The position numbers and the translations under genes were made by a program. Source: Pseudomonadota bacterium (GTDB taxonomy: Bacteria > Pseudomonadota > Gammaproteobacteria > Acidiferrobacterales > UBA6901). Taken from it: a stretch of DNA of 64,000 nucleotides. Every line of letters starts with the position of its first letter. Positions within the stretch are counted from its first letter, which is position 1. The stretch covers positions 99,272-163,271 of the forward strand of contig JAKASJ010000003.1 of the NCBI GenBank assembly GCA_021819085.1, read 5' to 3'. The notes under the pieces were generated by a model. That model was not told where the DNA came from. It made no database searches and saw only the letters and a list, made by a program, of their open reading frames with translations. Below are positions 1 to 64,000 of this stretch, piece by piece.

Positions 1-1
1 A

Positions 2-1903
2 ACAGGCGCAGACATTTTGGAGCGGCGTACTGAGGTCTCTGAATCGTTCGATACCGGCTCCGAATCTGCCGACCGCCGCGGTCAGATTAAGGTGCGGACC
101 AGCCTGCTCAGCAGGTTGGTGAACTACGCGGGTGAAGTGAGCATATCGCGTTCGCGCATGCAGCAGCAGATCTACGGATTCCGTGAGAACCTGGCGGAGT
201 TGAATCGCAATGTAACCAGGTTTCGGGACCAGATCCGCGAGCTGGAGATCCATTCGGAATCGCAGATCCTTTATCGTGCGGAACAGAGCCTTTCGAGTGC
301 TGGATCCGAGTTCGATCCGCTCGAGTTCGACCGTTTCTCCCGCCTGCAGCATCTTTCGCGCGGTCTGGCGGAGAGTCTGCACGATCTTTACACCATCCAG
401 TCCAGCATGGACACGTTTGTCGGCGAGGCCGAAACCGTGTTGCAGCAGCAGGCGCGTGTCAATACCGAACTGCAGGAAGGACTCATGCGGACACGCATGA
501 TCAGTTTTTCCACCCAGGCTGCCCGGTTGCGCCATATCGTTCGGCAGACAGCACGCGAGCTCGGCAAACGTGTCGAGCTGCAGCTCAGCGGAGCGGAGGT
601 CGAGGTGGACCGCACGGTGCTCGAGCGCATGATCGGTCCGTTCGAGCACATGATCCGCAACGCCATTGACCATGGTATTGAGGACGAGACGACACGCAGG
701 CGTATCGGCAAGCCGGCGATCGCCAAGATCAGCATCGATACGCGCCACGAAGGAAGTGAAATCGCGATTCGGTTCGTGGATGACGGCGCAGGTCTGAACA
801 TTGCGGCCATTCGGAAGAAGGCTGTCGAGCGTGGCTTGATGGCCCCGGACGCAGTCCTGTCGGACGAGGAGCTGATGCAGTTCATACTGGTCTCAGGATT
901 TTCGACGGCCAGCAAGATTACCCATCTTTCCGGTCGTGGCGTGGGAATGGATGTGGTGCACAACGAGATCAAGCAGCTTGGCGGCAGCATAACCGTGGAC
1001 ACCGTGAAAGGGCAGGGAACGACCTTCATCATCCGCCTGCCACTGACGCTTTCCATTGCCCAGGCCCTGATGGTGCATGTCGGCGAGCATTTGTTTGCCG
1101 TGCCTCTCGCTTCGGTCGTGAATATTCTCGAAGTGCCAGTCGAGGAGATCAACAGGATCTCGGAAGCGGCAAAGCCGCTCCTGAACCACCAGGATCAGGC
1201 TTATCCATTCATGCACCTCGCCGCACGTCTCGGGATTCAGGCACAGCCGCGTTCGACCAGGAAGGTGCCCGTATTGCTTACGCGCAGCGGATCGCGGCAG
1301 ATGGCCATGCAGGTCGATGCGCTTGCGGGTACCCAGGAGGTGGTAATCAAATCGGTCGGCCCGCAACTGAGCCGAATTGCCGGCCTGTCAGGTGCCACCA
1401 TACTTGGAGACGGGCGGGTGATTCTTATCCTGGATGTTCCCGGTTTGTGGTTGACGGAAGAGCGCCTGCACGTAGTGGCGCGCAGTGAACCTCAGGAACC
1501 GGCGTTCGTGGAGCGCCCGCCGCTTATAATGGTCGTTGACGATTCAATTACCGTGCGCAAGGTGACTAGCCGTCATCTGCAGAAGCACAACATGGATGTC
1601 TTGGCTGCGAAGGACGGCATCGAGGCCCTGGAGAAGCTGCGTGAGCAGGTTCCGGATCTGATGCTGGTCGATATCGAAATGCCGCGCATGGATGGGTATG
1701 AGCTTACTTCCAACGTCCGTTCAGATCCATTGCTCAAGCACGTACCGATCATCATGATTACCTCGCGTGCCGGGTCCAAGCACCGCGACCGGGCGTTGCA
1801 ACTCGGGGTTAATCTCTATATGACCAAGCCTTATCAGGAAGACGAACTGCTTGCCAATATCCGATTGCTTCTTCCGCGCGCCCGTTCCTATGACGTGGCG
1901 TGA
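2..1903 (+). CDS. chpA: ChpA/PilL-type hybrid chemosensory histidine kinase (3' part)
   Basis: This is the C-terminal part of a CheA-family hybrid kinase that signals to type IV pili (Chp/Pil pathway). The reading frame is open to the left edge, so the gene starts outside the window and the TTG at 17 is not a real start. Numbering from position 17, there is a helical dimerisation region (about 25-170), a GHKL ATPase with N box NAIDHGIED near residue 215 and G1 box DDGAGLN near 255, a CheW-like regulatory domain (about 345-480) and a receiver domain from about 505 (MVVDDS; phospho-acceptor Asp in LVDIEMPRMDG near 551). The missing N-terminus should hold the Hpt domains. Two CheW-type genes follow closely. 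The family call is secure; ChpA versus PilL is only a naming difference. Confidence 0.9.
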   Translation, partial: TGADILERRTEVSESFDTGSESADRRGQIKVRTSLLSRLVNYAGEVSISRSRMQQQIYGFRENLAELNRNVTRFRDQIRELEIHSESQILYRAEQSLSSAGSEFDPLEFDRFSRLQHLSRGLAESLHDLYTIQSSMDTFVGEAETVLQQQARVNTELQEGLMRTRMISFSTQAARLRHIVRQTARELGKRVELQLSGAEVEVDRTVLERMIGPFEHMIRNAIDHGIEDETTRRRIGKPAIAKISIDTRHEGSEIAIRFVDDGAGLNIAAIRKKAVERGLMAPDAVLSDEELMQFILVSGFSTASKITHLSGRGVGMDVVHNEIKQLGGSITVDTVKGQGTTFIIRLPLTLSIAQALMVHVGEHLFAVPLASVVNILEVPVEEINRISEAAKPLLNHQDQAYPFMHLAARLGIQAQPRSTRKVPVLLTRSGSRQMAMQVDALAGTQEVVIKSVGPQLSRIAGLSGATILGDGRVILILDVPGLWLTEERLHVVARSEPQEPAFVERPPLIMVVDDSITVRKVTSRHLQKHNMDVLAAKDGIEALEKLREQVPDLMLVDIEMPRMDGYELTSNVRSDPLLKHVPIIMITSRAGSKHRDRALQLGVNLYMTKPYQEDELLANIRLLLPRARSYDVA

Positions 1904-1970
1904 GTGCGGCTGTCTGCATCAGTGGCGATGCAGCTATGTACTGCAGCCATCGCGTCACGGAGAACGCTGA

Positions 1971-2414
1971 GTGGCTGGCGAGAACGAGTACCTGCGCATA
2001 GATTTTGGGGGCGCCGCCTTTCTGCTCCTGCGCCGTGCAAGCCTTGCTGTAGAGCAGCGTGAGAATCTTTTGGTTAACGAAGGTGGCGGTGCTGTCAGCG
2101 CATGGCGGGCTGCAGGCAAGGATCGCTGGCCGGCGTTTTGTCTGGACCGGAATCTGCGGCTGGTTTCCGGAGGTGGCTGGCAGTGTGCCGTGTTTCTCCA
2201 GCTTGACCCGTATCCTGTCGGTCTGGTTGCCGATGAAGTGCAGCTGCTGCCGCGGTCCGAGGTGCGGGTGGAACCCTTTACTCCGCCCGGGATTGCCCCA
2301 ACGCGCAAGGGACACCTGTTTTCCGGTGCTTCGGTCGGCGGTGGGCAGGTCCTGTTTGAGTTCGACCCCAATGTCCTGGCTGCCTTCCTGTACCGGTTAG
2401 AGGCCCCGCAATGA
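1971..2414 (+). CDS. divergent CheW-like protein of the Chp cluster
   Basis: A 147-residue soluble protein starting at GTG 1971, 67 bp after chpA. No family is certain. The stretch YPVGLVADEVQLLPRSEV (about residues 82-99) and the alternating hydrophobic strands resemble the CheW SH3-like fold, and genes of this size often sit between chpA and a chpC-type gene. The stop codon overlaps the start of the next gene by four bases (ATGA), implying translational coupling. The likely role is an adaptor between the kinase and a receptor, acting in the cytoplasm. The function is inferred mainly from position. Confidence 0.6.
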   Translation: MAGENEYLRIDFGGAAFLLLRRASLAVEQRENLLVNEGGGAVSAWRAAGKDRWPAFCLDRNLRLVSGGGWQCAVFLQLDPYPVGLVADEVQLLPRSEVRVEPFTPPGIAPTRKGHLFSGASVGGGQVLFEFDPNVLAAFLYRLEAPQ

Positions 2415-2899
2415 GCAGCCCAACTGTACAGCCGCTGCACGCTCTCGAGATACCGACCCAGGCCCTGTCGCTGCTTGTTCCGAGCGCTTGCGTCGCTGAG
2501 GTGGTATCGCATTGCGCACTCGCGGCGCTTCCGCTCGGCCCGGAGTGGGTCCTGGGTGTCATGGGATGGCGCTCGAAGCCAGTCTCCGTGATTTCCCTGG
2601 AGACCGTGATGGGCAGGGTTGCAGGTCTTCCTGACCGCTTGTCGGATCCAGACACCGGGCCGCGACGGCGCGGCACCCGCAAGATCGTTGTATTCTATCC
2701 TTTGCCGGGTCGAAAGCCGTGGGAATTCTTCGGGATTGTCACCTGTGCCGAGCCGCAATCGCACGTGGTCGATAGTGCCGCCCTCGCCGGCGCTGTCGAC
2801 ACCCCGAACAGCGGAATCATTGCCATGACCGTTCAGCTCGGCAATTCCGTGATGGCCATTCCTGATATGGGTGCGCTCGCGGCGGTATTGTATCCCTGA
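2411..2899 (+). CDS. CheW domain protein (ChpC-like)
   Basis: A 162-residue protein with CheW-domain features: LLVPSACVAEVV near residue 20, LPLGPEWVLGVMGWRSKPVSVIS near 45-65 (the usual G-x-x-x-W/R-G-x-x-x-P-V-x-x-L pattern), and a C-terminal strand pair ending in VMAIPDMGALAAVLYP. It would couple the Chp kinase to its receptor. The ATG at 2411 overlaps the preceding stop. It is the last gene of the cluster and converges on bioA with 70 bp between them. No terminator hairpin was seen there. Confidence 0.75.
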   Translation: MSSPTVQPLHALEIPTQALSLLVPSACVAEVVSHCALAALPLGPEWVLGVMGWRSKPVSVISLETVMGRVAGLPDRLSDPDTGPRRRGTRKIVVFYPLPGRKPWEFFGIVTCAEPQSHVVDSAALAGAVDTPNSGIIAMTVQLGNSVMAIPDMGALAAVLYP

Positions 2900-2969
2900 C
2901 CCTGTGCAGCGCGACCCGGCCGTACGACGGTGAGGCCTTGCAATCCCGTCCGTGCAGAATGCCACCGCT

Positions 2970-4319
2970 TCAGTTTTCCGTTGCCATCTCTATTCCTTCC
3001 AGCGCAATTACGCCCAGGCGCTCAATCTCTTCCGGGGTGATTACATACGGTGGCATGAAGTAAATGACGTCTCCCAGAGGGCGCAGGATGGCACCACGCT
3101 CAAGGGCGTGGCGGTACACCAGTCGACCGCGCCTCTCCTGCCAAGGGTAGGGTTCCCGGGTCTTGCCGTTCTTCGCCATTTCAACAGCGGCGATCATGCC
3201 GGTCTGACGCACCTCGCCCACATGCGGGTGCCCGGCGAGGGGCGCGACGGCGCGTGCCATGTGTGCGGCAAGCGTCCGATTCCGGTTCAGGACGTCGTCA
3301 TCACGAAAAATGTCGAGCGTGGCAAGCGCCGCCGCACAAGCAAGCGGGTTGCCGGTGTAGCTGTGGGAATGGAGAAACGCCCGCTGTGTGGTGTATTCAG
3401 CATAGAAGGCCGCATATATGTCATCGCTTGTCAGGCACGCGGAAAGCGGAAGATAGCCTCCGGTCAATCCCTTGCCAATGCACAGAATATCCGGGCGTAT
3501 GCCGGCCTGTTCGCAGGCAAACATCGTTCCGGTACGCCCAAAACCGACGGCAATCTCGTCGGCGATGAGGTGAACCCCATGTTCATTGCAGGCCTGTCGC
3601 AGAAGTTGGAGGTAGACCGGGTCGTACATGCGCATTCCTCCGGCGCATTGCACCAGCGGTTCGACGATCACTGCACAGACCTGATTTGCGTGCTGTTCCA
3701 GCGCCTGACGCATAGGTTCAATCATGCGTCGTGAAAAATCCGCGCAAGACTCACCTGCTTCGCGCAGGTAGCAGTCGGGCGACGGTACCGTGATATTTTT
3801 TTGGAGCAATGGCTCGTAGGTTTCGCAGTACAGCGCGACATCTCCCACCGACAATGCGCCCAGGGTTTCGCCATGGTAGCCGTTGCTCAAGCCGATGAAC
3901 CGCGTCCGTTGCGGGTGGCCGCAATTGCGCCAGTAGTGGAAGCTCATTTTCAGGGCTATTTCAACCGCAGCCGAACCGCTGTCGGCGTAAAAGCAATGGC
4001 CGAGGCCAGCTGGTGCAATCGCCGTTAGGCGCTCGGAAAGCTCTATGATGGGCTGGTGGGTGAATCCTGCCAGAATGACCTGCTCCAGAGATGCGAGTTG
4101 CGACGATATTGCGGTGTTAATGCGTGGGTTGGCGTGACCAAAGAGATTGACCCACCAGGAACTGATGGCGTCAATGTAACGTCGCCCGTCGAAATCTTCC
4201 AGCCAGACACCGTATCCGGACCTTATCGGGACCGGCGGCAGGTCTTCGTGATCCTTCATCTGGGTGCAGGGATGCCAGAGCACCGCAAGATCTCGCTTGA
4301 CCAGGGACGCGTTACGCAT
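2970..4319 (-). CDS. bioA: adenosylmethionine-8-amino-7-oxononanoate aminotransferase
   Basis: BioA converts KAPA to DAPA in biotin synthesis, using S-adenosylmethionine as amino donor and PLP as cofactor. The 449-residue product shows the BioA hallmarks: LWHPCTQMKDH near the N-terminus (substrate site), DAISSWWVNLFGHANPRIN, YHGETLGALSVGD, the cofactor Asp in LIADEIAVGFGRTG, and the Schiff-base Lys in CIGKGLTGGYLPLS. The start was set at ATG 4319 (MRNASLVKRDL), because an in-frame start at 4370 adds 17 residues not usual for the family. No Shine-Dalgarno is obvious. No other biotin gene lies in the window, so bioA stands apart here. Confidence 0.95.
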   Translation of the reverse strand: MRNASLVKRDLAVLWHPCTQMKDHEDLPPVPIRSGYGVWLEDFDGRRYIDAISSWWVNLFGHANPRINTAISSQLASLEQVILAGFTHQPIIELSERLTAIAPAGLGHCFYADSGSAAVEIALKMSFHYWRNCGHPQRTRFIGLSNGYHGETLGALSVGDVALYCETYEPLLQKNITVPSPDCYLREAGESCADFSRRMIEPMRQALEQHANQVCAVIVEPLVQCAGGMRMYDPVYLQLLRQACNEHGVHLIADEIAVGFGRTGTMFACEQAGIRPDILCIGKGLTGGYLPLSACLTSDDIYAAFYAEYTTQRAFLHSHSYTGNPLACAAALATLDIFRDDDVLNRNRTLAAHMARAVAPLAGHPHVGEVRQTGMIAAVEMAKNGKTREPYPWQERRGRLVYRHALERGAILRPLGDVIYFMPPYVITPEEIERLGVIALEGIEMATEN

Positions 4320-4609
4320 CGGTTCAAGATACAAGATCCCCGATATTGCATACAAGTGCTGACTCTTCACTCAACACCGTAGCCCGCCGCTTCAGCATCT
4401 GGGGCCGGTTCCGGCATATATTGAAATGGGGAGGCAATGACCGAGCCCGGTCGGACAGACGGTCAGGCATCTTTCACCGCCGAAGCGGCGGAATCCGTGT
4501 GCATATCCTGACTTGGAGTACCGGCACCCGTTGCGTTTGGGGCGCACCTCTGCTGTGATGGTGCTGTAAGCCACTGATCGCGGGTAGGCAATGCAAGGAG
4601 GTTATTACC

Positions 4610-5170
4610 ATGGTGCGCACTGAAACGCCCGTTTGCGATTTCGGCCGGCCGGCGCCGGAATTCGCCCTGCGGGGAGTCGACGGGAAGATCTGGACCCTGG
4701 CAGCAAGCCGCGGTGAGAACGGCCTGCTTGTCATGTTCATCTGTAACCATTGCCCGTACGTCAAGGCGGTACGTGATCGAATAATTCGCGATACCCGGGA
4801 GCTCCGGGGTATCGGGATCAACAGCATCGCGATCATGTCCAATGATCCCACGGACTATCCCGAGGATTCGTTTGAAAATATGCAGCGCATTGCACGGGAG
4901 TTCGACTTTCCGTTTCCCTATGTCTACGACGAGACGCAGGAGGTTGCCAAAGCGTACGGCGCTGTCTGCACTCCGGACTTCTTTGGGTACAACAAGGAAT
5001 TGAAACTTCAGTTTCGGGGACGCCTGGATGAGTCGCGCAAGGACCCCGTGCCGGGGGCGCGTCGCGAGCTCTTTGAAGCGATGAAGCAGGTCGCCAAGAC
5101 CGGCAAGGGACCGTTAGACCAGATTCCGAGCATTGGCTGTTCCATTAAGTGGATCAAGGAACCGGCCTGA
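4610..5170 (+). CDS. thioredoxin-fold (AhpC/TSA-like) protein
   Basis: A 186-residue cytoplasmic thioredoxin-family protein. It has the peroxiredoxin-like opening (PAPEFALRGVDGKIWTLAASRG), a CxxC redox motif in FICNHCPYVKAV near residues 44-55, IGINSIAIMSNDPTDYPEDSFENM, and a Cys-Thr-Pro-Asp-Phe-Phe cis-Pro segment (AVCTPDFFGYN). These match the widespread 'thioredoxin family protein' group of about 180-200 residues, which probably acts as a thiol reductase or peroxiredoxin of unknown substrate. A strong Shine-Dalgarno (AAGGAGG at 4590-4596) precedes the ATG. The next gene begins 9 bp after its stop, so the two are probably cotranscribed. Confidence 0.88.
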   Translation: MVRTETPVCDFGRPAPEFALRGVDGKIWTLAASRGENGLLVMFICNHCPYVKAVRDRIIRDTRELRGIGINSIAIMSNDPTDYPEDSFENMQRIAREFDFPFPYVYDETQEVAKAYGAVCTPDFFGYNKELKLQFRGRLDESRKDPVPGARRELFEAMKQVAKTGKGPLDQIPSIGCSIKWIKEPA

Positions 5171-5179
5171 TTCTTCGTC

Positions 5180-5587
5180 ATGGCTGAGGAGGTATTCTTC
5201 CGGCCGCAGGAGCTTGAGCGCACATCGCGCTGCCTGCCCGGAGCCAACTACAACCTCATTTACCGGCTGTTCCGGCGTGCAGCCGCTGATTGTCTGTTTG
5301 TGCCGATCCGGAACATGCAATATCTGGCGGTCGTGGACAAAGAAGAAGTAATTTTTTCTGACGGCGCGGGCGACCGGTCGATAGAGCTTGCATGGCAGAA
5401 TTTCCGTCCGCAGGCACGCAGCGCATTGACCGATTCGGTCCCTTATGAGGCGGTCTACTACGCGACTGGTGCGCCGCGGACGATGCTTCGTCTGCAGAGC
5501 GAGTTCCACCGAGCGTTGATTGAGCTGGAACGCAAGTGCATAGCCGCACCGCCTTCCGGTGCACGGATTGTCAAAATGCCCCATTAG
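5180..5587 (+). CDS. unknown conserved-looking protein
   Basis: A 135-residue soluble protein that I do not recognise. It has no signal peptide or membrane segment. It contains three cysteines (RCLPGANYN, ADCLFVP, RKCIAAPP), a central alternating strand region (MQYLAVVDKEEVIFSDG) and a C-terminal amphipathic helix (MLRLQSEFHRALIELERK). It sits 9 bp after the thioredoxin-like gene and 10 bp before the inositol-phosphatase family gene. This three-gene operon arrangement, plus codon use like its neighbours, argues that it is real. Confidence 0.7.
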   Translation: MAEEVFFRPQELERTSRCLPGANYNLIYRLFRRAAADCLFVPIRNMQYLAVVDKEEVIFSDGAGDRSIELAWQNFRPQARSALTDSVPYEAVYYATGAPRTMLRLQSEFHRALIELERKCIAAPPSGARIVKMPH

Positions 5588-5597
5588 GCGCATCCGC

Positions 5598-6398
5598 GTG
5601 GATCCGGATCTGACTTTTCTCCAACGCCTGGTGCGCGAGATTGCGCGCTCGGAACTTCTTCCGCGCTTTGCCGGCGTACGCCGGCGGACCAAGAGCGATG
5701 GCAGCACTGTAACCGAAGCCGACCTGGTAATGCAGGACCGGCTGCAGGAAGCGCTTGCCAGACACTGGCCGGACATCGACTTTTTCAGCGAAGAAATGAC
5801 CGGAACAGAACACCAGCGGTTGATAGGTAAGCGAGATCGCGCCCTGTGGTGTCTGGATCCGCTGGATGGAACCAGCAACTACGCCTGCGGGCTTCCGTTT
5901 TTTTCCGTGTCGCTGGCATTGCTGGTGGATGACAGTCCGTACATGGCGGTCGTATATGACCCGTCGCGCGACGAGTGCTTCAGCGCGGCGCGCGGCGCCG
6001 GTGCCTGGCTCAACGGGGTTGCCATGGGCGGGCAATCCTCGTTGCCGACCCCCATGAGCCGTTGTATAGCCGTTGTCGACTTCAAGCGACTGGCAGGACG
6101 GCTGGCGGCGGAGCTTGGATCGCATCCACCTTACGGATCGCAGCGCAATTTCGGATCGAGTGCCCTGGAGTGGTGCTGGCTTGCGCATCGGCGTTTTCAT
6201 CTCTATCTGCATGGTGGCCAGAAGCTGTGGGACTACGCGGCTGGCAGCCTCGTGTTCGAGGAGGCTGGGGGTTGTTTTTCGACGCTCGATGGGGAACCGG
6301 TTTTTGCATTGACTGCCGAGGCTCGCTCGGTGGTCGCGGCGCAGGATGTCGCGCTGTTCGAGGCCTGGTCGAAGTGGTTGGCTCAGGCTGGTCGGTGA
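5598..6398 (+). CDS. inositol monophosphatase family protein
   Basis: A 266-residue Mg-dependent phosphatase of the IMPase/CysQ/FBPase superfamily. Key metal-site motifs are present: SEEM near residue 60, LWCLDPLDGTSNYACGLPFF near 83-102 (WxxDPxDGTxN) and KLWDYAAGSLVFEEAGG near 213-229. The substrate could be inositol-1-phosphate, a histidinol-phosphate or PAP; sequence alone does not decide. The start was placed at GTG 5598 (reading MDPDLTFLQRLV), because the in-frame GTG at 5559 would overlap the preceding gene. With the two genes upstream it forms an apparent operon. Confidence 0.88.
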   Translation: MDPDLTFLQRLVREIARSELLPRFAGVRRRTKSDGSTVTEADLVMQDRLQEALARHWPDIDFFSEEMTGTEHQRLIGKRDRALWCLDPLDGTSNYACGLPFFSVSLALLVDDSPYMAVVYDPSRDECFSAARGAGAWLNGVAMGGQSSLPTPMSRCIAVVDFKRLAGRLAAELGSHPPYGSQRNFGSSALEWCWLAHRRFHLYLHGGQKLWDYAAGSLVFEEAGGCFSTLDGEPVFALTAEARSVVAAQDVALFEAWSKWLAQAGR

Positions 6399-7019
6399 CC
6401 TGCATTCATTTTAGATCCGTTCCGACCACAAATTCCGGCGCGCGGTATGGCAGCAATTGGTGCTGCAGGCAGTGGCTGGTTAGGGTGAACGAGGAGGGCC
6501 CTGTTTCCGGCGCGCGTCCGCGTACGGTCCCCGGCCGAACCTGATCCGCTCGACGGGATCTGTTTGGCGCTTTGTTTAGTTTGAGCCTTTGCCTGGGCGG
6601 AATGACTACACGGCGCTCATATATATATTTTCTGAATATGGGTATAAACGTACTTGCAGGGCAGCTATTGCCCAAACTCAGGCGCTGAGGGAGAATACCG
6701 GGCCGATTTTTGACCTGAGTTTGTGCATCGAGCAGCCGGCGGATGCTCCGGCGGCAATTTGTAAAGAAGCATCATACGAATTATAGCGATCCCTTTGGCG
6801 GGCATGAGCCATGGCTGGCGTAGCCAAGTTCCAGCGCCAAGGGGATTTTTGTTGTTACGGTTTATCTTGCGGTGACGGCCGCCTCCTGCGGGTGAGCAGG
6901 GGATGATTCCATTTGAGTTCCGTTGCTAAGGGGAAAGCCGGGGGCGGCGTTTGGCGCGCGTCGAGACAATGTAACCGAATTAGAGTGCAAGAATTCATTT
7001 TTTGAAGAGGATTTAGCCC
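6399..7019 (+). other. 621-bp non-coding stretch upstream of tkt
   Basis: No convincing gene is present; the short frames here lack family signatures and good start contexts. The region has an AT-rich patch at 6620-6660 that could hold a promoter, and a structured element with a U-rich tail at 6789-6857, described separately. The tkt Shine-Dalgarno (GAGGAT) lies at about 7008. Confidence 0.6.
6789..6857 (+). ncRNA. structured leader, attenuator or small-RNA terminator
   Basis: A 12-bp stem (ATCCCTTTGGCG at 6789-6800 with CGCCAAGGGGAT at 6835-6846, one G-U pair) encloses a smaller hairpin (TGGCT 6812-6816 with AGCCA 6822-6826). It is followed directly by TTTTTGTTGTT. The arrangement looks like an intrinsic terminator or attenuator on the plus strand, 163 bp before tkt. 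No reading frame is visible between the previous gene and this hairpin. It may therefore end a small RNA or regulate the tkt leader. It matches no riboswitch class that I recognise. Confidence 0.5.
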
Positions 7020-9038
7020 ATGTCAGCGAAACCCCAACAGGCATTACCCAGCCGCCGCGATCTGGCCAACGCCATCCGCGTCTTGTCGATGGACGCGGTG
7101 CAGAAGGCGAATTCCGGCCATCCCGGCGCACCCATGGGCATGGCCGATATTGCGGAGGTATTGTGGAATGATTTTCTGAAGCACAATCCAGCGAATCCGA
7201 AGTGGTTGGATCGCGACCGCTTTGTGTTATCCAACGGCCATGGGTCGATGCTGCTTTACAGCCTCCTGCACCTCAGCGGGTATGAACTGCCCATGGAAGA
7301 GATCAAGAACTTCCGCCAGCTCCATTCCAAGACTCCGGGGCATCCGGAATACGGCTACACGCCAGGCGTGGAAACCACCACCGGTCCGCTCGGTCAGGGC
7401 ATTACCAACGCCGTGGGCATGGCGATCGCGGAAAGGCTGCTGGCAGGCCAGTTCAATCGCGATGGCCACGACATCGTCGACCATCACACGTATGTATTTC
7501 TCGGCGACGGCTGCCTGATGGAGGGCATTTCTCACGAAGCCTGTTCGCTTGCCGGCACGCTCGGTTTGGGCAAGCTCATTGCATTCTACGACGACAACGG
7601 AATTTCCATAGACGGTCATGTCGAGGGTTGGTTCGCAGACGACACACCGAAGCGTTTCGAAGCCTACGGCTGGCACGTAGTGCGCGAGGTCGATGGTCAC
7701 AACCCTGAAGCAGTCAAGAAGGCGATCGTAGAGGCGCGCACTGTCCGCGACAAGCCTTCCATTATCTGCTGCAAGACGGTGATCGGTTTCGGTGCTCCCA
7801 ATCTCTGCGGTAGCCACGATGTCCACGGTACGGCCCTGGGCGAAGCGGAGGTGGCCGCAACGCGCGAGAACCTCGGCTGGAAGTATGATCCGTTCGTCAT
7901 TCCCGACAACATCTATGCCGGCTGGGATGCGCGTTCCAAAGGAAAATCGGCCGAAGAGGCATGGACCAGAAAGTTTGCCGACTACAGAAAGGCCTACCCG
8001 GATCTGGCTGCCGAGTTCGAGCGCCGCATGAAAGGCGATCTGCCCAAGAACTGGTCAACCAAGTCCGAAGAGTTCATCAAGGCAGTGGATGCCAAGGCCG
8101 AGACGATCGCTTCGCGCAAGGCTTCGCAGAATGCCCTCAACGGTTACGGACCGGTTCTGCCCGAACTCTTGGGCGGTTCTGCGGACCTGGCCGGATCCAA
8201 TCTCACCATGTGGAAGGGTTCGAAGGGCTTCAGCCGCACGAATTCGGAAGCAAACTACATATATTTCGGCGTGCGTGAGTTTGGCATGTCTGCAATCATG
8301 AACGGCATAGCCTTGCATGGCGGGTTCATTCCATACGGCGGCACATTTCTGATGTTCTCCGAATATGCACGCAATGCTCTGCGCATGGCTGCGCTGATGA
8401 AACAGCGCGTGGTATTCGTTTACACCCATGATTCGATTGGACTTGGTGAAGACGGACCCACCCACCAGGCGGTAGAGCAGACTGCGACCCTGCGGCTGAT
8501 TCCTAATATGTCGGTGTGGCGGCCATGCGATGCGGTGGAATCGGCAGTTGCCTGGAAATACGCGATCGATCGCACCACTGGACCCTCTTCGCTGATCTTT
8601 TCGCGGCAGAACCTGCCGCACCAGAAGCGCGATGCGCAACAGATCGCCAATATCAAGCGTGGCGGCTACGTTCTGAGCGACGCCGCCGGCAAGCCGGATG
8701 CAATCATTATCGCAACTGGTTCGGAAGTCGCGCTCGCAATGGAGGCGCAGAAGCTGCTGGCAGCAAAAGGACACAATGTTCGCGTAGTGTCCATGCCGTC
8801 GACTGATGTATTTGACGCGCAAGATGCGGCCTATCGTGAGTCGGTGCTCCCGAAGAGCATTACACGTCGTGTGGCAGTCGAGGCCGGTGTTACCGACTGC
8901 TGGCGCAAATACGTGGGGCTCGACGGGCATGTCGTGGGGCTTGACCGGTTTGGCGAGTCAGCGCCTGCTGGAGTCCTGTTCAAGCACTTCGGATTCACTG
9001 GCGAGAATGTTGCTAAAGCGGTGGAAGCGCTGGGCTAA
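7020..9038 (+). CDS. tkt: transketolase (Calvin cycle/pentose phosphate)
   Basis: A 672-residue thiamine-diphosphate enzyme that moves two-carbon units between ketoses and aldoses. In the Calvin cycle it produces xylulose-5-P, erythrose-4-P and ribose-5-P. Visible features are [28 protein letters not shown] at the N-terminus, the ThDP motif [22 protein letters not shown] near 162-183, the catalytic-half signature [19 protein letters not shown] near 465-485, and a C-terminal domain ending [16 protein letters not shown]. Length is typical for bacterial Tkt. It is the first gene of tkt-gap-pgk-pyk-fba, and the gap gene starts 42 bp downstream. Confidence 0.97.
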
Positions 9039-9080
9039 CGATTTGAGATTTCCACTCAACTTCTGGGAGACTTAAAGGCA

Positions 9081-10091
9081 ATGTCAATCAAAGTCGCTAT
9101 CAATGGCTATGGCCGAATCGGACGAAACGTGCTGCGTGCACTGTACGAGTCCGGCCGCAAGGATATCAAAATAGTTGCCATCAATGATCTCGGCAATGCC
9201 GAGACGAATGCCCACCTGACTCGTCATGACACGGTGCATGGAAAGTTTGCCGGTACGGTGAAGGTCGAGGGTGACCACATGATCGTCAACGGCGACAAGA
9301 TCCGGGTTTGTGCCGAACGTGATCCGGCAAAGCTCCCGTGGAAAGACCTTGGCGTTGACGTGGTGCTCGAGTGCACTGGAATTTTCCGCAACCGCAGCAA
9401 GTGCCAGCCGCACATCGCCGCCGGTGCCAAGAAGGTCATCATTTCCGCCCCGGCCGACAAGAACGAATGCGATGCCACCATCGTATACGGCGTGAACCAT
9501 AATGTGCTGAAGCGTGAAATGACCGTAATTTCGAATGCTTCATGCACCACCAACTGCCTGGCACCGCTGGTCAAGCCGCTGCACGACAAGCTCGGAATAG
9601 TCACCGGCCTGATGACCACGGTCCATTCATACACCAATGACCAGGTGCTGACCGACGTATACCACAGCGACCTTTATCGGGCCCGTGCCGCCGCGCATAA
9701 CATGATTCCGACCAAGACCGGTGCGGCGCAGGCAGTGGGCCTGGTTTTGCCGGACCTCGACGGAAAGCTCTCGGGGTTTGCGATCCGCGTTCCGACTATC
9801 AATGTGTCGGTCGTCGATCTGACGTTCATGGCGAAGCGTGATACCAGCAAGGACGAAGTCAATGCGATCCTCAAGAGCGCAAGCGAAACGGATCTGAAGG
9901 GCGTTCTGGCATATAATACCGAGCCGCTTGTGTCGAGCGATTTCAACCATACGACGGTTTCATCAACTTTCGACTCAACGCAGACCAAGGTCATCGGCAA
10001 TCTGGTCAAGGTTCTCTCCTGGTACGATAACGAATGGGGTTTCAGCAACCGCATGCTGGACACCACGGTTGCCCTGATGGGCGCGAAGTAA
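9081..10091 (+). CDS. gap: glyceraldehyde-3-phosphate dehydrogenase
   Basis: A 336-residue type I GAPDH that interconverts glyceraldehyde-3-P and 1,3-bisphosphoglycerate. It has the Rossmann motif [14 protein letters not shown], the catalytic Cys in [13 protein letters not shown] near residue 155, the substrate-binding His in [11 protein letters not shown], and the closing motif [17 protein letters not shown] versus NADP preference was not resolved. It lies between tkt and pgk in the same orientation, consistent with a role in CO2 fixation. A 10-bp perfect hairpin (10104-10131) separates it from pgk. Confidence 0.97.
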
Positions 10092-10103
10092 GGTGTGACA
10101 GCC

Positions 10104-10131
10104 GGCGCAGGCGGCAATCGTCGCCTGCGCC
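10104..10131 (+). other. gap-pgk intergenic hairpin
   Basis: A perfect 10-bp inverted repeat (GGCGCAGGCG at 10104-10113, CGCCTGCGCC at 10122-10131) with an 8-nt loop, followed by AAATTGTTAT. The U content is too low for a confident terminator. It more likely attenuates transcription or protects or processes the gap-pgk mRNA. Confidence 0.55.
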
Positions 10132-10163
10132 AAATTGTTATCGACGCCAGGGGATATTTCGTC

Positions 10164-11345
10164 ATGTCCGTGATCAAACTTACCGATCTCGATCTCAAGG
10201 GTAAGCGCGTGCTGATCCGCTCAGACCTCAACGTGCCGGTGAAGGATGGCAAGGTGACGTCCGATGCGCGCATCGCGGCGTCGCTACCAACTTTCCGACA
10301 TTGCCTCAAGGCCGGAGCCAGGGTCATGGTGATGTCGCATCTGGGGCGTCCAACCGAGGGCGAATACAGCGAGGAAAACTCGCTGAAGCCCGTGGCACAG
10401 GATCTATCGAAGAAACTCGGCCAGCCGGTACGGCTTCTCAAGGACTGGATCAACGGCGGGTTCGACGTTGCGCCCGGAGAATTGGTGTTGCTGGAGAACG
10501 TTCGTTTCAACAAGGGCGAGAAGAAAAACGTCGACGAAACCGCGCGAAAGTATGCGGCGCTTTGTGACGTGTTCGTGATGGATGCGTTCGGTACCGCGCA
10601 CCGGGCCGAGGGTTCGACGCACGGGGTGGCAAAGTTCGCACCGATCGCCTGTGCCGGATTGCTGCTGGTGGAGGAGCTGGATGCGCTCAACAAGGCGCTT
10701 GCCGATCCCAAGCGGCCCATGGTCGCGATTGTCGGTGGGTCCAAGGTTTCCACAAAGCTCACTGTGCTGGAATCGCTATCCCAAAAAGTAGATCAGCTGG
10801 TAGTCGGTGGCGGTATTGCCAATACGTTTCTGGCCGCCTCTGGAAAGGTGATAGGCAAGTCGCTCGCCGAGACCGATCTCATTCCGACGGCGAAAAGTCT
10901 GATGGAGATGATGTCCAGGCGTGGCGCGAGGATCCCGATCGCGGTCGACGTGGTCGTCGGCAAAAAATTTGACGCAGGCGAACCGGCGGTGCTGAAGGAC
11001 GTCAACGAGGTTGCCGCTGACGACATGATTTTCGATATCGGTCCGAGGAGCGCGCAAGAACTGGTAGATATCATCATGAAGGCGGGCACGGTGGTGTGGA
11101 ACGGGCCTGTAGGCGTCTTCGAGTTCGATCAGTTCGGCGCCGGCACGAAGAAGATTGCTGAAGCCATTGCCAGTACCAAGGCATTCACGCTGGCGGGCGG
11201 TGGCGATACGATCGCGGCCATCCAGAAGTACGGCATCTATGACAAGGTTTCATACATTTCAACCGCAGGCGGCGCCTTTCTCGAGTTTCTCGAGGGCAAA
11301 AAGCTCCCGGCGGTCGCTATACTTGAAGAAAGGGCTAAGAATTGA
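10164..11345 (+). CDS. pgk: phosphoglycerate kinase
   Basis: A 393-residue kinase that phosphorylates 3-phosphoglycerate in the Calvin cycle direction. Motifs include [17 protein letters not shown] (substrate loop), [54 protein letters not shown], and the C-terminal nucleotide segment [16 protein letters not shown]...GGGDTIAAI. The start was set at ATG 10164 ([15 protein letters not shown]), with AGGGG about ten bases upstream. A longer in-frame start at 10095 adds an unconserved 23 residues that would cover the intergenic hairpin. Confidence 0.96.
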
Positions 11346-11358
11346 CGCACACGTCGTG

Positions 11359-11388
11359 AAGGCAAGCCGCACCTGCGGCTTGCCTTTC
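11359..11388 (+). terminator. probable intrinsic terminator/attenuator after pgk
   Basis: A perfect 13-bp inverted repeat (AAGGCAAGCCGCA at 11359-11371, TGCGGCTTGCCTT at 11374-11386) has only CC between the arms and ends in CTTTC. The strong stem supports termination but the U-tract is short, so readthrough into pyk is likely. Confidence 0.6.
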
Positions 11389-11428
11389 GACTCATCGGTC
11401 GCCTCTTTCCGGGCTGGCCAAGGAATAT

Positions 11429-12868
11429 ATGTTTAGACGAACGAAGATTGTTGCGACCCTGGGGCCTGCCACTGACGACCCGAAGGTGCTGGATAAGCTT
11501 ATTGAGGCCGGTGTCGATGTTGTTCGGTTAAACTTTTCCCACGGGATGGCGGAAACGCACATGCGCCGCGCGGAAGCCGCGCGCGAACGTGCCCAGGCCC
11601 ATGATCGCCAGGTTGGTGTGCTTGTGGACTTGCAGGGTCCGAAGATCCGCATAGGACGGTTCAAGGATGGGTCGATCCGCCTGGCAGAGGGTGATACCTT
11701 CACTATCGATGTCGATTGTCCGCTCGATCAGGGAGACCGGGAGCGGGTCGGTACGACCTACAAATTGTTGCCTGACGACGTGTCGCGCGGCTCGACCTTG
11801 CTGCTGGACGACGGCCGCATTGTGCTTTGGGTAGACCGAGTGTCGGGTAGCGAGGTGGTCTGTCGGGTGGTGGCCGGCGGTGAACTGTCCAACAACAAGG
11901 GAATCAACCGCCAGGGCGGAGGCCTGTCGGCTGCGGCGCTGACCGACAAGGACCGGGAGGACATCAAGGCTGCAGCCGCCATGCATGCGGACTATGTGGC
12001 GATTTCCTTTCCCCGCACTGCCAAGGACGTCGATGAGGCACGGGAGCTGCTGCGGGCTGCGGGCGGGCTCGGCGGCATCGTCGCCAAGATCGAGCGCGCC
12101 GAGGCGGTGAAGGCGATAGAGGAAATCATCCGCGCGTCCGATGCGGTCATGATTGCGCGTGGCGATCTGGGGGTGGAGATCGGAGATGCCGCGCTTCCGC
12201 CGGTCCAGAAACGCATAATAAAGCTCGCGCGCAAGATGAATCGCGTTGTAATTACCGCGACTCAGATGATGGAATCAATGATCGAGAATGCGATTCCCAC
12301 GCGTGCCGAGGTATCGGACGTGGCAAATGCCGTGTTGGACGGCACCGATGCTGTCATGCTTTCAGCCGAGACCGCTATGGGCAAGCACCCGGTAGAGGCT
12401 GTGGCCGCGATGGATCGCGTCTGCCGGGAGGCTGAAAAGCACGAAGATACCATTGTATTGGATCAGCGCATGGATCAGCACTTCAGCCGCATGGACGAAG
12501 CGATTGCACGCGCCACAATGTACGTGGCCAACCACCTGACGGTAAGAGCCATTGCAGCCTTGACCGAATCCGGGTCCACCGCGCTGTGGATGTCGCGCAT
12601 TAACTCTTCGGTCCCGATTTATGCCCTGACGCCGCACGTCGAGACGCGCCGTAAGGTCACACTTTACCGCGGCGTGTATCCCGTCGGTTTTGTCCTCACC
12701 TCCAAGGACCCCGCAGTTGTGATGCACGAGGCGGTCGACGAATTACGCCGTCGTGGGGCGGTACGCGACGGTGATCTTACGATACTCACTATCGGTGAGC
12801 CGCTGGCAAAACCCGGGGGGACGAACACCATGAAGATCGTGCGCGTCGGGGAACTGCATAAAGACTAG
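11429..12868 (+). CDS. pyk: pyruvate kinase
   Basis: A 479-residue enzyme making pyruvate and ATP from phosphoenolpyruvate and ADP. It drains fixed carbon from the cycle towards biosynthesis. Signature regions are RRTKIVATLGPATDDP at the N-terminus, LNFSHGMAETH, VDLQGPKIRIGRF, DYVAISFPRTAKDVDEA, IVAKIERAEAVKAIEEI (active-site segment near 220), MIARGDLGVEIG and VITATQMMESMI. The C-terminal allosteric domain is complete, ending MKIVRVGELHKD. It lies 83 bp after pgk, beyond a hairpin, so it may be partly separated from the upstream cbb genes. Confidence 0.96.
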   Translation: MFRRTKIVATLGPATDDPKVLDKLIEAGVDVVRLNFSHGMAETHMRRAEAARERAQAHDRQVGVLVDLQGPKIRIGRFKDGSIRLAEGDTFTIDVDCPLDQGDRERVGTTYKLLPDDVSRGSTLLLDDGRIVLWVDRVSGSEVVCRVVAGGELSNNKGINRQGGGLSAAALTDKDREDIKAAAAMHADYVAISFPRTAKDVDEARELLRAAGGLGGIVAKIERAEAVKAIEEIIRASDAVMIARGDLGVEIGDAALPPVQKRIIKLARKMNRVVITATQMMESMIENAIPTRAEVSDVANAVLDGTDAVMLSAETAMGKHPVEAVAAMDRVCREAEKHEDTIVLDQRMDQHFSRMDEAIARATMYVANHLTVRAIAALTESGSTALWMSRINSSVPIYALTPHVETRRKVTLYRGVYPVGFVLTSKDPAVVMHEAVDELRRRGAVRDGDLTILTIGEPLAKPGGTNTMKIVRVGELHKD

Positions 12869-13705
12869 TATTTGTCATGCGGTGTCGCCCGGGAAACGAT
12901 ACCGTAATTCGCGAGCGGCAATTGCTATCCCGACCCGTTGGCGGTTTGCCCGATGAATTATCATTTTCCGCTACTTTGTCGGAATATTTGCGGGACCCGG
13001 GCTGTCAGCGGTGCCTCAACCGGAACAGCGTGCGTTTCGGCCCCGCATTTGGTTTTTGCCGAAGTCGTCGCAAGCATCCCGGTGCCAGCTTCCGGACCAT
13101 CTCGCCGGCGGACTTATTACATTGGTGGCGGAAACCCCATGGGTACGTTCCGGTTTACTGCGAGGTGAACCCCGGACGGGATGGCGTTGTCCGCCTGCCT
13201 GTGTCCCGGTGGGTTCAGCCATGCCAGGGCCGGCCCAGATTAACCACACTTTCCCCGAATGAATTGGTGCATCGGCCGAGCTCCGCCGCAGCCAAGCCGC
13301 ACCCGGTCCGGATTTCGCACTGCTATTGACATGACAGGAATGGCGGGGCCTCGGGCAGATAGCGTGGACGCCGCAGGCGGATTATAATCCCCGCCAGTGA
13401 TTCCACGGCGGAGATGTCCGTTGGCGGACGACGGGCCGCAATCCCGGGCCGGACGGAAACCCACCGAAGCGAATTAGTGCATGGACGATGCGCGGCAGGG
13501 GAGGATGTCAAACACACGGCCGTAATGATAGGCTAGGCGCTCTCTTTTTTTGACCTCGGAAATCACGCCTTGATCACCTTGACCGCCCAGCGGCGGCCGA
13601 TGTGCAAAAACAATAATCGCCGAGGCGCCGAGAGGGCTCGCTGTTCCAAGCAGTTGAAATCCTGGGTTCGGTGACATTATTAAATTTCTTACGTAGGAGA
13701 TCGTC
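12869..13705 (+). other. 837-bp gap between pyk and fba
   Basis: No frame here shows family signatures, although one runs open for 150 codons from 12877. The region contains a TATAAT-bearing palindrome (13379-13390), a TTGACA at 13325-13330 with no good partner, and a run of seven T at about 13546-13552. It ends with an AT-rich stretch and the fba Shine-Dalgarno (TAGGAG at 13696-13701). It most likely holds the fba promoter and may hold an unrecognised RNA. Confidence 0.5.
13379..13390 (+). promoter_or_regulatory. palindromic TATAAT element
   Basis: GGATTATAATCC is a perfect 12-bp palindrome containing a consensus -10 hexamer. It is flanked by GGC on the left and CCGCC on the right, which extends the dyad imperfectly. 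There is no -35 match 16-18 bp upstream, so it could be an activator-dependent promoter or an operator. The position, 316 bp before fba, is unusual. Confidence 0.35.
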
Positions 13706-14770
13706 ATGGCTTTAGTTTCTCTGCGCCAACTGCTGGACCACGCCGCTGAGCACACATATGGCGTGCCTGCATTCAACGTAAATAACCTCGAGCAGATGCG
13801 TGCCATCATGGAAGCTGCGGCCGAGACCGACAGCCCCGTGATCGTGCAGGCATCAGCCGGTGCCCGCAAGTATGCCGGAGCACCGTTCCTGCGCCATCTG
13901 ATTCTGGCTGCCATCGAAGAGTGGCCCCAAATACCCGTGGTGATGCATCAGGATCATGGTGCCAGCCCGGCCGTCTGTCAGCGCTCGATCCAGCTCGGCT
14001 TTTCCTCGGTGATGATGGACGGATCGCTCAAGGAAGACATGAAGACGCCGGCGACTTACGAATATAACGTCGACGTGACCAAGCGGGTGGTAGACATGGC
14101 CCATGCCTGCGGTGTTTCCGTAGAGGGCGAGCTCGGCTGTCTCGGCAGTCTTGAAACCGGCATGGCGGGGGAGGAGGATGGTTCCGGTGCCGAGGGCAAG
14201 CTTGACCATAGCCAGCTCCTGACCGACCCTGACCAGGCAGCGGATTTCGTGAAGAAGACGAAGGTGGATGCGCTGGCGATTGCGATCGGAACCAGCCATG
14301 GTGCCTATAAGTTCACGCGTCCTCCTACCGGCGAGATTCTCGCCATTGAACGCATCAAGCAGATCCACAAGCGTATCCCTACTACGCACCTGGTGATGCA
14401 TGGATCGAGCTCCGTGCCGCAGGATTGGCTCAAGATGATCAACAGCTACGGCGGCGATATGGGGCAGACCTACGGCGTTCCGGTCGAGGAGATTCAGCAG
14501 GGCATCAAACATGGCGTGCGCAAGGTCAATATCGACACGGATCTGCGTATGGCGTCCACCGGGGCTGTGCGCAAATTTCTGGCGGAAAACAAGAAGGAAT
14601 TCGATCCACGCAAGTGGCTCGCAGCGGCAACCAAGGGCATGAAGGAGATCTGCAGACTTCGCTACGAGGCTTTCGGCTGTGCCGGTCAGGCTTCGAAAAT
14701 CAAGGTGATCAGCCTAGAAGCCATGACCAAGCGCTACGACAAGGGCGAGCTCGACCCGCGCGTGAATTGA
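13706..14770 (+). CDS. fba: class II fructose-bisphosphate aldolase (Calvin type)
   Basis: A 354-residue zinc-dependent aldolase that joins dihydroxyacetone-P with glyceraldehyde-3-P or erythrose-4-P. Motifs are [21 protein letters not shown] near residue 16-38, the catalytic/zinc region [10 protein letters not shown] near 82, [14 protein letters not shown] near 143, and [12 protein letters not shown] plus [10 protein letters not shown] (zinc His). The C-terminus [15 protein letters not shown] is typical of the CbbA/Fda group of autotrophs. The start ATG 13706 has TAGGAG upstream. A strong intrinsic terminator follows at 14843-14876. Confidence 0.96.
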
Positions 14771-14842
14771 CGACCGGGCCCCGGTTTGGGTCGGGCCGAC
14801 AGCAGGTCCGGCTGTAAACCCGGGAAACGAGGTCTCCGGAAA

Positions 14843-14876
14843 GAGGGGCGGCGAAGGGCCGCCCCTTTTTTATTTT
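14843..14876 (+). terminator. intrinsic terminator after fba
   Basis: A perfect GC stem (GGGGCGGC with GCCGCCCC around a 5-nt loop) is followed by TTTTTTATTTT. This is the clearest Rho-independent terminator in the window and marks the end of the tkt-fba block. Confidence 0.92.
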
Positions 14877-14964
14877 GTTCGTTCCTCGAGGAGACCCGGT
14901 TAGCGGAGCAGGTGCTTGGTTCCGGAATTTGCATCACACCGTGCGCAGGCCTATTTTTACGTTT

Positions 14965-15357
14965 ATGGACTACTGGAAATATCCCTGTCCGTGCTGTGGC
15001 TATCAGGTTTTCCGCCAGCAGCCGGGCAATCACGAAAAATGTCCGATTTGCCTGTGGGAAGACGACCTCGCGCAGCTGCGTTTTCCGCGCATGCCGGGCA
15101 GTTCCAACAGGGTTTCTCTTGAGCAGGCCCAGCACAATTACGCGTCCTTCGGCACGGCCGAGCGCCGCAATATCGGCGGTGCGCGAGGTCCGTTGGAAGG
15201 AGAAGCGCGCGATGAGTCTTGGCGCCCGATCGATCCATCACGCGACAACGTGGAAGAGCCGCGGCATGGCGTGAATTACGCGGATTCCTATCCGCTAGCC
15301 GACACCACAGTGCTTTATTACTGGCGTTCGACCTATTGGCGGCGCTTGGCGAGCTGA
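14965..15357 (+). CDS. CPCC-family cysteine-rich protein
   Basis: A 130-residue soluble protein with an N-terminal zinc-ribbon-like CPCC domain: YPCPCCGYQVF (residues 6-16) and HEKCPICLWEDD (about 23-34). These supply four or five cysteines for metal binding. The rest (NRVSLEQAQHNYASFGTAE) matches the usual CPCC-domain tail. The family has no assigned function. ATG 14965 was chosen because it places the cysteine domain directly at the N-terminus; a longer frame from 14875 would read out of the fba terminator. It converges on cbbR. Confidence 0.8.
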   Translation: MDYWKYPCPCCGYQVFRQQPGNHEKCPICLWEDDLAQLRFPRMPGSSNRVSLEQAQHNYASFGTAERRNIGGARGPLEGEARDESWRPIDPSRDNVEEPRHGVNYADSYPLADTTVLYYWRSTYWRRLAS

Positions 15358-15485
15358 TGACGCCCGCGGTGATGCGGAACGAGCGGAGAGTTTCCGTTTT
15401 CTCCGGTGCACAGCGCAAAATCCGCCACGTGCCCCAGTCCGGGACGTTCTCTGCGGCTGTCCGAGTGCGTCGTCGTTAAGCTTTT

Positions 15486-16370
15486 TTAGGTGTCAGTCAG
15501 CAGAAAGCGCTTGAATGCCTCGGCTGCCGCCGGGAGCCGTTTGCCATGACGGTGTACGATATACCAGTGCCGCATGATCGGAAATTCAGCAACCTGGAGA
15601 ATGATCAGACGCTTCAGGGTTAGTTCCTGTTCGATCGTGGCACGCGACAGCAGGCCAAGACCGAGACCGGCCTGCACGCTCTGTTTGATCGCCTCGTTGC
15701 TGCCGACCTCCATTCCGGTTTTCAGGCGAATCCCTCTTTCGCTGAAGAACCGCTCCATTGCGATCCGGGTCCCGGACCCCGGCTCGCGAACGAGAAAGGT
15801 TTCCTCTTGAAGCCGCTTGAGTGGCACACTTTTGCCGCGTGCAAGTGAATGGCCCGGCGGCGCCACTACGACCAGAGGGTTTTCCATGAACGCCTGCGCG
15901 TCGACATCGAGGCTGGCAGGCGGCTGTCCCATGATTACGAGATCCACGGTGTTGTCGCTGAGCTGGCCGATCAGGGTTTCGCGATTGGTTACGTCGAGGC
16001 TCACGGTGACGCCCGGATAACGCTTGTGGAACGTGGCGAGCAGATTGGGCACGAAGTAGTTGGCAGTGGAAGCAACGGATATCCGCAGCCTGCCGCTGTT
16101 CAGGCCCTTTAAGTCAGCGAGCAGGGTCTCCATTTCGTCCAGCTGTTGGGCGACCGACCGGCTGTACTGGTAAACCTCGCGCCCCGCCTCGGTGAGATGG
16201 ACGCGCTTGCCAAGTCGTTCGAACAATGGCACGCCGAGCTGTCGCTCGAGCTGTCGCACCTGCATGGATACCGCCGGCTGGCTGAGAAACAATTCAGCGG
16301 CCGCACGCGTGTAACTGAGGTTGCGCGCAACCGATTCGAAAACCTTCATTTGGCGCAGGGTAATATTCAT
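15486..16370 (-). CDS. cbbR: LysR-type regulator of CO2 fixation
   Basis: A 294-residue LysR-type activator. The N-terminal winged helix-turn-helix (about residues 1-60) reads LRQMKVFESVARNLSYTRAAAELFLSQPAVSMQVRQLE. The C-terminal effector domain (about 90-294) includes VASTANYFVPNLLATFHKRYPGV and LGLGLLSRATIEQEL, as in CbbR proteins. It is divergent from cbbL, the classic CbbR arrangement, and should bind the 237-bp spacer. Its ATG (16368-16370) is embedded in one arm of a 9-bp inverted repeat, which suggests autoregulation. Known CbbR proteins respond to RuBP, PEP or NADPH; the ligand here is unknown. Confidence 0.93.
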   Translation of the reverse strand: MNITLRQMKVFESVARNLSYTRAAAELFLSQPAVSMQVRQLERQLGVPLFERLGKRVHLTEAGREVYQYSRSVAQQLDEMETLLADLKGLNSGRLRISVASTANYFVPNLLATFHKRYPGVTVSLDVTNRETLIGQLSDNTVDLVIMGQPPASLDVDAQAFMENPLVVVAPPGHSLARGKSVPLKRLQEETFLVREPGSGTRIAMERFFSERGIRLKTGMEVGSNEAIKQSVQAGLGLGLLSRATIEQELTLKRLIILQVAEFPIMRHWYIVHRHGKRLPAAAEAFKRFLLTDT

Positions 16371-16607
16371 AAGTAAAACCTTATCGTTACAATCATAAAT
16401 ATTTAATATTACTTATGCAAGTCTTTCGATATCCTTACATTGCATAGCAGTTCTGCCCTCAACCGCAGGACCCGGCAAAAGATAGGATTTCCAGTACGGG
16501 TATACCGCCGGGCATGGCAGTAGAATGGGAACAGAGCTTGGTGGACTGTACGCACGGCGCCGGGCCAGATCCCGGACCCCAAACAGAATCACAGGAGTAA
16601 TGAGACG
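16368..16607 (+). promoter_or_regulatory. cbbR/cbbL divergent regulatory region
   Basis: The spacer carries an AT-rich block (16361-16420) unlike the GC-rich surroundings. It includes a perfect 9-bp inverted repeat, CATAAGTAA (16368-16376) and TTACTTATG (16409-16417), plus several T-N11-A type LysR half-sites such as TTATCGTTACAATCATAA. A weak promoter for cbbL may use TTATGC (16413-16418) and TACATT (16436-16441) with a 17-bp spacer. The leader to cbbL is then about 160 nt long. The cbbL Shine-Dalgarno is AGGAG at 16592-16596. Confidence 0.6.
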
Positions 16608-18035
16608 ATGTCAGGCAAAGTGAAAAGTTACAAAGCGGGAGTCAAGGAATACCGCGAAACGTACTGGATGCCGGAATACAAGCCGAACGACACCGATCTG
16701 CTGGCTTGCTTCAAGATTACCCCGCAGTCAGGCGTGCCCCGTGAGGAGGCCGCCGCCGCGGTGGCCGCGGAGTCTTCCACCGGCACCTGGACAACGGTTT
16801 GGACGGATCTTCTGACGGACCTCGACTACTACAAGGGCCGGGCGTATCGCATTGAGGACGTTCCGGGCGACGACACCTGCTTTTATGCGTTCGTTGCCTA
16901 CCCCATCGACCTGTTCGAGGAAGGCTCGGTCGTCAATGTGTTCACCTCGCTGGTGGGCAATGTCTTCGGTTTCAAGGCCATCCGCGCGCTGCGTCTCGAG
17001 GACGTCCGTTTCCCGATCGCCTATGTAAAGACCTGTGGTGGCCCGCCGCAGGGTATCCAGGTCGAACGCGATATCATGAACAAGTACGGCCGTCCGCTGC
17101 TGGGCTGTACCATCAAGCCCAAGCTCGGACTGTCGGCCAAGAACTATGGCCGTGCGGTCTACGAGTGTCTGCGAGGCGGTCTGGACTTCACCAAAGATGA
17201 CGAGAACGTCAATAGCCAGCCGTTCATGCGCTGGCGGCAGCGCTTCGACTTCGTCATGGAGGCGATTCACAAGGCCGAAGTGGAGACCGGTGAGCGCAAG
17301 GGTCATTATCTGAACGTCACTGCTCCGACCCCGGAAGAAATGTACAAGCGAGCCGAACATGCCAAGGAGATCGGTGCGCCTATTATCATGCACGATTACA
17401 TCACTGGCGGCTTCTGTGCCAATACCGGTCTGGCCAACTGGTGTCGCGACAATGGCATGCTGTTGCATATCCATCGCGCCATGCATGCGGTGCTTGACCG
17501 TAATCCCCACCATGGAATCCACTTCCGCGTGTTGACCAAGATCCTGCGTCTTTCCGGAGGTGACCATCTGCACACGGGTACCGTGGTGGGCAAACTCGAA
17601 GGTGATCGCGCTTCGACGCTCGGCTGGATCGACATGCTGCGGGAGAAGTTCATCAAGGAAGACCGCAGCCGCGGCATATTTTTCGATCAGGACTGGGGAT
17701 CCATGCCCGGCGCCTTTGCCGTCGCATCCGGCGGAATTCATGTTTGGCACATGCCGGCGTTGGTAACTATCTTCGGCGATGATGCAGTGCTGCAGTTCGG
17801 TGGCGGCACGCTTGGCCACCCGTGGGGCAATGCTGCCGGAGCGGCAGCCAACCGGGTTGCGCTTGAGGCCTGTGTGGAGGCACGCAACCAGGGCATTCCC
17901 ATCGAGAAGGAAGGCAAGGCCGTTCTCACCAAGGCCGCGCAATCGAGCCCCGAGCTCAAAGTCGCGATGGAAACATGGAAGGAGATCAAGTTTGAGTTTG
18001 ACACCGTCGACAAGCTGGATGTAGTGCACAAATAA
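16608..18035 (+). CDS. cbbL: form I RuBisCO large subunit
   Basis: A 475-residue RuBisCO large chain that carboxylates ribulose-1,5-bisphosphate in an L8S8 enzyme. Active-site segments are complete: [53 protein letters not shown] (carbamylated Lys196), [14 protein letters not shown], loop 6 [10 protein letters not shown] (Lys329) and [10 protein letters not shown]. Sequence and length fit the proteobacterial green-like form IA group. The downstream cbbS-cbbQ-cbbO order points to the non-carboxysomal IAq type; no carboxysome shell gene is visible. The spacer to cbbS contains a long hairpin. Confidence 0.98.
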
Positions 18036-18040
18036 GGCCC

Positions 18041-18096
18041 GCGGGCGGGACCGGAGCAGTAAACGCGGAACGATTCCGCGGCAAGGCCCCGCCCGC
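18041..18096 (+). other. cbbL-cbbS intergenic stem-loop
   Basis: GCGGGCGGGACC (18041-18052) pairs with GGCCCCGCCCGC (18085-18096) with one G-U-type exception. Inside lies a second perfect hairpin, CGCGGAA (18064-18070) with TTCCGCG (18074-18080). There is no U-tract. This two-tiered GC-rich structure in the L-S spacer probably stabilises the cbbL message or tunes the L:S expression ratio. Confidence 0.6.
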
Positions 18097-18159
18097 CGGT
18101 TTGGTGCGCAACCGGCGAAGCTACGAAACCTGACTGAACACTGAATTGGAGCAAGCAAC

Positions 18160-18519
18160 GTGAGCGAAATGCAAGACTACAAGTCGAGCCTGAACGATGT
18201 CTCTAGCCGCAAGTTCGAGACTTTCTCGTATCTGCCGGCGATGAGCGCCGAAGAGATCCGCAAGCAGGTTGAATATATCGTCAAGCGCGGATGGAACCCG
18301 GCTATCGAGCATACCGAGCCGGAAAATTCCTTTGGCCATTACTGGTACATGTGGAAACTGCCGATGTTCGGCGAGACGGATGTTGATCGGATTCTGGCCG
18401 AAGCGGACGCCTGCCACAAGGCGCATCCCGGCAACCATGTGCGGTTGGTAGGCTACGACAATTACAAGCAGTCGCAGGGCGCTGCGATGGTCATTTTCCG
18501 CGGCAGGATCAAGGCCTGA
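18160..18519 (+). CDS. cbbS: form I RuBisCO small subunit
   Basis: The 119-residue small chain of the L8S8 enzyme. It begins [26 protein letters not shown], followed by [22 protein letters not shown] and [14 protein letters not shown], all characteristic of proteobacterial CbbS. The start is GTG 18160; an internal ATG at 18169 would remove three residues. It lies 124 bp after cbbL across a stem-loop. A second stem-loop follows (18521-18562) before cbbQ, so structural and activase genes can be expressed at different levels. Confidence 0.97.
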
Positions 18520-18520
18520 G

Positions 18521-18562
18521 CATCGCCTGCATGCAGTGCCGTTCTGACCGCAGCAGGCGATG
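18521..18562 (+). terminator. stem-loop after cbbS (attenuator candidate)
   Basis: A perfect 10-bp inverted repeat (CATCGCCTGC at 18521-18530, GCAGGCGATG at 18553-18562) with a 22-nt loop begins one base after the cbbS stop codon. The following GTACCTTCC lacks a U-run. A partial terminator or RNA-end-protecting hairpin separating cbbLS from cbbQO is the likely role. Confidence 0.5.
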
Positions 18563-18709
18563 GTACCTTCCCCGGGTGCAGAAGGCGCACTCGGTCTTGC
18601 GTGCTTCGGGGGCATCTTGTCCGGTGCGGTGCCCCGTTGTGTGGCGGGATCCGGGGCTGCCGGCCAGTGGACGGTTGCCGGCCGTTTAGAGGTATCGAGG
18701 TAAGGAAAT

Positions 18710-19543
18710 ATGAGCAATGCCAAACCCAAGATGAATACGGACGATGCGCTCTGGTCGCAGTACCTCGTGGAAGAGGAGCCCTACTACCGCCCGGTTTCCA
18801 ATGAGATCACCTTGTACGACGCTGCCTATAGCGTACGCATGCCGGTCATGCTCAAAGGGCCTACCGGTTGCGGAAAGAGCCGGTTTGTCGAATACATGGC
18901 ATGGAAGCTGAAGAAGCCTCTGATCACCGTAGCCTGTAACGAAGACATGACGGCCTCGGACCTCGTTGGGCGTTTTTTGCTTGATGCGAGCGGCACGAAA
19001 TGGCACGACGGTCCGTTGACTGTGGCCGCGCGGATCGGCGCGATATGTTATCTCGACGAAGTGGTCGAGGCGCGTCAGGACACGACCGTAGTGATCCACC
19101 CCCTGACCGATCATCGCCGCCAGTTGCCCCTCGAAAAGAAGGGCGAACTGGTGGACTGCCATCCCGATTTCCAGATGGTTATTTCGTACAATCCCGGCTA
19201 CCAGAGCCTGATGAAGGACCTGAAGCAGTCGACCAAACAGCGTTTTGGTGCGATTGATTTCGATTATCCCGATGCCGAGATCGAGGCGGAAATTGTTCAG
19301 CATGAGACTTCGGTAGACCGTGCCGTTGCCGAGAAACTTGTACAGATTGCGCACCGCGCGCGCAATCTCAAGGGGCACGGCCTGGACGAGGGCATTTCCA
19401 CGCGACTGCTGACCTATGCCGGTCAGTTGATATCCCGCGGAATCGATCCGCGCGCAGCTTGCCAGATGACCCTGGTGCGGCCCATAACCGACGACCCGGA
19501 CATGCGTGATACGCTGGATGCAGCGATCAGTACCTACTTCTGA
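18710..19543 (+). CDS. cbbQ: CbbQ, AAA+ ATPase of the RuBisCO activase
   Basis: A 277-residue MoxR-type AAA+ protein. With CbbO it remodels inhibited RuBisCO, releasing tight-binding sugar phosphates. The Walker A motif GPTGCGKS lies at residues 50-57 and the Walker B AICYLDEV ends at Asp116-Glu117. Sensor and arginine-finger regions are in YNPGYQSLMKDLKQSTKQRFGAIDFDYPD. The C-terminal small domain (RNLKGHGLDEGISTRLLTYAG) matches CbbQ/NorQ/GvpN. It is 190 bp after cbbS and 16 bp before a 102-codon gene that separates it from cbbO. Confidence 0.95.
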   Translation: MSNAKPKMNTDDALWSQYLVEEEPYYRPVSNEITLYDAAYSVRMPVMLKGPTGCGKSRFVEYMAWKLKKPLITVACNEDMTASDLVGRFLLDASGTKWHDGPLTVAARIGAICYLDEVVEARQDTTVVIHPLTDHRRQLPLEKKGELVDCHPDFQMVISYNPGYQSLMKDLKQSTKQRFGAIDFDYPDAEIEAEIVQHETSVDRAVAEKLVQIAHRARNLKGHGLDEGISTRLLTYAGQLISRGIDPRAACQMTLVRPITDDPDMRDTLDAAISTYF

Positions 19544-19559
19544 GAGGCGGTGCGACGCA

Positions 19560-19868
19560 ATGGGCGAGGAGCTCAGGTACCCCGGCATCCACAACGACCA
19601 TTTCGGGGGCATGACCGATCTGGGCCACATCATCCGTGACGCCTGGGCTCTCGGCCTTCTGCCTGAAAGCGAAACCTGTCAGGGCTGGGGGCGTGCCCAA
19701 TTCGATGAGCTGTACGCCAGGGTGCATGCAGCCTGGGAGCCTTACGGCCACCTTGTTGGCCGCCTTCCACCAGAGATGCGGGCACGGCACGAGCGCATAT
19801 ATGCCGAAGCGATACGGCATGCCCGCGAACTCGGCTGGTCGTCCGACCTGGATGACGAAGACGAATGA
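19560..19868 (+). CDS. small unknown protein between cbbQ and cbbO
   Basis: A 102-residue, acidic-tailed soluble protein I cannot assign. It starts MGEELRYPGIHNDHFGGM, continues TDLGHIIRDAWALGLLPESETCQGW, and ends in a helical, charged segment with an acidic SDLDDEDE tail. No transmembrane or metal motif is clear; one Cys is present. Spacing is operon-like on both sides (16 bp after cbbQ, 28 bp before cbbO), so it is probably made with the activase. It may be an accessory or adaptor of the CbbQO complex. A longer frame from 19506 overlapping cbbQ is unlikely. Confidence 0.75.
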   Translation: MGEELRYPGIHNDHFGGMTDLGHIIRDAWALGLLPESETCQGWGRAQFDELYARVHAAWEPYGHLVGRLPPEMRARHERIYAEAIRHARELGWSSDLDDEDE

Positions 19869-19896
19869 CAGACCCGGTCCCAACGTCCGGTATCAC

Positions 19897-22230
19897 ATGA
19901 CCGTCAACCTCGACGAATACAAGGAATATCTCGGACACCTCGATCCGCACGTGCGCGACTCTCTCGCTGAGAGCTTCGCTGAGGCGGCGCGTGTAATGTC
20001 GCCGCAAGGCCTGCAACGATGGCTCGAAGGCGCAAAGAGTCTTACCCAGCTTGGGCGTGGCAGCGAGCTTGTCGTGACCTATCTCCAGGCTATGCCGGCC
20101 GTGGCCAAAGAGGTGGGCGAAGACGTCCTAGCGGACTGCATCACCGGTGCCATGAAGCTCGCGTCCATGGTGAGTGGCGAGGTGATCCAGCTTCTGTTTG
20201 ACACGCTTCCGGCAGCTGCCGGACGGCTGGGCGATGCCGAGCTGCTGCGAGGGTACCTCGGTCTCATTCACCAGCTTTCGGCACGAGTGCCGCGCGGGTT
20301 GCGCCCCATGCTAGCCCACCTCGATGAGCTATTTGCCAAGCTTACGCTTGGCGGCCTGCGGCGCTGGGCGCTGTGGGGAGCACAGGCGCACGCGCGTGAC
20401 TTCCAGGCGCAGATTGCCTACTTCGATCTGAAGAGCGCCGACAGCCTCAGCGTGCTGCAAAAGGAACGGCGTGGCACGCTGTTCATCGACAATCAGAGAA
20501 AGCTCAATTTCTACCTTAGGGCATTCTGGGGGCGCGATTTCTTTCTGCGCCCAACCTCCGGGGATTACGAAACACGCGAAGGCTACAGGCCGTTCATCGA
20601 GAAACGGGTGATTCATCTGCCCGATGCCTATGATGACTATGCCGGCATCGCAGGCAGGGAGCTGTATCGCGCTGCGGCCGCGCATGCAGCTGCGCATCTG
20701 GTTTATACGCGCGAACCCATATCGATGGAACAGCTGAATCCTGTGCAGATGTTCTTCATCGGCATTTTCGAGGATGCCCGTATCGAGCATCTCGCGTTAC
20801 GTGAATTTCCGGGCATGAGGCAGCTTTGGTCCCAGTTCCACGCCAGGGTGCGCGAAGTGAGCTGTCCGACCGAGCCGGTAGTCGGTCTTCTCGAACGTCT
20901 TGCATATTCTCTGATCGATGATAGTTATCACGACGATGACAGGCTGATCCGGGACATGACCGAGCGTTTCCGCGCAGAGTGCGGGCAGCGGGCCACAGAC
21001 AATCACCTTTCGTGGGACCTGGGAGTAGGCCTTTACAACTCATTACGTGAATCCCGGTCCGTGCCGTCGCTGCGCGTGCTCGAGACGATGGCTATCCCGT
21101 ACCGTGACGACAATCGCTACTGCTGGGCTTCGGACGAAATTGCCTGGCAGGAAGCCGACTACCTGCCGGCACCGAAGCAGACGCGAAAGTACGTCACAAC
21201 CATGGAAATGGTAAATGAACTCGATTGCGAGCTTGCCGGCGATGATGCCCAGGAGATCTGGGTGCTCAAGGAGCCGTTCTACCTTGACCAGGAAGGATGC
21301 ACGATCAACGATCTGGAAGGCAGGGAGCCGGTGTCGGAACCCCATCACTATCAGGAATGGGACTATACCGTGCAGCTCCATCGGCCAAGCTGGACAACCG
21401 TTCTCGAAAAGCGCCAGCTTCGGGGTGATCCGGCGGAGATCGACAATATCCTGACGGATAACAAATCAGTGGCCTCGCGCTTGCGGCATATAATCGACGC
21501 GATGCAGCCCGAAGGGGTACAGCGCTTCCGTCGTCAGGAAGATGGGGAAGAGATCGATCTAAATGCCGCGATCCGCGCAATGATTGATATCCGCATGGGT
21601 CAAATCCCGGACCAGCGGATCAACATCCGCATCGTGCGTAAAGTACGCGATCTCGCCGTGCTTGTCCTGCTCGATCTTTCCGAATCCACCAACGAAAAAC
21701 TGGGCGCATCAGTGAAGCCGGTGATTCAGCTCGCGCGGGAGGCGACATCACTGCTGTCATGGGCGATTGATCGCGTTGGCGATCCGTTTGCGATTCACGG
21801 ATTTTCGTCGAATGGCCGGCATGAGGTGAAGTATTATCGTTTCAAGGATTTCAGGGAGCCATACAGCGACGAAATAAAGGCACGGCTTGCCGGCATGCGC
21901 GGCGGGTTCTCAACGCGCATGGGCGCAGCGCTGCGACATGCGGCAACTTTTCTGCTGAAGCAGCCCGAGCAGAAGAAGCTGATCCTGCTGCTTACCGACG
22001 GCGAACCGGCCGACATTGACGTACGTGACCCGCAATATTTGCGGCACGATACGAAGAAGGCGGTCGAAGAGCTTGCTGCGCGCGGCGTACGCACGTTCTG
22101 CATGACGCTCGATCCGAATGCCGACGATTATGTCGCGCGTATTTTCGGATCGAGGAGCTATATGGTGATAGACCAGGTCGATCGGCTGCCAGAACGTTTG
22201 CCGCAGCTTTATGCAGGCTTGACGAGATAA
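19897..22230 (+). CDS. cbbO: CbbO, VWA-domain adaptor of the RuBisCO activase
   Basis: A 777-residue protein with a C-terminal von Willebrand A domain (about residues 585-777). The MIDAS motif DLSES starts near residue 593 (VLVLLDLSESTNEK), and LLTDGEPADIDVRDPQYL completes the metal site. The long N-terminal region is the CbbO/NorD type. CbbO links the CbbQ hexamer to RuBisCO. The start was taken at ATG 19897 (MTVNLDEYKEYLGHLDPHVRD). An in-frame extension back to 19636 would overlap the upstream gene by more than 200 bp and has no family similarity. Confidence 0.93.
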   Translation: MTVNLDEYKEYLGHLDPHVRDSLAESFAEAARVMSPQGLQRWLEGAKSLTQLGRGSELVVTYLQAMPAVAKEVGEDVLADCITGAMKLASMVSGEVIQLLFDTLPAAAGRLGDAELLRGYLGLIHQLSARVPRGLRPMLAHLDELFAKLTLGGLRRWALWGAQAHARDFQAQIAYFDLKSADSLSVLQKERRGTLFIDNQRKLNFYLRAFWGRDFFLRPTSGDYETREGYRPFIEKRVIHLPDAYDDYAGIAGRELYRAAAAHAAAHLVYTREPISMEQLNPVQMFFIGIFEDARIEHLALREFPGMRQLWSQFHARVREVSCPTEPVVGLLERLAYSLIDDSYHDDDRLIRDMTERFRAECGQRATDNHLSWDLGVGLYNSLRESRSVPSLRVLETMAIPYRDDNRYCWASDEIAWQEADYLPAPKQTRKYVTTMEMVNELDCELAGDDAQEIWVLKEPFYLDQEGCTINDLEGREPVSEPHHYQEWDYTVQLHRPSWTTVLEKRQLRGDPAEIDNILTDNKSVASRLRHIIDAMQPEGVQRFRRQEDGEEIDLNAAIRAMIDIRMGQIPDQRINIRIVRKVRDLAVLVLLDLSESTNEKLGASVKPVIQLAREATSLLSWAIDRVGDPFAIHGFSSNGRHEVKYYRFKDFREPYSDEIKARLAGMRGGFSTRMGAALRHAATFLLKQPEQKKLILLLTDGEPADIDVRDPQYLRHDTKKAVEELAARGVRTFCMTLDPNADDYVARIFGSRSYMVIDQVDRLPERLPQLYAGLTR

Positions 22231-22391
22231 ACCAGCGTCGCCAGATCCGCTGTGCACCTTGCCGCTTAGGCCTGGCGGCTTGTGCCTGCGTTCGTTTCCG
22301 TCCCAGGCAGGTTCCGGTTGCGGTAAAATAGACCGGACATGCAGGTGCGTGCCGGAATCTGGAAAGACTGGCCGCACATGGCGGGGGCAAC

Positions 22392-23543
22392 ATGTTTTCA
22401 GAACGCATCGAGCGGCTGACCGGGTCATTGATACGCGAGATTCTCGCGCTGACGCAGCGGGAGGGCGTCATATCGTTCGCCGGCGGCCTGCCGGCGATGG
22501 AGGCCATGCCCGAGCTGGATTTGGCGCAGGCGCCGCAGGAACTGCGTCAGTACGGCACCACGGAAGGTGAGCCGTCATTGCGTGCACGCATCGCCACCGA
22601 CCTGAGCCGGTTGGGCCGCAGCTGTGCGGCGGATCAGGTGCTGGTTACTGCCGGATCGCAACAGGGTATTGACCTCGCATCGAAGCTGTTTGTAGATCCC
22701 GGTACGCCGGTATTGATCGAGGCGCCGAGCTATCTCGCCGCCATCCAGTCATTCCGTCTGTTCGGCGCGCGCTTCATTGCATTGCCGCTGTCGCCGCAGG
22801 GAATCGATCCGGCGGCGCTGCGCGCCGAGATTGCGCGCCAGCGTCCCGCCTTCGCCTATCTGATCCCGACATTCCAGAACCCATCGGGTTACTGCTATTC
22901 GGAAGCGACGCGGCTTGAGGTCGCGCGCGTGCTGGACAATGCCCGCGTGCCGCTGATCGAAGATGAACCCTATCGTGAGTTAAATTATAAGCACGTTGAT
23001 CATGTACCGATCTGTGCCCACCTGAAGGCGGCCCCGTGGATTTACCTCGGCAGTCTGTCCAAGACAGGCATGCCGGGGCTCCGTATCGGCTATGCGGCGG
23101 CATCGCCCGACCTGGTTCCGCTGCTGGTGCGCCTGAAGCAGTCCGCCGATCTGCATACCAACCGGCTCGGCCAATGGTGGGCCGACCGCTTTCTTCGCAA
23201 CCCCGATTATCCGGCGCACTTGGAGCGGCTGCGTGCCAGCTACCGCGCCCGGCGTGATGCCATGGCGGCAGCCCTGGACCGCCACTTCCGCGACTTCGCC
23301 CGATGGGAGGTGCCGGCCGGCGGCCTGTTCTTCTGGGTACAGCTCAACCGCCCGCTCGACTCGCGCGTGCTGCTCAAGAAGGCTCTGGATCGCAACGTCG
23401 CCTTTATGCCTGGTGAGCCGTTCTTCCCGGATGATGACCGGCCGCGCGGGTTTCTGCGGCTGAATTTCAGTCATGCCGATGATGAGGCAATCGAGCACGG
23501 GATCCGAATACTCGGGCAGGTTGTACGCAGCTGCCTGGACTAG
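22392..23543 (+). CDS. PLP-dependent aminotransferase (LysN/PLP class I-II)
   Basis: A 383-residue fold-type I aminotransferase resembling 2-aminoadipate/aromatic aminotransferases of the MocR-catalytic-domain group. Features are VISFAGGLPAMEAMPE at the N-terminus, VLVTAGSQQGIDL, PTFQNPSGYCYS, the PLP aspartate-like segment LIEDEPYREL, and the Schiff-base Lys in YLGSLSKTGMPGLRIGY near residue 227. No DNA-binding domain is attached. It starts 161 bp after cbbO and 188 bp before the carbonic anhydrase gene. A direct role in carbon fixation is unproven; the substrate cannot be read from sequence. Confidence 0.85.
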   Translation: MFSERIERLTGSLIREILALTQREGVISFAGGLPAMEAMPELDLAQAPQELRQYGTTEGEPSLRARIATDLSRLGRSCAADQVLVTAGSQQGIDLASKLFVDPGTPVLIEAPSYLAAIQSFRLFGARFIALPLSPQGIDPAALRAEIARQRPAFAYLIPTFQNPSGYCYSEATRLEVARVLDNARVPLIEDEPYRELNYKHVDHVPICAHLKAAPWIYLGSLSKTGMPGLRIGYAAASPDLVPLLVRLKQSADLHTNRLGQWWADRFLRNPDYPAHLERLRASYRARRDAMAAALDRHFRDFARWEVPAGGLFFWVQLNRPLDSRVLLKKALDRNVAFMPGEPFFPDDDRPRGFLRLNFSHADDEAIEHGIRILGQVVRSCLD

Positions 23544-23731
23544 CCGCCCAGAACGGCAGCATCAATCATCGCGTACGGGGGATGGCTGAGGTAACCGGAT
23601 TCTCCCGACGGGGTTGTGGCACCGGGTTGGGTCGGCCGACTGTACCCAGGCTGCCACGAACCAGCCTGAAGGGCCGGCCCGCGATGCGTGCGCGGCATCA
23701 AGAACTGAATGAAACGCGAGAGAGCCTGCAC

Positions 23732-24379
23732 ATGAAAGAAGTCAACGAGCTGATCAGCGGATTCCGGCGCTTCCAGAAACGCTATTTTTCGGAAGACCGC
23801 GCACTATATGAACGCCTCACCCGCCAGGGCCAGTCGCCCAAAGTCATGATCGTGGCCTGCTGCGATTCCCGGGTCGACCCGGTGATCATCACCGACAGCG
23901 ACCCGGGGGACTTGTTCGTGGTGCGAAATGTCGCGAACCTAGTGCCGCCATGCGAGGTGGGCGGTGGCTATCACGGTACGAGTGCGGCGCTTGAGTTCGC
24001 CGTAAGCGTGCTGCGTGTGAGCCAGTTGATCGTGATGGGGCATGCACGCTGCGGCGGGATTCGCGCGCTTCTCGAAGAGGTCCCGGAACAGTCCATTCCG
24101 TCCGGGTTCATCGCACCCTGGATGTCAATCGTGGAGGAAGCCCGGAACGAAGTGCGGGCGGCATTTCCCGATGTGGCCACCGAGGCGCGCGATCGTGCCT
24201 GCGAGCAGGCTGCGATTCGGATTTCCCTTCATAATCTGATGGGGTTTCCATTCGTGCGCGAAGCGGTCTCTGCCGGGAGGCTGACGCTGCATGGGTGGTA
24301 TTTCGACCTGGAACGCGGGGAGCTGCTGTGCCATTCTTCAGCCACCAATGCGTTCGAAGTGACCGTGGCGCATCTGTAG
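23732..24379 (+). CDS. beta-carbonic anhydrase
   Basis: A 215-residue zinc enzyme interconverting CO2 and bicarbonate. The zinc and dyad residues are present: CCDSR (Cys43, Asp45, Arg47) and GHARCGGI (His104, Cys107). The body matches the Can/CynT group, including LFVVRNVANLVPPCE and GTSAALEFAVSVL. ATG 23732 (MKEVNELISGF) fits the family; an upstream in-frame ATG at 23582 adds 50 residues without similarity. Its place downstream of cbbO suggests it supplies CO2 or bicarbonate during autotrophy. There is no signal peptide, so it is cytoplasmic. Confidence 0.93.
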   Translation: MKEVNELISGFRRFQKRYFSEDRALYERLTRQGQSPKVMIVACCDSRVDPVIITDSDPGDLFVVRNVANLVPPCEVGGGYHGTSAALEFAVSVLRVSQLIVMGHARCGGIRALLEEVPEQSIPSGFIAPWMSIVEEARNEVRAAFPDVATEARDRACEQAAIRISLHNLMGFPFVREAVSAGRLTLHGWYFDLERGELLCHSSATNAFEVTVAHL

Positions 24380-24448
24380 CGACGACACTCTTTGGCGGCG
24401 CACCCAACGACCGTTGCCAATCGACGCTCTGCTATTCGGCCCCCGATG

Positions 24449-25420
24449 TCAGGTGGCCACGGCCTGCCCCGTGGGTGTCCTTCCATCGATCCAGAAGTTA
24501 AGTTCGCGGTCGAGAAATTCCTCGACCGCCATGTAGTGCGAACCGTCGCAGGAGAAGGTCAGGCCCACTATGTCGTTCATTACATTGAGTGACCCGGAGC
24601 GCAGGTAAATCGTTTCATCCAGAAACCGCAGCGCCTTGAATTGCTCCAGAACCCGGATGATATCTCCTTCCCGAGTCTTGGCATTCTCCGCATAGCGACG
24701 TTTCGGATAGGCGAGACGCATCTCCGGATCGATGATCTCGTCGACGCTGTGCAGGCGATAGCTATAGGGATCGTCCAGAAACCACAGAGAGCAACGTCCG
24801 CTCGAGAAGTGGATCTTGCTGTGGAATACGCCGTATTCCCGCATCAGTACGACGATACCTTCGATCGTCTCGTTGGCGTACTTGTCGAAAACGCTGGGCG
24901 TGCGTGTCTGCATGAAAACCGTCCCGCGCACCGACGGATCCCCCCGAAACTGCTGCCAGTGCACCTTGTTTGGCACGGAGAGCTTGGTATTGCGAAGCAG
25001 ATCGTTGACCGAAAAGTCAGCGGCGATGAAACCGAGCAGCTGGTTGTCACGGCGCACCGCCTGCAACACCGTGAGACAGTATTCGAAGGTGTATTTGGAT
25101 AGATAGACGGACGAAAGCATTACTCCCTTGAAAGGCAGATGATTCTTCAGATAGGGGCGGTCCGACAGATCGCGGCCGCGCCACGAAGGATCTGGTCCGG
25201 ATGCCCGCACCATGGAGGAAAGTTCGATGCCATGCACGTCCCAGGCATACAACAAATGACAATTGGGCAATGACGGCAAGCCTTCGCGCAACCGTTCGTC
25301 GATCATATCCGCGTCTGGCCAGATCTCGGCAACCTGTTCCGCCACGCGCGCGAATGGGGCGCTGACGATCTCCGCAAGCGCGGCCTTTTTTTCGAGGATG
25401 GTCTGTTGCAGTGTTGTCAT
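24449..25420 (-). CDS. PDC/Cache-like sensor-domain protein
   Basis: A 323-residue protein with no transmembrane segment. The central part (about residues 55-165) resembles a PDC/Cache ligand-binding domain: LLYAWDVHGIELSSMVRASG, DLSDRPYLKNHLPFKGVMLSSVYLS and LQAVRRDNQLLGFIAADFSVNDLL. The C-terminal 150 residues (FHSKIHFSSGRCSLWFLDDPYSYRLH through FSCDGSHYMAVEEFLDRELNFWI) match no output domain that I know. Start ATG 25420 (MTTLQQTILEKKAALAEIV) was preferred over longer frames. It converges with the carbonic anhydrase gene with 69 bp between. A stand-alone cytoplasmic Cache-like sensor beside carbon-fixation genes is unusual. Confidence 0.72.
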   Translation of the reverse strand: MTTLQQTILEKKAALAEIVSAPFARVAEQVAEIWPDADMIDERLREGLPSLPNCHLLYAWDVHGIELSSMVRASGPDPSWRGRDLSDRPYLKNHLPFKGVMLSSVYLSKYTFEYCLTVLQAVRRDNQLLGFIAADFSVNDLLRNTKLSVPNKVHWQQFRGDPSVRGTVFMQTRTPSVFDKYANETIEGIVVLMREYGVFHSKIHFSSGRCSLWFLDDPYSYRLHSVDEIIDPEMRLAYPKRRYAENAKTREGDIIRVLEQFKALRFLDETIYLRSGSLNVMNDIVGLTFSCDGSHYMAVEEFLDRELNFWIDGRTPTGQAVAT

Positions 25421-26160
25421 AGCTGTTACCTGAGATTGCTTTGCTGTCGTAGAGTTCCAGCAGGCCAAGATTATATCGCCGATGTGTCTTTGTGATGAAC
25501 GCAACCACCGGCGTGTGAGAACCCTATCGGTTCTTGGCGTTCGCCCAGGCGCCATTTCCGACGAGCGGTTTTCGGCGTCCGACACGAAGCCCGCGCGGGT
25601 ATGCGTGAAGCCCCGGATACGTCTGCGCAGAAGATTCGGTCTGCTGGTGCTGGATCGCGTCACACCGGATGCGACCATCAGAGGTGGTCTCAACCCCCGG
25701 TGCGTGGTGCAGAACGATCCCGGTGTTTTTTTTGGCACCTGTTTTTGCACAAGCAGATTTCACTGACCGCCCATCCAGCCATGTGTTCGATCGTGAACCG
25801 TCGTAGCCGGTAGAGGTTTATGGAAAGATCGGGATGAATTGTCTGCTGTGGCGGTGCCCGGAATCTCGGTCGTCCCTTGGACATGCGGTGTCGGCGCAAC
25901 GATGGACCCGTTCCTGCCGGACAGGAACGGTTATCACATCTGGCCTGCGGCTGCGGTCCGGGGCCAGACCGTGGCGGATGCACATGAGAAAAAGGCAGAT
26001 CCTGAAGTGGCGCCACTTCAGGATCTGGATAGACCTAAACTGGCAGCTTCCCTGCTTGCGTCACCAGATTGAATGATGATAGTTTACTGCGGCGGTAGGT
26101 CTTTCTCTTCGATTCAAGAATCTGGACTCCCCTTTCCACTTTAAGCAAAGGAACAACAAT
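25421..26160 (+). other. 740-bp non-coding stretch
   Basis: No reading frame with recognisable protein features is present on either strand. It contains the upstream region of the sensor gene (leftward), a 32-bp perfect palindrome (25996-26027), and the promoter/leader of the secreted protein gene at 26161, which has an AAAGGAAC Shine-Dalgarno at about 26146. Confidence 0.55.
25996..26027 (-). terminator. 32-bp perfect palindrome with T-tract on the minus strand
   Basis: The arms CAGATCCTGAAGTGGC and GCCACTTCAGGATCTG abut exactly. Read on the minus strand the stem is followed by CCTTTTTCTC, giving the form of a strong intrinsic terminator for leftward transcription. No minus-strand gene lies to the right for several kilobases, so either a small leftward RNA ends here or the palindrome is an operator for a dimeric regulator. 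Confidence 0.55.
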
Positions 26161-26568
26161 ATGCGTTCATTGATTATCGGGACTCTAATTGTCGGATTGA
26201 TTGGCGCGCCGGTGGTGGCGTTCGGCGCTGTGCATCGCATAACGATTGCGTTGCACGCGCAGAACGGGTCGCGCGAAAACGGCAAGGCGATTCTCACGGC
26301 CGAAGGCGCCAAGACGAGAGTGTTCGTTGAGGTTGGGCATGCGCCCAAAGGAATTGCACAGCCCGCACATATCCACGAAGGCACGTGCAACAAGCTCAAT
26401 CCAATGCCGGCCTGGAAACTGAAACCGGTCAAGGGGGGCAGATCCGTTACGGTAGTTCCTGTTTCGCTGGACAGCCTTCTGCACGGAAAGTATGCGATCA
26501 ATGTTCACAGGAGCTTCAAAGAAATCAAGCACTACGTTTCCTGCGGCGATATTGCTGTCCAAAAATAG
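26161..26568 (+). CDS. small secreted beta-type protein (CHRD/SOD-like)
   Basis: A 135-residue exported protein. An N-terminal signal peptide (MRSLIIGTLIVGLIGAPVV, cleavage near GAV about residue 23) precedes a beta-rich domain: ITIALHAQNGSRENGKAILTAEG, VFVEVGHAPKGIAQPAHIHEGTC and a Cys near the C-terminus (YVSCGDIAVQK) that could pair with the Cys of HEGTC. The AHIHEGTC segment recalls CHRD or Cu/Zn-SOD-like folds and could bind metal. The function is unknown and the location periplasmic. The start ATG 26161 has AAAGGAAC upstream. It stands alone between two non-coding stretches. Confidence 0.75.
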   Translation: MRSLIIGTLIVGLIGAPVVAFGAVHRITIALHAQNGSRENGKAILTAEGAKTRVFVEVGHAPKGIAQPAHIHEGTCNKLNPMPAWKLKPVKGGRSVTVVPVSLDSLLHGKYAINVHRSFKEIKHYVSCGDIAVQK

Positions 26569-27091
26569 CGGTCTTTCTGCCCCGAGGTCGAGTGGCATGG
26601 GCCGCCTGCCTCGGGACGGATACGCCGGCCACCGGTACGCGGACGACCGGCGGCCGGAGTGCATGCACGTTGGTAGCGAGCGGCGACCAGCCTTCAGCCG
26701 GCGGCATTTGGTCCGGACTGGCATTGCGATCAAGCTGTTCATGCTGACGGACAGGGCCGATCACGGCGCTGGCGGTGGACGTTGTTGGGTCCTGCGGATC
26801 CGGCCGGGCCCTCAGGTCAGTTACCGGGCGGGTTGACCGGGTGTCCGGCCTGCGGACCTGCCCGATTTTTCAGCTGTGGTCGGCGGACAGGGCTCGTGGT
26901 GTCGGCGTAACCGAGAGGGAATTCGCGTCGCCCCGTTTGCCGGAAGCGGAATCGGTCCCTGGCGATGCCGGAGCCTGTCGTCTACCGGGCCGTTTTGGCA
27001 GATTCGGCCGCCGATCGGAACAGGCCCCTGTTACTGAGCCGGCTTTCGGCGTATAAGACCTTTCCCGACCTTGCCGATTCGACGAAACCGC
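26569..27091 (+). other. 523-bp GC-rich non-coding stretch
   Basis: No convincing frame, RNA gene or long repeat was seen. Several G-rich/C-rich patches (about 26760-26850) could fold locally but give no clear terminator. It separates the secreted-protein gene from the SemiSWEET gene. Confidence 0.45.
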
Positions 27092-27346
27092 ATGGAATTT
27101 GCCAATGTTTTCGGGTCCTTGGCCGGCACCCTGACTACCGTCGCCTTTCTTCCGCAGGCAATCAAGACCTGGAAGACAAGGTCTGCCGGGGACATATCGC
27201 TCGGCATGTTCACGCTCTTTGCCGCCGGTGTGTTTTTGTGGATTGTCTACGGAATCGGGATCGGTTCGGTTCCGGTGATTATCGCCAACACGATCACGTT
27301 CGTCCTGGCAGTGACGATTCTCGTGTTTAAGATAAAATACAAGTAA
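27092..27346 (+). CDS. SemiSWEET/PQ-loop small sugar transporter
   Basis: An 84-residue inner-membrane protein with three transmembrane helices: FANVFGSLAGTLTTVAFLPQAI, GMFTLFAAGVFLWIVYGIGI and PVIIANTITFVLAVTILVF. The PQ motif in TTVAFLPQAIKTWKTRSAGDIS identifies a SemiSWEET half-transporter, which acts as a dimer and may move sugars. The start was set at ATG 27092 (MEFANVFGSLAG); the longer frame from 27071 adds charged residues before the first helix. It lies 23 bp before murI in the same direction. Confidence 0.88.
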   Translation: MEFANVFGSLAGTLTTVAFLPQAIKTWKTRSAGDISLGMFTLFAAGVFLWIVYGIGIGSVPVIIANTITFVLAVTILVFKIKYK

Positions 27347-27369
27347 CCCCACAGCCCGACAAGGCAACC

Positions 27370-28176
27370 GTGGCATCTCTTCCCGAATACCCCATCGGTG
27401 TTTTCGATTCCGGCGTCGGGGGGCTGACCGTCGTGCATGCGCTGCGCCGGCAGCTGCCGCGCGAGAACATTTACTACTTCGGCGATACGGCACGGGTTCC
27501 ATATGGCGTCAAGTCGGAAGAGACTATCGCCCGGTTCGCCACCCAGATCGTGGAATTCCTGCTGGAAAAGCGAGTGAAAATCCTGATTGTCGCCTGCAAC
27601 ACGATGGCGGCAGTCGCCTCTCAAGTTATCCGTGGGCTTTCTTCGGTACCGGTACTGGACGTTATCGAATCGGGCGCGCGTGGCGCGGCCCTGGAAACGC
27701 GCAGCCGGCGCGTTGGCGTGATCGGCACCCTGGCGACGGTCGCGAGCGGAGCCTATGATCAGGCGATCCGGCGTTACGATGCGTCGATCCAGATACGGTC
27801 CCGTGCCTGTCCGTTGTTCGTGCCGCTTGTGGAAGAGGGCTGGCTGGATCACGTCGTCACGCGCATCACCGCCGAGGAGTACCTCCGGCCGCTATGTCGC
27901 GAGGCTATTGACACCCTCGTGCTGGGCTGCACGCACTACCCCCTGCTCAAACCCTTGCTGCGTGAAGTCGTGGGTGCGGACGTACGCCTTGTCGATTCGG
28001 CCGAAGCGATCGCCAGACAAACCGCAGAGCTGCTCGAGGCGGAGCAACTCGCGAATCCGCAGACCGGTGTGCCGGATTACCATTTCTTCGTCACTGATGT
28101 GCCACAGCGATTTCAGGAAGTAGGGGGACGTTTTCTGGGCCGCGCGCTGGAAAACGTGCATATAGTACAGATGTAA
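27370..28176 (+). CDS. murI: glutamate racemase
   Basis: A 268-residue cofactor-independent racemase supplying D-glutamate for peptidoglycan. Both catalytic cysteines are present: IVACNTMAA near residue 77 and VLGCTHYPLL near 189. The substrate loops IGVFDSGVGGLTVV and YFGDTARVPYG are also present. The start codon is GTG 27370. It is followed 29 bp later by the YbbN-like gene. Confidence 0.95.
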   Translation: MASLPEYPIGVFDSGVGGLTVVHALRRQLPRENIYYFGDTARVPYGVKSEETIARFATQIVEFLLEKRVKILIVACNTMAAVASQVIRGLSSVPVLDVIESGARGAALETRSRRVGVIGTLATVASGAYDQAIRRYDASIQIRSRACPLFVPLVEEGWLDHVVTRITAEEYLRPLCREAIDTLVLGCTHYPLLKPLLREVVGADVRLVDSAEAIARQTAELLEAEQLANPQTGVPDYHFFVTDVPQRFQEVGGRFLGRALENVHIVQM

Positions 28177-28205
28177 GTTGTGCGAGGCGTCGAGGCGCCC
28201 CTGCC

Positions 28206-29063
28206 ATGGCTGGATTCGATCACGTCTTCAGGGCCACGCCCGACAATTTTGGGGCGCTGGTGCTGGAAAATTCCGACCGGGGCCCGGTGATGGTAAATTA
28301 CTGGTCGCCCCGGGCTGGTCCGTGCATGATCCTCATGCCCCGGCTTGTCGGTCTTGCGACCGCGTACGGTGGCCGATTTTTGCTGGTCACCGTCAACACC
28401 GACGAGCATGGGTCTTTTGCTCGCGGGCACGGTATCTTTAGCGTGCCAACCGTCAAGATGTTTCGCCACGGGAAGATTGTCGACACCATTCACGGTGCCT
28501 TGGCGGAAGGCGAGTTCCGAACCGTTATCGAACGCCACCTTGTCCGCGAATCCGGTGCCTTGCATGTTTCGGCGGTCGCCGAGCATAGCGCAGGCAACGT
28601 GGATCGCGCGCTGACTCTGCTGACCCAGGCGGCGATGACCGACCCGCAGAACGCGCGTATCGCGGCCGACCTTGCCAAGCTTCTGATCCTTGAGAACCGG
28701 CCGGCTCAGGCCGAAGCGGTGCTGCACGCGTTGCCGGAAGCGGCCGGGAAGGATCCGCAGATCGCCACGTTGCGTGCACATATCGGGTTTCTGCGTGCCG
28801 CCGCCGAGGCGCCGGCACGGGAAGTGCTGGAGCAGGATCTTCGTGCGCACCCGGAAGACATCGAACTCCGGTTCAAGCTGAGTGCGCTGAAGCTTGTTGA
28901 GGACGATTATGCCGGAGCCATGGACGATCTGATCGAGATCCTGCGCCGCGACCGCGGCTGTCATGCCGCACGCACGGGGCTGCTGGCCGTGTTTCAGATT
29001 CTTGCATGCGACAGCGAGCTGCTCTTCCGGTACCGCAGGCGCGCGTCGGAGTTCATGGATTGA
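28206..29063 (+). CDS. YbbN/CnoX-like thioredoxin-TPR chaperedoxin
   Basis: A 285-residue protein with an N-terminal thioredoxin domain (residues 1-110) and a C-terminal TPR-like helical half, as in YbbN/CnoX, a holdase that protects proteins under oxidative stress. The active-site segment is WSPRAGPCMIL, so only the second cysteine of CxxC remains. E. coli YbbN likewise has SxxC. The cis-Pro segment FSVPTVKMF is conserved. No signal peptide is present, so it is cytoplasmic. Confidence 0.82.
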   Translation: MAGFDHVFRATPDNFGALVLENSDRGPVMVNYWSPRAGPCMILMPRLVGLATAYGGRFLLVTVNTDEHGSFARGHGIFSVPTVKMFRHGKIVDTIHGALAEGEFRTVIERHLVRESGALHVSAVAEHSAGNVDRALTLLTQAAMTDPQNARIAADLAKLLILENRPAQAEAVLHALPEAAGKDPQIATLRAHIGFLRAAAEAPAREVLEQDLRAHPEDIELRFKLSALKLVEDDYAGAMDDLIEILRRDRGCHAARTGLLAVFQILACDSELLFRYRRRASEFMD

Positions 29064-29153
29064 TGTGCGCGCCGGGGAAGGTTGTAGCGTGTCGCAGGAA
29101 CGGCCCGCATGCCGGCCGTGACGCAGAAGTTAGATTTCGTGGGAGGAGAACGG

Positions 29154-29555
29154 ATGAGACATACGGAAGGAAAATTGGACAGGTCGGTAATGATAACCTT
29201 GCGCCTGATCGAATGGCTGGGGCTGTTGCTCATAGTCATCGGGACGCTGGTCGCAATCGGCTTCGAAATAAGGCGGGTGATGGCAGACGGTACGGTCTCT
29301 TTGAAGGATATTCTACTTCTGTTCATCTACCTGGAGGTCATCACCATGGTCGGTCTGTACTTCTCCAGTGGCAAATTGCCCCTGCGCTACACCCTCTATA
29401 TTGCTATGGTAGCCGTTGCGCGCTACATCATTCTCGGAATGAAAGAGATGACCGGCTGGACCGTTGTCGCCCTAACCTGTGCCATCCTGGTGCTGGCACT
29501 GACCACGCTCGTGATTCGCTACGAAGATGTAAAACTTCCAAACGACGACGCGTAG
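29154..29555 (+). CDS. psiE: PsiE-family inner membrane protein
   Basis: A 133-residue membrane protein with four hydrophobic helices (LIEWLGLLLIVIGTLVAIGF, DILLLFIYLEVITMVGLYF, LRYTLYIAMVAVARYIIL and VVALTCAILVLALTTLVI). The pattern LEVITMVGLYFSSGKLPLRYTLYIAMVAVARYIIL is typical of PsiE (phosphate-starvation-inducible E), whose function is unknown. ATG 29154 follows a strong Shine-Dalgarno (GGGAGGAG at 29141-29148), so longer frames from 29109 are rejected. Confidence 0.85.
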   Translation: MRHTEGKLDRSVMITLRLIEWLGLLLIVIGTLVAIGFEIRRVMADGTVSLKDILLLFIYLEVITMVGLYFSSGKLPLRYTLYIAMVAVARYIILGMKEMTGWTVVALTCAILVLALTTLVIRYEDVKLPNDDA

Positions 29556-29759
29556 TTGTGCGCGGCCGCTATATTGCCCCGCCGGCCCTGCCGCCCAAAA
29601 GTGCCCCGGCGCATTACGGCCGACGGGGCGGCCCGGTTCAAGACCACCGCATGTTCAGGCAGCTGGCGGGGGAAGGCGGATCGCGTCAAACAGGATAGGT
29701 TTTGAGCGCATCGCCGTTTAAAATGGGCGGGTGTCATACGACCACAGGAAGCGTATCCA

Positions 29760-30671
29760 ATGTCTGAAACCCTCTTCAATTCCGAGTTGAAAAGCCTGCC
29801 GCTTCTGCATCGTGGCAAGGTGCGGGATATCTATTCTGTAGATGACCGTCACATGCTAATTGTCGCCACTGACCGGCTTTCGGCGTTCGATGTCGTGCTG
29901 CCTACGCCGATACCGAACAAGGGTGCGGTACTGACGACCATGTCGAATTTCTGGTTCCGGCGGCTGCGGCACATCGTTCCCAACCATTTGGCGGATCTTT
30001 CCCTGGAGCAGGCACTGCCGGATGCGGCTGAACGCGAGCCGCTTTCCGGGCGTACGATGGTTGTGCGCAAGCTTAAGGCACTGCCAGTGGAGGCGATTGT
30101 CCGCGGCTACCTCGTTGGATCCGGTTGGAAGGAATACCGGAAATTGGGTACCGTTTGCGGCATCTCGCTGCCCCAGGGTCTGCGCGAAGCGGAGCGTCTG
30201 CCACAAACGCTGTTTACTCCCTCCACGAAGGCCGAGGCCGGTGCTCACGACGAAAACATAAATTTCGATCAGACGGCTGCGACGCTCGGTAAGGACCTCG
30301 CGCAACGAGTCAGAGATGTGAGCATCGCGCTGTACACGGAAGCCGCCGCTTATGCGCTCACGCGCGGTATCATCATCGCTGATACGAAATTCGAGTTCGG
30401 CCTGGATGAGGCCGGGACGCTGACACTCATAGACGAGGTGCTGACGCCGGATTCATCGCGGTTCTGGCCGGCGGATGAATACAGGCCCGGAAGCAACCCG
30501 CCCAGTTTCGACAAGCAGTATGTGCGCGACTATCTCGAGTCGATCGACTGGAACAAACGGCCGCCAGCGCCGAAGCTACCTGCGGAGGTGGTGGCGCGCA
30601 CGGCGGAGAAGTACCACGAAGCCTTGCGCCGGCTCACAGCGCCAGATCGTGCGGCTGGGAAAAATGGTTGA
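29760..30671 (+). CDS. purC: SAICAR synthetase
   Basis: A 303-residue phosphoribosylaminoimidazole-succinocarboxamide synthase of purine synthesis. It is the long, eukaryote/proteobacterial type. Motifs are LLHRGKVRDIYSVDDRHMLIVATDRLSAFDVVLP near the N-terminus, VRGYLVGSGWKEY, FTPSTKAEAGAHDENI, IIIADTKFEFGLD and LIDEVLTPDSSRFWP. A TAAAAT hexamer lies about 40 bp upstream of the ATG. The next gene (cytochrome c) begins 73 bp after the stop. Confidence 0.96.
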   Translation: MSETLFNSELKSLPLLHRGKVRDIYSVDDRHMLIVATDRLSAFDVVLPTPIPNKGAVLTTMSNFWFRRLRHIVPNHLADLSLEQALPDAAEREPLSGRTMVVRKLKALPVEAIVRGYLVGSGWKEYRKLGTVCGISLPQGLREAERLPQTLFTPSTKAEAGAHDENINFDQTAATLGKDLAQRVRDVSIALYTEAAAYALTRGIIIADTKFEFGLDEAGTLTLIDEVLTPDSSRFWPADEYRPGSNPPSFDKQYVRDYLESIDWNKRPPAPKLPAEVVARTAEKYHEALRRLTAPDRAAGKNG

Positions 30672-30744
30672 TTACCGGTAGATTCCGCGTGCCGGCTTTC
30701 GAGCCATCGCGGCCCTGTCATGCTCGACAGTTCATGAGAGAAGA

Positions 30745-31227
30745 ATGAAGAAGGTTTGGATCGTCATTGCCGCAGCCGCCCTGTTTACGGTGGCATGCAA
30801 GCGCGAGGCTGCTCGGCCAGCACTGCGTTCGACCCAGTCGACTCCGGTTTCGGCATCGTCCTCCGGTTTCTCAGCGGGACAGATTGCCCTCGGGGAGCGG
30901 CTTTTTCAGGCTGACTGCGCTCCATGTCATGGGGCGCAGGCTCAAGGCCATGCCGGGTGGCGGGTGCCACGTAGCGGCCTGTTTACGGCGGCGGCTCCCC
31001 CGCTGAATGGTACGGGGGACGCGTGGAAGCGCAGTCGCCAGCAGTTCGTCGACACCATTGAGCATGGGGCACGACTGCCGGACGGCACCGTGGTGATGCC
31101 AGCCTGGAAGGATAGACTGAGCAGGACCCAGATCCGTTACATCGTGGCATGGTTCCAGTCCCTGTGGCCGCCGCAGGTCTATCGGAATTGGGCCAGGATT
31201 CAGGCGAGCCAGCCACCCAAGAGTTGA
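30745..31227 (+). CDS. class I c-type cytochrome, lipoprotein
   Basis: A 160-residue monohaem cytochrome c. The N-terminal signal ends in a lipobox (FTVACKR), predicting lipidation at Cys18 and an inner- or outer-membrane anchor facing the periplasm. The haem-binding motif is CAPCH near residue 57, followed by a Met-containing axial-ligand segment (VVMPAWKDRLSRTQIRYIVAWFQSLW). It probably passes electrons between a quinol oxidoreductase and a terminal oxidase. No oxidase gene is adjacent. Confidence 0.88.
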   Translation: MKKVWIVIAAAALFTVACKREAARPALRSTQSTPVSASSSGFSAGQIALGERLFQADCAPCHGAQAQGHAGWRVPRSGLFTAAAPPLNGTGDAWKRSRQQFVDTIEHGARLPDGTVVMPAWKDRLSRTQIRYIVAWFQSLWPPQVYRNWARIQASQPPKS

Positions 31228-31332
31228 TCCGGCCGCAAGCACACACCCCGCCAGCGAGAATGGTGCGGATCCTGGAATCAGGGCGGTTATCAATCGGCCG
31301 TAATGGCAATCCGTCATGGATTTGTCGGCATT

Positions 31333-31346
31333 TTGATTTGAGTCAA
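31333..31346 (+). promoter_or_regulatory. FNR/DNR-type box upstream of the DUF302 cluster
   Basis: TTGATTTGAGTCAA matches the FNR consensus TTGAT-N4-ATCAA at nine of ten positions. It sits inside the perfect dyad TTTTGA-N6-TCAAAA. A -10-like TACCCT at 31369-31374 predicts a start near 31381, placing the box centre at about -41.5, the class II activation position. Confidence 0.65.
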
Positions 31347-31472
31347 AACGCCGCGCATTGTTCTTGTTTACCCTAATTGAACTTTGTTGATGGCATACCT
31401 GACCGCAGGGTCCAGCGCGGGGGGTATTGTTCGCCGAATTTTTGGTTGTGCCACCGCTGTGGAGAAACGGAT

Positions 31473-31862
31473 ATGTATGGATTCAGTGTTCAGGTGACGG
31501 GCAGCTTTGATGCCGCTGTTGCCCGGACTGTGGAGGCGCTCAAGACTGAGGGCTTCGGTGTGCTGACTGACATCGACGTCAAGAAGACGATGAAGGAGAA
31601 GCTTGGCGTGGAAGGCCGTCCTTACCGCATACTTGGTGCTTGCAATCCTCCGCTTGCACACCAGGCGATTACTGCCGATCCGGATATCGGCCTTCTGCTC
31701 CCGTGCAATGTGATCGTGCGCCAAGAGGCTGATGGCAGGGTGATAGTCGGCTTCATGGATCCGGTTTCCGTGCTGGGTCTGGTCGACAAGCCGGGTATCG
31801 AAAAATTGGCGAATGAAGTCCGCACCCGCCTGGAGCGGGTGCGGGATGTACTTGCTAAGTAG
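31473..31862 (+). CDS. DUF302 domain protein
   Basis: A 129-residue soluble protein covering one DUF302 domain: [45 protein letters not shown], then [30 protein letters not shown] and a helical C-terminus. The domain is widespread in sulfur oxidisers and denitrifiers, often beside metal or redox genes; its function is unknown. ATG 31473 follows GGAGAAACG. It is the first gene of DUF302-Spy-SHOCT-HMA and carries an FNR-like box upstream. Confidence 0.88.
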
Positions 31863-31925
31863 CTTTCGCAAGATCTGGTATTTCAGCGAATCGGTAGAGC
31901 ACTGACGTGCTAAGGAGGCTGGTCG

Positions 31926-32570
31926 ATGGACAGGAAAGGGATTTGGAAATACCTCGCAGGCATTGTTCTGCTGAGCGCACTGATAGCGGCCGTGGCAGTG
32001 GCACAGGACAGCGGATATGGCTATGGAATGATGGGCGGCTACGGGCGCTACGGCATGGGACCGGGGATGATGGGCGGCTACGGCGGCTACGGCATGGGAC
32101 CGGGAATGATGGGCGGCTACGGCGGCTACGGCATGGGACCGGGAATGATGGGCGGCTACGGCGGCTACGGCATGGGACCGGGAATGATGGGCGGCTACGG
32201 CGGGCTTGGGCCGCTTGGCGCCCTGAACTTGTCGGACGCGCAGCGCGAGCGAATCACCAAGATTCTCGAAGCCAATCGCCAGCAGCACTGGGCGGTCATG
32301 GGTAAAATGATGGACGACGCGGACAAGCTCCGGGAAATGTTGGCCGAGGAACGGCCCGATCCCAAGAAAGTCGGTGCCCTCTATGGCCAGATCTCCGTCC
32401 TGCGCCAGCAGATAATCGTGGCCCATGTGCAGGCCAGGAACGAGGTACAGGACGTTCTTACCGCCAAACAGCGCGAGCAGCTGCAGCAGTGGCGTCGAGG
32501 CGCATGGGCTCCGGGCTGGGGCCCGCATCCAGGCTACCTTGGCGGTGGTCCGGGAGGAGTCCGGCCGTAG
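31926..32570 (+). CDS. Spy/CpxP-ZraP-like periplasmic protein with MGGYG repeats
   Basis: A 214-residue exported protein. A signal peptide (residues 1-26, ending AVAQ) is followed by about 4.9 copies of a 13-residue unit MMGGYGGYGMGPG (residues 35-98), very rich in Met, Gly and Tyr. A helical Spy/ZraP-type domain (about 105-185) follows, with LSDAQRERITKILEANRQQHW and a second helix pair. The C-terminal tail is Gly/Trp/Pro-rich. Spy/CpxP and ZraP proteins are periplasmic chaperones or metal-stress sensors. The Met-rich repeats could bind Cu(I). A good Shine-Dalgarno (AAGGAGG at 31912-31918) precedes the ATG. Confidence 0.85.
   Translation: MDRKGIWKYLAGIVLLSALIAAVAVAQDSGYGYGMMGGYGRYGMGPGMMGGYGGYGMGPGMMGGYGGYGMGPGMMGGYGGYGMGPGMMGGYGGLGPLGALNLSDAQRERITKILEANRQQHWAVMGKMMDDADKLREMLAEERPDPKKVGALYGQISVLRQQIIVAHVQARNEVQDVLTAKQREQLQQWRRGAWAPGWGPHPGYLGGGPGGVRP
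32028..32219 (+). repeat. 39-bp tandem repeat within the Spy-like gene
   Basis: Four complete and one partial 39-bp units are nearly identical at DNA level (for example GGCGGCTACGGCATGGGACC recurs unchanged), with one R for G change in the first unit and divergence in the last. Frame is kept because 39 is a multiple of three, so copy number can change without breaking the protein. Confidence 0.92.
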
Positions 32571-32660
32571 CGGACCGTGCGCTGTCGGTGGTCCTGCATT
32601 GGCCTGTGGAACCGATGCAGCGTGACGGGGCGGCAGTGTCGAGACTGAGGGAGGATCACA

Positions 32661-32909
32661 ATGTACAACTGGGGCTGGGGAAACATGATGGGGTACGGCG
32701 CCTGGTGGGGTATGGGCTGGTTATTCATGATTCTGTTCTGGCTGGCGATCATCCTGGCGGTCGTGGGGCTGATGAAATGGCTCATCGGTGCCTCGCCTCG
32801 TAGCGAGGTGCCACGGCAGAAGGATGCGCTTGACATTCTTAGGGAGCGTTATGCCCGGGGGGAGATCGAACGCGAGGAGTTTGAACAGAAAAGGCGTGAT
32901 TTGACGTAG
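32661..32909 (+). CDS. SHOCT-domain small membrane protein
   Basis: An 82-residue protein with a Trp/Gly/Met-rich N-terminus (MYNWGWGNMMGYGAWWGMGW), one transmembrane helix (WLFMILFWLAIILAVVGLMKWLI, about 20-42) and a C-terminal SHOCT motif (ALDILRERYARGEIEREEFEQKRRDL, about 56-81). Such proteins commonly flank copper or heavy-metal genes. It lies 90 bp after the Spy-like gene and just before the HMA gene, with GGGAGGAT as Shine-Dalgarno. Confidence 0.88.
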   Translation: MYNWGWGNMMGYGAWWGMGWLFMILFWLAIILAVVGLMKWLIGASPRSEVPRQKDALDILRERYARGEIEREEFEQKRRDLT

Positions 32910-32962
32910 TGACGTTCTGTACGAACCGGGTGGTGGAAGAGCGATGGAGGATTTTTCAGGCT

Positions 32963-33178
32963 ATGAGTGACCGCGAAACGCGATTCGACGTCAATGGCAT
33001 GAAATGCGATGGTTGTACTGCCAGGGCTACGGCGGCTATCCGGTCTGTTGCAGGCGTGACGGATGTCAAGGTAGATCTTTCCGGAAAATCGGCCGTCGTG
33101 AAGGGTGATGCTGATCCGGGAGCTGTTATCCAGGCACTGAAGCAGGTGGGCTATCCCGCGTCGGTCAACCGACGATAG
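32963..33178 (+). CDS. heavy-metal-associated (HMA) domain protein, CopZ-like
   Basis: A 71-residue single-domain ferredoxin-fold metallochaperone. The metal motif GMKCDGC (GMxCxxC) lies near residues 12-18, and the rest (AIRSVAGVTDVKVDLSGKSAVVKGDADPGAVIQALKQVGYPA) fits an HMA domain. It probably delivers Cu(I) to the CopA-type ATPase two genes downstream. The start was set at ATG 32963 (MSDRETRFDV); the GTG at 32909 overlaps the previous stop and adds unconserved residues. It converges on the kinase gene at 33182 with 3 bp between. Confidence 0.88.
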   Translation: MSDRETRFDVNGMKCDGCTARATAAIRSVAGVTDVKVDLSGKSAVVKGDADPGAVIQALKQVGYPASVNRR

Positions 33179-33181
33179 CGT

Positions 33182-34762
33182 TCAGCTGGCACGCGCCAGC
33201 TGCCTGATCCATGGGGCCGGATCCTCGGTTCCGGTCCAGCAGAACATTTCCGCTTCATCGCGTTGCGGTGCCTCGAAGTCCTGCAGCTGTTGGTGTAATA
33301 CGGCATGTGTGGCATCCGAGATGTCCTCCTGCGTGCGCGAGCGCAGGTCCAGGCGCCGCTCCAGTTCGGAACGCGGTGTGCAGCAAAAGATGATCCCGAA
33401 CGCGGTTCCGAGCGAGCGCGCGAGCGCCGCGGCGTGCAGACGGTACGCGCGTCGCAGGAAGGTTGCATCCAGGATTGCCCAGCGTCCGGAGCTGACGATC
33501 TCGCGCGCATTCTTCAGAAGCGTCTTGTAGGTCTGCTCGGTCATCTCGGTGCTGTATATCCCACGCGCATAGGATGTGGCCTGGTGTTGCTCCAGCTGTA
33601 GGCCCGCCAGGTGCTTGCGTACGGCGTCCGAACGAACCGTGATTCCTCCGACGGCTTCGGCCGTCTGGCGTGCGATGGTGGTCTTTCCGCTGGCGCTCGG
33701 GCCGCAAGTGATGAGCAGGCCGCCTGCACGTCCGGTGGTGTATTCACGGGCCAGATTGAAATAGTGCGAGGCCTCGTTTGCAGCCGCAAGTCGCTGCGCC
33801 TCGCTGCTGGCGCTGTCCAGAAGAAACGACGCGACTTTTCCGCGCACACAGGCGCGGTATGTCTGATAGAAATCGAGCGCGGCCAGACCGGCATAGTCGT
33901 CCGTTCGCTGCAAATACTCGTTCAAAAAGCAGTTTCCAAGACGCGGAAGGTTGCGCGCGTCCAGGTCCATTGTGAGAAACGCGATATCTCCGATGACGTC
34001 GCCGGCCCGGAACCGCTGGCTGAATTCAATACAGTCGAAGATAACGACCGCATCACCGTAAAGGCACATATTTCTGAGGTGCAGATCACCATGCCCGTCA
34101 ACAATGCGGCCGGCAGAGACTCGCGCAGAGAACAATGCGGCGTTGGTGTGCATGAAGTCCTGTGTGTAGCTTCGGATGCGTTCAAACTGCGAACGCGTGA
34201 TGCTGCGACCGATGTACGGCTCGGTCTGTGAAAAGTTCTGCCGTACGTGATCGGCGATGTTGTCCAGGCTGCCGTAGAGGTCGATATGGGGTCCGTGTTC
34301 GGCCAGGCCATGGAAGCGTGCCAGCTGACGAGCGACGTCGCGCATCTGATCACGGTCAAGCTTGCCGGCCGCGGCAAGCCGATCGAGCATTCCCTCTTGG
34401 GGCATTCGCACCATCTTTACCGCGTAGTCAGCAACCTCGGCGCCACCGTTGTCCGACCCGCTGCCCACCTTGAAGTTGCCGCCGACGGCTTGTATGGGCA
34501 CTACGCCCAGATAGATCTGGGGTGCGAGCCGCCTGTTCAAGCGCACCTCGTCCTCACAGGCCTGTCGGCGACTGGACAGCGCTGTGAAGTCGAGAAATCC
34601 TAGTTCGACCGGCTTCTTGACCTTGTACGCATAGGCGCCGGCGAGAAATACATCGGAAATATGGGTGTGCAGATGCACAAGCTCGTCCGCCGGATGCGGA
34701 TAGGCTCCCGCATTGCTCAAGGCGGCCAGCATATGTTCACGGTCGCGAGACTGACGGTTCAT
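33182..34762 (-). CDS. APH-type kinase fused to a P-loop kinase
   Basis: A 526-residue two-domain protein. The N-terminal half (about 20-320) is aminoglycoside-phosphotransferase/choline-kinase-like, with the catalytic HGDLHLRN near residue 220 and a metal Asp segment FDCIEF. The C-terminal half (about 340-510) has Walker A GPSASGKTT near 352 and resembles AAA33/zeta-toxin/gluconate-kinase-like P-loop kinases (VRSDAVRKHL, AILDATFLRRAYR). This fusion is a known conserved family of unknown substrate. ATG 34762 (MNRQSRDREHM) has GGAAG eight bases upstream; starts at 34777 and 34792 remain possible. Confidence 0.85.
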   Translation of the reverse strand: MNRQSRDREHMLAALSNAGAYPHPADELVHLHTHISDVFLAGAYAYKVKKPVELGFLDFTALSSRRQACEDEVRLNRRLAPQIYLGVVPIQAVGGNFKVGSGSDNGGAEVADYAVKMVRMPQEGMLDRLAAAGKLDRDQMRDVARQLARFHGLAEHGPHIDLYGSLDNIADHVRQNFSQTEPYIGRSITRSQFERIRSYTQDFMHTNAALFSARVSAGRIVDGHGDLHLRNMCLYGDAVVIFDCIEFSQRFRAGDVIGDIAFLTMDLDARNLPRLGNCFLNEYLQRTDDYAGLAALDFYQTYRACVRGKVASFLLDSASSEAQRLAAANEASHYFNLAREYTTGRAGGLLITCGPSASGKTTIARQTAEAVGGITVRSDAVRKHLAGLQLEQHQATSYARGIYSTEMTEQTYKTLLKNAREIVSSGRWAILDATFLRRAYRLHAAALARSLGTAFGIIFCCTPRSELERRLDLRSRTQEDISDATHAVLHQQLQDFEAPQRDEAEMFCWTGTEDPAPWIRQLARAS

Positions 34763-35130
34763 GTTCGCTTCCCGCATTGGCCACGGCTGCAAGGCATACA
34801 GGTTAGAAATTGCCCAGGCGGCTTGCCATGACCCGGGTCAACTTCCGCCCAGCCGCCAGGGCCGGGGAGCCGCCTGGCGCGGCATCGCATTGGCATGACT
34901 TGGTTTTGCGGACGAGCGCCCCCAATTCCAACAGTTGTATGTGCGGCAGCCGATGATATACGGAAATTGTGTCCATTCATCCTGACAGGTTAGGAAGGAT
35001 TAGCTTGAGTCGGTCTCAACAAACATCCCCGGCCGCGCGGTTTGTCATCGTACCCGCCATGCGGCGATAATAATCGCCGAGATGCGGATGCGGGGTTTTC
35101 GGGCCATCGGCGTGGATCGGAGTTTGGTGC
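34763..35130. other. divergent intergenic region upstream of copA
   Basis: This 368-bp spacer separates the APH/P-loop gene (leftward) from copA (rightward). It contains two inverted repeats: CGCCAGG (34854-34860) with CCTGGCG (34873-34879), and GGCGAT (35063-35068) with ATCGCC (35073-35078). The second lies 53 bp before copA and could be a regulator site. No CueR-type ACCTTCC-N-GGAAGGT box was found. Confidence 0.5.
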
Positions 35131-37437
35131 ATGAGTGAAACGGCGACGTCGCTGCGGTTGTCCATCGGGGGCATGAGTTGCGCCGGCTGTGTGGCGACCG
35201 TCGAAAACACGCTGCGGGCGGTGCCGGGCGTGTCAGAAGCAACGGTCAACTTCGCTGAACACACCGCTTCCGTGACCGGCAGTGCACCAGCTGAGGCGCT
35301 GATTGCGGCGGTGACGCAGGCGGGTTACGAGGCGGCCGAGCTGCGTGGTGCCGAGGACGAGGCGCAGAAGGAGGCTGCGGAAATGGCCCATTACCGCCGC
35401 CTGTTACGCAAGACCGCCGTGGCCGCCGTGGTCGGAGTGCCGCTCATGCTGGGCGGGCCGCTTGGCTGGTTGCCGGCGCTTTCGACGCCATCGGGGCAGG
35501 TGTTCTGGCTGCTCGCGGGTGGTGCAACGCTGTTCGTCCTGTTCTATTCCGGCGGCCATTTCTTCAAGGGTGCGTGGAAGGCGTTCTGGACGCACAACGC
35601 CAATATGGATACGCTCGTCGCCCTTGGCACGGGCGCGGCGTGGGTATACTCAATTGCGGTTACCGTATTTCCCGGGCTGGTTCCCGTACTCGCTCAACAT
35701 GCCTACTTCGAGGCAGCGGCGATCATAATCGCGCTCATAAATCTCGGTTCGGCCCTGGAGATGCGCGCGCGTGGAAAAACCTCGGAGGCGATCAAGCGAC
35801 TGATCGGTCTGCAGCCCAAGACGGCACGCGTGGTACGGGACGGACGGGAGATCGATATTCCGATCGGAGAGGTCGGCCTGCAGGAGACACTGCGGGTGCG
35901 CCCCGGAGAGAAGATCGCGGTGGACGGAATCATCATCGACGGCCACTCCACAGTTGATGAGTCGATGCTGACCGGCGAGCCGCTGCCGGCGGCAAAGAAG
36001 GCGGGGGATGAGGTCGTGGGCGGGACACTCAACAAGTCCGGCACCTTCCTTTTCCAAGCTAAGCGCATCGGCAAGGATACGGTACTTGCGCACATCATCG
36101 AGATGGTGCGTCAAGCGCAAAATTCTAAGCCGGCGATCGGCCGGCTGGCCGACCGGGTCTCTTCAGTATTTGTGCCGAGCGTGCTGATCGTCGCGGTCGT
36201 CACCTTCCTGGTTTGGTTCAACCTGGGCCCCAGCCCGGTGCTGAGCTACGCGCTGGTAGCGACCATGACCGTTCTGATCATCGCATGTCCGTGCGCGCTC
36301 GGCCTTGCTACGCCGATCTCGATAATGGTCGGTGTCGGAAAGGCCGCCGAGTACGGCATTCTGATCCGCAAAGGAGATGCCCTGCAGCAGGCGGGGCGGC
36401 TAACGACAGTGGTATTGGACAAAACCGGTACGGTCACTGCCGGTCGTCCCGCGGTAGCCTCCCTGCTTCCCGCGCCCGGGTGGGACGAGACCCGCCTGTT
36501 GCAGCTTGCGGCAAGCCTCGAGGCCGGGTCCGAGCATCCTCTGGCGGAAGCTTTGATCGAGGCGGCCGCCGCGCGCGGAATCGTGCTCCTGGGTCTGACC
36601 GGGTTCGAAGCGATCCCCGGGAAAGGTGTACGTGCCCTATTGCCGGGCGGGGTGCAGCAGATTCAGGAGGCAGCCGGATTACGGCAAGTCCAAGCACCCG
36701 GAGGAGCTGCCGGCCACCAGGTGCTGCTTGGCAACGAAGGGCTCATGCGTGGCAATGGAATCGATCTGGGGAGCCTTGGGCGCGACGCGGCAACCATGGC
36801 GGCGCGCGCCGAAACGCCAATGTATCTTGCTCTAGACGGAACGATCGCGGGGATCGTGTCGGTTTCCGACCCGGTAAAGCCTGATTCGCGCGACGCGATC
36901 TCCCGTCTGCATGCCGCCGGCCTAAGAGTGGTGATGCTTACCGGCGACAACAGGGTTACGGCTCAGGCGGTTGCCGGGCAGGTTGGTATCGACGAAGTGC
37001 TTGCGGAGGTACTGCCGGCGGAAAAGTCGGAGCAGGTTGCGGCATTACAGGCGCGCGGCGAGATTGTGGGGATGGTTGGCGACGGCATTAACGACGCACC
37101 CGCCCTGGCGCGTGCCGACGTGGGTTTTGCCATAGGCACCGGCACCGACGTGGCGATTGAAAGCGCAGACGTTACTCTCATGCGGGGTTCGCTGCATGGT
37201 GTTGCTGACGCCATCGCGATATCGAAGGCAACGGTCCGCAACATCAAACAGAACCTTTTCGGATCTTTCGTCTACAACAGTCTCGGGATACCCATAGCTG
37301 CTGGAGCGCTGTATCCTTTGTTCCACCTGCTGCTCAATCCCATGATAGCGGGCGGCGCGATGGCGATGTCCTCATTCACCGTCGTATCCAATGCAAACCG
37401 CCTGCGGTGGTTTGTGTCCGGGGAAAGGCGACCATGA
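35131..37437 (+). CDS. copA: copper-exporting P1B-type ATPase
   Basis: A 768-residue heavy-metal ATPase that pumps Cu(I) out of the cytoplasm. It has one N-terminal HMA domain (GMSCAGC, Cys17 and Cys20), eight predicted helices, the actuator motif TGEP, the intramembrane CPC motif in [13 protein letters not shown] near residue 386, the phosphorylation site DKTGT near 430, an HP motif in [10 protein letters not shown], and GDGIND. The C-terminal helix ends NANRLRWF, with the MxxSS-type motif [15 protein letters not shown] expected for Cu(I). The next gene overlaps it by four bases (ATGA). Confidence 0.95.
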
Positions 37438-37802
37438 ACCATCTCGCCGTCAACCTAGGCGGCGCAGCAGTCATCGGCCTGATCGTGTGGTGGTTCTGGC
37501 TCTCGCGGCCACGGGCTCGGCAAGCCAGCGCCGACACACCGATAGACATCGTCGTGGCCGACGGCGTCTATACACCCGCACGCATCGAAGTGCCGGCCGG
37601 GCGTCCTGTCACCCTACGCTTTCTGCGCAAGGACCCTAGCCCCTGCGCAGAAAAGGTGGTATTCGACGGGTTCAATACGGTTCGGGATCTGCCACTGGGC
37701 CAGCCTGTGGATCTGACCATCGTTCCGGAGCGGCCCGGAGAATATGAGTTTACCTGTCAAATGAAGATGTACCGGGGAACACTGGTCGTCAGAAACGCCT
37801 AG
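37434..37802 (+). CDS. membrane-anchored cupredoxin-domain protein
   Basis: A 122-residue protein with one N-terminal transmembrane helix ([20 protein letters not shown]) and a periplasmic cupredoxin domain (about 38-122). Potential copper ligands are in [15 protein letters not shown] and in [15 protein letters not shown]. The family is the plastocyanin-like cupredoxin_1 group found beside CopA and efflux genes. It probably accepts exported copper. Start and copA stop overlap as ATGA, so translation is coupled. Confidence 0.85.
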
Positions 37803-37842
37803 TGCGATACCGCTATCGTGACGTTTCATCGGGCCTGATCGG

Positions 37843-39678
37843 GTGGCGGCTATGGTCACGGATTATTTCCAGGCGCGCATATCGCGCGACATCTGGGACA
37901 GCAAGTATCGATACCGTGAACGCGGCGAAATTCGCGACGTCACGATTGAAGATAGCTGGCGGCGCATCGCGCACGCCCTGTCGGTGGCCGAAAAAACCGA
38001 TTCGGAGCAGTGGCTGCATAAATTCTACGGGGTGCTCAGGGGCTTTCGCTTTTTGCCGGGAGGGAGGATCCAGGCCGGCGCCGGTACCGGGCACCGGGTC
38101 ACCCTGTTCAATTGTTTCGTCATGGGGGAGATCGAGGATTCGCTCGACGGCATTTTCGATGCGCTCAAGGAAGGGGCGCTCACCATGCAGCAGGGCGGCG
38201 GCATAGGATACGACTTCTCAACGCTGCGCCCGCGCGGCGACATCGCCCAAAGCGTAGGCATGATCGCATCCGGCCCGGTTTCGTTCATGCAGATATGGGA
38301 CAGCATGTGCAGCACGATTCTGTCTACAGGTGCACGCCGTGGCGCAATGATGGCGACACTGCGATGCGACCATCCGGACATCGAGGAGTTCGTTTCCGCC
38401 AAGCGTGATCCGGCGCAGCTGCGCCATTTTAATCTCTCGGTCCTGGTCAGCGACGATTTTGTGCGCGCTGCTCGGTCTGACGAGCCGTGGCCGCTGGTTT
38501 TTCCGGTCCGCCGTGGTGAGGAAGCCACCGGTGCCGAGACCGTCGAGCGCCTGTGGTCGGGTGCTGGCGCGCCGCAACCCTGTCGCGTGTACCGCCGGAT
38601 CTCCGCGCGCGAGTTGTGGAACAAGATCATGCGCGCAACCTACGATTATGCCGAGCCGGGCGTGATCTTCATCGACCGCGTGAACCGCATGAACAATCTG
38701 TGGTATCGCGAGCGGATCAGTGCCACGAACCCATGCGGGGAGATTCCTCTGCCGCCGTACGGTGCTTGCGATCTCGGTTCGATCAATCTTACGAAGTTCA
38801 TCACAGGCGCATTTACCGACCGGTCAAAACTGGACTTGCACGCCATCGGTGATACGGCAGAGGTGGCAACGCGCATGCTCGACAATGTTGCCGACATCTC
38901 GCACTTTCCTTTGCAGAAGCAGGAACACACCGAACGCAGCGAGCGGCGCATCGGGCTCGGGTTCACCGGACTGGCAGATGCGCTGATCATGCTGGATATT
39001 CCCTATGGCAGTGCCCAGTCGCTGACGCTTGCCGGCGAAGTGATGCGTACAATCTGTCATCGGGCCTATCGTGCCTCGATCGAGCTTGCGCGCGAGAAGG
39101 GGCCGTTTCCGTGGTTTGAGCCCGACCGCTATCTGGATGGACCATTCATCCGGACGCTGCCCGAGGACATTCGAGAGGGTATCCGCCGTCATGGTATCCG
39201 CAACAGTCATCTCACGGCGATCGCGCCGACCGGTACGATCAGTCTACTTGCGAACAATGTGTCCAGCGGACTGGAGCCGGTGTACGCGCTTGAATACAGT
39301 CGCCGCTTACGTGAAGCCGACGGTTCTATGACGGCTCATGCGGTCGTCGACTATGCCTATAATCTGTTTCGCGAGCGCTATGGCAACGTGCCGCTTCCGC
39401 CGGCCTTCATTACCGCGGAGCGGATCGCGCCAAATGCGCATCTGGACATGCAGGCGGCGCTTCAGCCGTACGTTGACAATGCGATATCCAAGACGATAAA
39501 TGTCCCCGCGGAGTACGGGTTTGAGCAGTTCCGTTCCCTGTACGACTATGCCTACGACAAGGGACTCAAGGGTTGCACCACGTTCCGTCCTAATCCCGTG
39601 ACCGGTGCGGTGCTGGTGGAAAAGGAGGAAGACAGTCCGGCCATACACTGTTGCTCGCTCGAGCGGGAAGCTGACTGA
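37843..39678 (+). CDS. nrdJ: adenosylcobalamin-dependent ribonucleotide reductase (class II)
   Basis: A 611-residue class II reductase making deoxynucleotides by a B12 radical, independent of oxygen. It has the early Cys in HRVTLFNCFVMG, the nucleotide-site region SMCSTILSTGARRGAMMATLRCDHPDIEEF, and the catalytic NPCGEIPLPPYGACDLGSINL. LTAIAPTGTISLLANNVSSGLEP is another family signature. The C-terminus ends HCCSLEREAD, with adjacent cysteines that could act as the swinging reducing pair instead of the usual CxxC. The start is GTG 37843; ATG 37852 is an alternative. There is no separate small subunit, as expected. Confidence 0.92.
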   Translation: MAAMVTDYFQARISRDIWDSKYRYRERGEIRDVTIEDSWRRIAHALSVAEKTDSEQWLHKFYGVLRGFRFLPGGRIQAGAGTGHRVTLFNCFVMGEIEDSLDGIFDALKEGALTMQQGGGIGYDFSTLRPRGDIAQSVGMIASGPVSFMQIWDSMCSTILSTGARRGAMMATLRCDHPDIEEFVSAKRDPAQLRHFNLSVLVSDDFVRAARSDEPWPLVFPVRRGEEATGAETVERLWSGAGAPQPCRVYRRISARELWNKIMRATYDYAEPGVIFIDRVNRMNNLWYRERISATNPCGEIPLPPYGACDLGSINLTKFITGAFTDRSKLDLHAIGDTAEVATRMLDNVADISHFPLQKQEHTERSERRIGLGFTGLADALIMLDIPYGSAQSLTLAGEVMRTICHRAYRASIELAREKGPFPWFEPDRYLDGPFIRTLPEDIREGIRRHGIRNSHLTAIAPTGTISLLANNVSSGLEPVYALEYSRRLREADGSMTAHAVVDYAYNLFRERYGNVPLPPAFITAERIAPNAHLDMQAALQPYVDNAISKTINVPAEYGFEQFRSLYDYAYDKGLKGCTTFRPNPVTGAVLVEKEEDSPAIHCCSLEREAD

Positions 39679-39860
39679 CGGAATCGCCTCGATGAGGTGT
39701 CGGAGGTCGGGCGGCAGTCATTCCGTCCCCTTTTCTTGTCCATCCAAAAAGACCACGGGAGCGGCCCACCGGTGTCGCAGAAAGGCCTCGGCCGTCGATG
39801 CGGAAAAAGACCGTATCGCACGATATCGCCCACTGTACCGGAATTCATTCGCCGTCAGCC

Positions 39861-41180
39861 TCAGAGCGTGTCCGCCCACAGGTCGTGTTCACCGGCGCCG
39901 GTAATGCGTACACGGACGAACTCTCCGGCAGAAAGCTTTCTATTGCCCCTGACCGTCACGACACCATCGACGTCCGGCGCATCGGCGGCCGAGCGGGCTA
40001 TGGCAGTACCGTCCGCGGCGATCTCGTCGACCAGCACCGTCATAGTACAGCCGATCTTCGCCTTGAGCTTGGCGGCGCTGATGCCAGCCTGCAGTGCCAT
40101 GAGGCGCGCGTAACGCTCCTGTTTCACCTCTTCGGCAACCGGATCCGGAAGCGAGTTTGCGGATGCACCATCGACTGCGGAGTAGGTAAAGCAGCCGACA
40201 CGGTCGAGTTGGGCTTCCGACACAAAATCCAGAAGCATCGCGAAGTCGTCTTCCGTTTCACCGGGAAAGCCGACGATGAATGTTGAGCGCAGCGTCAAGC
40301 TGGGGCAGATCTGACGCCAAGCGCGAATGCGCGCAAGATTGTCCTCGCTGTCGGCCGGGCGCTTCATGGCTTTGAGGATGCGTGCACTGGCATGCTGGAA
40401 CGGGACGTCAAGATACGGCAGTATCTTTCCTTCCTGCATGAGTGGAATCGTTTCATCCACGTGCGGATAGGGGTAGACGTAATGCAGACGTACCCAGACA
40501 CCAAGCCCGCCGAGTGCCCCTGCCAGATCGCCCATGCGGGTCCGGAGCGGGCGGCCCTGCCAGAAGCCGGTACGGTATTTTACGTCGATCCCGTAGGCGC
40601 TGGTGTCCTGAGAGATGACGAGCAGTTCCTTGACACCGGCGCGTACCAGACTTTCCGCCTCCTGCATGACCAGTCCTACGGGACGGCTGACGAGCCGCCC
40701 GCGCATCGACGGAATGATGCAGAAGCTACAACGGTGGTTGCAGCCCTCTGAGATCTTGAGATAGGCATAATGCCTGGGAGTCAGTTTGATGCCCTGCGGC
40801 GGAACCAGGTCCAGAAACGGATCGTGCGGGCGCGGCAGGTGCCGGTGTACGGCTTCCATGACTTCCGCGAGCTCCTGCGGCCCGGTCACAGCCAGCACCT
40901 GCGGGTAGGCCTGCTTTATGACCTGGGATTTTGCGCCCAGGCAGCCGGTGACGATCACGCGGCCGTTTTCCGTCACCGCCTCGCCGATGGCTTCGAGCGA
41001 CTCCTCCACGGCGGAATCAATGAAGCCGCAAGTATTGACGATTACAAGATCCGCAGCATCGTAACTCGGCGAGACGACGTAGCCTTCCACGCGAAGCTGC
41101 GTGAGGATCCGCTCGGAATCAACCAGCGCCTTCGGGCAACCGAGACTTACAAAACCGACCTTGGGGGGATCGTTTGACAT
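39861..41180 (-). CDS. rimO: ribosomal protein S12 methylthiotransferase
   Basis: A 439-residue radical-SAM enzyme that methylthiolates Asp of ribosomal protein S12. The N-terminal UPF0004 domain ([47 protein letters not shown]) binds an auxiliary cluster. The radical-SAM motif [11 protein letters not shown] and the C-terminal TRAM domain ([27 protein letters not shown]) are complete. The start ATG 41180 ([14 protein letters not shown]) was preferred to one 14 residues upstream. Length equals E. coli RimO within a few residues. It lies 62 bp downstream of the TolC-like gene in the same orientation. Confidence 0.95.
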
Positions 41181-41242
41181 CGCACTGCGTCCACCACGGG
41201 GCGCGAACTGTTTCGGGCGCAAGAGTTTAAGGCAACCCGCTG

Positions 41243-42574
41243 CTATTGGCCAGTGAGCAAGTTGTTGATCGAGACCAAGTCGCTCTCGCTCAGGGTGCCG
41301 ACGGCGTCTTTGAGCTCGAGTCTGCTCATCAGGTAGCTGTACTTGGCCTGCGACAGGTCGCTTTCGACGCTAAACAGGTTCTGCTGCGCATTGAGCACGT
41401 CAAGACCGGTGTTTACGCCGGTCCGGTAGCCGAGCTCGGTCGACTCCAGCGCTTTCCTGCTCGCAGCCAGGGCTTGCTCGAGCGCCGTCACCTGCGCGAC
41501 GCCGCTGGTTACCGCCAGGTAGTACTGGCGTGTATTCAAAACGGTTTTTCGCTCGGTCAGCGTCAGGGTCTGACGTGCTTCGTCCTCCAGCGCCAGCGAC
41601 TGGCGCACCCGGGAGGAGACCGCCCCGCCGGAAAATATGGGCCACTGCAGCTCTATTCCCACCAGATTCGAATGGTAGACAATGGTGCCTGGGAAACCCG
41701 GGCTATTGCCGTTGCTGTAACTGTGGGAGGCTACGAGATCGAGCGACGGGTAGTGGCCGCCGCGGCTATTCTGGACATCCTCCCTGGCTATCGCGACGGC
41801 CTGCTGCTGGACCTTGATCTGCGGGCTCTGGTCTTCGGCAGCGCGTGTCCAGGTGTTTATATTCTCCGGGACCGGCATCTGTAGCGGCAATGTCTTCGTT
41901 ACCGTGGCGAGTGTCCCGACCGGCGTGCCGGTGAGGGTGGACAGCGTTGCTTGCCTTACTCTCAGGTTGTTGTCAGCGACGACCTCGGCGGCGACGGCAG
42001 AATCGAATTGTGCCCGCGCCGCGTTTACGTCGACGATCGTGCTGTTGCCGACCTCGAAGTTGCGCTTGGCGAGCTGGAGCTGTCCGTCGATGGCCTTCTC
42101 CTTGGCCTTGGCGAACCTGAGCGTGTCCTGTGCCGCGAGCACGTTGAAATATGCCCGGGCCGTGCGCATGATCAGGTCCTGACGTGCAATGGCGAGCTGC
42201 GCCTGCGCCTGGGTCACCGCCAGCTTGCCTGCCGCGTAGGCAGCAAAGCTCGATTTCTGGTAAAGCGGCTGCGTAAGCTGCAACGTGTAGCCGTGGCTTA
42301 GGTAACTACTGCTGAATGGACCGGGCTGCGATTCGTTCAGGCTGTTCTGAAAGGCGTTGGCGGTGAATATCACCGCCGGCAGCAGCAGTGCTCGACCTTG
42401 TGGGCCCTTCTCGATATTCGCCCGATAACTTGCCTCAGCTGCGGCCCAGGCTGGATCGTTCTCCCGCGCCAGGCGGTAGATGTCCAGGAGATTCTGCGCC
42501 CGTACCGGGATGCCGGCTGCTGCGACGCACATGCACACGCCGGCGATTAGACTGACCAAGGGGGCCTGTCTCAT
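41243..42574 (-). CDS. TolC-type outer membrane channel protein
   Basis: A 443-residue outer-membrane efflux/secretion protein with a signal peptide (ending PVRA-QN about residue 27). The mature start [21 protein letters not shown] and the coiled-coil repeats ([58 protein letters not shown]) match Tol[20 protein letters not shown] is a family signature. A strong Shine-Dalgarno (AAAGGAG) precedes ATG 42574. The TetR-type gene lies 172 bp upstream in the same orientation and may regulate it. The inner-membrane partner is not in the window. Confidence 0.93.
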
Positions 42575-42746
42575 CGTGATGCTCCTTTTTCGAATCGAGT
42601 TCTCGATGCCGAATCTGCCGTGCCACGGGCCCCGGCTGCGCCTGGGCTGGCGGTATGGAAACAGCAGGTATCCGAGCCAACGTTAACGCCCCGGACGGCG
42701 CGTAGTACCAGCGCTGTGTGCATTGCGGCTGCCGGGAGCATGTTGG

Positions 42747-43478
42747 CTATTTCCGGTTCCGCCGCGCCGCCGCGGCGGTGTCCCGGTTTATCCGAGATCC
42801 CGAACCACGGAGGGGCCGGCTGCGGACAGGATGCGGCGACGGGCCGATGCCATGGAGCAGGATATCGACCAGCATTTCCGTAAACTGCTCCGGTTTTTCC
42901 ATGAATTCAACGTCGCGGAAATGGCGCAGCAAGGTCCGTGCCTCAAAGAAAAACACGTTAGCGCCGAGCAGAATCGTGGCCACCATAGCAGCATCGAGAT
43001 CCGGCCGCAGCTCGCCAGACCCCTGGCCGGCGCGCAAAATCAGCACGAAACGCCTGAAATTCTCTTCGAAAACATGCTCTGCGAGCTCTTGAGCGCGGTG
43101 CGGGCCGATGGTCAGCAGCTCCCGCAGAATCAGACGCGAAAGCTGTTTCTGCTCGAGCAGCCGCGCCAGATGGCTGCCGGCGAAATCGGCAAGGCGCCTG
43201 GCGAAGGGGCCGTTGCCGTGCTCCAGACTGCGCAGGTGGCTGGCCGCCTCCTGGCGGGCCCTCAGCAGCACTGCCAGGTAAAGCGCGTTCTTGGTGCTGA
43301 AATGGTGAAAGACGTTGGCTTTGCTCGCGCCAGCACGCAAGGCGATGGCGTTCATGGAAACGGCATCGAAACCATGCTCGGAAAAAAGCTCTTCGGCTGC
43401 AAACAGAATGCGCCCGCGGGCATCGCCCATGCTCATGGCCGGCGTTCGGATCGTTGTGGATCTGGGCATATGGGCCAA
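42747..43478 (-). CDS. TetR/AcrR family regulator
   Basis: A 243-residue repressor-type regulator. The N-terminal TetR helix-turn-helix reads ILFAAEELFSEHGFDAVSMNAIALRAGASKANVFHHFSTKNALYLAVL (about residues 24-72). The C-terminal domain (about 90-215) resembles the AcrR/TetR_C ligand-binding type. The last 30 residues are Arg-rich. The start could also be an internal ATG near 43434 (MSMGDARGR). A perfect palindrome 53 bp upstream is its probable operator. It precedes the TolC-type gene, which suggests control of efflux. Confidence 0.9.
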   Translation of the reverse strand: MAHMPRSTTIRTPAMSMGDARGRILFAAEELFSEHGFDAVSMNAIALRAGASKANVFHHFSTKNALYLAVLLRARQEAASHLRSLEHGNGPFARRLADFAGSHLARLLEQKQLSRLILRELLTIGPHRAQELAEHVFEENFRRFVLILRAGQGSGELRPDLDAAMVATILLGANVFFFEARTLLRHFRDVEFMEKPEQFTEMLVDILLHGIGPSPHPVRSRPLRGSGSRINRDTAAAARRNRK

Positions 43479-43891
43479 TGCCGCTCCATTTCAGCAGCGT
43501 ATCGGATGTGATCTCGGTGGAAATCCGGAACCGACTGACCGATCGGTCAGTCGGGGATATTAGCAGTCTCGCGAAAGTCAGGCAAGGCATGTATCCGGAC
43601 CGCAGATCGTCCGAAGATTTCCAGCACGCAGCGCTATAGCGAAGGCGTCTCTTGCGATTTCATCCCGTGCCCGCGCGACGACAGCAATCCGAGTCGACCG
43701 ACATTGCGCTGCGCGATGGGCGTGCTGCCAAGGCGGCCGAACAACCACCGGTTCCCTCACCGGCTTCCGGTATTCCGGGTGGAATGGTCCATGAGATTCT
43801 TGCAAGCGTTTCCGAACGGCAAAGCGCAGCGGATAGGGCGGCCGGCTTCCACCCAAGCTGGTGCCGGCCGCCGTCCGCCCCGGGACGATAG
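43479..43891. other. region upstream of the TetR gene
   Basis: This 413-bp stretch lies between the TetR gene (leftward) and the end of sqr (leftward). Apart from the operator palindrome at 43531-43554, nothing clear was seen. Short frames near 43650-43890 are GC-rich without family features. Confidence 0.45.
43531..43554. promoter_or_regulatory. TetR-type operator palindrome
   Basis: A 24-bp perfect palindrome made of CCGACTGACCGA and TCGGTCAGTCGG. The core ACTGACCGATCGGTCAGT is the kind of site bound by TetR/AcrR dimers. It lies 53 bp upstream of the TetR start codon, where it would overlap the promoter. Confidence 0.8.
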
Positions 43892-45163
43892 CTAGGTCAG
43901 GCGCGCGATACCCAGGGCCTTGAGAAAGTACTTTTCGTAAAGCGGCTCAGACTGGCCTTTGCGCATCTTGCGCAGGAAATACTTCTCGAATGCGATCTTT
44001 GACCAGTGCACCCAGCGCCCCTTTTTCATCCAGCTGACATTGCGCGGGGGGATTTGCGGGATGGCCACGAACGCCACACCTTTGTCCCCCATATCCGCCA
44101 GGCATATCGCGTTCCACGTGCCAGTGGCGACAGGCTGCCGGCCTTCGATTGCGCCCTTGATGTTGTGCACGATGGCTGTGACCATGGTTTCTATCATGTA
44201 GCCTGTCTTCGGGGCACCGGTAGGCACCGGGGTCACTTCCACAGGCGGAATCGCAATGCACACGCCGGCCGAATAGATGTTCGGGTATTTTCTGCTGCGC
44301 TGATATTCATCGACCAGGACGAATCCGCGTGGGTTGGTGAGTCCTTCCACCGTCGCGACGGCGTCGACTCCCTTGAATGCAGGTAGCATCATCGAGAAAT
44401 TGAACGGAAGCTCGTGCCGCTTGGTGGCTTCGCCTCTGCCGTCGTGTTCAGCCACGAACATCTTTCCCGGTTCGACCGCGTCGACCCTGGCGTTGGTGAT
44501 CCACTTGATGTGATGCGCGCGCATCTCATCTTCCATCAGTGCCTGGGAGTTGCCCACTCCGCCCAGACCGAGATGACCAATATACGGCTCGCTGGTCACG
44601 AAGGTCATGGGTACCTTGTGCCGCAGCCGGCGCTTGCGCAGTTCGGCGTCCACGATGAATGCAAACTCGTATGCCGGACCAAAGCAGCTGGCTCCAGCCA
44701 TGGCGCCGATGACTATTGGCCCGGGTTGCTTCAGGAATTCCTCCCAGCCTTCATGGGCCATTTGCGCATGTTCGACGGTACAGATGGAGTGTGTGTATCC
44801 GCCGTGTGGGCCCGATCCGGGGACTTCATCGAAGGCAAGTTTTGGCCCTGTGGCAATGACCAGATAATCGTAAGACACCTGGCTGCCGTCCCCCAGGATG
44901 AGCCGATTCTGTGATGGCACGACCCGGGTGACAGCCTGGGCGATGAACTCGATGCCGCGCTTTTCCAGGGCAGGGCGTATGGGCATGGTAATTTCATCCG
45001 GGGTTCGCCATCCGACCGCGATCCAGGGATTCGAGGGGACGAACTGGAATTTCTCGGAAGCATTTATTACCGAAATCCGGTGCTCCGGGTCCAGGGTCTC
45101 TCGTAATTCGTAGGCCGCCGGCATGCCGCCGATGCCTGCACCCAGTATCACTACATTTGCCAT
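43892..45163 (-). CDS. sqr: sulfide:quinone oxidoreductase
   Basis: A 423-residue FAD flavoprotein that oxidises sulfide to polysulfide/sulfur and reduces quinone at the membrane. The N-terminal FAD motif is VVILGAGIGGMPAAYEL. Three redox cysteines are present: Cys128 (HSICTVEHA), Cys160 (AGASCFGPAYEFA) and Cys354 (WNAICLADMGD). The first two have the same numbering as the Acidithiobacillus ferrooxidans enzyme. The amphipathic C-terminus (FEKYFLRKMRKGQSEPLYEKYFLKALG) is the membrane anchor. A Shine-Dalgarno (AGGAGAAG) precedes ATG 45163. A sigma-54 promoter and a divergent FisR-type activator lie upstream. Confidence 0.94.
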   Translation of the reverse strand: MANVVILGAGIGGMPAAYELRETLDPEHRISVINASEKFQFVPSNPWIAVGWRTPDEITMPIRPALEKRGIEFIAQAVTRVVPSQNRLILGDGSQVSYDYLVIATGPKLAFDEVPGSGPHGGYTHSICTVEHAQMAHEGWEEFLKQPGPIVIGAMAGASCFGPAYEFAFIVDAELRKRRLRHKVPMTFVTSEPYIGHLGLGGVGNSQALMEDEMRAHHIKWITNARVDAVEPGKMFVAEHDGRGEATKRHELPFNFSMMLPAFKGVDAVATVEGLTNPRGFVLVDEYQRSRKYPNIYSAGVCIAIPPVEVTPVPTGAPKTGYMIETMVTAIVHNIKGAIEGRQPVATGTWNAICLADMGDKGVAFVAIPQIPPRNVSWMKKGRWVHWSKIAFEKYFLRKMRKGQSEPLYEKYFLKALGIARLT

Positions 45164-45234
45164 GATGCACTTCTCCTAGGTTCTGTCACCGTGACATGGT
45201 GACCTGACATGAAACAAGCCAAATTGCCCATCCA

Positions 45235-45250
45235 AGCAAATTGAGTGCCT
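45235..45250 (-). promoter_or_regulatory. sigma-54 (-24/-12) promoter of sqr
   Basis: Read on the minus strand the sequence is AGGCACTCAATTTGCT. It matches TGGCAC-N5-TTGCW except the first base, with the invariant GG and GC separated by exactly ten bases. The predicted start is near 45224, giving a leader of about 60 nt to sqr. It fits with the neighbouring sigma-54 activator gene. Confidence 0.75.
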
Positions 45251-45290
45251 AAACACGGGCATGCATCAATCCATTGAAACGGCGGTGATG

Positions 45291-45304
45291 TTGATATGGA
45301 TCAA
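45291..45304 (+). promoter_or_regulatory. perfect FNR/ANR box upstream of fisR
   Basis: TTGATATGGATCAA matches the consensus TTGAT-N4-ATCAA at all ten positions. Its centre is about 41.5 bp upstream of a predicted start near 45339, with a -10-like GACATA at 45328-45333. This is the class II activation geometry for the rightward fisR gene. Confidence 0.65.
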
Positions 45305-45313
45305 GGCAAATTC

Positions 45314-45331
45314 TGTCAGAATGGCATGACA
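45314..45331. promoter_or_regulatory. candidate upstream activating site for the sigma-54 activator
   Basis: The inverted repeat TGTCA-N8-TGACA is centred about 98 bp upstream of the predicted sqr start, within the usual range for enhancer-binding proteins. It also overlaps the predicted -10 of fisR, which would permit autorepression. A second repeat, GTCACC-N7-GGTGAC (45185-45203), lies downstream of the promoter in the sqr leader and is a less likely site. Confidence 0.4.
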
Positions 45332-45377
45332 TAAGTTCCTGGATTCCTTGATCGCTAGAAGACGGAGGCTTTTCGCA

Positions 45378-46727
45378 ATGACCGATCTATCTCCGACGTT
45401 GCAGGCGCTGATCGATGCCCAGGAAAACCCGTTCGTCCTGATAGATTCGGGATACCGGGTAGTTGCCGCCAACAGCGCATACCAGGCGGCCTACGGACTC
45501 GTGGCCACGCAGATCGTGGGTCGATATTGCTATGAGCTGTCGCATCGGCGTACTGCCCCGTGTCATCAGCATGGCGAGGACTGCCCGCATCGGCAGGTGC
45601 TCGCATCCGGCAGGGAATGTCAGGTGCTGCATACCCATTACGACCAGCAGGGATCAGCCGAGCATGTGCAGATCAGGGGATTCGCAATTCCGCATCCGGA
45701 CGGCGGCTTTCTGGTGGGGGAATCCATTTTTCGCCTTGCCACCCAGCAGGAACTGAATTGTGATGAGATGCGTCTAATCGGGCGCTCTCCGGCGTTTCTG
45801 CGCGCGATCGAGCAGCTGACACTAGCGGCTGCAAGCCACGCCAACATCCTGCTGCATGGGGAGTCTGGGGTTGGCAAGGAACTGGCCGCCCACTACATGC
45901 ACCGTCACAGTCCGCGGCGCAACGGACCGTTTCTGGCAGTCGATTGCGCCGCCATCAGCGAGAACCTTTTCGAGAGCGAGATCTTCGGTCACGAGCGTGG
46001 CGCCTTCACCGGCTGCGTGGGCCGCAAGCAGGGCCTGTTCGAGCTTGCTGATGGGGGTACTCTTTTTCTTGATGAAGTCGGCGAGCTTTCCGCTGCCATG
46101 CAGGCCAAGCTCCTGCGCGTGCTGGAAAGCGGAGAATTTCGGCGCGTCGGAGGACGCGAGGTTCTGCATGCCGACGTGCGGGTCATTGGGGCGACCAACC
46201 GCAACCTTATGACCATGGTCGAATCCGGTGGTTTCCGGGAGGATCTTTATTACCGGCTGGCCTGCATCACGATCGAGCTGCCGCCGCTGCGTGCGCGGCG
46301 CAGCGACATTCCAGCGCTGGCCGAGGCGCTTCTGGTGCGCATCAACCAGGCCAACGGCAGCCGGCTGTATCTGACCGGCGAGGCGCTCGACCGGTTGATG
46401 GGCTACGATTTCCCCGGCAATGTGCGTGAGCTACGCAACATCCTGCAGCGCGCCGCCGCGCTGAGCGCAGGTTCGGGCAGCGGTTCCATAGGCGCGGCTG
46501 CCATACGGATGGACAGTGTCCGTTCCGGCGCGACCCACCATGAAGAGAACAATGCCGGTGCCGGCGGGTCGACGGACAAGGTGCCCACCAGCATGCGCGC
46601 CATCGAGCGCGGCCACATTGCCGAGCTTCTGGAGCGTTTCAGCGGACATCGCCGTGCGGTCGCGGATGCGCTCGGCATCAGCGAGCGCACTTTGTACCGC
46701 AAGCTGCGCCGTTATGAGCTCGGCTGA
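45378..46727 (+). CDS. fisR: sigma-54-dependent activator, FisR-type
   Basis: A 449-residue enhancer-binding protein. The N-terminal PAS-like domain (1-125) has Cys51, Cys62 and Cys69 (YCYELSHRRTAPCHQHGEDC), plus Cys81. The 11- and 7-residue spacings equal those I recall for the sulfide/polysulfide-sensing cysteines of FisR (53, 64, 71). The AAA+ domain (about 133-365) has Walker A GESGVGKE at 161-168, a GAFTGC loop at 208-213 in place of GAFTGA, and GGTLFLDEVGEL. The C-terminus is a Fis-type helix-turn-helix (RRAVADALGISERTLYRKLRRY). ATG 45378 has GGAGG upstream. It diverges from sqr, its probable target. Confidence 0.87.
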   Translation: MTDLSPTLQALIDAQENPFVLIDSGYRVVAANSAYQAAYGLVATQIVGRYCYELSHRRTAPCHQHGEDCPHRQVLASGRECQVLHTHYDQQGSAEHVQIRGFAIPHPDGGFLVGESIFRLATQQELNCDEMRLIGRSPAFLRAIEQLTLAAASHANILLHGESGVGKELAAHYMHRHSPRRNGPFLAVDCAAISENLFESEIFGHERGAFTGCVGRKQGLFELADGGTLFLDEVGELSAAMQAKLLRVLESGEFRRVGGREVLHADVRVIGATNRNLMTMVESGGFREDLYYRLACITIELPPLRARRSDIPALAEALLVRINQANGSRLYLTGEALDRLMGYDFPGNVRELRNILQRAAALSAGSGSGSIGAAAIRMDSVRSGATHHEENNAGAGGSTDKVPTSMRAIERGHIAELLERFSGHRRAVADALGISERTLYRKLRRYELG

Positions 46728-46755
46728 AAAGTTCGGGCCGGTCGTGCGTCCTGGT

Positions 46756-47211
46756 TCAGTGCCAGTAGCGTCCGGCGCCGGCGACCACGATTGTCGTCAG
46801 GCCGATAAGCAGGTTGATCCCGATAAGTCTTCGGATCTGCGTGAGCTGCTTGGATGCGGCTGCGAAATCGCCGGCTGTGACCGCGCGGTTCAATCGCCGG
46901 TACGGGGCAAAGAATACATGCAGGTAGAGCAGGATCATGATGACCCCCAGGGTTTGCATGATGTTGATGCGCAGTCCGGCGTGGGCCATGCCTCCGAAGG
47001 CTTGGATAATCATCCAGTACCCGGTTGCCGGCAGCGCGATTACGGCTGCCCATACCCAGGGAAAGAAGCGTCCGAAGGTGCGTGACCATAGCGGCAGCCG
47101 TTGCGCCGGCTCCATGGACGCCGCTGCGGGCCGTAGGGCCATGTAGGCAAAAAACATCCCGCCAACCCAGATGACTGCGGCAACCAGGTGCAGGGCAAGT
47201 GCGACAGGCAT
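46756..47211 (-). CDS. CopD-family integral membrane protein
   Basis: A 151-residue inner-membrane protein with four hydrophobic helices: ALALHLVAAVIWVGGMFFAYMAL, FPWVWAAVIALPATGYWMII, LGVIMILLYLHVFF and LIGINLLIGLTTIVVAGA. The HLVAAVIWVGGMFFAYMALRP signature and conserved His are typical of the CopD/DUF-type family, related to copper-resistance D domains. Its role could be copper or haem-related but is unproven. ATG 47211 has GGAGG nine bases upstream. It converges on fisR with 28 bp between. Confidence 0.8.
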   Translation of the reverse strand: MPVALALHLVAAVIWVGGMFFAYMALRPAAASMEPAQRLPLWSRTFGRFFPWVWAAVIALPATGYWMIIQAFGGMAHAGLRINIMQTLGVIMILLYLHVFFAPYRRLNRAVTAGDFAAASKQLTQIRRLIGINLLIGLTTIVVAGAGRYWH

Positions 47212-47336
47212 GACGACCTCCGATCGTTGATGGGACAAGAACCGGCGCAGCGGCGATGCGCCGTGCGCACGCTAGCACAAGCGGTGTCCACGCGTCACGG
47301 TCGCCCTGACCGCGACCGCCGCCTAGGGCACCGGCT

Positions 47337-47990
47337 TTAGACGGGACCGGGCAGGATCAGCCCCCGTTGGAAACTGAAAAACGCATTTGCAACGGCAGTC
47401 GCCTGCGGCAGCGTCAGACAGTAGCCATCCTCCGGTGCGGCGCATTGCCGGCAGAGGAAGACGAGATCGCGGCACAGGCCGTCGCTACAGGAACCGGTTT
47501 TGCGCACGGCATGTCGCCACAGGACGCGCGCGTTTTCGCACGCATCATGCTGCAGACTGCCGTTGGCCTGCACTTCGCAGCTGACCGGGTTCAGGCAGGT
47601 CACGCAGCGTGCATCGACGATGCCCGTCGAGCGCGCCAGGCGTGCCATGGCCAGCGCGTCGATGGCGCACATCGCACTCACGCGGCGATGCCCGAGCCGT
47701 ACGCTGATTCCGCGATCATCGACACTGAACGGATAGCAGCCGATACCGCTGGGACCCGGCACAATGGCGTCAAGTTCACGCAGCGATTGCATTTCTGCAG
47801 GAGACAGGAGATCGAGGGAAGGAATTTTGCCCTCGATCCAGCGGGTCAGCACGCGCGCATAGGCGCCCCTGGTCGCCATTTCCGCCCGCTCGATGCGCTG
47901 CTCTAGCGGAAACGCGGCCCGGAGCCTGTCCAGGAACCGCAGGGCATCGTGCCGGAGTGCAGCGCGCGATTGCGCTTTATCGGGCGTCAT
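47337..47990 (-). CDS. alkylmercury lyase (MerB)-like protein
   Basis: A 217-residue protein resembling organomercurial lyase. The C-x-x-D pair (Cys108, Asp111 in AMCAIDALAM) corresponds to Cys96/Asp99 of MerB, and Cys168/Cys173 in GSCSDGLCRDLVFLC may supply the second catalytic cysteine. Four more cysteines lie in DARCVTCLNPVSC and FLCRQC. The N-terminal 80 residues are helical and could be a winged-helix. No merA, merR or merT is present, so a mercury role is uncertain; a different thiol or metal substrate is possible. Confidence 0.6.
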   Translation of the reverse strand: MTPDKAQSRAALRHDALRFLDRLRAAFPLEQRIERAEMATRGAYARVLTRWIEGKIPSLDLLSPAEMQSLRELDAIVPGPSGIGCYPFSVDDRGISVRLGHRRVSAMCAIDALAMARLARSTGIVDARCVTCLNPVSCEVQANGSLQHDACENARVLWRHAVRKTGSCSDGLCRDLVFLCRQCAAPEDGYCLTLPQATAVANAFFSFQRGLILPGPV

Positions 47991-48020
47991 GCGGCACGCT
48001 GTCTGTTGCGCTGGCGCTCT

Positions 48021-48048
48021 TGCCCGCTGCTCGCAGGAGCAGCGGGCA
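48021..48048. other. perfect 12-bp hairpin between PagL-like and MerB-like genes
   Basis: TGCCCGCTGCTC (48021-48032) and GAGCAGCGGGCA (48037-48048) are perfect complements around a GCAG loop. No U-tract flanks it on either strand. It sits just past the end of the leftward PagL-like gene, so it may cap that transcript. Confidence 0.5.
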
Positions 48049-48066
48049 GATGCCGATTTGTGGCGG

Positions 48067-48543
48067 CTAAGGGATGCATGTCTTTTGTGCCGAACGTTTT
48101 CCCCGGTCGAACAGGTAATCGATGCTTACGAAGTTCCAGCCGCGGTTGGGGCCCGTGCTCCAGTGGAATATGAAATTCGCGTTGGAGAAGTGCCGGTAGC
48201 TCAGGGCCCAATGATGTCCCAGCCGGTATGCGACCTGTGTGGCGAAATTCCAGTGCGTGCCATTGATGTCGTTCACGTCCGCAAGATACGACGCGCCCAG
48301 CTCGATTGACAACCTGCCGAACCCGCAGTGGTAGCCGGCGCCATAGACCTCATCGCGATACTGCCCTCGCCAGCCCCCAGCGAAATAGGCCCAATGCTGG
48401 GCCGCTGGTCGGTAACTGAAAAAAATCGCCCGTGATCCCTCCCCGAATGCCACATCGCCTCCAGCACCTATCGATATTACCGCCCAAGCCGCATGTACGA
48501 CGAAGATAAGCGGCAGGAGCCACGCGCCGGGCGCCATCCGCAT
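48067..48543 (-). CDS. PagL-like acyloxyacyl hydrolase (lipid A 3-O-deacylase)
   Basis: A 158-residue outer-membrane beta-barrel enzyme candidate. A signal peptide (APGAWLLPLIFVVHAAWA) is followed by alternating strands. The catalytic His-Ser signature lies in ALSYRHFSNANF, and PNRGWNFVSIDYLF is the closing strand of PagL-type proteins. These enzymes remove an acyl chain from lipid A. The start is placed at ATG 48543 (MRMAPGAWLL), although an in-frame ATG at 48624 adds 27 residues before the signal. It is divergent from soeA. Confidence 0.72.
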   Translation of the reverse strand: MRMAPGAWLLPLIFVVHAAWAVISIGAGGDVAFGEGSRAIFFSYRPAAQHWAYFAGGWRGQYRDEVYGAGYHCGFGRLSIELGASYLADVNDINGTHWNFATQVAYRLGHHWALSYRHFSNANFIFHWSTGPNRGWNFVSIDYLFDRGKRSAQKTCIP

Positions 48544-48664
48544 TGCACCTGAGCGGGTGTCTCGCACGCCTGAGCCCGTACTTGCCTGGACCGGGCAGGG
48601 CTGCCTCATCATAAAAGCGTGCATGATTTCCGTAAGCCGCTTATATGGCTGTTAATAATCCTGA

Positions 48665-48694
48665 TTGGCGTAAAATCTGCGGTGTAAATATAGT
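48665..48694 (+). promoter_or_regulatory. sigma-70-type promoter candidate for soeABC
   Basis: TTGGCG (48665-48670) and TATAGT (48689-48694) are separated by 18 bp, 22 bp upstream of the soeA ATG. The hexamers match consensus at four of six and five of six positions. Confidence 0.5.
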
Positions 48695-48715
48695 CGACGC
48701 CGATTTCACGGAGCA

Positions 48716-51619
48716 ATGTCCTCAATGACTATCGCAGCCGACCCGTCGCCCGACTCTGGCGGACGGACAGAAACCAAGAATACCACCTGCTACATGTGTG
48801 CCTGCCGGTGCGGCATACGTGTCCACCTGCGCGATGGCCAGATCCGCTACATCGAGGGTAATCCTGATCACCCGCTCAACAAAGGGGTAATCTGCGCAAA
48901 GGGCGCATCCGGGATCATGAAGCAATACTCCCCGGCGCGTCTGACCAAGCCGCTTCGGCGTAAAGCGGGGACTGAGCGCGGCGCCAATGCGTTCGAGGAG
49001 ATCAGCTGGGAAGAGGCGTTTGTGCTCATGGCCGACCGGCTGGCCCGGATCCGCGCCAGTGACCCGAAGAAGTTTGCCCTGTTTACCGGCCGTGACCAGA
49101 TGCAGGCGCTGACCAGCCTGTTCGCCAGACAGTTCGGCACTCCGAATTATGCGGCCCACGGGGGGTTCTGCTCGGTCAACATGGCCGCGGGCATGATCTA
49201 TACCATCGGTGGCTCGTTCTGGGAGTTCGGCGGACCCGATCTCGATCGCGCCAAGCTGTTCGTAATGATCGGTACGGCCGAAGACCATCATTCCAATCCA
49301 CTCAAGATCGCCATATCGAAATTCAAGCGCAACGGCGGGCGGTTCGTTTCGATCAATCCAGTGCGCACTGGCTATTCGGCGATCGCTGACGAATGGGTGC
49401 CGATCAGGCCAGGCACCGATGGCGCGCTGCTGCTCGCGCTGAACCACGAAATAATCCGTCAGGGCCTGTACGACCGCGATTTCGTGGTGCGCTATACCAA
49501 TGGACCGCAGCTCGTGAACCTGACCGCTGACGGCCCGGAGACCGGACTATTTGCGCGCACTGGTGAGCCGCACCAGGAGGGCTGTTTCGACCCCCAGGAT
49601 CAGCTTTGGTGGGACCGGCTCAGCGGTCGTCCCGTCAAGACCCATACCGAAGGGTCTGATCCATTTCTGCTCGGCGAGTTCCGCCTGCCCGATGGCACGC
49701 CGGTCAAGCCCGCGTTCCAGCTCCTGGTCGACCGCGTCAAGGACTATACGCCCGAATGGGCCGCGAGCATCACGGGTGTCCCGGTGGAAACAATCCGCCG
49801 CCTTGCCCAGGAGATGGGTGTGACTGCGCGTGATCACAGGATCGAGCTGCCCATCGCCTGGACCGATTCGTGGGGTGTGGAACATGAAACGGTTACCGGT
49901 AATCCGGTAGCGTTCCACGCGATGCGTGGTCTTGCCGCGCATTCAAACGGTTTTCATGCGATCCGCGCACTCTCGGTGCTGATGAGCCTGCTCGGAACGA
50001 TTGATCGGCCCGGAGGTTTTCGTCACAAGGCGCCGTTTCCGAGGCCGATTCCACCGTGCGCCAAGACTCCGCGTGGGCCCGAGGCGGTACAGCCGAACTC
50101 GGTCATGGATGGCATGGCGCTCGGCTGGCCGGCTGATCCGGATGATCTGTTCGTGGATCAGGCGGGCGAGCCGGTGCGCATCGACAAGGCGTTTTCCTGG
50201 GAATATCCGCTTTCGGTTCATGGACTGATGCACAATGTCATCACCAACGCCTGGCGCGGCGACCCCTACTCGATCGACACACTGCTCATTTTCATGTCGA
50301 ACATGGCCTGGAACTCGGCCATGAACACGGTCGAGATCCGCAAGATGCTCAATGACCGGCGCGAGGACGGTGAATACCGGATCCCGTTCCTGGTTGTTTG
50401 TGACGCCTTCGAGTCCGAGATGGTGTCATTTGCCGATCTGGTGCTTCCGGACACTACGTACCTCGAGCGTCACGATGTGATGAGCATGCTCGACCGGCCG
50501 ATATCGGAGTTTGACGGTCCGGTTGACTCCGTGCGCGTCCCGGTGGTACCGCCAACCGGCCAGTGCCGTCCGTTCCAGGAGGTTCTGATTGAACTTGCGT
50601 CGCGTCTGCGCCTGCCCGCGTTCGTGAATCCCGATGGCACCCGCAAATTCAGTGGCTATCCCGATTTCATCGTGAATTACGAGACTGAACCCGGATCCGG
50701 CATCGGCTTCCTCGCGGGTTGGCGCGGAGCAGGGGGCGAAAAGTTCATGAAGGGTGAGCCAAACCCGCGTCAATGGGAGATGTACGAGAAGAACAACTGC
50801 GTCTACCACTACAGGCTGCCGCGGTCGTACCAGTACCTGCGCAACTGGAACAAGGGCTACCTCGAGTGGGCGCAGCGCCATCGCCTGACGCGCTACGCCG
50901 AACCGATACTAATCCAGCTCTATTCGGAGGTGTTGCAGAAGTTCCGCCTCGCAGCGCTCGGAAAAAGACCTGGCAAACAGCCGCCGGAACGCTTGCGGTC
51001 GCGCATAGCAACGTACTTCGATCCGCTTCCGTTTTATCACGAGCCGCTTGAGGCCCAGCTCACTGATCGCCGCAGGTATCCCCTGAATGCAGTTACCCAG
51101 AGGCCCATGGCCATGTATCATTCCTGGGATTCGCAGAATGCTTGGCTGCGCCAGATACACACCCACAACTATCTCTATCTGAGCCCCCGACTCGGAGCGC
51201 AGGAAGGCTTGCAGGACGGGGACTGGGTATGGGTGGAGTCGATGTGGGGACGCGTGCGCTGCATGTGCCGCTTTAGCGAGGCGGTGGATCCCGGAACGGT
51301 CTGGACCTGGAACGCCGTCGGCAAGCAGGCCGGGGCATGGAACCTCGAGCCCACGGCGAACGAGGCGCAAAAGGGCTTTCTGCTCAATCATCTGATCTCT
51401 GAGGAGTTGCCGGCTTCCGCGGACGGGACACATTTTTCCAACTCCGACCCGGTCACCGGCCAGGCTGGCTGGTACGACGTGCGGGTACGTGTGTACAAGG
51501 CTGCGCCCGGGGAGCCGCAGCAGAGCTACCCGCAGTTTGCACCCGTTGTGCCTCTGCCCGGCCTCGCGCAGCGGCGGCCGTGGCTTGGCTATTTCGCAGG
51601 CAAAGGAAAGCGGTCATGA
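48716..51619 (+). CDS. soeA: sulfite dehydrogenase molybdopterin subunit SoeA
   Basis: A 967-residue molybdo-bis(MGD) oxidoreductase of the DMSO-reductase family. SoeABC oxidises sulfite to sulfate at the cytoplasmic face of the membrane. A 4Fe-4S cluster is bound by Cys25, Cys28, Cys32 and Cys60 (TCYMCACRCGIRV, KGVICAKG). No twin-arginine signal is present, consistent with a cytoplasmic enzyme. MGD-binding segments include IGTAEDHHSNPLKIAISKFK and the C-terminal LSPRLGAQEGLQDGDWVWVESMWGRVRC. Length and the FeS-NrfD partners fit SoeA; a polysulfide/thiosulfate reductase of the same family is the alternative. Its stop overlaps soeB as ATGA. Confidence 0.87.
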   Translation: MSSMTIAADPSPDSGGRTETKNTTCYMCACRCGIRVHLRDGQIRYIEGNPDHPLNKGVICAKGASGIMKQYSPARLTKPLRRKAGTERGANAFEEISWEEAFVLMADRLARIRASDPKKFALFTGRDQMQALTSLFARQFGTPNYAAHGGFCSVNMAAGMIYTIGGSFWEFGGPDLDRAKLFVMIGTAEDHHSNPLKIAISKFKRNGGRFVSINPVRTGYSAIADEWVPIRPGTDGALLLALNHEIIRQGLYDRDFVVRYTNGPQLVNLTADGPETGLFARTGEPHQEGCFDPQDQLWWDRLSGRPVKTHTEGSDPFLLGEFRLPDGTPVKPAFQLLVDRVKDYTPEWAASITGVPVETIRRLAQEMGVTARDHRIELPIAWTDSWGVEHETVTGNPVAFHAMRGLAAHSNGFHAIRALSVLMSLLGTIDRPGGFRHKAPFPRPIPPCAKTPRGPEAVQPNSVMDGMALGWPADPDDLFVDQAGEPVRIDKAFSWEYPLSVHGLMHNVITNAWRGDPYSIDTLLIFMSNMAWNSAMNTVEIRKMLNDRREDGEYRIPFLVVCDAFESEMVSFADLVLPDTTYLERHDVMSMLDRPISEFDGPVDSVRVPVVPPTGQCRPFQEVLIELASRLRLPAFVNPDGTRKFSGYPDFIVNYETEPGSGIGFLAGWRGAGGEKFMKGEPNPRQWEMYEKNNCVYHYRLPRSYQYLRNWNKGYLEWAQRHRLTRYAEPILIQLYSEVLQKFRLAALGKRPGKQPPERLRSRIATYFDPLPFYHEPLEAQLTDRRRYPLNAVTQRPMAMYHSWDSQNAWLRQIHTHNYLYLSPRLGAQEGLQDGDWVWVESMWGRVRCMCRFSEAVDPGTVWTWNAVGKQAGAWNLEPTANEAQKGFLLNHLISEELPASADGTHFSNSDPVTGQAGWYDVRVRVYKAAPGEPQQSYPQFAPVVPLPGLAQRRPWLGYFAGKGKRS

Positions 51620-52347
51620 CGCAACTGGCGCTGGTTATCGACCTCAACGTATGCGTGGGCTGCCATGCCTGTGTCACCAGCTGCAAGGAATGGAACACTT
51701 CCGGGGCAGCTGGCTTCATGTCCGATGACCGGCCCTACGGCCCCGATCCCACGGGCACGTTCTTCAACCGCGTACAGACATTCGAGGTAGGAGAGTTTCC
51801 GCGCACCGAGACTGTCCATTTCCCGAAATCCTGCCTGCATTGCGAAGATCCGCCGTGTGTGCCGGTATGCCCTACCGGTGCAAGCTACAAGCGGCCCGAG
51901 GACGGAATCGTGCTCGTGGACTACAACAAGTGCATCGGCTGCAAGTACTGCTCCTGGGCCTGCCCGTACGGTGCGCGCGAAATCGACGAGCACCAGAAGG
52001 TTATGAAGAAGTGCACCCTGTGCGTCGATCGCATTTATGACCAGACCCTGCCGGAGACTGAGCGCAAGCCGGCGTGCGTGCTTGCCTGTCCGACCGGTGC
52101 GCGGCTGTTCGGTGACGTGCACAACCCTGACTCGCAGGTCTCGGTCGCGATCCGGGAGTCCGGGGGTTATGCGCTGATGCCTGAATGGGGCACAAAGCCG
52201 GCCAACCACTATCTCCCGAGGCGCAAGACACGCATGAAAATTCACGACGACGAGCTGGTTCGCGCTGCCAATCCGCTCAAAAAGGAAGCCAAGCTGCCCA
52301 AGCCTGCGCTTACCGATCCATCGCTGGACGACGTTACCAGCTGGTGA
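51616..52347 (+). CDS. soeB: sulfite dehydrogenase iron-sulfur subunit SoeB
   Basis: A 243-residue ferredoxin-like electron-transfer subunit. Four Cys clusters for up to four 4Fe-4S centres are visible: CVGCHACVTSCKEWN near 13, CLHCEDPPCVPVCPTGA near 75, CIGCKYCSWACPYGA near 108, and CTLCVD with CVLACPTGA. It passes electrons from SoeA to the membrane subunit. The start ATG 51616 overlaps the soeA stop (ATGA), so a longer frame from 51580 is rejected. Confidence 0.9.
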   Translation: MTQLALVIDLNVCVGCHACVTSCKEWNTSGAAGFMSDDRPYGPDPTGTFFNRVQTFEVGEFPRTETVHFPKSCLHCEDPPCVPVCPTGASYKRPEDGIVLVDYNKCIGCKYCSWACPYGAREIDEHQKVMKKCTLCVDRIYDQTLPETERKPACVLACPTGARLFGDVHNPDSQVSVAIRESGGYALMPEWGTKPANHYLPRRKTRMKIHDDELVRAANPLKKEAKLPKPALTDPSLDDVTSW

Positions 52348-52404
52348 TAACCCAAGGAAATCGCAAGTGACGGGTCCAGCCCGTCGTCTGCCATCGGAGT
52401 CGCT

Positions 52405-53382
52405 ATGCGTCCGGCATTTTCAGTGGTATTTCTGACAACTCTTATCGGAGTGGGCCAGGGCCTGTTTTTCGCGTTGTTTGCGACCGAGGTCAGCGCCAGC
52501 ATCGGCCTGCTGCCGGCCCAGAGTGCGGCCTTCTTCGGCCGTGGCAGCATGATTGCCGTGGGCTTTCTTGTCGCCGGACTGATCGCATCGTTCTTCCATC
52601 TGGGTCATCCGGAACGTGCCTGGCGCGCAGCCACGAAGTGGCGCACATCGTGGCTGGCGCGCGAGGTGATTGCGCTGCCGGTCGCGACCGGGGCCATCAT
52701 GGTCTACGGAATGACGCATTACCTGCGCTGGGCCATTGTCCTGCCTGGCAGCCACAGCCCGCTCCCCGACGGACTGTCGCTCATTGTCGGAGCCGGGGCA
52801 GTCGCGGCGACTCTGGCACTGTTTTTATGCACCGGCATGATTTACGCCTGTATCCGGTTTCTCCAGGAGTGGGCGACATGGCTCACGGTGGTGAACTACA
52901 TGCTCTTCGGGACGGCATCGGGGCTTGTTCTGGCCAGCGCCTACAGCGCTTACGAGTCGCCGCAGTTGGAGGCGTTTCTCGTGACCTGGGCGACCGTGAT
53001 CACGACTGCGGCGCTCGTCACGCGTTCGGTCTCGCTCATCCGCAATGCCCGCATTCGCCACAAGTCCTCGCTGCAGACCGCCATCGGCGTGCGCCATGGC
53101 AGAATCGTGCAGACAGCACAGGGATTCATGGGCGGATCGTTCAATACCCGCGAATTCTTTCACGGCGCGAGCCCGATGCTGCTGCGCTCACTGAAATGGG
53201 TGTTCCTGCTGCTGGTCTTCCCGGTTCCCATGCTGCTGCTGTGGGAAGGCCTGCTGTCGCGGAGCCCGGCGCTGGCGCTGGCGGCATTTGTTGTGCAGTA
53301 CGCGGGTCTGGTGGTGGAGCGCTGGTTCTTTTTTGCGCAGGCGAATCACCCGCAGAACCTGTATTACCAGGCCATTTCCTGA
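52405..53382 (+). CDS. soeC: sulfite dehydrogenase membrane subunit SoeC
   Basis: A 325-residue DmsC/NrfD-type polytopic subunit with about eight helices. Examples are TLIGVGQGLFFALFATEV, SMIAVGFLVAGLIASFFHLGHPERAW, GAGAVAATLALFLCTGMIYAC and WVFLLLVFPVPMLLLW. It anchors SoeAB and hands electrons to the quinone pool. The HLGHPERAWRA motif and the C-terminal VVERWFFFAQANHPQNLYYQ are typical of DmsC-type subunits. It lies 57 bp after soeB and converges on the GGDEF/EAL gene. Confidence 0.9.
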   Translation: MRPAFSVVFLTTLIGVGQGLFFALFATEVSASIGLLPAQSAAFFGRGSMIAVGFLVAGLIASFFHLGHPERAWRAATKWRTSWLAREVIALPVATGAIMVYGMTHYLRWAIVLPGSHSPLPDGLSLIVGAGAVAATLALFLCTGMIYACIRFLQEWATWLTVVNYMLFGTASGLVLASAYSAYESPQLEAFLVTWATVITTAALVTRSVSLIRNARIRHKSSLQTAIGVRHGRIVQTAQGFMGGSFNTREFFHGASPMLLRSLKWVFLLLVFPVPMLLLWEGLLSRSPALALAAFVVQYAGLVVERWFFFAQANHPQNLYYQAIS

Positions 53383-53414
53383 CGCCGCACGCCGCGACGT
53401 CCCGGGTGTCATGT

Positions 53415-55862
53415 TCAGGATGTGCCGCGACGCGGTGCGGTGGTGCGGCTGACGCCGCCGGTCAGCACCTCCTCCAGCGGGCGCGGATTGGCGATCTCGC
53501 TGCCCTGGATGTAGTCGATGCCTATCCGCTGCAGCGCAGCCACGACATTGTGGTTTTCGACGAATTCCGCGATCGTGCGGACCCCGGCCGCGTGGACTAT
53601 GTGGTTGGTCGCCTCGACCATCGAACGGCCAAATGCGTCGTGTGCGATGTCCTTGACGAGGCTGCGGTTCAGCTTGAGGTAATCCAATTTCAGTCCTTTG
53701 AGGAAAGCAAAAGAATTGAGGGTGCTTCCGAAGTTGTCCAGGACGAAGCTGCAGCCCAGGTCATGCAGTGCCGTAATCATGTGCATGATTTGGTCGGGAT
53801 TTGACATGACTGCCGCTTCGCTTATTTCAAAGCATACGCAGCCGGGCGCAACGCCGCTCGATTGGAATTCGTTAGTAACGAAATTGAAAAAGCGGTCATC
53901 GCACAGCGACTGCCCGGAGATGTTGACGGCGAATTTCCAGTCGTCGCCACAATTGCCGGACCGCAGGGCGTTGAGCGTAGCGCGCACAACCCAGCGGTCG
54001 ATTTGTGGCATGAGATTATAGCGTTCGGCTGCCGGAACGAAGACAACGGGCGGAATGAGGCCGCCGCTGTCATCCTCCAGTCTGAGCAGCACCTCATAGT
54101 ACTCAACCGGCCCGCTCTCCTGTGCCACCGCGACCACCGGCTGACAGAACAGCCGGAACCGGTTCTGTTCCATGGCGCGCTGCAGTCGTGATACCCAGCG
54201 CATTTCGGAATGGCGCTGGCGCAGCGCGTTGTCTCCGGAACGATAGGCGTGTACCCGGTTGCGCCCGGCGTCCTTGGCGGCGTAGCAGGCAACATCGGCG
54301 GCGCTCATGATCTCGGCGATCGTGGAGGCATCCGCCGATACCGGCACCACTCCGATGCTGACTCCGACATCGAAACTGTGGTCCTGCCAGGTGAAGCGCA
54401 GGTCATGCGCGCTGTGCAACAGATCTTCGGCGATGCGCATTGCAAGATCCAGATCGCAGTGCCTGAGCAGTATTCCGAACTCGTCGCCGCCGAGCCGCGC
54501 GATCACGTCGGAATCGCGCGTACCTTCGCGCAGAGTCGTACTGACCCGGCGCAGCAGCTCGTCGCCTGCGGCGTGTCCGCAGGTGTCGTTGACAACCTTG
54601 AACTGATCCATATCGAGAAAGCACAGGGCGTGCCCCCGTTCTTCAACCTTTACTTCGTCCAGGGCGAGTTGCAGTTGCCTTTCGAATTCGCGGCGATTGA
54701 ACAGCCCGGTAAGCGCATCGTGGGTTGCTTGGTAGGACAGCTGGCGCGCCATACGGCGTACGTGCCCGACGTCGTGAAACACCATGATCGCGCCAACCCG
54801 GTCGCCATTGCGGTTGTGGATGGGTGCCGCCGACGGAGCGACGTCGATCTCCCGCCCGTCGGGGCACAGCATGATCACGTGATCTATGAGACCGACTACA
54901 GCGCCTTCGCGCAGACATCGTTCCACCGGCCCCTCAATGGGTTTACGCGTCTCCTCGTCGATCAGCCTCAGCAGTTCGCCGAGTGGCTGCCCGGTCGCGT
55001 CCGACAGGTTGAGACCGGTCAAGGATTCCGCCACCGGGTTCATGTACTCCACCACCGCGTGTCCGTCGGTCGTAATGACCGCATCGCCGATGGAATGCAG
55101 GGTCACCTCGGCACGTTCCTTTTCTGCGAAAAGCGCCGACTCGGACTGCTGGACGTCTGCCAGTGCTTCGCGCAATGCCTGTTGCTGGGATGCGCTGAAG
55201 TCGAGCGCCCGGTTTATGAATCCCGCCAGGAATCCGAACTCGTCATCGCGCATTTCGTCGAACCGAGTCGAGGTTTCGCCGCTTACGAAAGCGCGGGCGG
55301 CTGCGACCATGCGCTCGAACGGCAGTGACAGGAAGCGCCTCAGTACCGACTGCAATACCAGACCGAATGCCAGAATGATCGCTCCCATGAAAATCAGTAT
55401 GCGCCGCCGCGCGGCCGCCACCGCGCCGGTGATCGCCGGTTCGTATATTGTGGCAAAGGCGTTTTCCGTCCGGCTCGCGCCGTGTCCGGCAGCGTATCGG
55501 ATCAAGCGCGGCAGCATAGTCAGTCCAGTACCGGTATCCCCGGTTTGCACCGATTCGGTGGCGATGTGGATGCGGGCACCGGCAATGCCGGTCTCACGCC
55601 GCAGCTGCCGCGCCACGATCTGCAGTTGTGCCGCTGGAGGGCGGGGTTGATGAATCAAATATTGCTGCAGGGCATAGGCAAAGTGGTCCGCACGCGCTTG
55701 TTCACGGAAGACGATGTTCCGTTCCTGGCCGTGCAGCAGGACTAGCGCGACCGAGATGCCCACGAGGATCATGCCCCAGAAAACGATGCCCATGATCTTC
55801 ATAGGCAGCGTGGAGCCCCGGATACCGCGGGAGATGGCGGCCGGGTAGTCGAAATCCGTCAT
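53415..55862 (-). CDS. GGDEF-EAL c-di-GMP protein with periplasmic sensor and PAS
   Basis: An 815-residue membrane protein that can make and/or break c-di-GMP. Order: transmembrane helix (about 21-45), periplasmic sensor (about 45-150), second helix with HAMP-like linker (about 155-240), PAS domain (about 265-385), GGDEF domain with intact GGDEF near residue 457, and EAL domain with EVLLR near 590. Both catalytic signatures look usable, although the EAL motif has Val for Ala. The start ATG 55862 overlaps the stop of the upstream small membrane gene (ATGA), so a longer frame to 55958 is not needed. Confidence 0.9.
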   Translation of the reverse strand: MTDFDYPAAISRGIRGSTLPMKIMGIVFWGMILVGISVALVLLHGQERNIVFREQARADHFAYALQQYLIHQPRPPAAQLQIVARQLRRETGIAGARIHIATESVQTGDTGTGLTMLPRLIRYAAGHGASRTENAFATIYEPAITGAVAAARRRILIFMGAIILAFGLVLQSVLRRFLSLPFERMVAAARAFVSGETSTRFDEMRDDEFGFLAGFINRALDFSASQQQALREALADVQQSESALFAEKERAEVTLHSIGDAVITTDGHAVVEYMNPVAESLTGLNLSDATGQPLGELLRLIDEETRKPIEGPVERCLREGAVVGLIDHVIMLCPDGREIDVAPSAAPIHNRNGDRVGAIMVFHDVGHVRRMARQLSYQATHDALTGLFNRREFERQLQLALDEVKVEERGHALCFLDMDQFKVVNDTCGHAAGDELLRRVSTTLREGTRDSDVIARLGGDEFGILLRHCDLDLAMRIAEDLLHSAHDLRFTWQDHSFDVGVSIGVVPVSADASTIAEIMSAADVACYAAKDAGRNRVHAYRSGDNALRQRHSEMRWVSRLQRAMEQNRFRLFCQPVVAVAQESGPVEYYEVLLRLEDDSGGLIPPVVFVPAAERYNLMPQIDRWVVRATLNALRSGNCGDDWKFAVNISGQSLCDDRFFNFVTNEFQSSGVAPGCVCFEISEAAVMSNPDQIMHMITALHDLGCSFVLDNFGSTLNSFAFLKGLKLDYLKLNRSLVKDIAHDAFGRSMVEATNHIVHAAGVRTIAEFVENHNVVAALQRIGIDYIQGSEIANPRPLEEVLTGGVSRTTAPRRGTS

Positions 55863-56254
55863 TTCAGCCCGACCCACCTGAAACACATGACCAGGGGGCA
55901 GATTCCACTCAGCCCAGCTCCGAAAAACGCGAAGCCAATGAACCACGGCAGGAACCACAGCTGCCTGGCAAACAAGACGCTACCCAAGGCGAGGACTGCT
56001 GCGGTAAGCAGGGACAATGCCCGTTCCGCCTCGAAATCAACCCTGGCCGTCCCCGGCGCGGCGTCGGGGCGTACGCTTTCCGAATGTGGCCGCGGGCCGG
56101 GCCGCAGATGCATCGTGAGGCGGGAGATGCGCCATGGCGTCACGCCCTGGAAAACGGACAGTGCGATCAGACCGTAAACGACATAATGCAAGTCGCAATA
56201 CAGTGCGATCAGCAAAACCGATGCGAAGACGATACGAAAAGTGCGTTCGGTCAT
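55859..56254 (-). CDS. small inner membrane protein (DUF2892-like)
   Basis: A 131-residue protein with hydrophobic segments TFRIVFASVLLIALYCDLHYVVYGLIALSVFQG near the N-terminus and LSLLTAAVLALGSVLFARQLWFLPWFIGFAFFGAGLSGICPLVMC near the C-terminus. The ending GLSGICPLVMCFRWVGLK recalls the DUF2892/YgaP transmembrane family. ATG 56254 (MTERTFRIVFAS) was chosen over longer frames that lack hydrophobic or conserved character. It is translationally coupled (ATGA) to the GGDEF/EAL gene. Confidence 0.72.
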   Translation of the reverse strand: MTERTFRIVFASVLLIALYCDLHYVVYGLIALSVFQGVTPWRISRLTMHLRPGPRPHSESVRPDAAPGTARVDFEAERALSLLTAAVLALGSVLFARQLWFLPWFIGFAFFGAGLSGICPLVMCFRWVGLK

Positions 56255-56575
56255 GAAAACTCTATCCCGGCAGGACGCCGCGCCGATTTGGCGTAGGGCC
56301 CAGGCGCGGCAGTTGCAGCGATTGCCTAAGGTTGTCGCCGATGCCTTGTTATCGACTCTTCCCCAACAACACAGGGGTTTTGCCGACATCATTGCAATAA
56401 CCATGCCGGGGATCCGGGAAACCCGCCGCATTTCGGCTGGCTATGTGTAGGAGGTAGGGGGCGCCGAGGGTGTCGACAGGCTGAAAACTTTCGCGCGATC
56501 CGGTAAAGTCGCCGTTTTTGGGCAGCACACGACCCGCTTGCGGTCGTCCATTGGCAGCAGGACTGAGGAAACCCC
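56255..56575. other. divergent spacer before rpe
   Basis: This 321-bp region separates the small membrane gene (leftward) from rpe (rightward). It contains a short hairpin, ACGACC with GGTCGT, at about 56526-56544. Promoters are expected but no strong hexamer pair was identified. Short frames here have no family features. Confidence 0.45.
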
Positions 56576-57247
56576 ATGCTTGATTACAAGATTGCCCCGT
56601 CGATCCTGTCGGCGGACTTTGCCCGGCTCGGCGAAGAAGTTACCACGGTGCTGGCAGCCGGTGCCGATATTGTCCATTTCGACGTCATGGACAACCACTA
56701 TGTGCCCAATCTGACGATCGGGCCGCTGGTATGCGAGGCACTGCGCAAGCACGGGGTCAAGGCCGACATCGATGTTCATCTGATGGTCAAGCCGGTCGAT
56801 CGTATCATCCCGGATTTTGCCAAGGCCGGCGCCACCTACATCACCTTCCATCCGGAAGGAACCGAACATATTGACCGCTCGCTGCAGCTGGTGCGGGATT
56901 CGGGCTGCAAGTCCGGCCTCGTATTCAACCCGGCGACACCGCTCGATTACCTCAGGTATGTCCTCGACAAAATCGACATGGTCCTGCTGATGTCGGTCAA
57001 TCCGGGATTCGGCGGCCAGAGCTTCATCCATTCCAGCCTGGGCAAACTGCGGGAAGCGCGGCGCATCATTGACGACAGCGGCCGCAGCATCCGTCTAGAA
57101 ATAGACGGAGGGGTGAAGGTCGACAATATCCGCGAAATCGCCGCAGCCGGCGCCGACACCTTTGTTGCCGGTTCGGCCATATTCAGTACCCCCGACTACA
57201 AGGCGACCATCGCAAAGATGCGCGCAGAACTGGCCAAGGCGAAATGA
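56576..57247 (+). CDS. rpe: ribulose-phosphate 3-epimerase
   Basis: A 223-residue TIM-barrel epimerase interconverting ribulose-5-P and xylulose-5-P, used in both the Calvin cycle and pentose phosphate pathway. Signatures: [33 protein letters not shown] (metal Asp), [28 protein letters not shown], and [12 protein letters not shown] with [13 protein letters not shown]. Its stop overlaps the gph start by four bases (ATGA). Confidence 0.97.
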
Positions 57248-57957
57248 GCTCTACGTACCCGCGTCCTGAAGGCGCACAGTTCCCGCTCGAAGTCAGCATG
57301 GTGATGATCGACCTCGACGGGACCCTGGTTCATACCGCGCCGGATCTGGCAACGGCGGCGAACCGTATGCTTGCCGAACTCGGCCTGCCCGTGCACGACA
57401 TGGCTGCCGTGGCGTCCTGGATCGGGAACGGCGTGCCGCGTTTAGTGAAACGGGCGCTGACCGGGGAAATGGAAGCCGAGCCGGATCCGGTTCTGTTCGA
57501 GAAGGCCTACGCGCTTTACCAGAAGCATTACGCCGCCTGCCTTTCACAGCAGAGCCGACCATTTCCGGGTGTGGTTGAAGGGCTCGAACAGCTTAAGGAA
57601 ATGGGGTTCGAACTCGCCTGCATCACCAACAAGGCGCAGGCGTTTACCGATCCGCTGCTGCGCGATCTGCGGTTGCGGGATTACTTCGGGCTCGTTCTCA
57701 GCGGAGACAGCCTGTTGCGCAAGAAACCCGACCCGTTGCCTCTGCAGCACGCCTGCGCTCACTTCGGCATTCGCCCTGAGCAAGGCGTTCTGGTAGGCGA
57801 TTCGCAAAGCGACGTGCAGGCGGCTCGTGCTGCGCAGATGTCTGTTATTTGCGTTGCGTATGGGTATAATCACGGGCATGACATACGCGAGTCCGGGCCG
57901 GACGCAGTGATCGACTCGCTAGCAGAGTTACCCCACTACCTGAGGCGGTGCCCGTGA
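57244..57957 (+). CDS. gph: phosphoglycolate phosphatase
   Basis: A 237-residue HAD-superfamily phosphatase that removes 2-phosphoglycolate formed by RuBisCO oxygenation. Motif I is [16 protein letters not shown] (nucleophile Asp near residue 20). Motif II is in [13 protein letters not shown], the catalytic Lys in [11 protein letters not shown], and motif IV in [16 protein letters not shown]. Translation is coupled to rpe. The rpe-gph-trp order is common in proteobacteria, and a photorespiratory role fits an organism with RuBisCO. Confidence 0.95.
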
Positions 57958-58086
57958 AGGGTGCGCGACCACCGGATTTGGCCATATCACGCATGACAGA
58001 GAAGTGGATGCAGCTGCCGGAACGATGGTACAGACGTTCCGTTGTGCCAGCGCGTCGTCTTTGTTCCTGTGATCCGGTGGTGAACC

Positions 58087-59586
58087 ATGCTGCTCAGCAA
58101 ATCCGAGTTTGACCGTTACGCTGTCCGGGGTGCGAACCGCATCCCGCTGATGCGCGAGGTCCTGGCGGACCTCGACACTCCTCTGAGTACCTACCTCAAG
58201 CTTGCCCGCGGCCGCTACAGCTATCTGTTCGAGTCGGTTCATGGCGGCGAGAAATGGGGACGATACTCGATCATCGGACTGCCGTGCCGCACGGTGATAC
58301 GCGCCTTCGGCAACGATGTCAGCATCGAGAGCGGCGGCGAGATCGTCGAGCGCAAGACCGTCGTTGACCCGCTTGACCATATTCGCGGCATTCGCACGCG
58401 CTATTCAGTGCCGCCGCTACCGGGTCTTCCCCGGTTCACCGGCGGGCTGGTCGGCTGTTTCGGCTACGACACGGTGCGCCTGATCGAGCCGGTGCTGGGA
58501 AGCGGTGGAAAGCCTGACGAGATCGGGGGGCCGGATATCCTTCTGATGGTCTCCGACGAAGTGGTCGTGTTCGACAACCTTGCCGGCAAGCTGTATGCCG
58601 TGATCCACGTCGATCCCGCGGTCGAACATGCATACGACATGGGGGCGCGCCGTCTGGACGAGCTCGTAGGCCGTCTGCACGACGGTCTGCCGCTGCCGCG
58701 TCGTGGGATGTCGGACGTACCTTTGCGGGAAGAGGATTTTGTTTCGGGATTCACCCAGTCGGGGTTCGAGGCAGCGGTGGAAAAGTCGAAGGATTACATC
58801 CGCGCCGGAGACATCATGCAGGTGGTTCTGTCCCAGCGGCTGTCGGTTCCGTTCGAACATCCGCCACTGGATCTCTACCGGGCGCTGCGCACTCTCAATC
58901 CTTCGCCGTACATGTACTACATGGACCTGGGCGACATCCACGTGGTGGGGTCATCGCCGGAGATCCTGGTGCGCCTGGAAGACGGCAGTGTGACGCTGCG
59001 GCCCATCGCCGGTACGCGACCGCGCGGTCGAGACGAACAGGAGGATCGGGCGCTCGAGCACGAGCTGCTGTCCGATCCCAAGGAGCTCGCCGAGCATCTC
59101 ATGCTTATCGATCTCGGGCGCAACGATGTCGGGCGCGTGGCACGCATCGGCAGCGTGAAGGTCACCGACAAGATGATGATCGAACGCTATTCGCACGTCA
59201 TGCACATCGTATCCAACATTACCGGAGAGCTCAGGCACGGCCTTGATGCCATCGATGTACTGCGGGCGACGTTTCCCGCAGGCACGGTGAGCGGTGCCCC
59301 CAAGGTGCGCGCGATGGAGATCATCGATGAGCTCGAGCCGGTCAAGCGTGGTATCTATTCCGGAGCCATCGGCTATATCGGCTGGAATGGAGCCATGGAC
59401 ACAGCCATTGCGATCCGCACCGCTGTGATCGCCAACGGCAAGCTCCATATCCAGGCCGGAGCCGGAATTGTCGCCGATTCAGTGGCGCGCAATGAATGGC
59501 ACGAAACCATGAACAAGGCGCGTGCGATTTTCCGGGCCGCTGCCTTGGCGGCTACGGGTCTCGATCAACGCGACGGGCGCAGTTAG
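58087..59586 (+). CDS. trpE: anthranilate synthase component I
   Basis: A 499-residue chorismate-using subunit that makes anthranilate with TrpG. The N-terminal domain ([31 protein letters not shown]) includes the Trp-feedback region [16 protein letters not shown]. The catalytic domain contains [29 protein letters not shown], the signature [36 protein letters not shown], and [23 protein letters not shown]. It begins a trpE-trpG-trpD-trpC run. A possible short leader frame with two Trp codons lies just upstream. Confidence 0.96.
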
Positions 59587-59659
59587 GTGCATCGCGGAAG
59601 CGATGTCCGCAAGGTCTGACGCGGGCGCCCGGTCGGCGCGGAAGTGAGAGGAGTCTCGC

Positions 59660-60232
59660 ATGTTACTGATGATCGACAATTACGACTCTTTTACCTATAA
59701 CCTGGTCCAGTACCTGGGCGAGCTGGGCGAGGATGTGCATGTGGTGCGAAACGACGAGATCACCGTCGAAGCGATCGGGGAATTGGCGCCGCAGCGCATC
59801 GTCATTTCGCCCGGGCCGTGCACGCCCAATGAGGCCGGGGTGTCCATTGAGACCATCCGCTGTTTCGGCGGGCGCATTCCGATACTCGGCGTGTGTCTGG
59901 GCCACCAGAGCATCGGCCAGGCTTACGGGGGGCGCATCGTGCCTGCCCAACGGCTTATGCACGGAAAGACCTCCTGGATCCATCACGACAGCCAGGGCGT
60001 GTTCCGGGGGTTGCCCAATCCGTTTGAGGCCACACGCTATCATTCACTGGTGATCGAGCGCGCCAGTCTGCCGGATTGCCTGGAAATCACTGCATGGAGC
60101 GCGGACGACGACGAGATCATGGGGGTGCGGCACCGGGAATTTGCGGTCGAAGGCGTACAGTTTCATCCCGAGTCCATCCTGACCCAGTGCGGCCATGAGT
60201 TGCTGAAAAATTTCCTTGATTCGAGCGCTTAG
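59660..60232 (+). CDS. trpG: anthranilate synthase component II (glutamine amidotransferase)
   Basis: A 190-residue class I amidotransferase supplying ammonia to TrpE; it may also serve aminodeoxychorismate synthase (PabA). Visible are [32 protein letters not shown], the catalytic Cys in [17 protein letters not shown], and the His-Glu pair in [11 protein letters not shown]. The ATG at 59660 follows GAGAGGAG. It lies 73 bp after trpE. Confidence 0.95.
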
Positions 60233-60295
60233 CAGAATGCCGCCCGCCGGCAAGTGCCCGGTGGGGCCATCACCCCGTCAAATGAAGAGCTGACC

Positions 60296-61327
60296 ATGGA
60301 CCTATCATCTGCAATCCGGACCGTTGTCGAGCGGCGCGACCTCGATTCGGAGGAAATGTACGAAGTCATGCATGCCATCATGACCGGGGCAGCCACGCCC
60401 GCCCAGATCGGCGGCCTGCTGGTCGGCTTGCGCATGAAAGGGGAGACCGTTGAGGAAATCGCGGCGGCTGCGCGCGTCATGCGTGAACTCGCTACCGCGG
60501 TGCAGGTGGCCGATACCAGCCATCTCGTCGACACCTGCGGCACCGGTGGGGACGGGGCCTGTACCTTCAATATCTCCACCGCCAGCGCGTTCGTAGTGGC
60601 CGCTGCCGGCGGGCGTGTGGCCAAGCACGGCAATCGATCGGTCTCCAGCCGCTCCGGCAGCGCCGATGTGCTCGAGGCCGCAGGTGTGAAAATCGATCTT
60701 ACGCCGACCCAGGTAAGCCGTTGTATCGAGGAGATCGGGGTCGGATTTCTGTTCGCGCCGCGCCACCATGGCGCCATGCAGTACGCCATCGGACCGCGCC
60801 GCGAGATGGGCGTGCGGACCATCTTCAACCTGCTTGGCCCATTGACCAATCCCGCCGCCGCGCCGGCCCAGCTGATCGGTGTCTTCAGCGATAGCTGGCT
60901 GGAGCCCCTGGCGCTTGTTCTGGGGCGCCTCGGCAGCCGGCATGTGCTGGTTGTGCACGCCGAAGACGGTCTTGACGAGATCAGTGTGGGCGCGACGACC
61001 CAGGTTGCCGAGCTGCGGGATGGTGTGGTACGCCGCTTCTCCATCTGGCCGGAGGAATTCGGCATTCGCCGCGGCGATGTGCGGTCGCTGGTGGTCGGCG
61101 GAGCGGCCGAGAGCCTTGCGATGATGCAGCGGGCACTGGACGACACGCCCGGGGCGGCGCGCGATATCGTCGTACTCAATGCCGGCGCTGCGATCCACGT
61201 GGCCGGACTGGCCCCCGATCTCGCGGCAGGAGTGCGCACGGCTGCTGTGCTTATTGCCAGCGGCGCGGCGCGCGCCAAGCTGGATGCGCTGGTGGCGTTC
61301 ACTCGCCAGTTTGCTTCTGCCGGCTGA
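60296..61327 (+). CDS. trpD: anthranilate phosphoribosyltransferase
   Basis: A 343-residue enzyme transferring phosphoribose from PRPP to anthranilate. Signatures: [27 protein letters not shown], the glycine-rich PRPP loop [74 protein letters not shown]. The start ATG 60296 ([11 protein letters not shown]) was chosen over an in-frame GTG at 60254. Confidence 0.96.
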
Positions 61328-61383
61328 GACCATTGCCCGATCATGCGATTTTCCGTCGCAACAGCACTGAGCGAAATAGTTTC

Positions 61384-62223
61384 ATGGCCGACACCCCCGA
61401 TGTTCTGAAACGCATCCTGGCGCACAAAGTGTGCGAGGTGGCCGCACGCGCCGCGCGCCTGAGTCTGTACGAGGTCAGCGAACGTGCGCGCTTGGCGGGC
61501 GCAACGCGTCCGTTTGCGGCAGCCATCCGGGCGCAGATCGCGGCAGGTCATCCGGCGATCATTGCCGAGATAAAGCGTGCATCACCGAGCAGGGGGCTGC
61601 TGCGTCCCGATTTCCGGGCCGCGGAGATCGCGGCGTCCTATGAGCGCGGTGGCGCCACCTGCCTTTCGGTACTGACCGATTCGGAGTTCTTCCGCGGCGC
61701 GGATGAGCATCTGCGGGAAGCGCGAAGCTCCTGCTCCCTGCCGGTTCTGCGCAAGGACTTCATCATTGACCCCTATCAGGTTTTCGAAGCGCGTGCGATC
61801 GGAGCCGATTGCGTGCTGTTGATTGTCTCGGCCCTGGAAGACGCACAGCTGTCTGAACTTTCCGGGCTGGCCATGAGCTTGGGTATGGATGTGCTGGTAG
61901 AGGCCCACGACGCGCACGAAGTAGAGCGTGCACTGCGTCTGGATACCCCCCTGATTGGCATCAACAACCGTGACTTGCGCACTTTTTCGACCAGCCTGGA
62001 TGTGACTGTTGCGCTTCTGCCGCGCATCCCGCAGGATCGCATCGTCGTGACGGAAAGTGGCATTCATACCCGGGCGGACGTGGCGCGTATGCGCCGCGAA
62101 CGGGTAAATGCCTTTCTGGTTGGCGAAGCCTTCATGCGGGCGCCGGATCCGGGCGCCAAGCTTGCCGAGCTGTTCGGAACCAGGGTCGAGGGGCCAGATG
62201 CCGCGAAGCATGGCGCCTCATAG
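61384..62223 (+). CDS. trpC: indole-3-glycerol phosphate synthase
   Basis: A 279-residue TIM-barrel enzyme closing the indole ring. Motifs: [37 protein letters not shown] (catalytic Lys), [63 protein letters not shown], and [14 protein letters not shown]. No TrpF fusion is present. ATG 61384 ([12 protein letters not shown]) was preferred to an upstream in-frame start at 61333. It ends the trp run; trpF, trpB and trpA are not in the window. Confidence 0.96.
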
Positions 62224-62286
62224 CACCCGATCCGGCTCTGTCCGGATGCGTGGTTTTGTATCGGCATCACACAGGTGGAGTGTTTC

Positions 62287-62706
62287 ATGAAAGCAACGAT
62301 CAAGTGGGCTGGAGGCGCGAGCTTCGTCGGTGAGTCGGAATCCGGACACAGTGTCGTCATGGATGGCGCGCCTGACAGTGGCGGCCGAAACCTCGGTGCG
62401 CGTCCGATGGAGATGGTTTTGATCGGGATGGGCGGGTGCACCGCATTTGACGTGGTACACATCCTGCGCAAGGGACGCCACGATGTCACGGATTGTGCTG
62501 CCTATCTCGATGCCCAGCGCGCGGAAACCGACCCCAAGGTGTTTACCCGCATTCACGTGCACTTTGTGGTAAGCGGAAGGCAGCTCAAGCCGGAGGTGGT
62601 GGAGCGCGCGGTCAAGCTGTCCGCGGAAAAATACTGTTCGGCATCGATCATGCTCGCCAAGACCGCAGTAATCACCCATGATTTCGAGATTGTGGGGGTC
62701 GCATGA
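62287..62706 (+). CDS. OsmC/Ohr-family protein
   Basis: A 139-residue OsmC-like protein, a family of thiol-dependent peroxidases. The two redox cysteines are in MGGCTAFDVVHILRKGR near residue 50 and KYCSASIMLAKTAVI near 116. The fold pattern, with TDPKVFTRIHVHFVVSGRQLKPEVVERAV, matches the YhfA subgroup. ATG 62287 is preferred over GTG 62275. It is 63 bp after trpC. Confidence 0.88.
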   Translation: MKATIKWAGGASFVGESESGHSVVMDGAPDSGGRNLGARPMEMVLIGMGGCTAFDVVHILRKGRHDVTDCAAYLDAQRAETDPKVFTRIHVHFVVSGRQLKPEVVERAVKLSAEKYCSASIMLAKTAVITHDFEIVGVA

Positions 62707-62848
62707 GGGTCCCGGGTGCTGCAGCCGGTCTGGTCCACACCCGGCGTAGGGCTGTCCGGCCCCTGCCGGCGGGTGTCTGGTTCGGCGACGGCGGATGCGT
62801 TTCGCTCGGGTTGCGGGTTGACGGTGGCGCAAGCCCGCGGAGGGGTTC

Positions 62849-63256
62849 ATGAGACAGCCCGCTTCCACGCTCGGCTTGCGGCATGTCGCGCTGCAGGTCC
62901 GCAGGTTCGAGGAATGCGAACAATTCTATACTGCGTTGCTGGGCATGAGGGTAGAATGGCGCCCGGACGTGGACAACGTCTACCTTACGACCGGGCACGA
63001 CAACCTGGCGTTGCACCGGGCTCAGCCCGATTTCGTGGCGGGCTCGGATCAAAGGCTTGATCATATCGGGTTCATCCTGGCGGCTCCGGAGCATGTGGAT
63101 GCGTGGTGCGATTTCCTGCGCGCGCATGGTGTAACGGTGACGCGCGACCCGCGCACGCATCGCGACGGAGCGCGCAGTTTCTATTGTCTCGATCCGGACG
63201 GGAACAGCGTGCAGATTATCTATCATCCTCCTTTGGCCGGCGTCCGCGCCGACTAA
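62849..63256 (+). CDS. VOC/glyoxalase-family protein
   Basis: A 135-residue vicinal-oxygen-chelate protein with the paired beta-alpha-beta-beta-beta modules: LRHVALQVRRFEECEQFYTALLGMRVEWRPD and LDHIGFILAAPEHVDAWCDFLRAHGV. Metal-type residues are His in RHVALQV and HIGFIL, and Glu/Asp in the SFYCLDPDGNSVQIIYHP strand. The substrate is unknown; similar proteins are annotated as glyoxalase or dioxygenase-like. Confidence 0.85.
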   Translation: MRQPASTLGLRHVALQVRRFEECEQFYTALLGMRVEWRPDVDNVYLTTGHDNLALHRAQPDFVAGSDQRLDHIGFILAAPEHVDAWCDFLRAHGVTVTRDPRTHRDGARSFYCLDPDGNSVQIIYHPPLAGVRAD

Positions 63257-63294
63257 CGCCGGAATCGGAAGGAATTGCACTACCGCTTTCCGGC

Positions 63295-63322
63295 CATCCC
63301 TGGCTGCCGCGGGCCAGGGATG
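63295..63322. other. 10-bp stem-loop after the VOC gene
   Basis: CATCCCTGGC (63295-63304) and GCCAGGGATG (63313-63322) form a perfect stem with an 8-nt loop. It lies 38 bp after the VOC stop codon. No U-tract follows, so it is a possible terminator or mRNA-end structure only. Confidence 0.45.
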
Positions 63323-63511
63323 ACGGCGCGTCCCGGTCCTTGGCGGCTTGCGGTCGCAGAGACGCCCGCTAATTTCCAACTTGTCCCCGGATACGGGTTA
63401 TAATTGGTTCGGGGGTAAACAACCGGATTGCGGTGGAAACAGCGGTTCCGTGCGGGGCCGCTACCCCTGACCAACAATATGCAGTGCCAGTACGAAATTA
63501 GGTGAGTACAG

Positions 63512-63781
63512 ATGTCTGATACCTCGGGTTTCGAAAGAGAAGTTGCGCGGGTAATCGTAGAGTCACTCAATCTGGAAGATGTCGATCCAGACAGAATCGA
63601 TCCGGAGGCGCCGCTGTTCAGGGAGGGGCTGGGGCTGGATTCCATTGATGCCTTGGAGCTGGCTCTGGCCATTTCCAAGAAATATGGTTTCAAGCTGCAG
63701 TCCGACGACAGGAACAATACGGATATCTTCAGGTCGCTGCGTACGCTGTCGCGGCACGTCGAACAGAATCGGGTTTGCTGA
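63512..63781 (+). CDS. acyl carrier protein
   Basis: An 89-residue phosphopantetheine-binding protein. The attachment Ser is in GLGLDSIDALELALAISKKYG (DSIDALEL), and the four-helix ACP pattern is complete. It is not the fatty-acid AcpP type; its sequence resembles ACPs from aryl-polyene/specialised lipid clusters. A TATAAT lies at 63399-63404, about 110 bp upstream. More biosynthetic genes may follow beyond the right edge. Confidence 0.9.
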   Translation: MSDTSGFEREVARVIVESLNLEDVDPDRIDPEAPLFREGLGLDSIDALELALAISKKYGFKLQSDDRNNTDIFRSLRTLSRHVEQNRVC

Positions 63782-63875
63782 ATGGTCTTGATGCGTATAT
63801 TCGTTACGGCAGTGGCGCCGCAGCTCGCGATATTCTGATTGTTCGTCGCAAGCTGGGTGCGCCATGCTGTTGTCA

Positions 63876-63898
63876 GTCCCGCCCGGCCCGGGCGGGAC
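63876..63898. other. GC-rich palindrome after the acp gene
   Basis: GTCCCGCCCGG (63876-63886) and CCGGGCGGGAC (63888-63898) are perfect complements with a single base between. It lies between the acp stop and the next start. It has no U-tract; attenuation or an operator is possible. Confidence 0.5.
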
Positions 63899-63946
63899 CG
63901 CAGTCGCACCTGGAATATCTGATCAGGATTATGTGAAGGGGGGCGG

Positions 63947-64000
63947 ATGGGAGACCCGCAGGGTGCTACGGTATCCAGCGACGAGCTAGAACTGGCAAGA
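63947..64000 (+). CDS. start of a gene cut by the right edge
   Basis: ATG 63947 follows a strong Shine-Dalgarno (AAGGGGGG at 63937-63944) and stays open to the end of the window, reading MGDPQGATVSSDELELAR. Eighteen residues are too few to assign a family. ACP genes of this type are often followed by a second ACP or biosynthetic enzyme, so a continuation of that cluster is plausible. Confidence 0.5.
   Translation, partial: MGDPQGATVSSDELELAR

Follow-up and report, generated by a model that had tools for sequence, protein, structure and literature searches.

A predicted FNR box between sqr and fisR, and a possible low-oxygen input to a persulfide-sensing sigma-54 activator

The closest described counterparts of the locus reported here are the FisR-sqr/pdo systems of Cupriavidus pinatubonensis (Li 2017) and Acinetobacter baumannii (Walsh 2020, PMC7315123), where, as here, the activator is a persulfide-sensing sigma-54 activator. 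The likeness extends to the conserved sensor cysteines and to the position of fisR, which is divergent from the sqr operon with its predicted sigma-54 promoter. Oxygen-responsive regulators (FixJ/FixK or Fnr) control NifA, another sigma-54 activator. Sulfide oxidisers inhabit zones in which sulfide meets oxygen, and little is known of how they integrate the two signals.

The window (the whole 64,000-nt stretch of DNA that was analysed) carries an sqr-fisR pair separated by a spacer at 45164-45377, which is best explained as a divergent regulatory region (Table 1). An initial annotation had placed three elements in this 214-bp spacer, namely a −24/−12 promoter facing sqr, an inverted repeat and an FNR box, and all three were confirmed, at positions that differ from its coordinates by no more than one base. 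The sqr product matches the 3sz0/3t31 structure family over its full length (E=2e-173) and keeps three cysteine positions (aligned SICT, GASCFGPAYE and NAIC), which we take to be the catalytic ones; judged by its sequence, this flavoprotein is a true sulfide:quinone reductase. The fisR product has matches to PAS_4, Sigma54_activat and HTH_8, and its Cys51, Cys62 and Cys69 (spacings 11 and 7) are invariant in 21 aligned orthologues; in matching this trio, the third sensor-cysteine position of the reference FisR is presumed. The distance between Cys51 and Cys62 is the same as that of the published tetrasulfide pair Cys53-Cys64 (11 residues; PMC9495516).

Table 1. Features of the sqr-fisR region (positions within the window)
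Feature	Position	Strand	Remark
sqr, sulfide:quinone reductase, Acidithiobacillus ferrooxidans SQR type	43892..45163	-	structure-family match
AGGAG ribosome-binding site of sqr	45173..45177	-	sequence
TGTCA/TGACA half-site cluster TGTCACCGTGACATGGTGACCTGACA	45184..45209	.	between sqr sigma-54 start and sqr ATG
−24/−12 sigma-54 promoter AGGCACTCAATTTGC facing sqr	45236..45250	-	implied start ~45224
Perfect FNR/ANR box TTGATATGGATCAA	45291..45304	.	predicted site; pattern search
FisR enhancer/operator, inverted repeat TGTCAGAATGGCATGACA	45314..45331	.	predicted; 63 nt above sigma-54 element
−10-like TGACAT of fisR	45327..45332	+	overlaps FisR repeat; 22 nt below FNR box; implied start ~45339
GGAGG ribosome-binding site of fisR	45364..45368	+	sequence
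fisR	45378..46727	+	PAS sensor, sigma-54 AAA+ domain, Fis-type helix-turn-helix

Further observations concern the surroundings of these elements. The half-site cluster falls in the untranslated sqr leader, in a part that is missing from the nearest fisR-bearing relative. An Rfam search returned no RNA element. Two genes from fisR (47337-47990) lies a gene whose protein matches MerB of the alkylmercury lyase family and, weakly, SaoL.

Control of sqr by FisR and sigma-54 is likely, and is well supported by the cross-genus conservation of the repeat, the −24/−12 element and their spacing, together with a second module of the same kind elsewhere in the genome. The −24/−12 element has one mismatch to TGGCAC-N5-TTGC, with the GG-N10-GC core present, and at such stringency the window holds 5 matches against 6.5 expected, a number that is not above chance alone; support for the element comes from its conservation. 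Relatives of the same order carry variants of TGTCA-N8-TGACA upstream of fisR, accompanied by a sigma-54 element directed away from the gene, and the distance between the two is kept at 62-63 nt across genera. In a wider survey of 80 GTDB FisR loci, a sigma-54 element was found at up to one mismatch in 45 (on the divergent strand in 43, as counted from the listing) and the inverted repeat, at the same tolerance, in 37. The repeat TGTCAGAATGGCATGACA is the only perfect match to this pattern in the window, and its centre is 98 bp upstream of where the −12 element would place the sqr start, which bears out the distance of about 98 bp given by the initial annotation. A longer form of the repeat, TGNCANNNTGNCATGACA, occurs once at fisR in the genome under study (G000) and in G001, G002, G004 and G028, and is absent from G012; outside fisR, these six genomes yield a single extra match, in G002. 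The genome has one rpoN. On this basis FisR, charged by persulfide or polysulfide on Cys51, Cys62 and Cys69, would bind the repeat and loop to RNA polymerase-sigma-54 at the −24/−12 element, leading to expression of sqr, a looping step suggested by conservation and by the known mechanism of FisR.

The second module was found by searching for the repeat with a similarly spaced sigma-54 element, which recovered the sqr-facing copy and one other in this genome (C16:222-318). In the region L214:222-4221 this second copy precedes genes for a DUF3034 protein, a DsrE-like protein, a TusA-like protein and an SQR-like protein (sqr2), followed by one further gene; the DUF3034 assignment was made on the homologue in G002, and the names DsrE, TusA and DUF1641 (the further gene) are presumptive, as they were read from the sequence without a profile search. 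With its perfect sigma-54 element the module recurs in G002, G003 and G004, so that four species of this genus, whose members here are uncultured MAGs, share it; none was found in G001 at this stringency. The sqr2 cluster would accordingly be a second target of FisR and sigma-54. In G003 the module is kept at the sqr2 cluster (C88, L217), but searches of that assembly recovered no fisR and no CopD-like neighbour gene, through either loss or an assembly gap, so that G003 does not bear on the FNR box.

The sqr gene beside fisR is missing from G001 and G004 and reduced in G002 to a remnant (about residues 159-198). The outgroups G028 and G056 carry the same sqr-fisR pair, which is therefore probably ancestral. 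Loss of the adjacent sqr might seem to deprive FisR of any target; for G002 and G004 this idea was rejected, because both have the second module. Elsewhere in its genome G002 carries an SQR that is 44% identical.

The FNR box would add a different signal to this arrangement. The initial annotation had called it perfect, and TTGATATGGATCAA is the sole perfect FNR match in the window. Pattern searches of the whole genome found 10 perfect TTGAT-N4-ATCAA boxes, against about 0.8 expected from base composition and none with a reversed-pattern control. The genes near these boxes include those for a dsrA-like sulfite-reductase alpha subunit, dsrE, coxB, DUF2244-cox, cydA and acetate kinase (ackA), and sister species likewise have boxes at cydA, the two cox clusters, ackA, dsrA and dsrE. 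The dsrA-like and dsrE boxes (L003, G000:C3:1767-1780; L007, G000:C23:22292-22305; also L166, L168, L190 and L191) recur in two sister species, and dsrE has a strong −10 (TAGAAT); FNR control of the dsr sulfur-oxidation genes looks likely from these sites.

As to the protein that would read the boxes, two FNR homologues (L041 and L042), compared with solved FNR structures, have the CX2CX5C motif, a fourth cysteine and an ExxSR recognition helix. A third, DNR-like homologue (L043) has the same ExxSR helix without the cluster cysteines, and DNR/ANR-type regulators bind near-identical boxes, so that the box at fisR might be used by another protein of the Crp/FNR family, such as this cysteine-free one, with nitrogen oxides or another cue as the signal. 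This is unlikely, given that two proteins of the genome carry all four cluster ligands and that its other boxes precede cydA, cox genes and ackA, the typical oxygen set.

If the box is read by an oxygen-sensing FNR, its position fits an activator of fisR. The initial annotation had centred it at −41.5 from a plausible fisR start, which holds provided that the start is near 45339; that start is implied by the TGACAT hexamer, which is weak as a −10 (1.7 bits; background median 0.6). The 22 nt from box to hexamer, in the window and in G002, equals the distance at cydA and dsrA of the genus. Relatives show what else can stand at this place: G028 and G056, which have no FNR box, have TTGACA-N17-TGACAT, G012 has the same with a 16-nt gap, and several genomes of the f4 family have TTGACA-N18-TGTCAT, while the genome under study and G002 keep TGACAT without a −35, and G004 and G001 have neither an FNR box nor a good promoter there. 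Since TGACAT is preceded by TTGACA in the outgroups, which have no FNR box, the −35 of an older fisR promoter may have given way to the box. This reading of the promoter is ambiguous, as TGACAT and the ancestral-looking TTGACA both hold FisR half-sites. On the proposed mechanism, fisR would be read from a promoter whose −10 sits inside the FisR repeat, an FNR-type regulator at the −35 position would act as a class II activator of fisR in low oxygen (in this species and G002), and FisR bound to its own site would mask the fisR −10 and hold down its own production.

The box also lies inside the 63-nt stretch that separates the FisR repeat from the −24/−12 element, and loop-bending proteins sit between enhancer and promoter at sigma-54 promoters. 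FNR could therefore act on sqr and not on fisR, bending or blocking the loop and so helping or preventing activation by FisR. We consider this improbable: the box is intact in G002, where no more than a remnant of this sqr is left, its distance to the fisR −10 is that of other FNR promoters of the genus, and no good −10 faces sqr at the right distance. An FNR-driven sigma-70 promoter for sqr on the minus strand was rejected on this last count.

Conservation of the elements in relatives, which the initial annotation had set as a test, gives a divided answer: the repeat and the sigma-54 element are kept across genera, whereas the FNR box is kept in G002 and absent in G001 and G004, although both of the latter retain fisR and the repeat. 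Only one of the three fisR-bearing congeners therefore shares it. In G002 (TTGATCTGGATCAA) the spacing to the repeat is the same, and all ten defining bases are kept, against 60% identity of the other aligned columns (Fisher P=0.009). Among the 80 surveyed GTDB loci, 78 have no FNR box even at one mismatch, and a class-wide search for the FNR box combined with the FisR repeat returned only the window and one apparently unrelated match. A perfect FNR-type box (TTGATTGATATCAA) also occurs at one remote FisR locus (L115), 126 bp upstream of the gene, and may be of independent origin or a chance occurrence. The branching order within the genus is not resolved in a FisR protein tree, so the tree does not decide between gain and loss of the box.

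The absence of the box from two of the three congeners, together with the weak −10 of fisR, speaks for a reading in which the box is a chance match or a relic without effect in an ordinary FisR/sigma-54 divergent region. Such an explanation seems quite unlikely. Specifically, a perfect box is expected by chance in 214 bp at a rate of only about 5e-5, which makes a chance origin at fisR unlikely, the defining bases have been kept in G002 while the flanks diverged, and the spacing fits other FNR promoters.

Of the regulatory layers proposed by the initial annotation, the control of sqr by FisR and sigma-54 is thus the firmer, and FNR control of fisR is a plausible reading for this small lineage, with one close relative and the promoter geometry in its favour. 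Overall, we consider it somewhat better than an even chance that fisR has a lineage-specific FNR-dependent promoter, such that sqr and the sqr2 cluster would be fully expressed only with sulfide and low oxygen together. A fuller version, in which the FNR box replaced a −35 in one lineage of sulfur oxidisers of the order Acidiferrobacterales and so turned a sulfide switch into an AND gate for sulfide and low oxygen that governs two sqr clusters, as part of an FNR regulon that includes dsr and cytochrome bd oxidase, is tentative and would fall a little short of even. The AND-gate logic, as well as the autorepression of FisR at its own −10, is something we infer from the arrangement of the sites. 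If true, (i) an oxygen sensor would be wired directly onto a persulfide-sensing activator, (ii) sulfide oxidation would be tied to the FNR set shared with the dsr genes and the bd oxidase and (iii) close relatives with and without the box would be natural variants that make the effect testable.

Set beside the described systems, the locus departs from the FisR systems of C. pinatubonensis and A. baumannii in the FNR box of its fisR promoter region, no FNR site at fisR being described there in the literature found. The initial annotation knew of no account of FNR control of a FisR-type gene, and none was found in the open-access literature, where absence is not proof. With class II promoters of FNR/ANR the locus shares the perfect TTGAT-N4-ATCAA and the −10-like hexamer 22 nt below it, but the gene it would control encodes a sulfide-sensing sigma-54 activator, whose own site overlaps the −10. 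The control of NifA by FixJ/FixK or Fnr follows the same principle, an oxygen regulator set over a sigma-54 activator, but serves nitrogen fixation, with an unrelated sensor domain and unrelated target genes. The parts are known; their combination is new.
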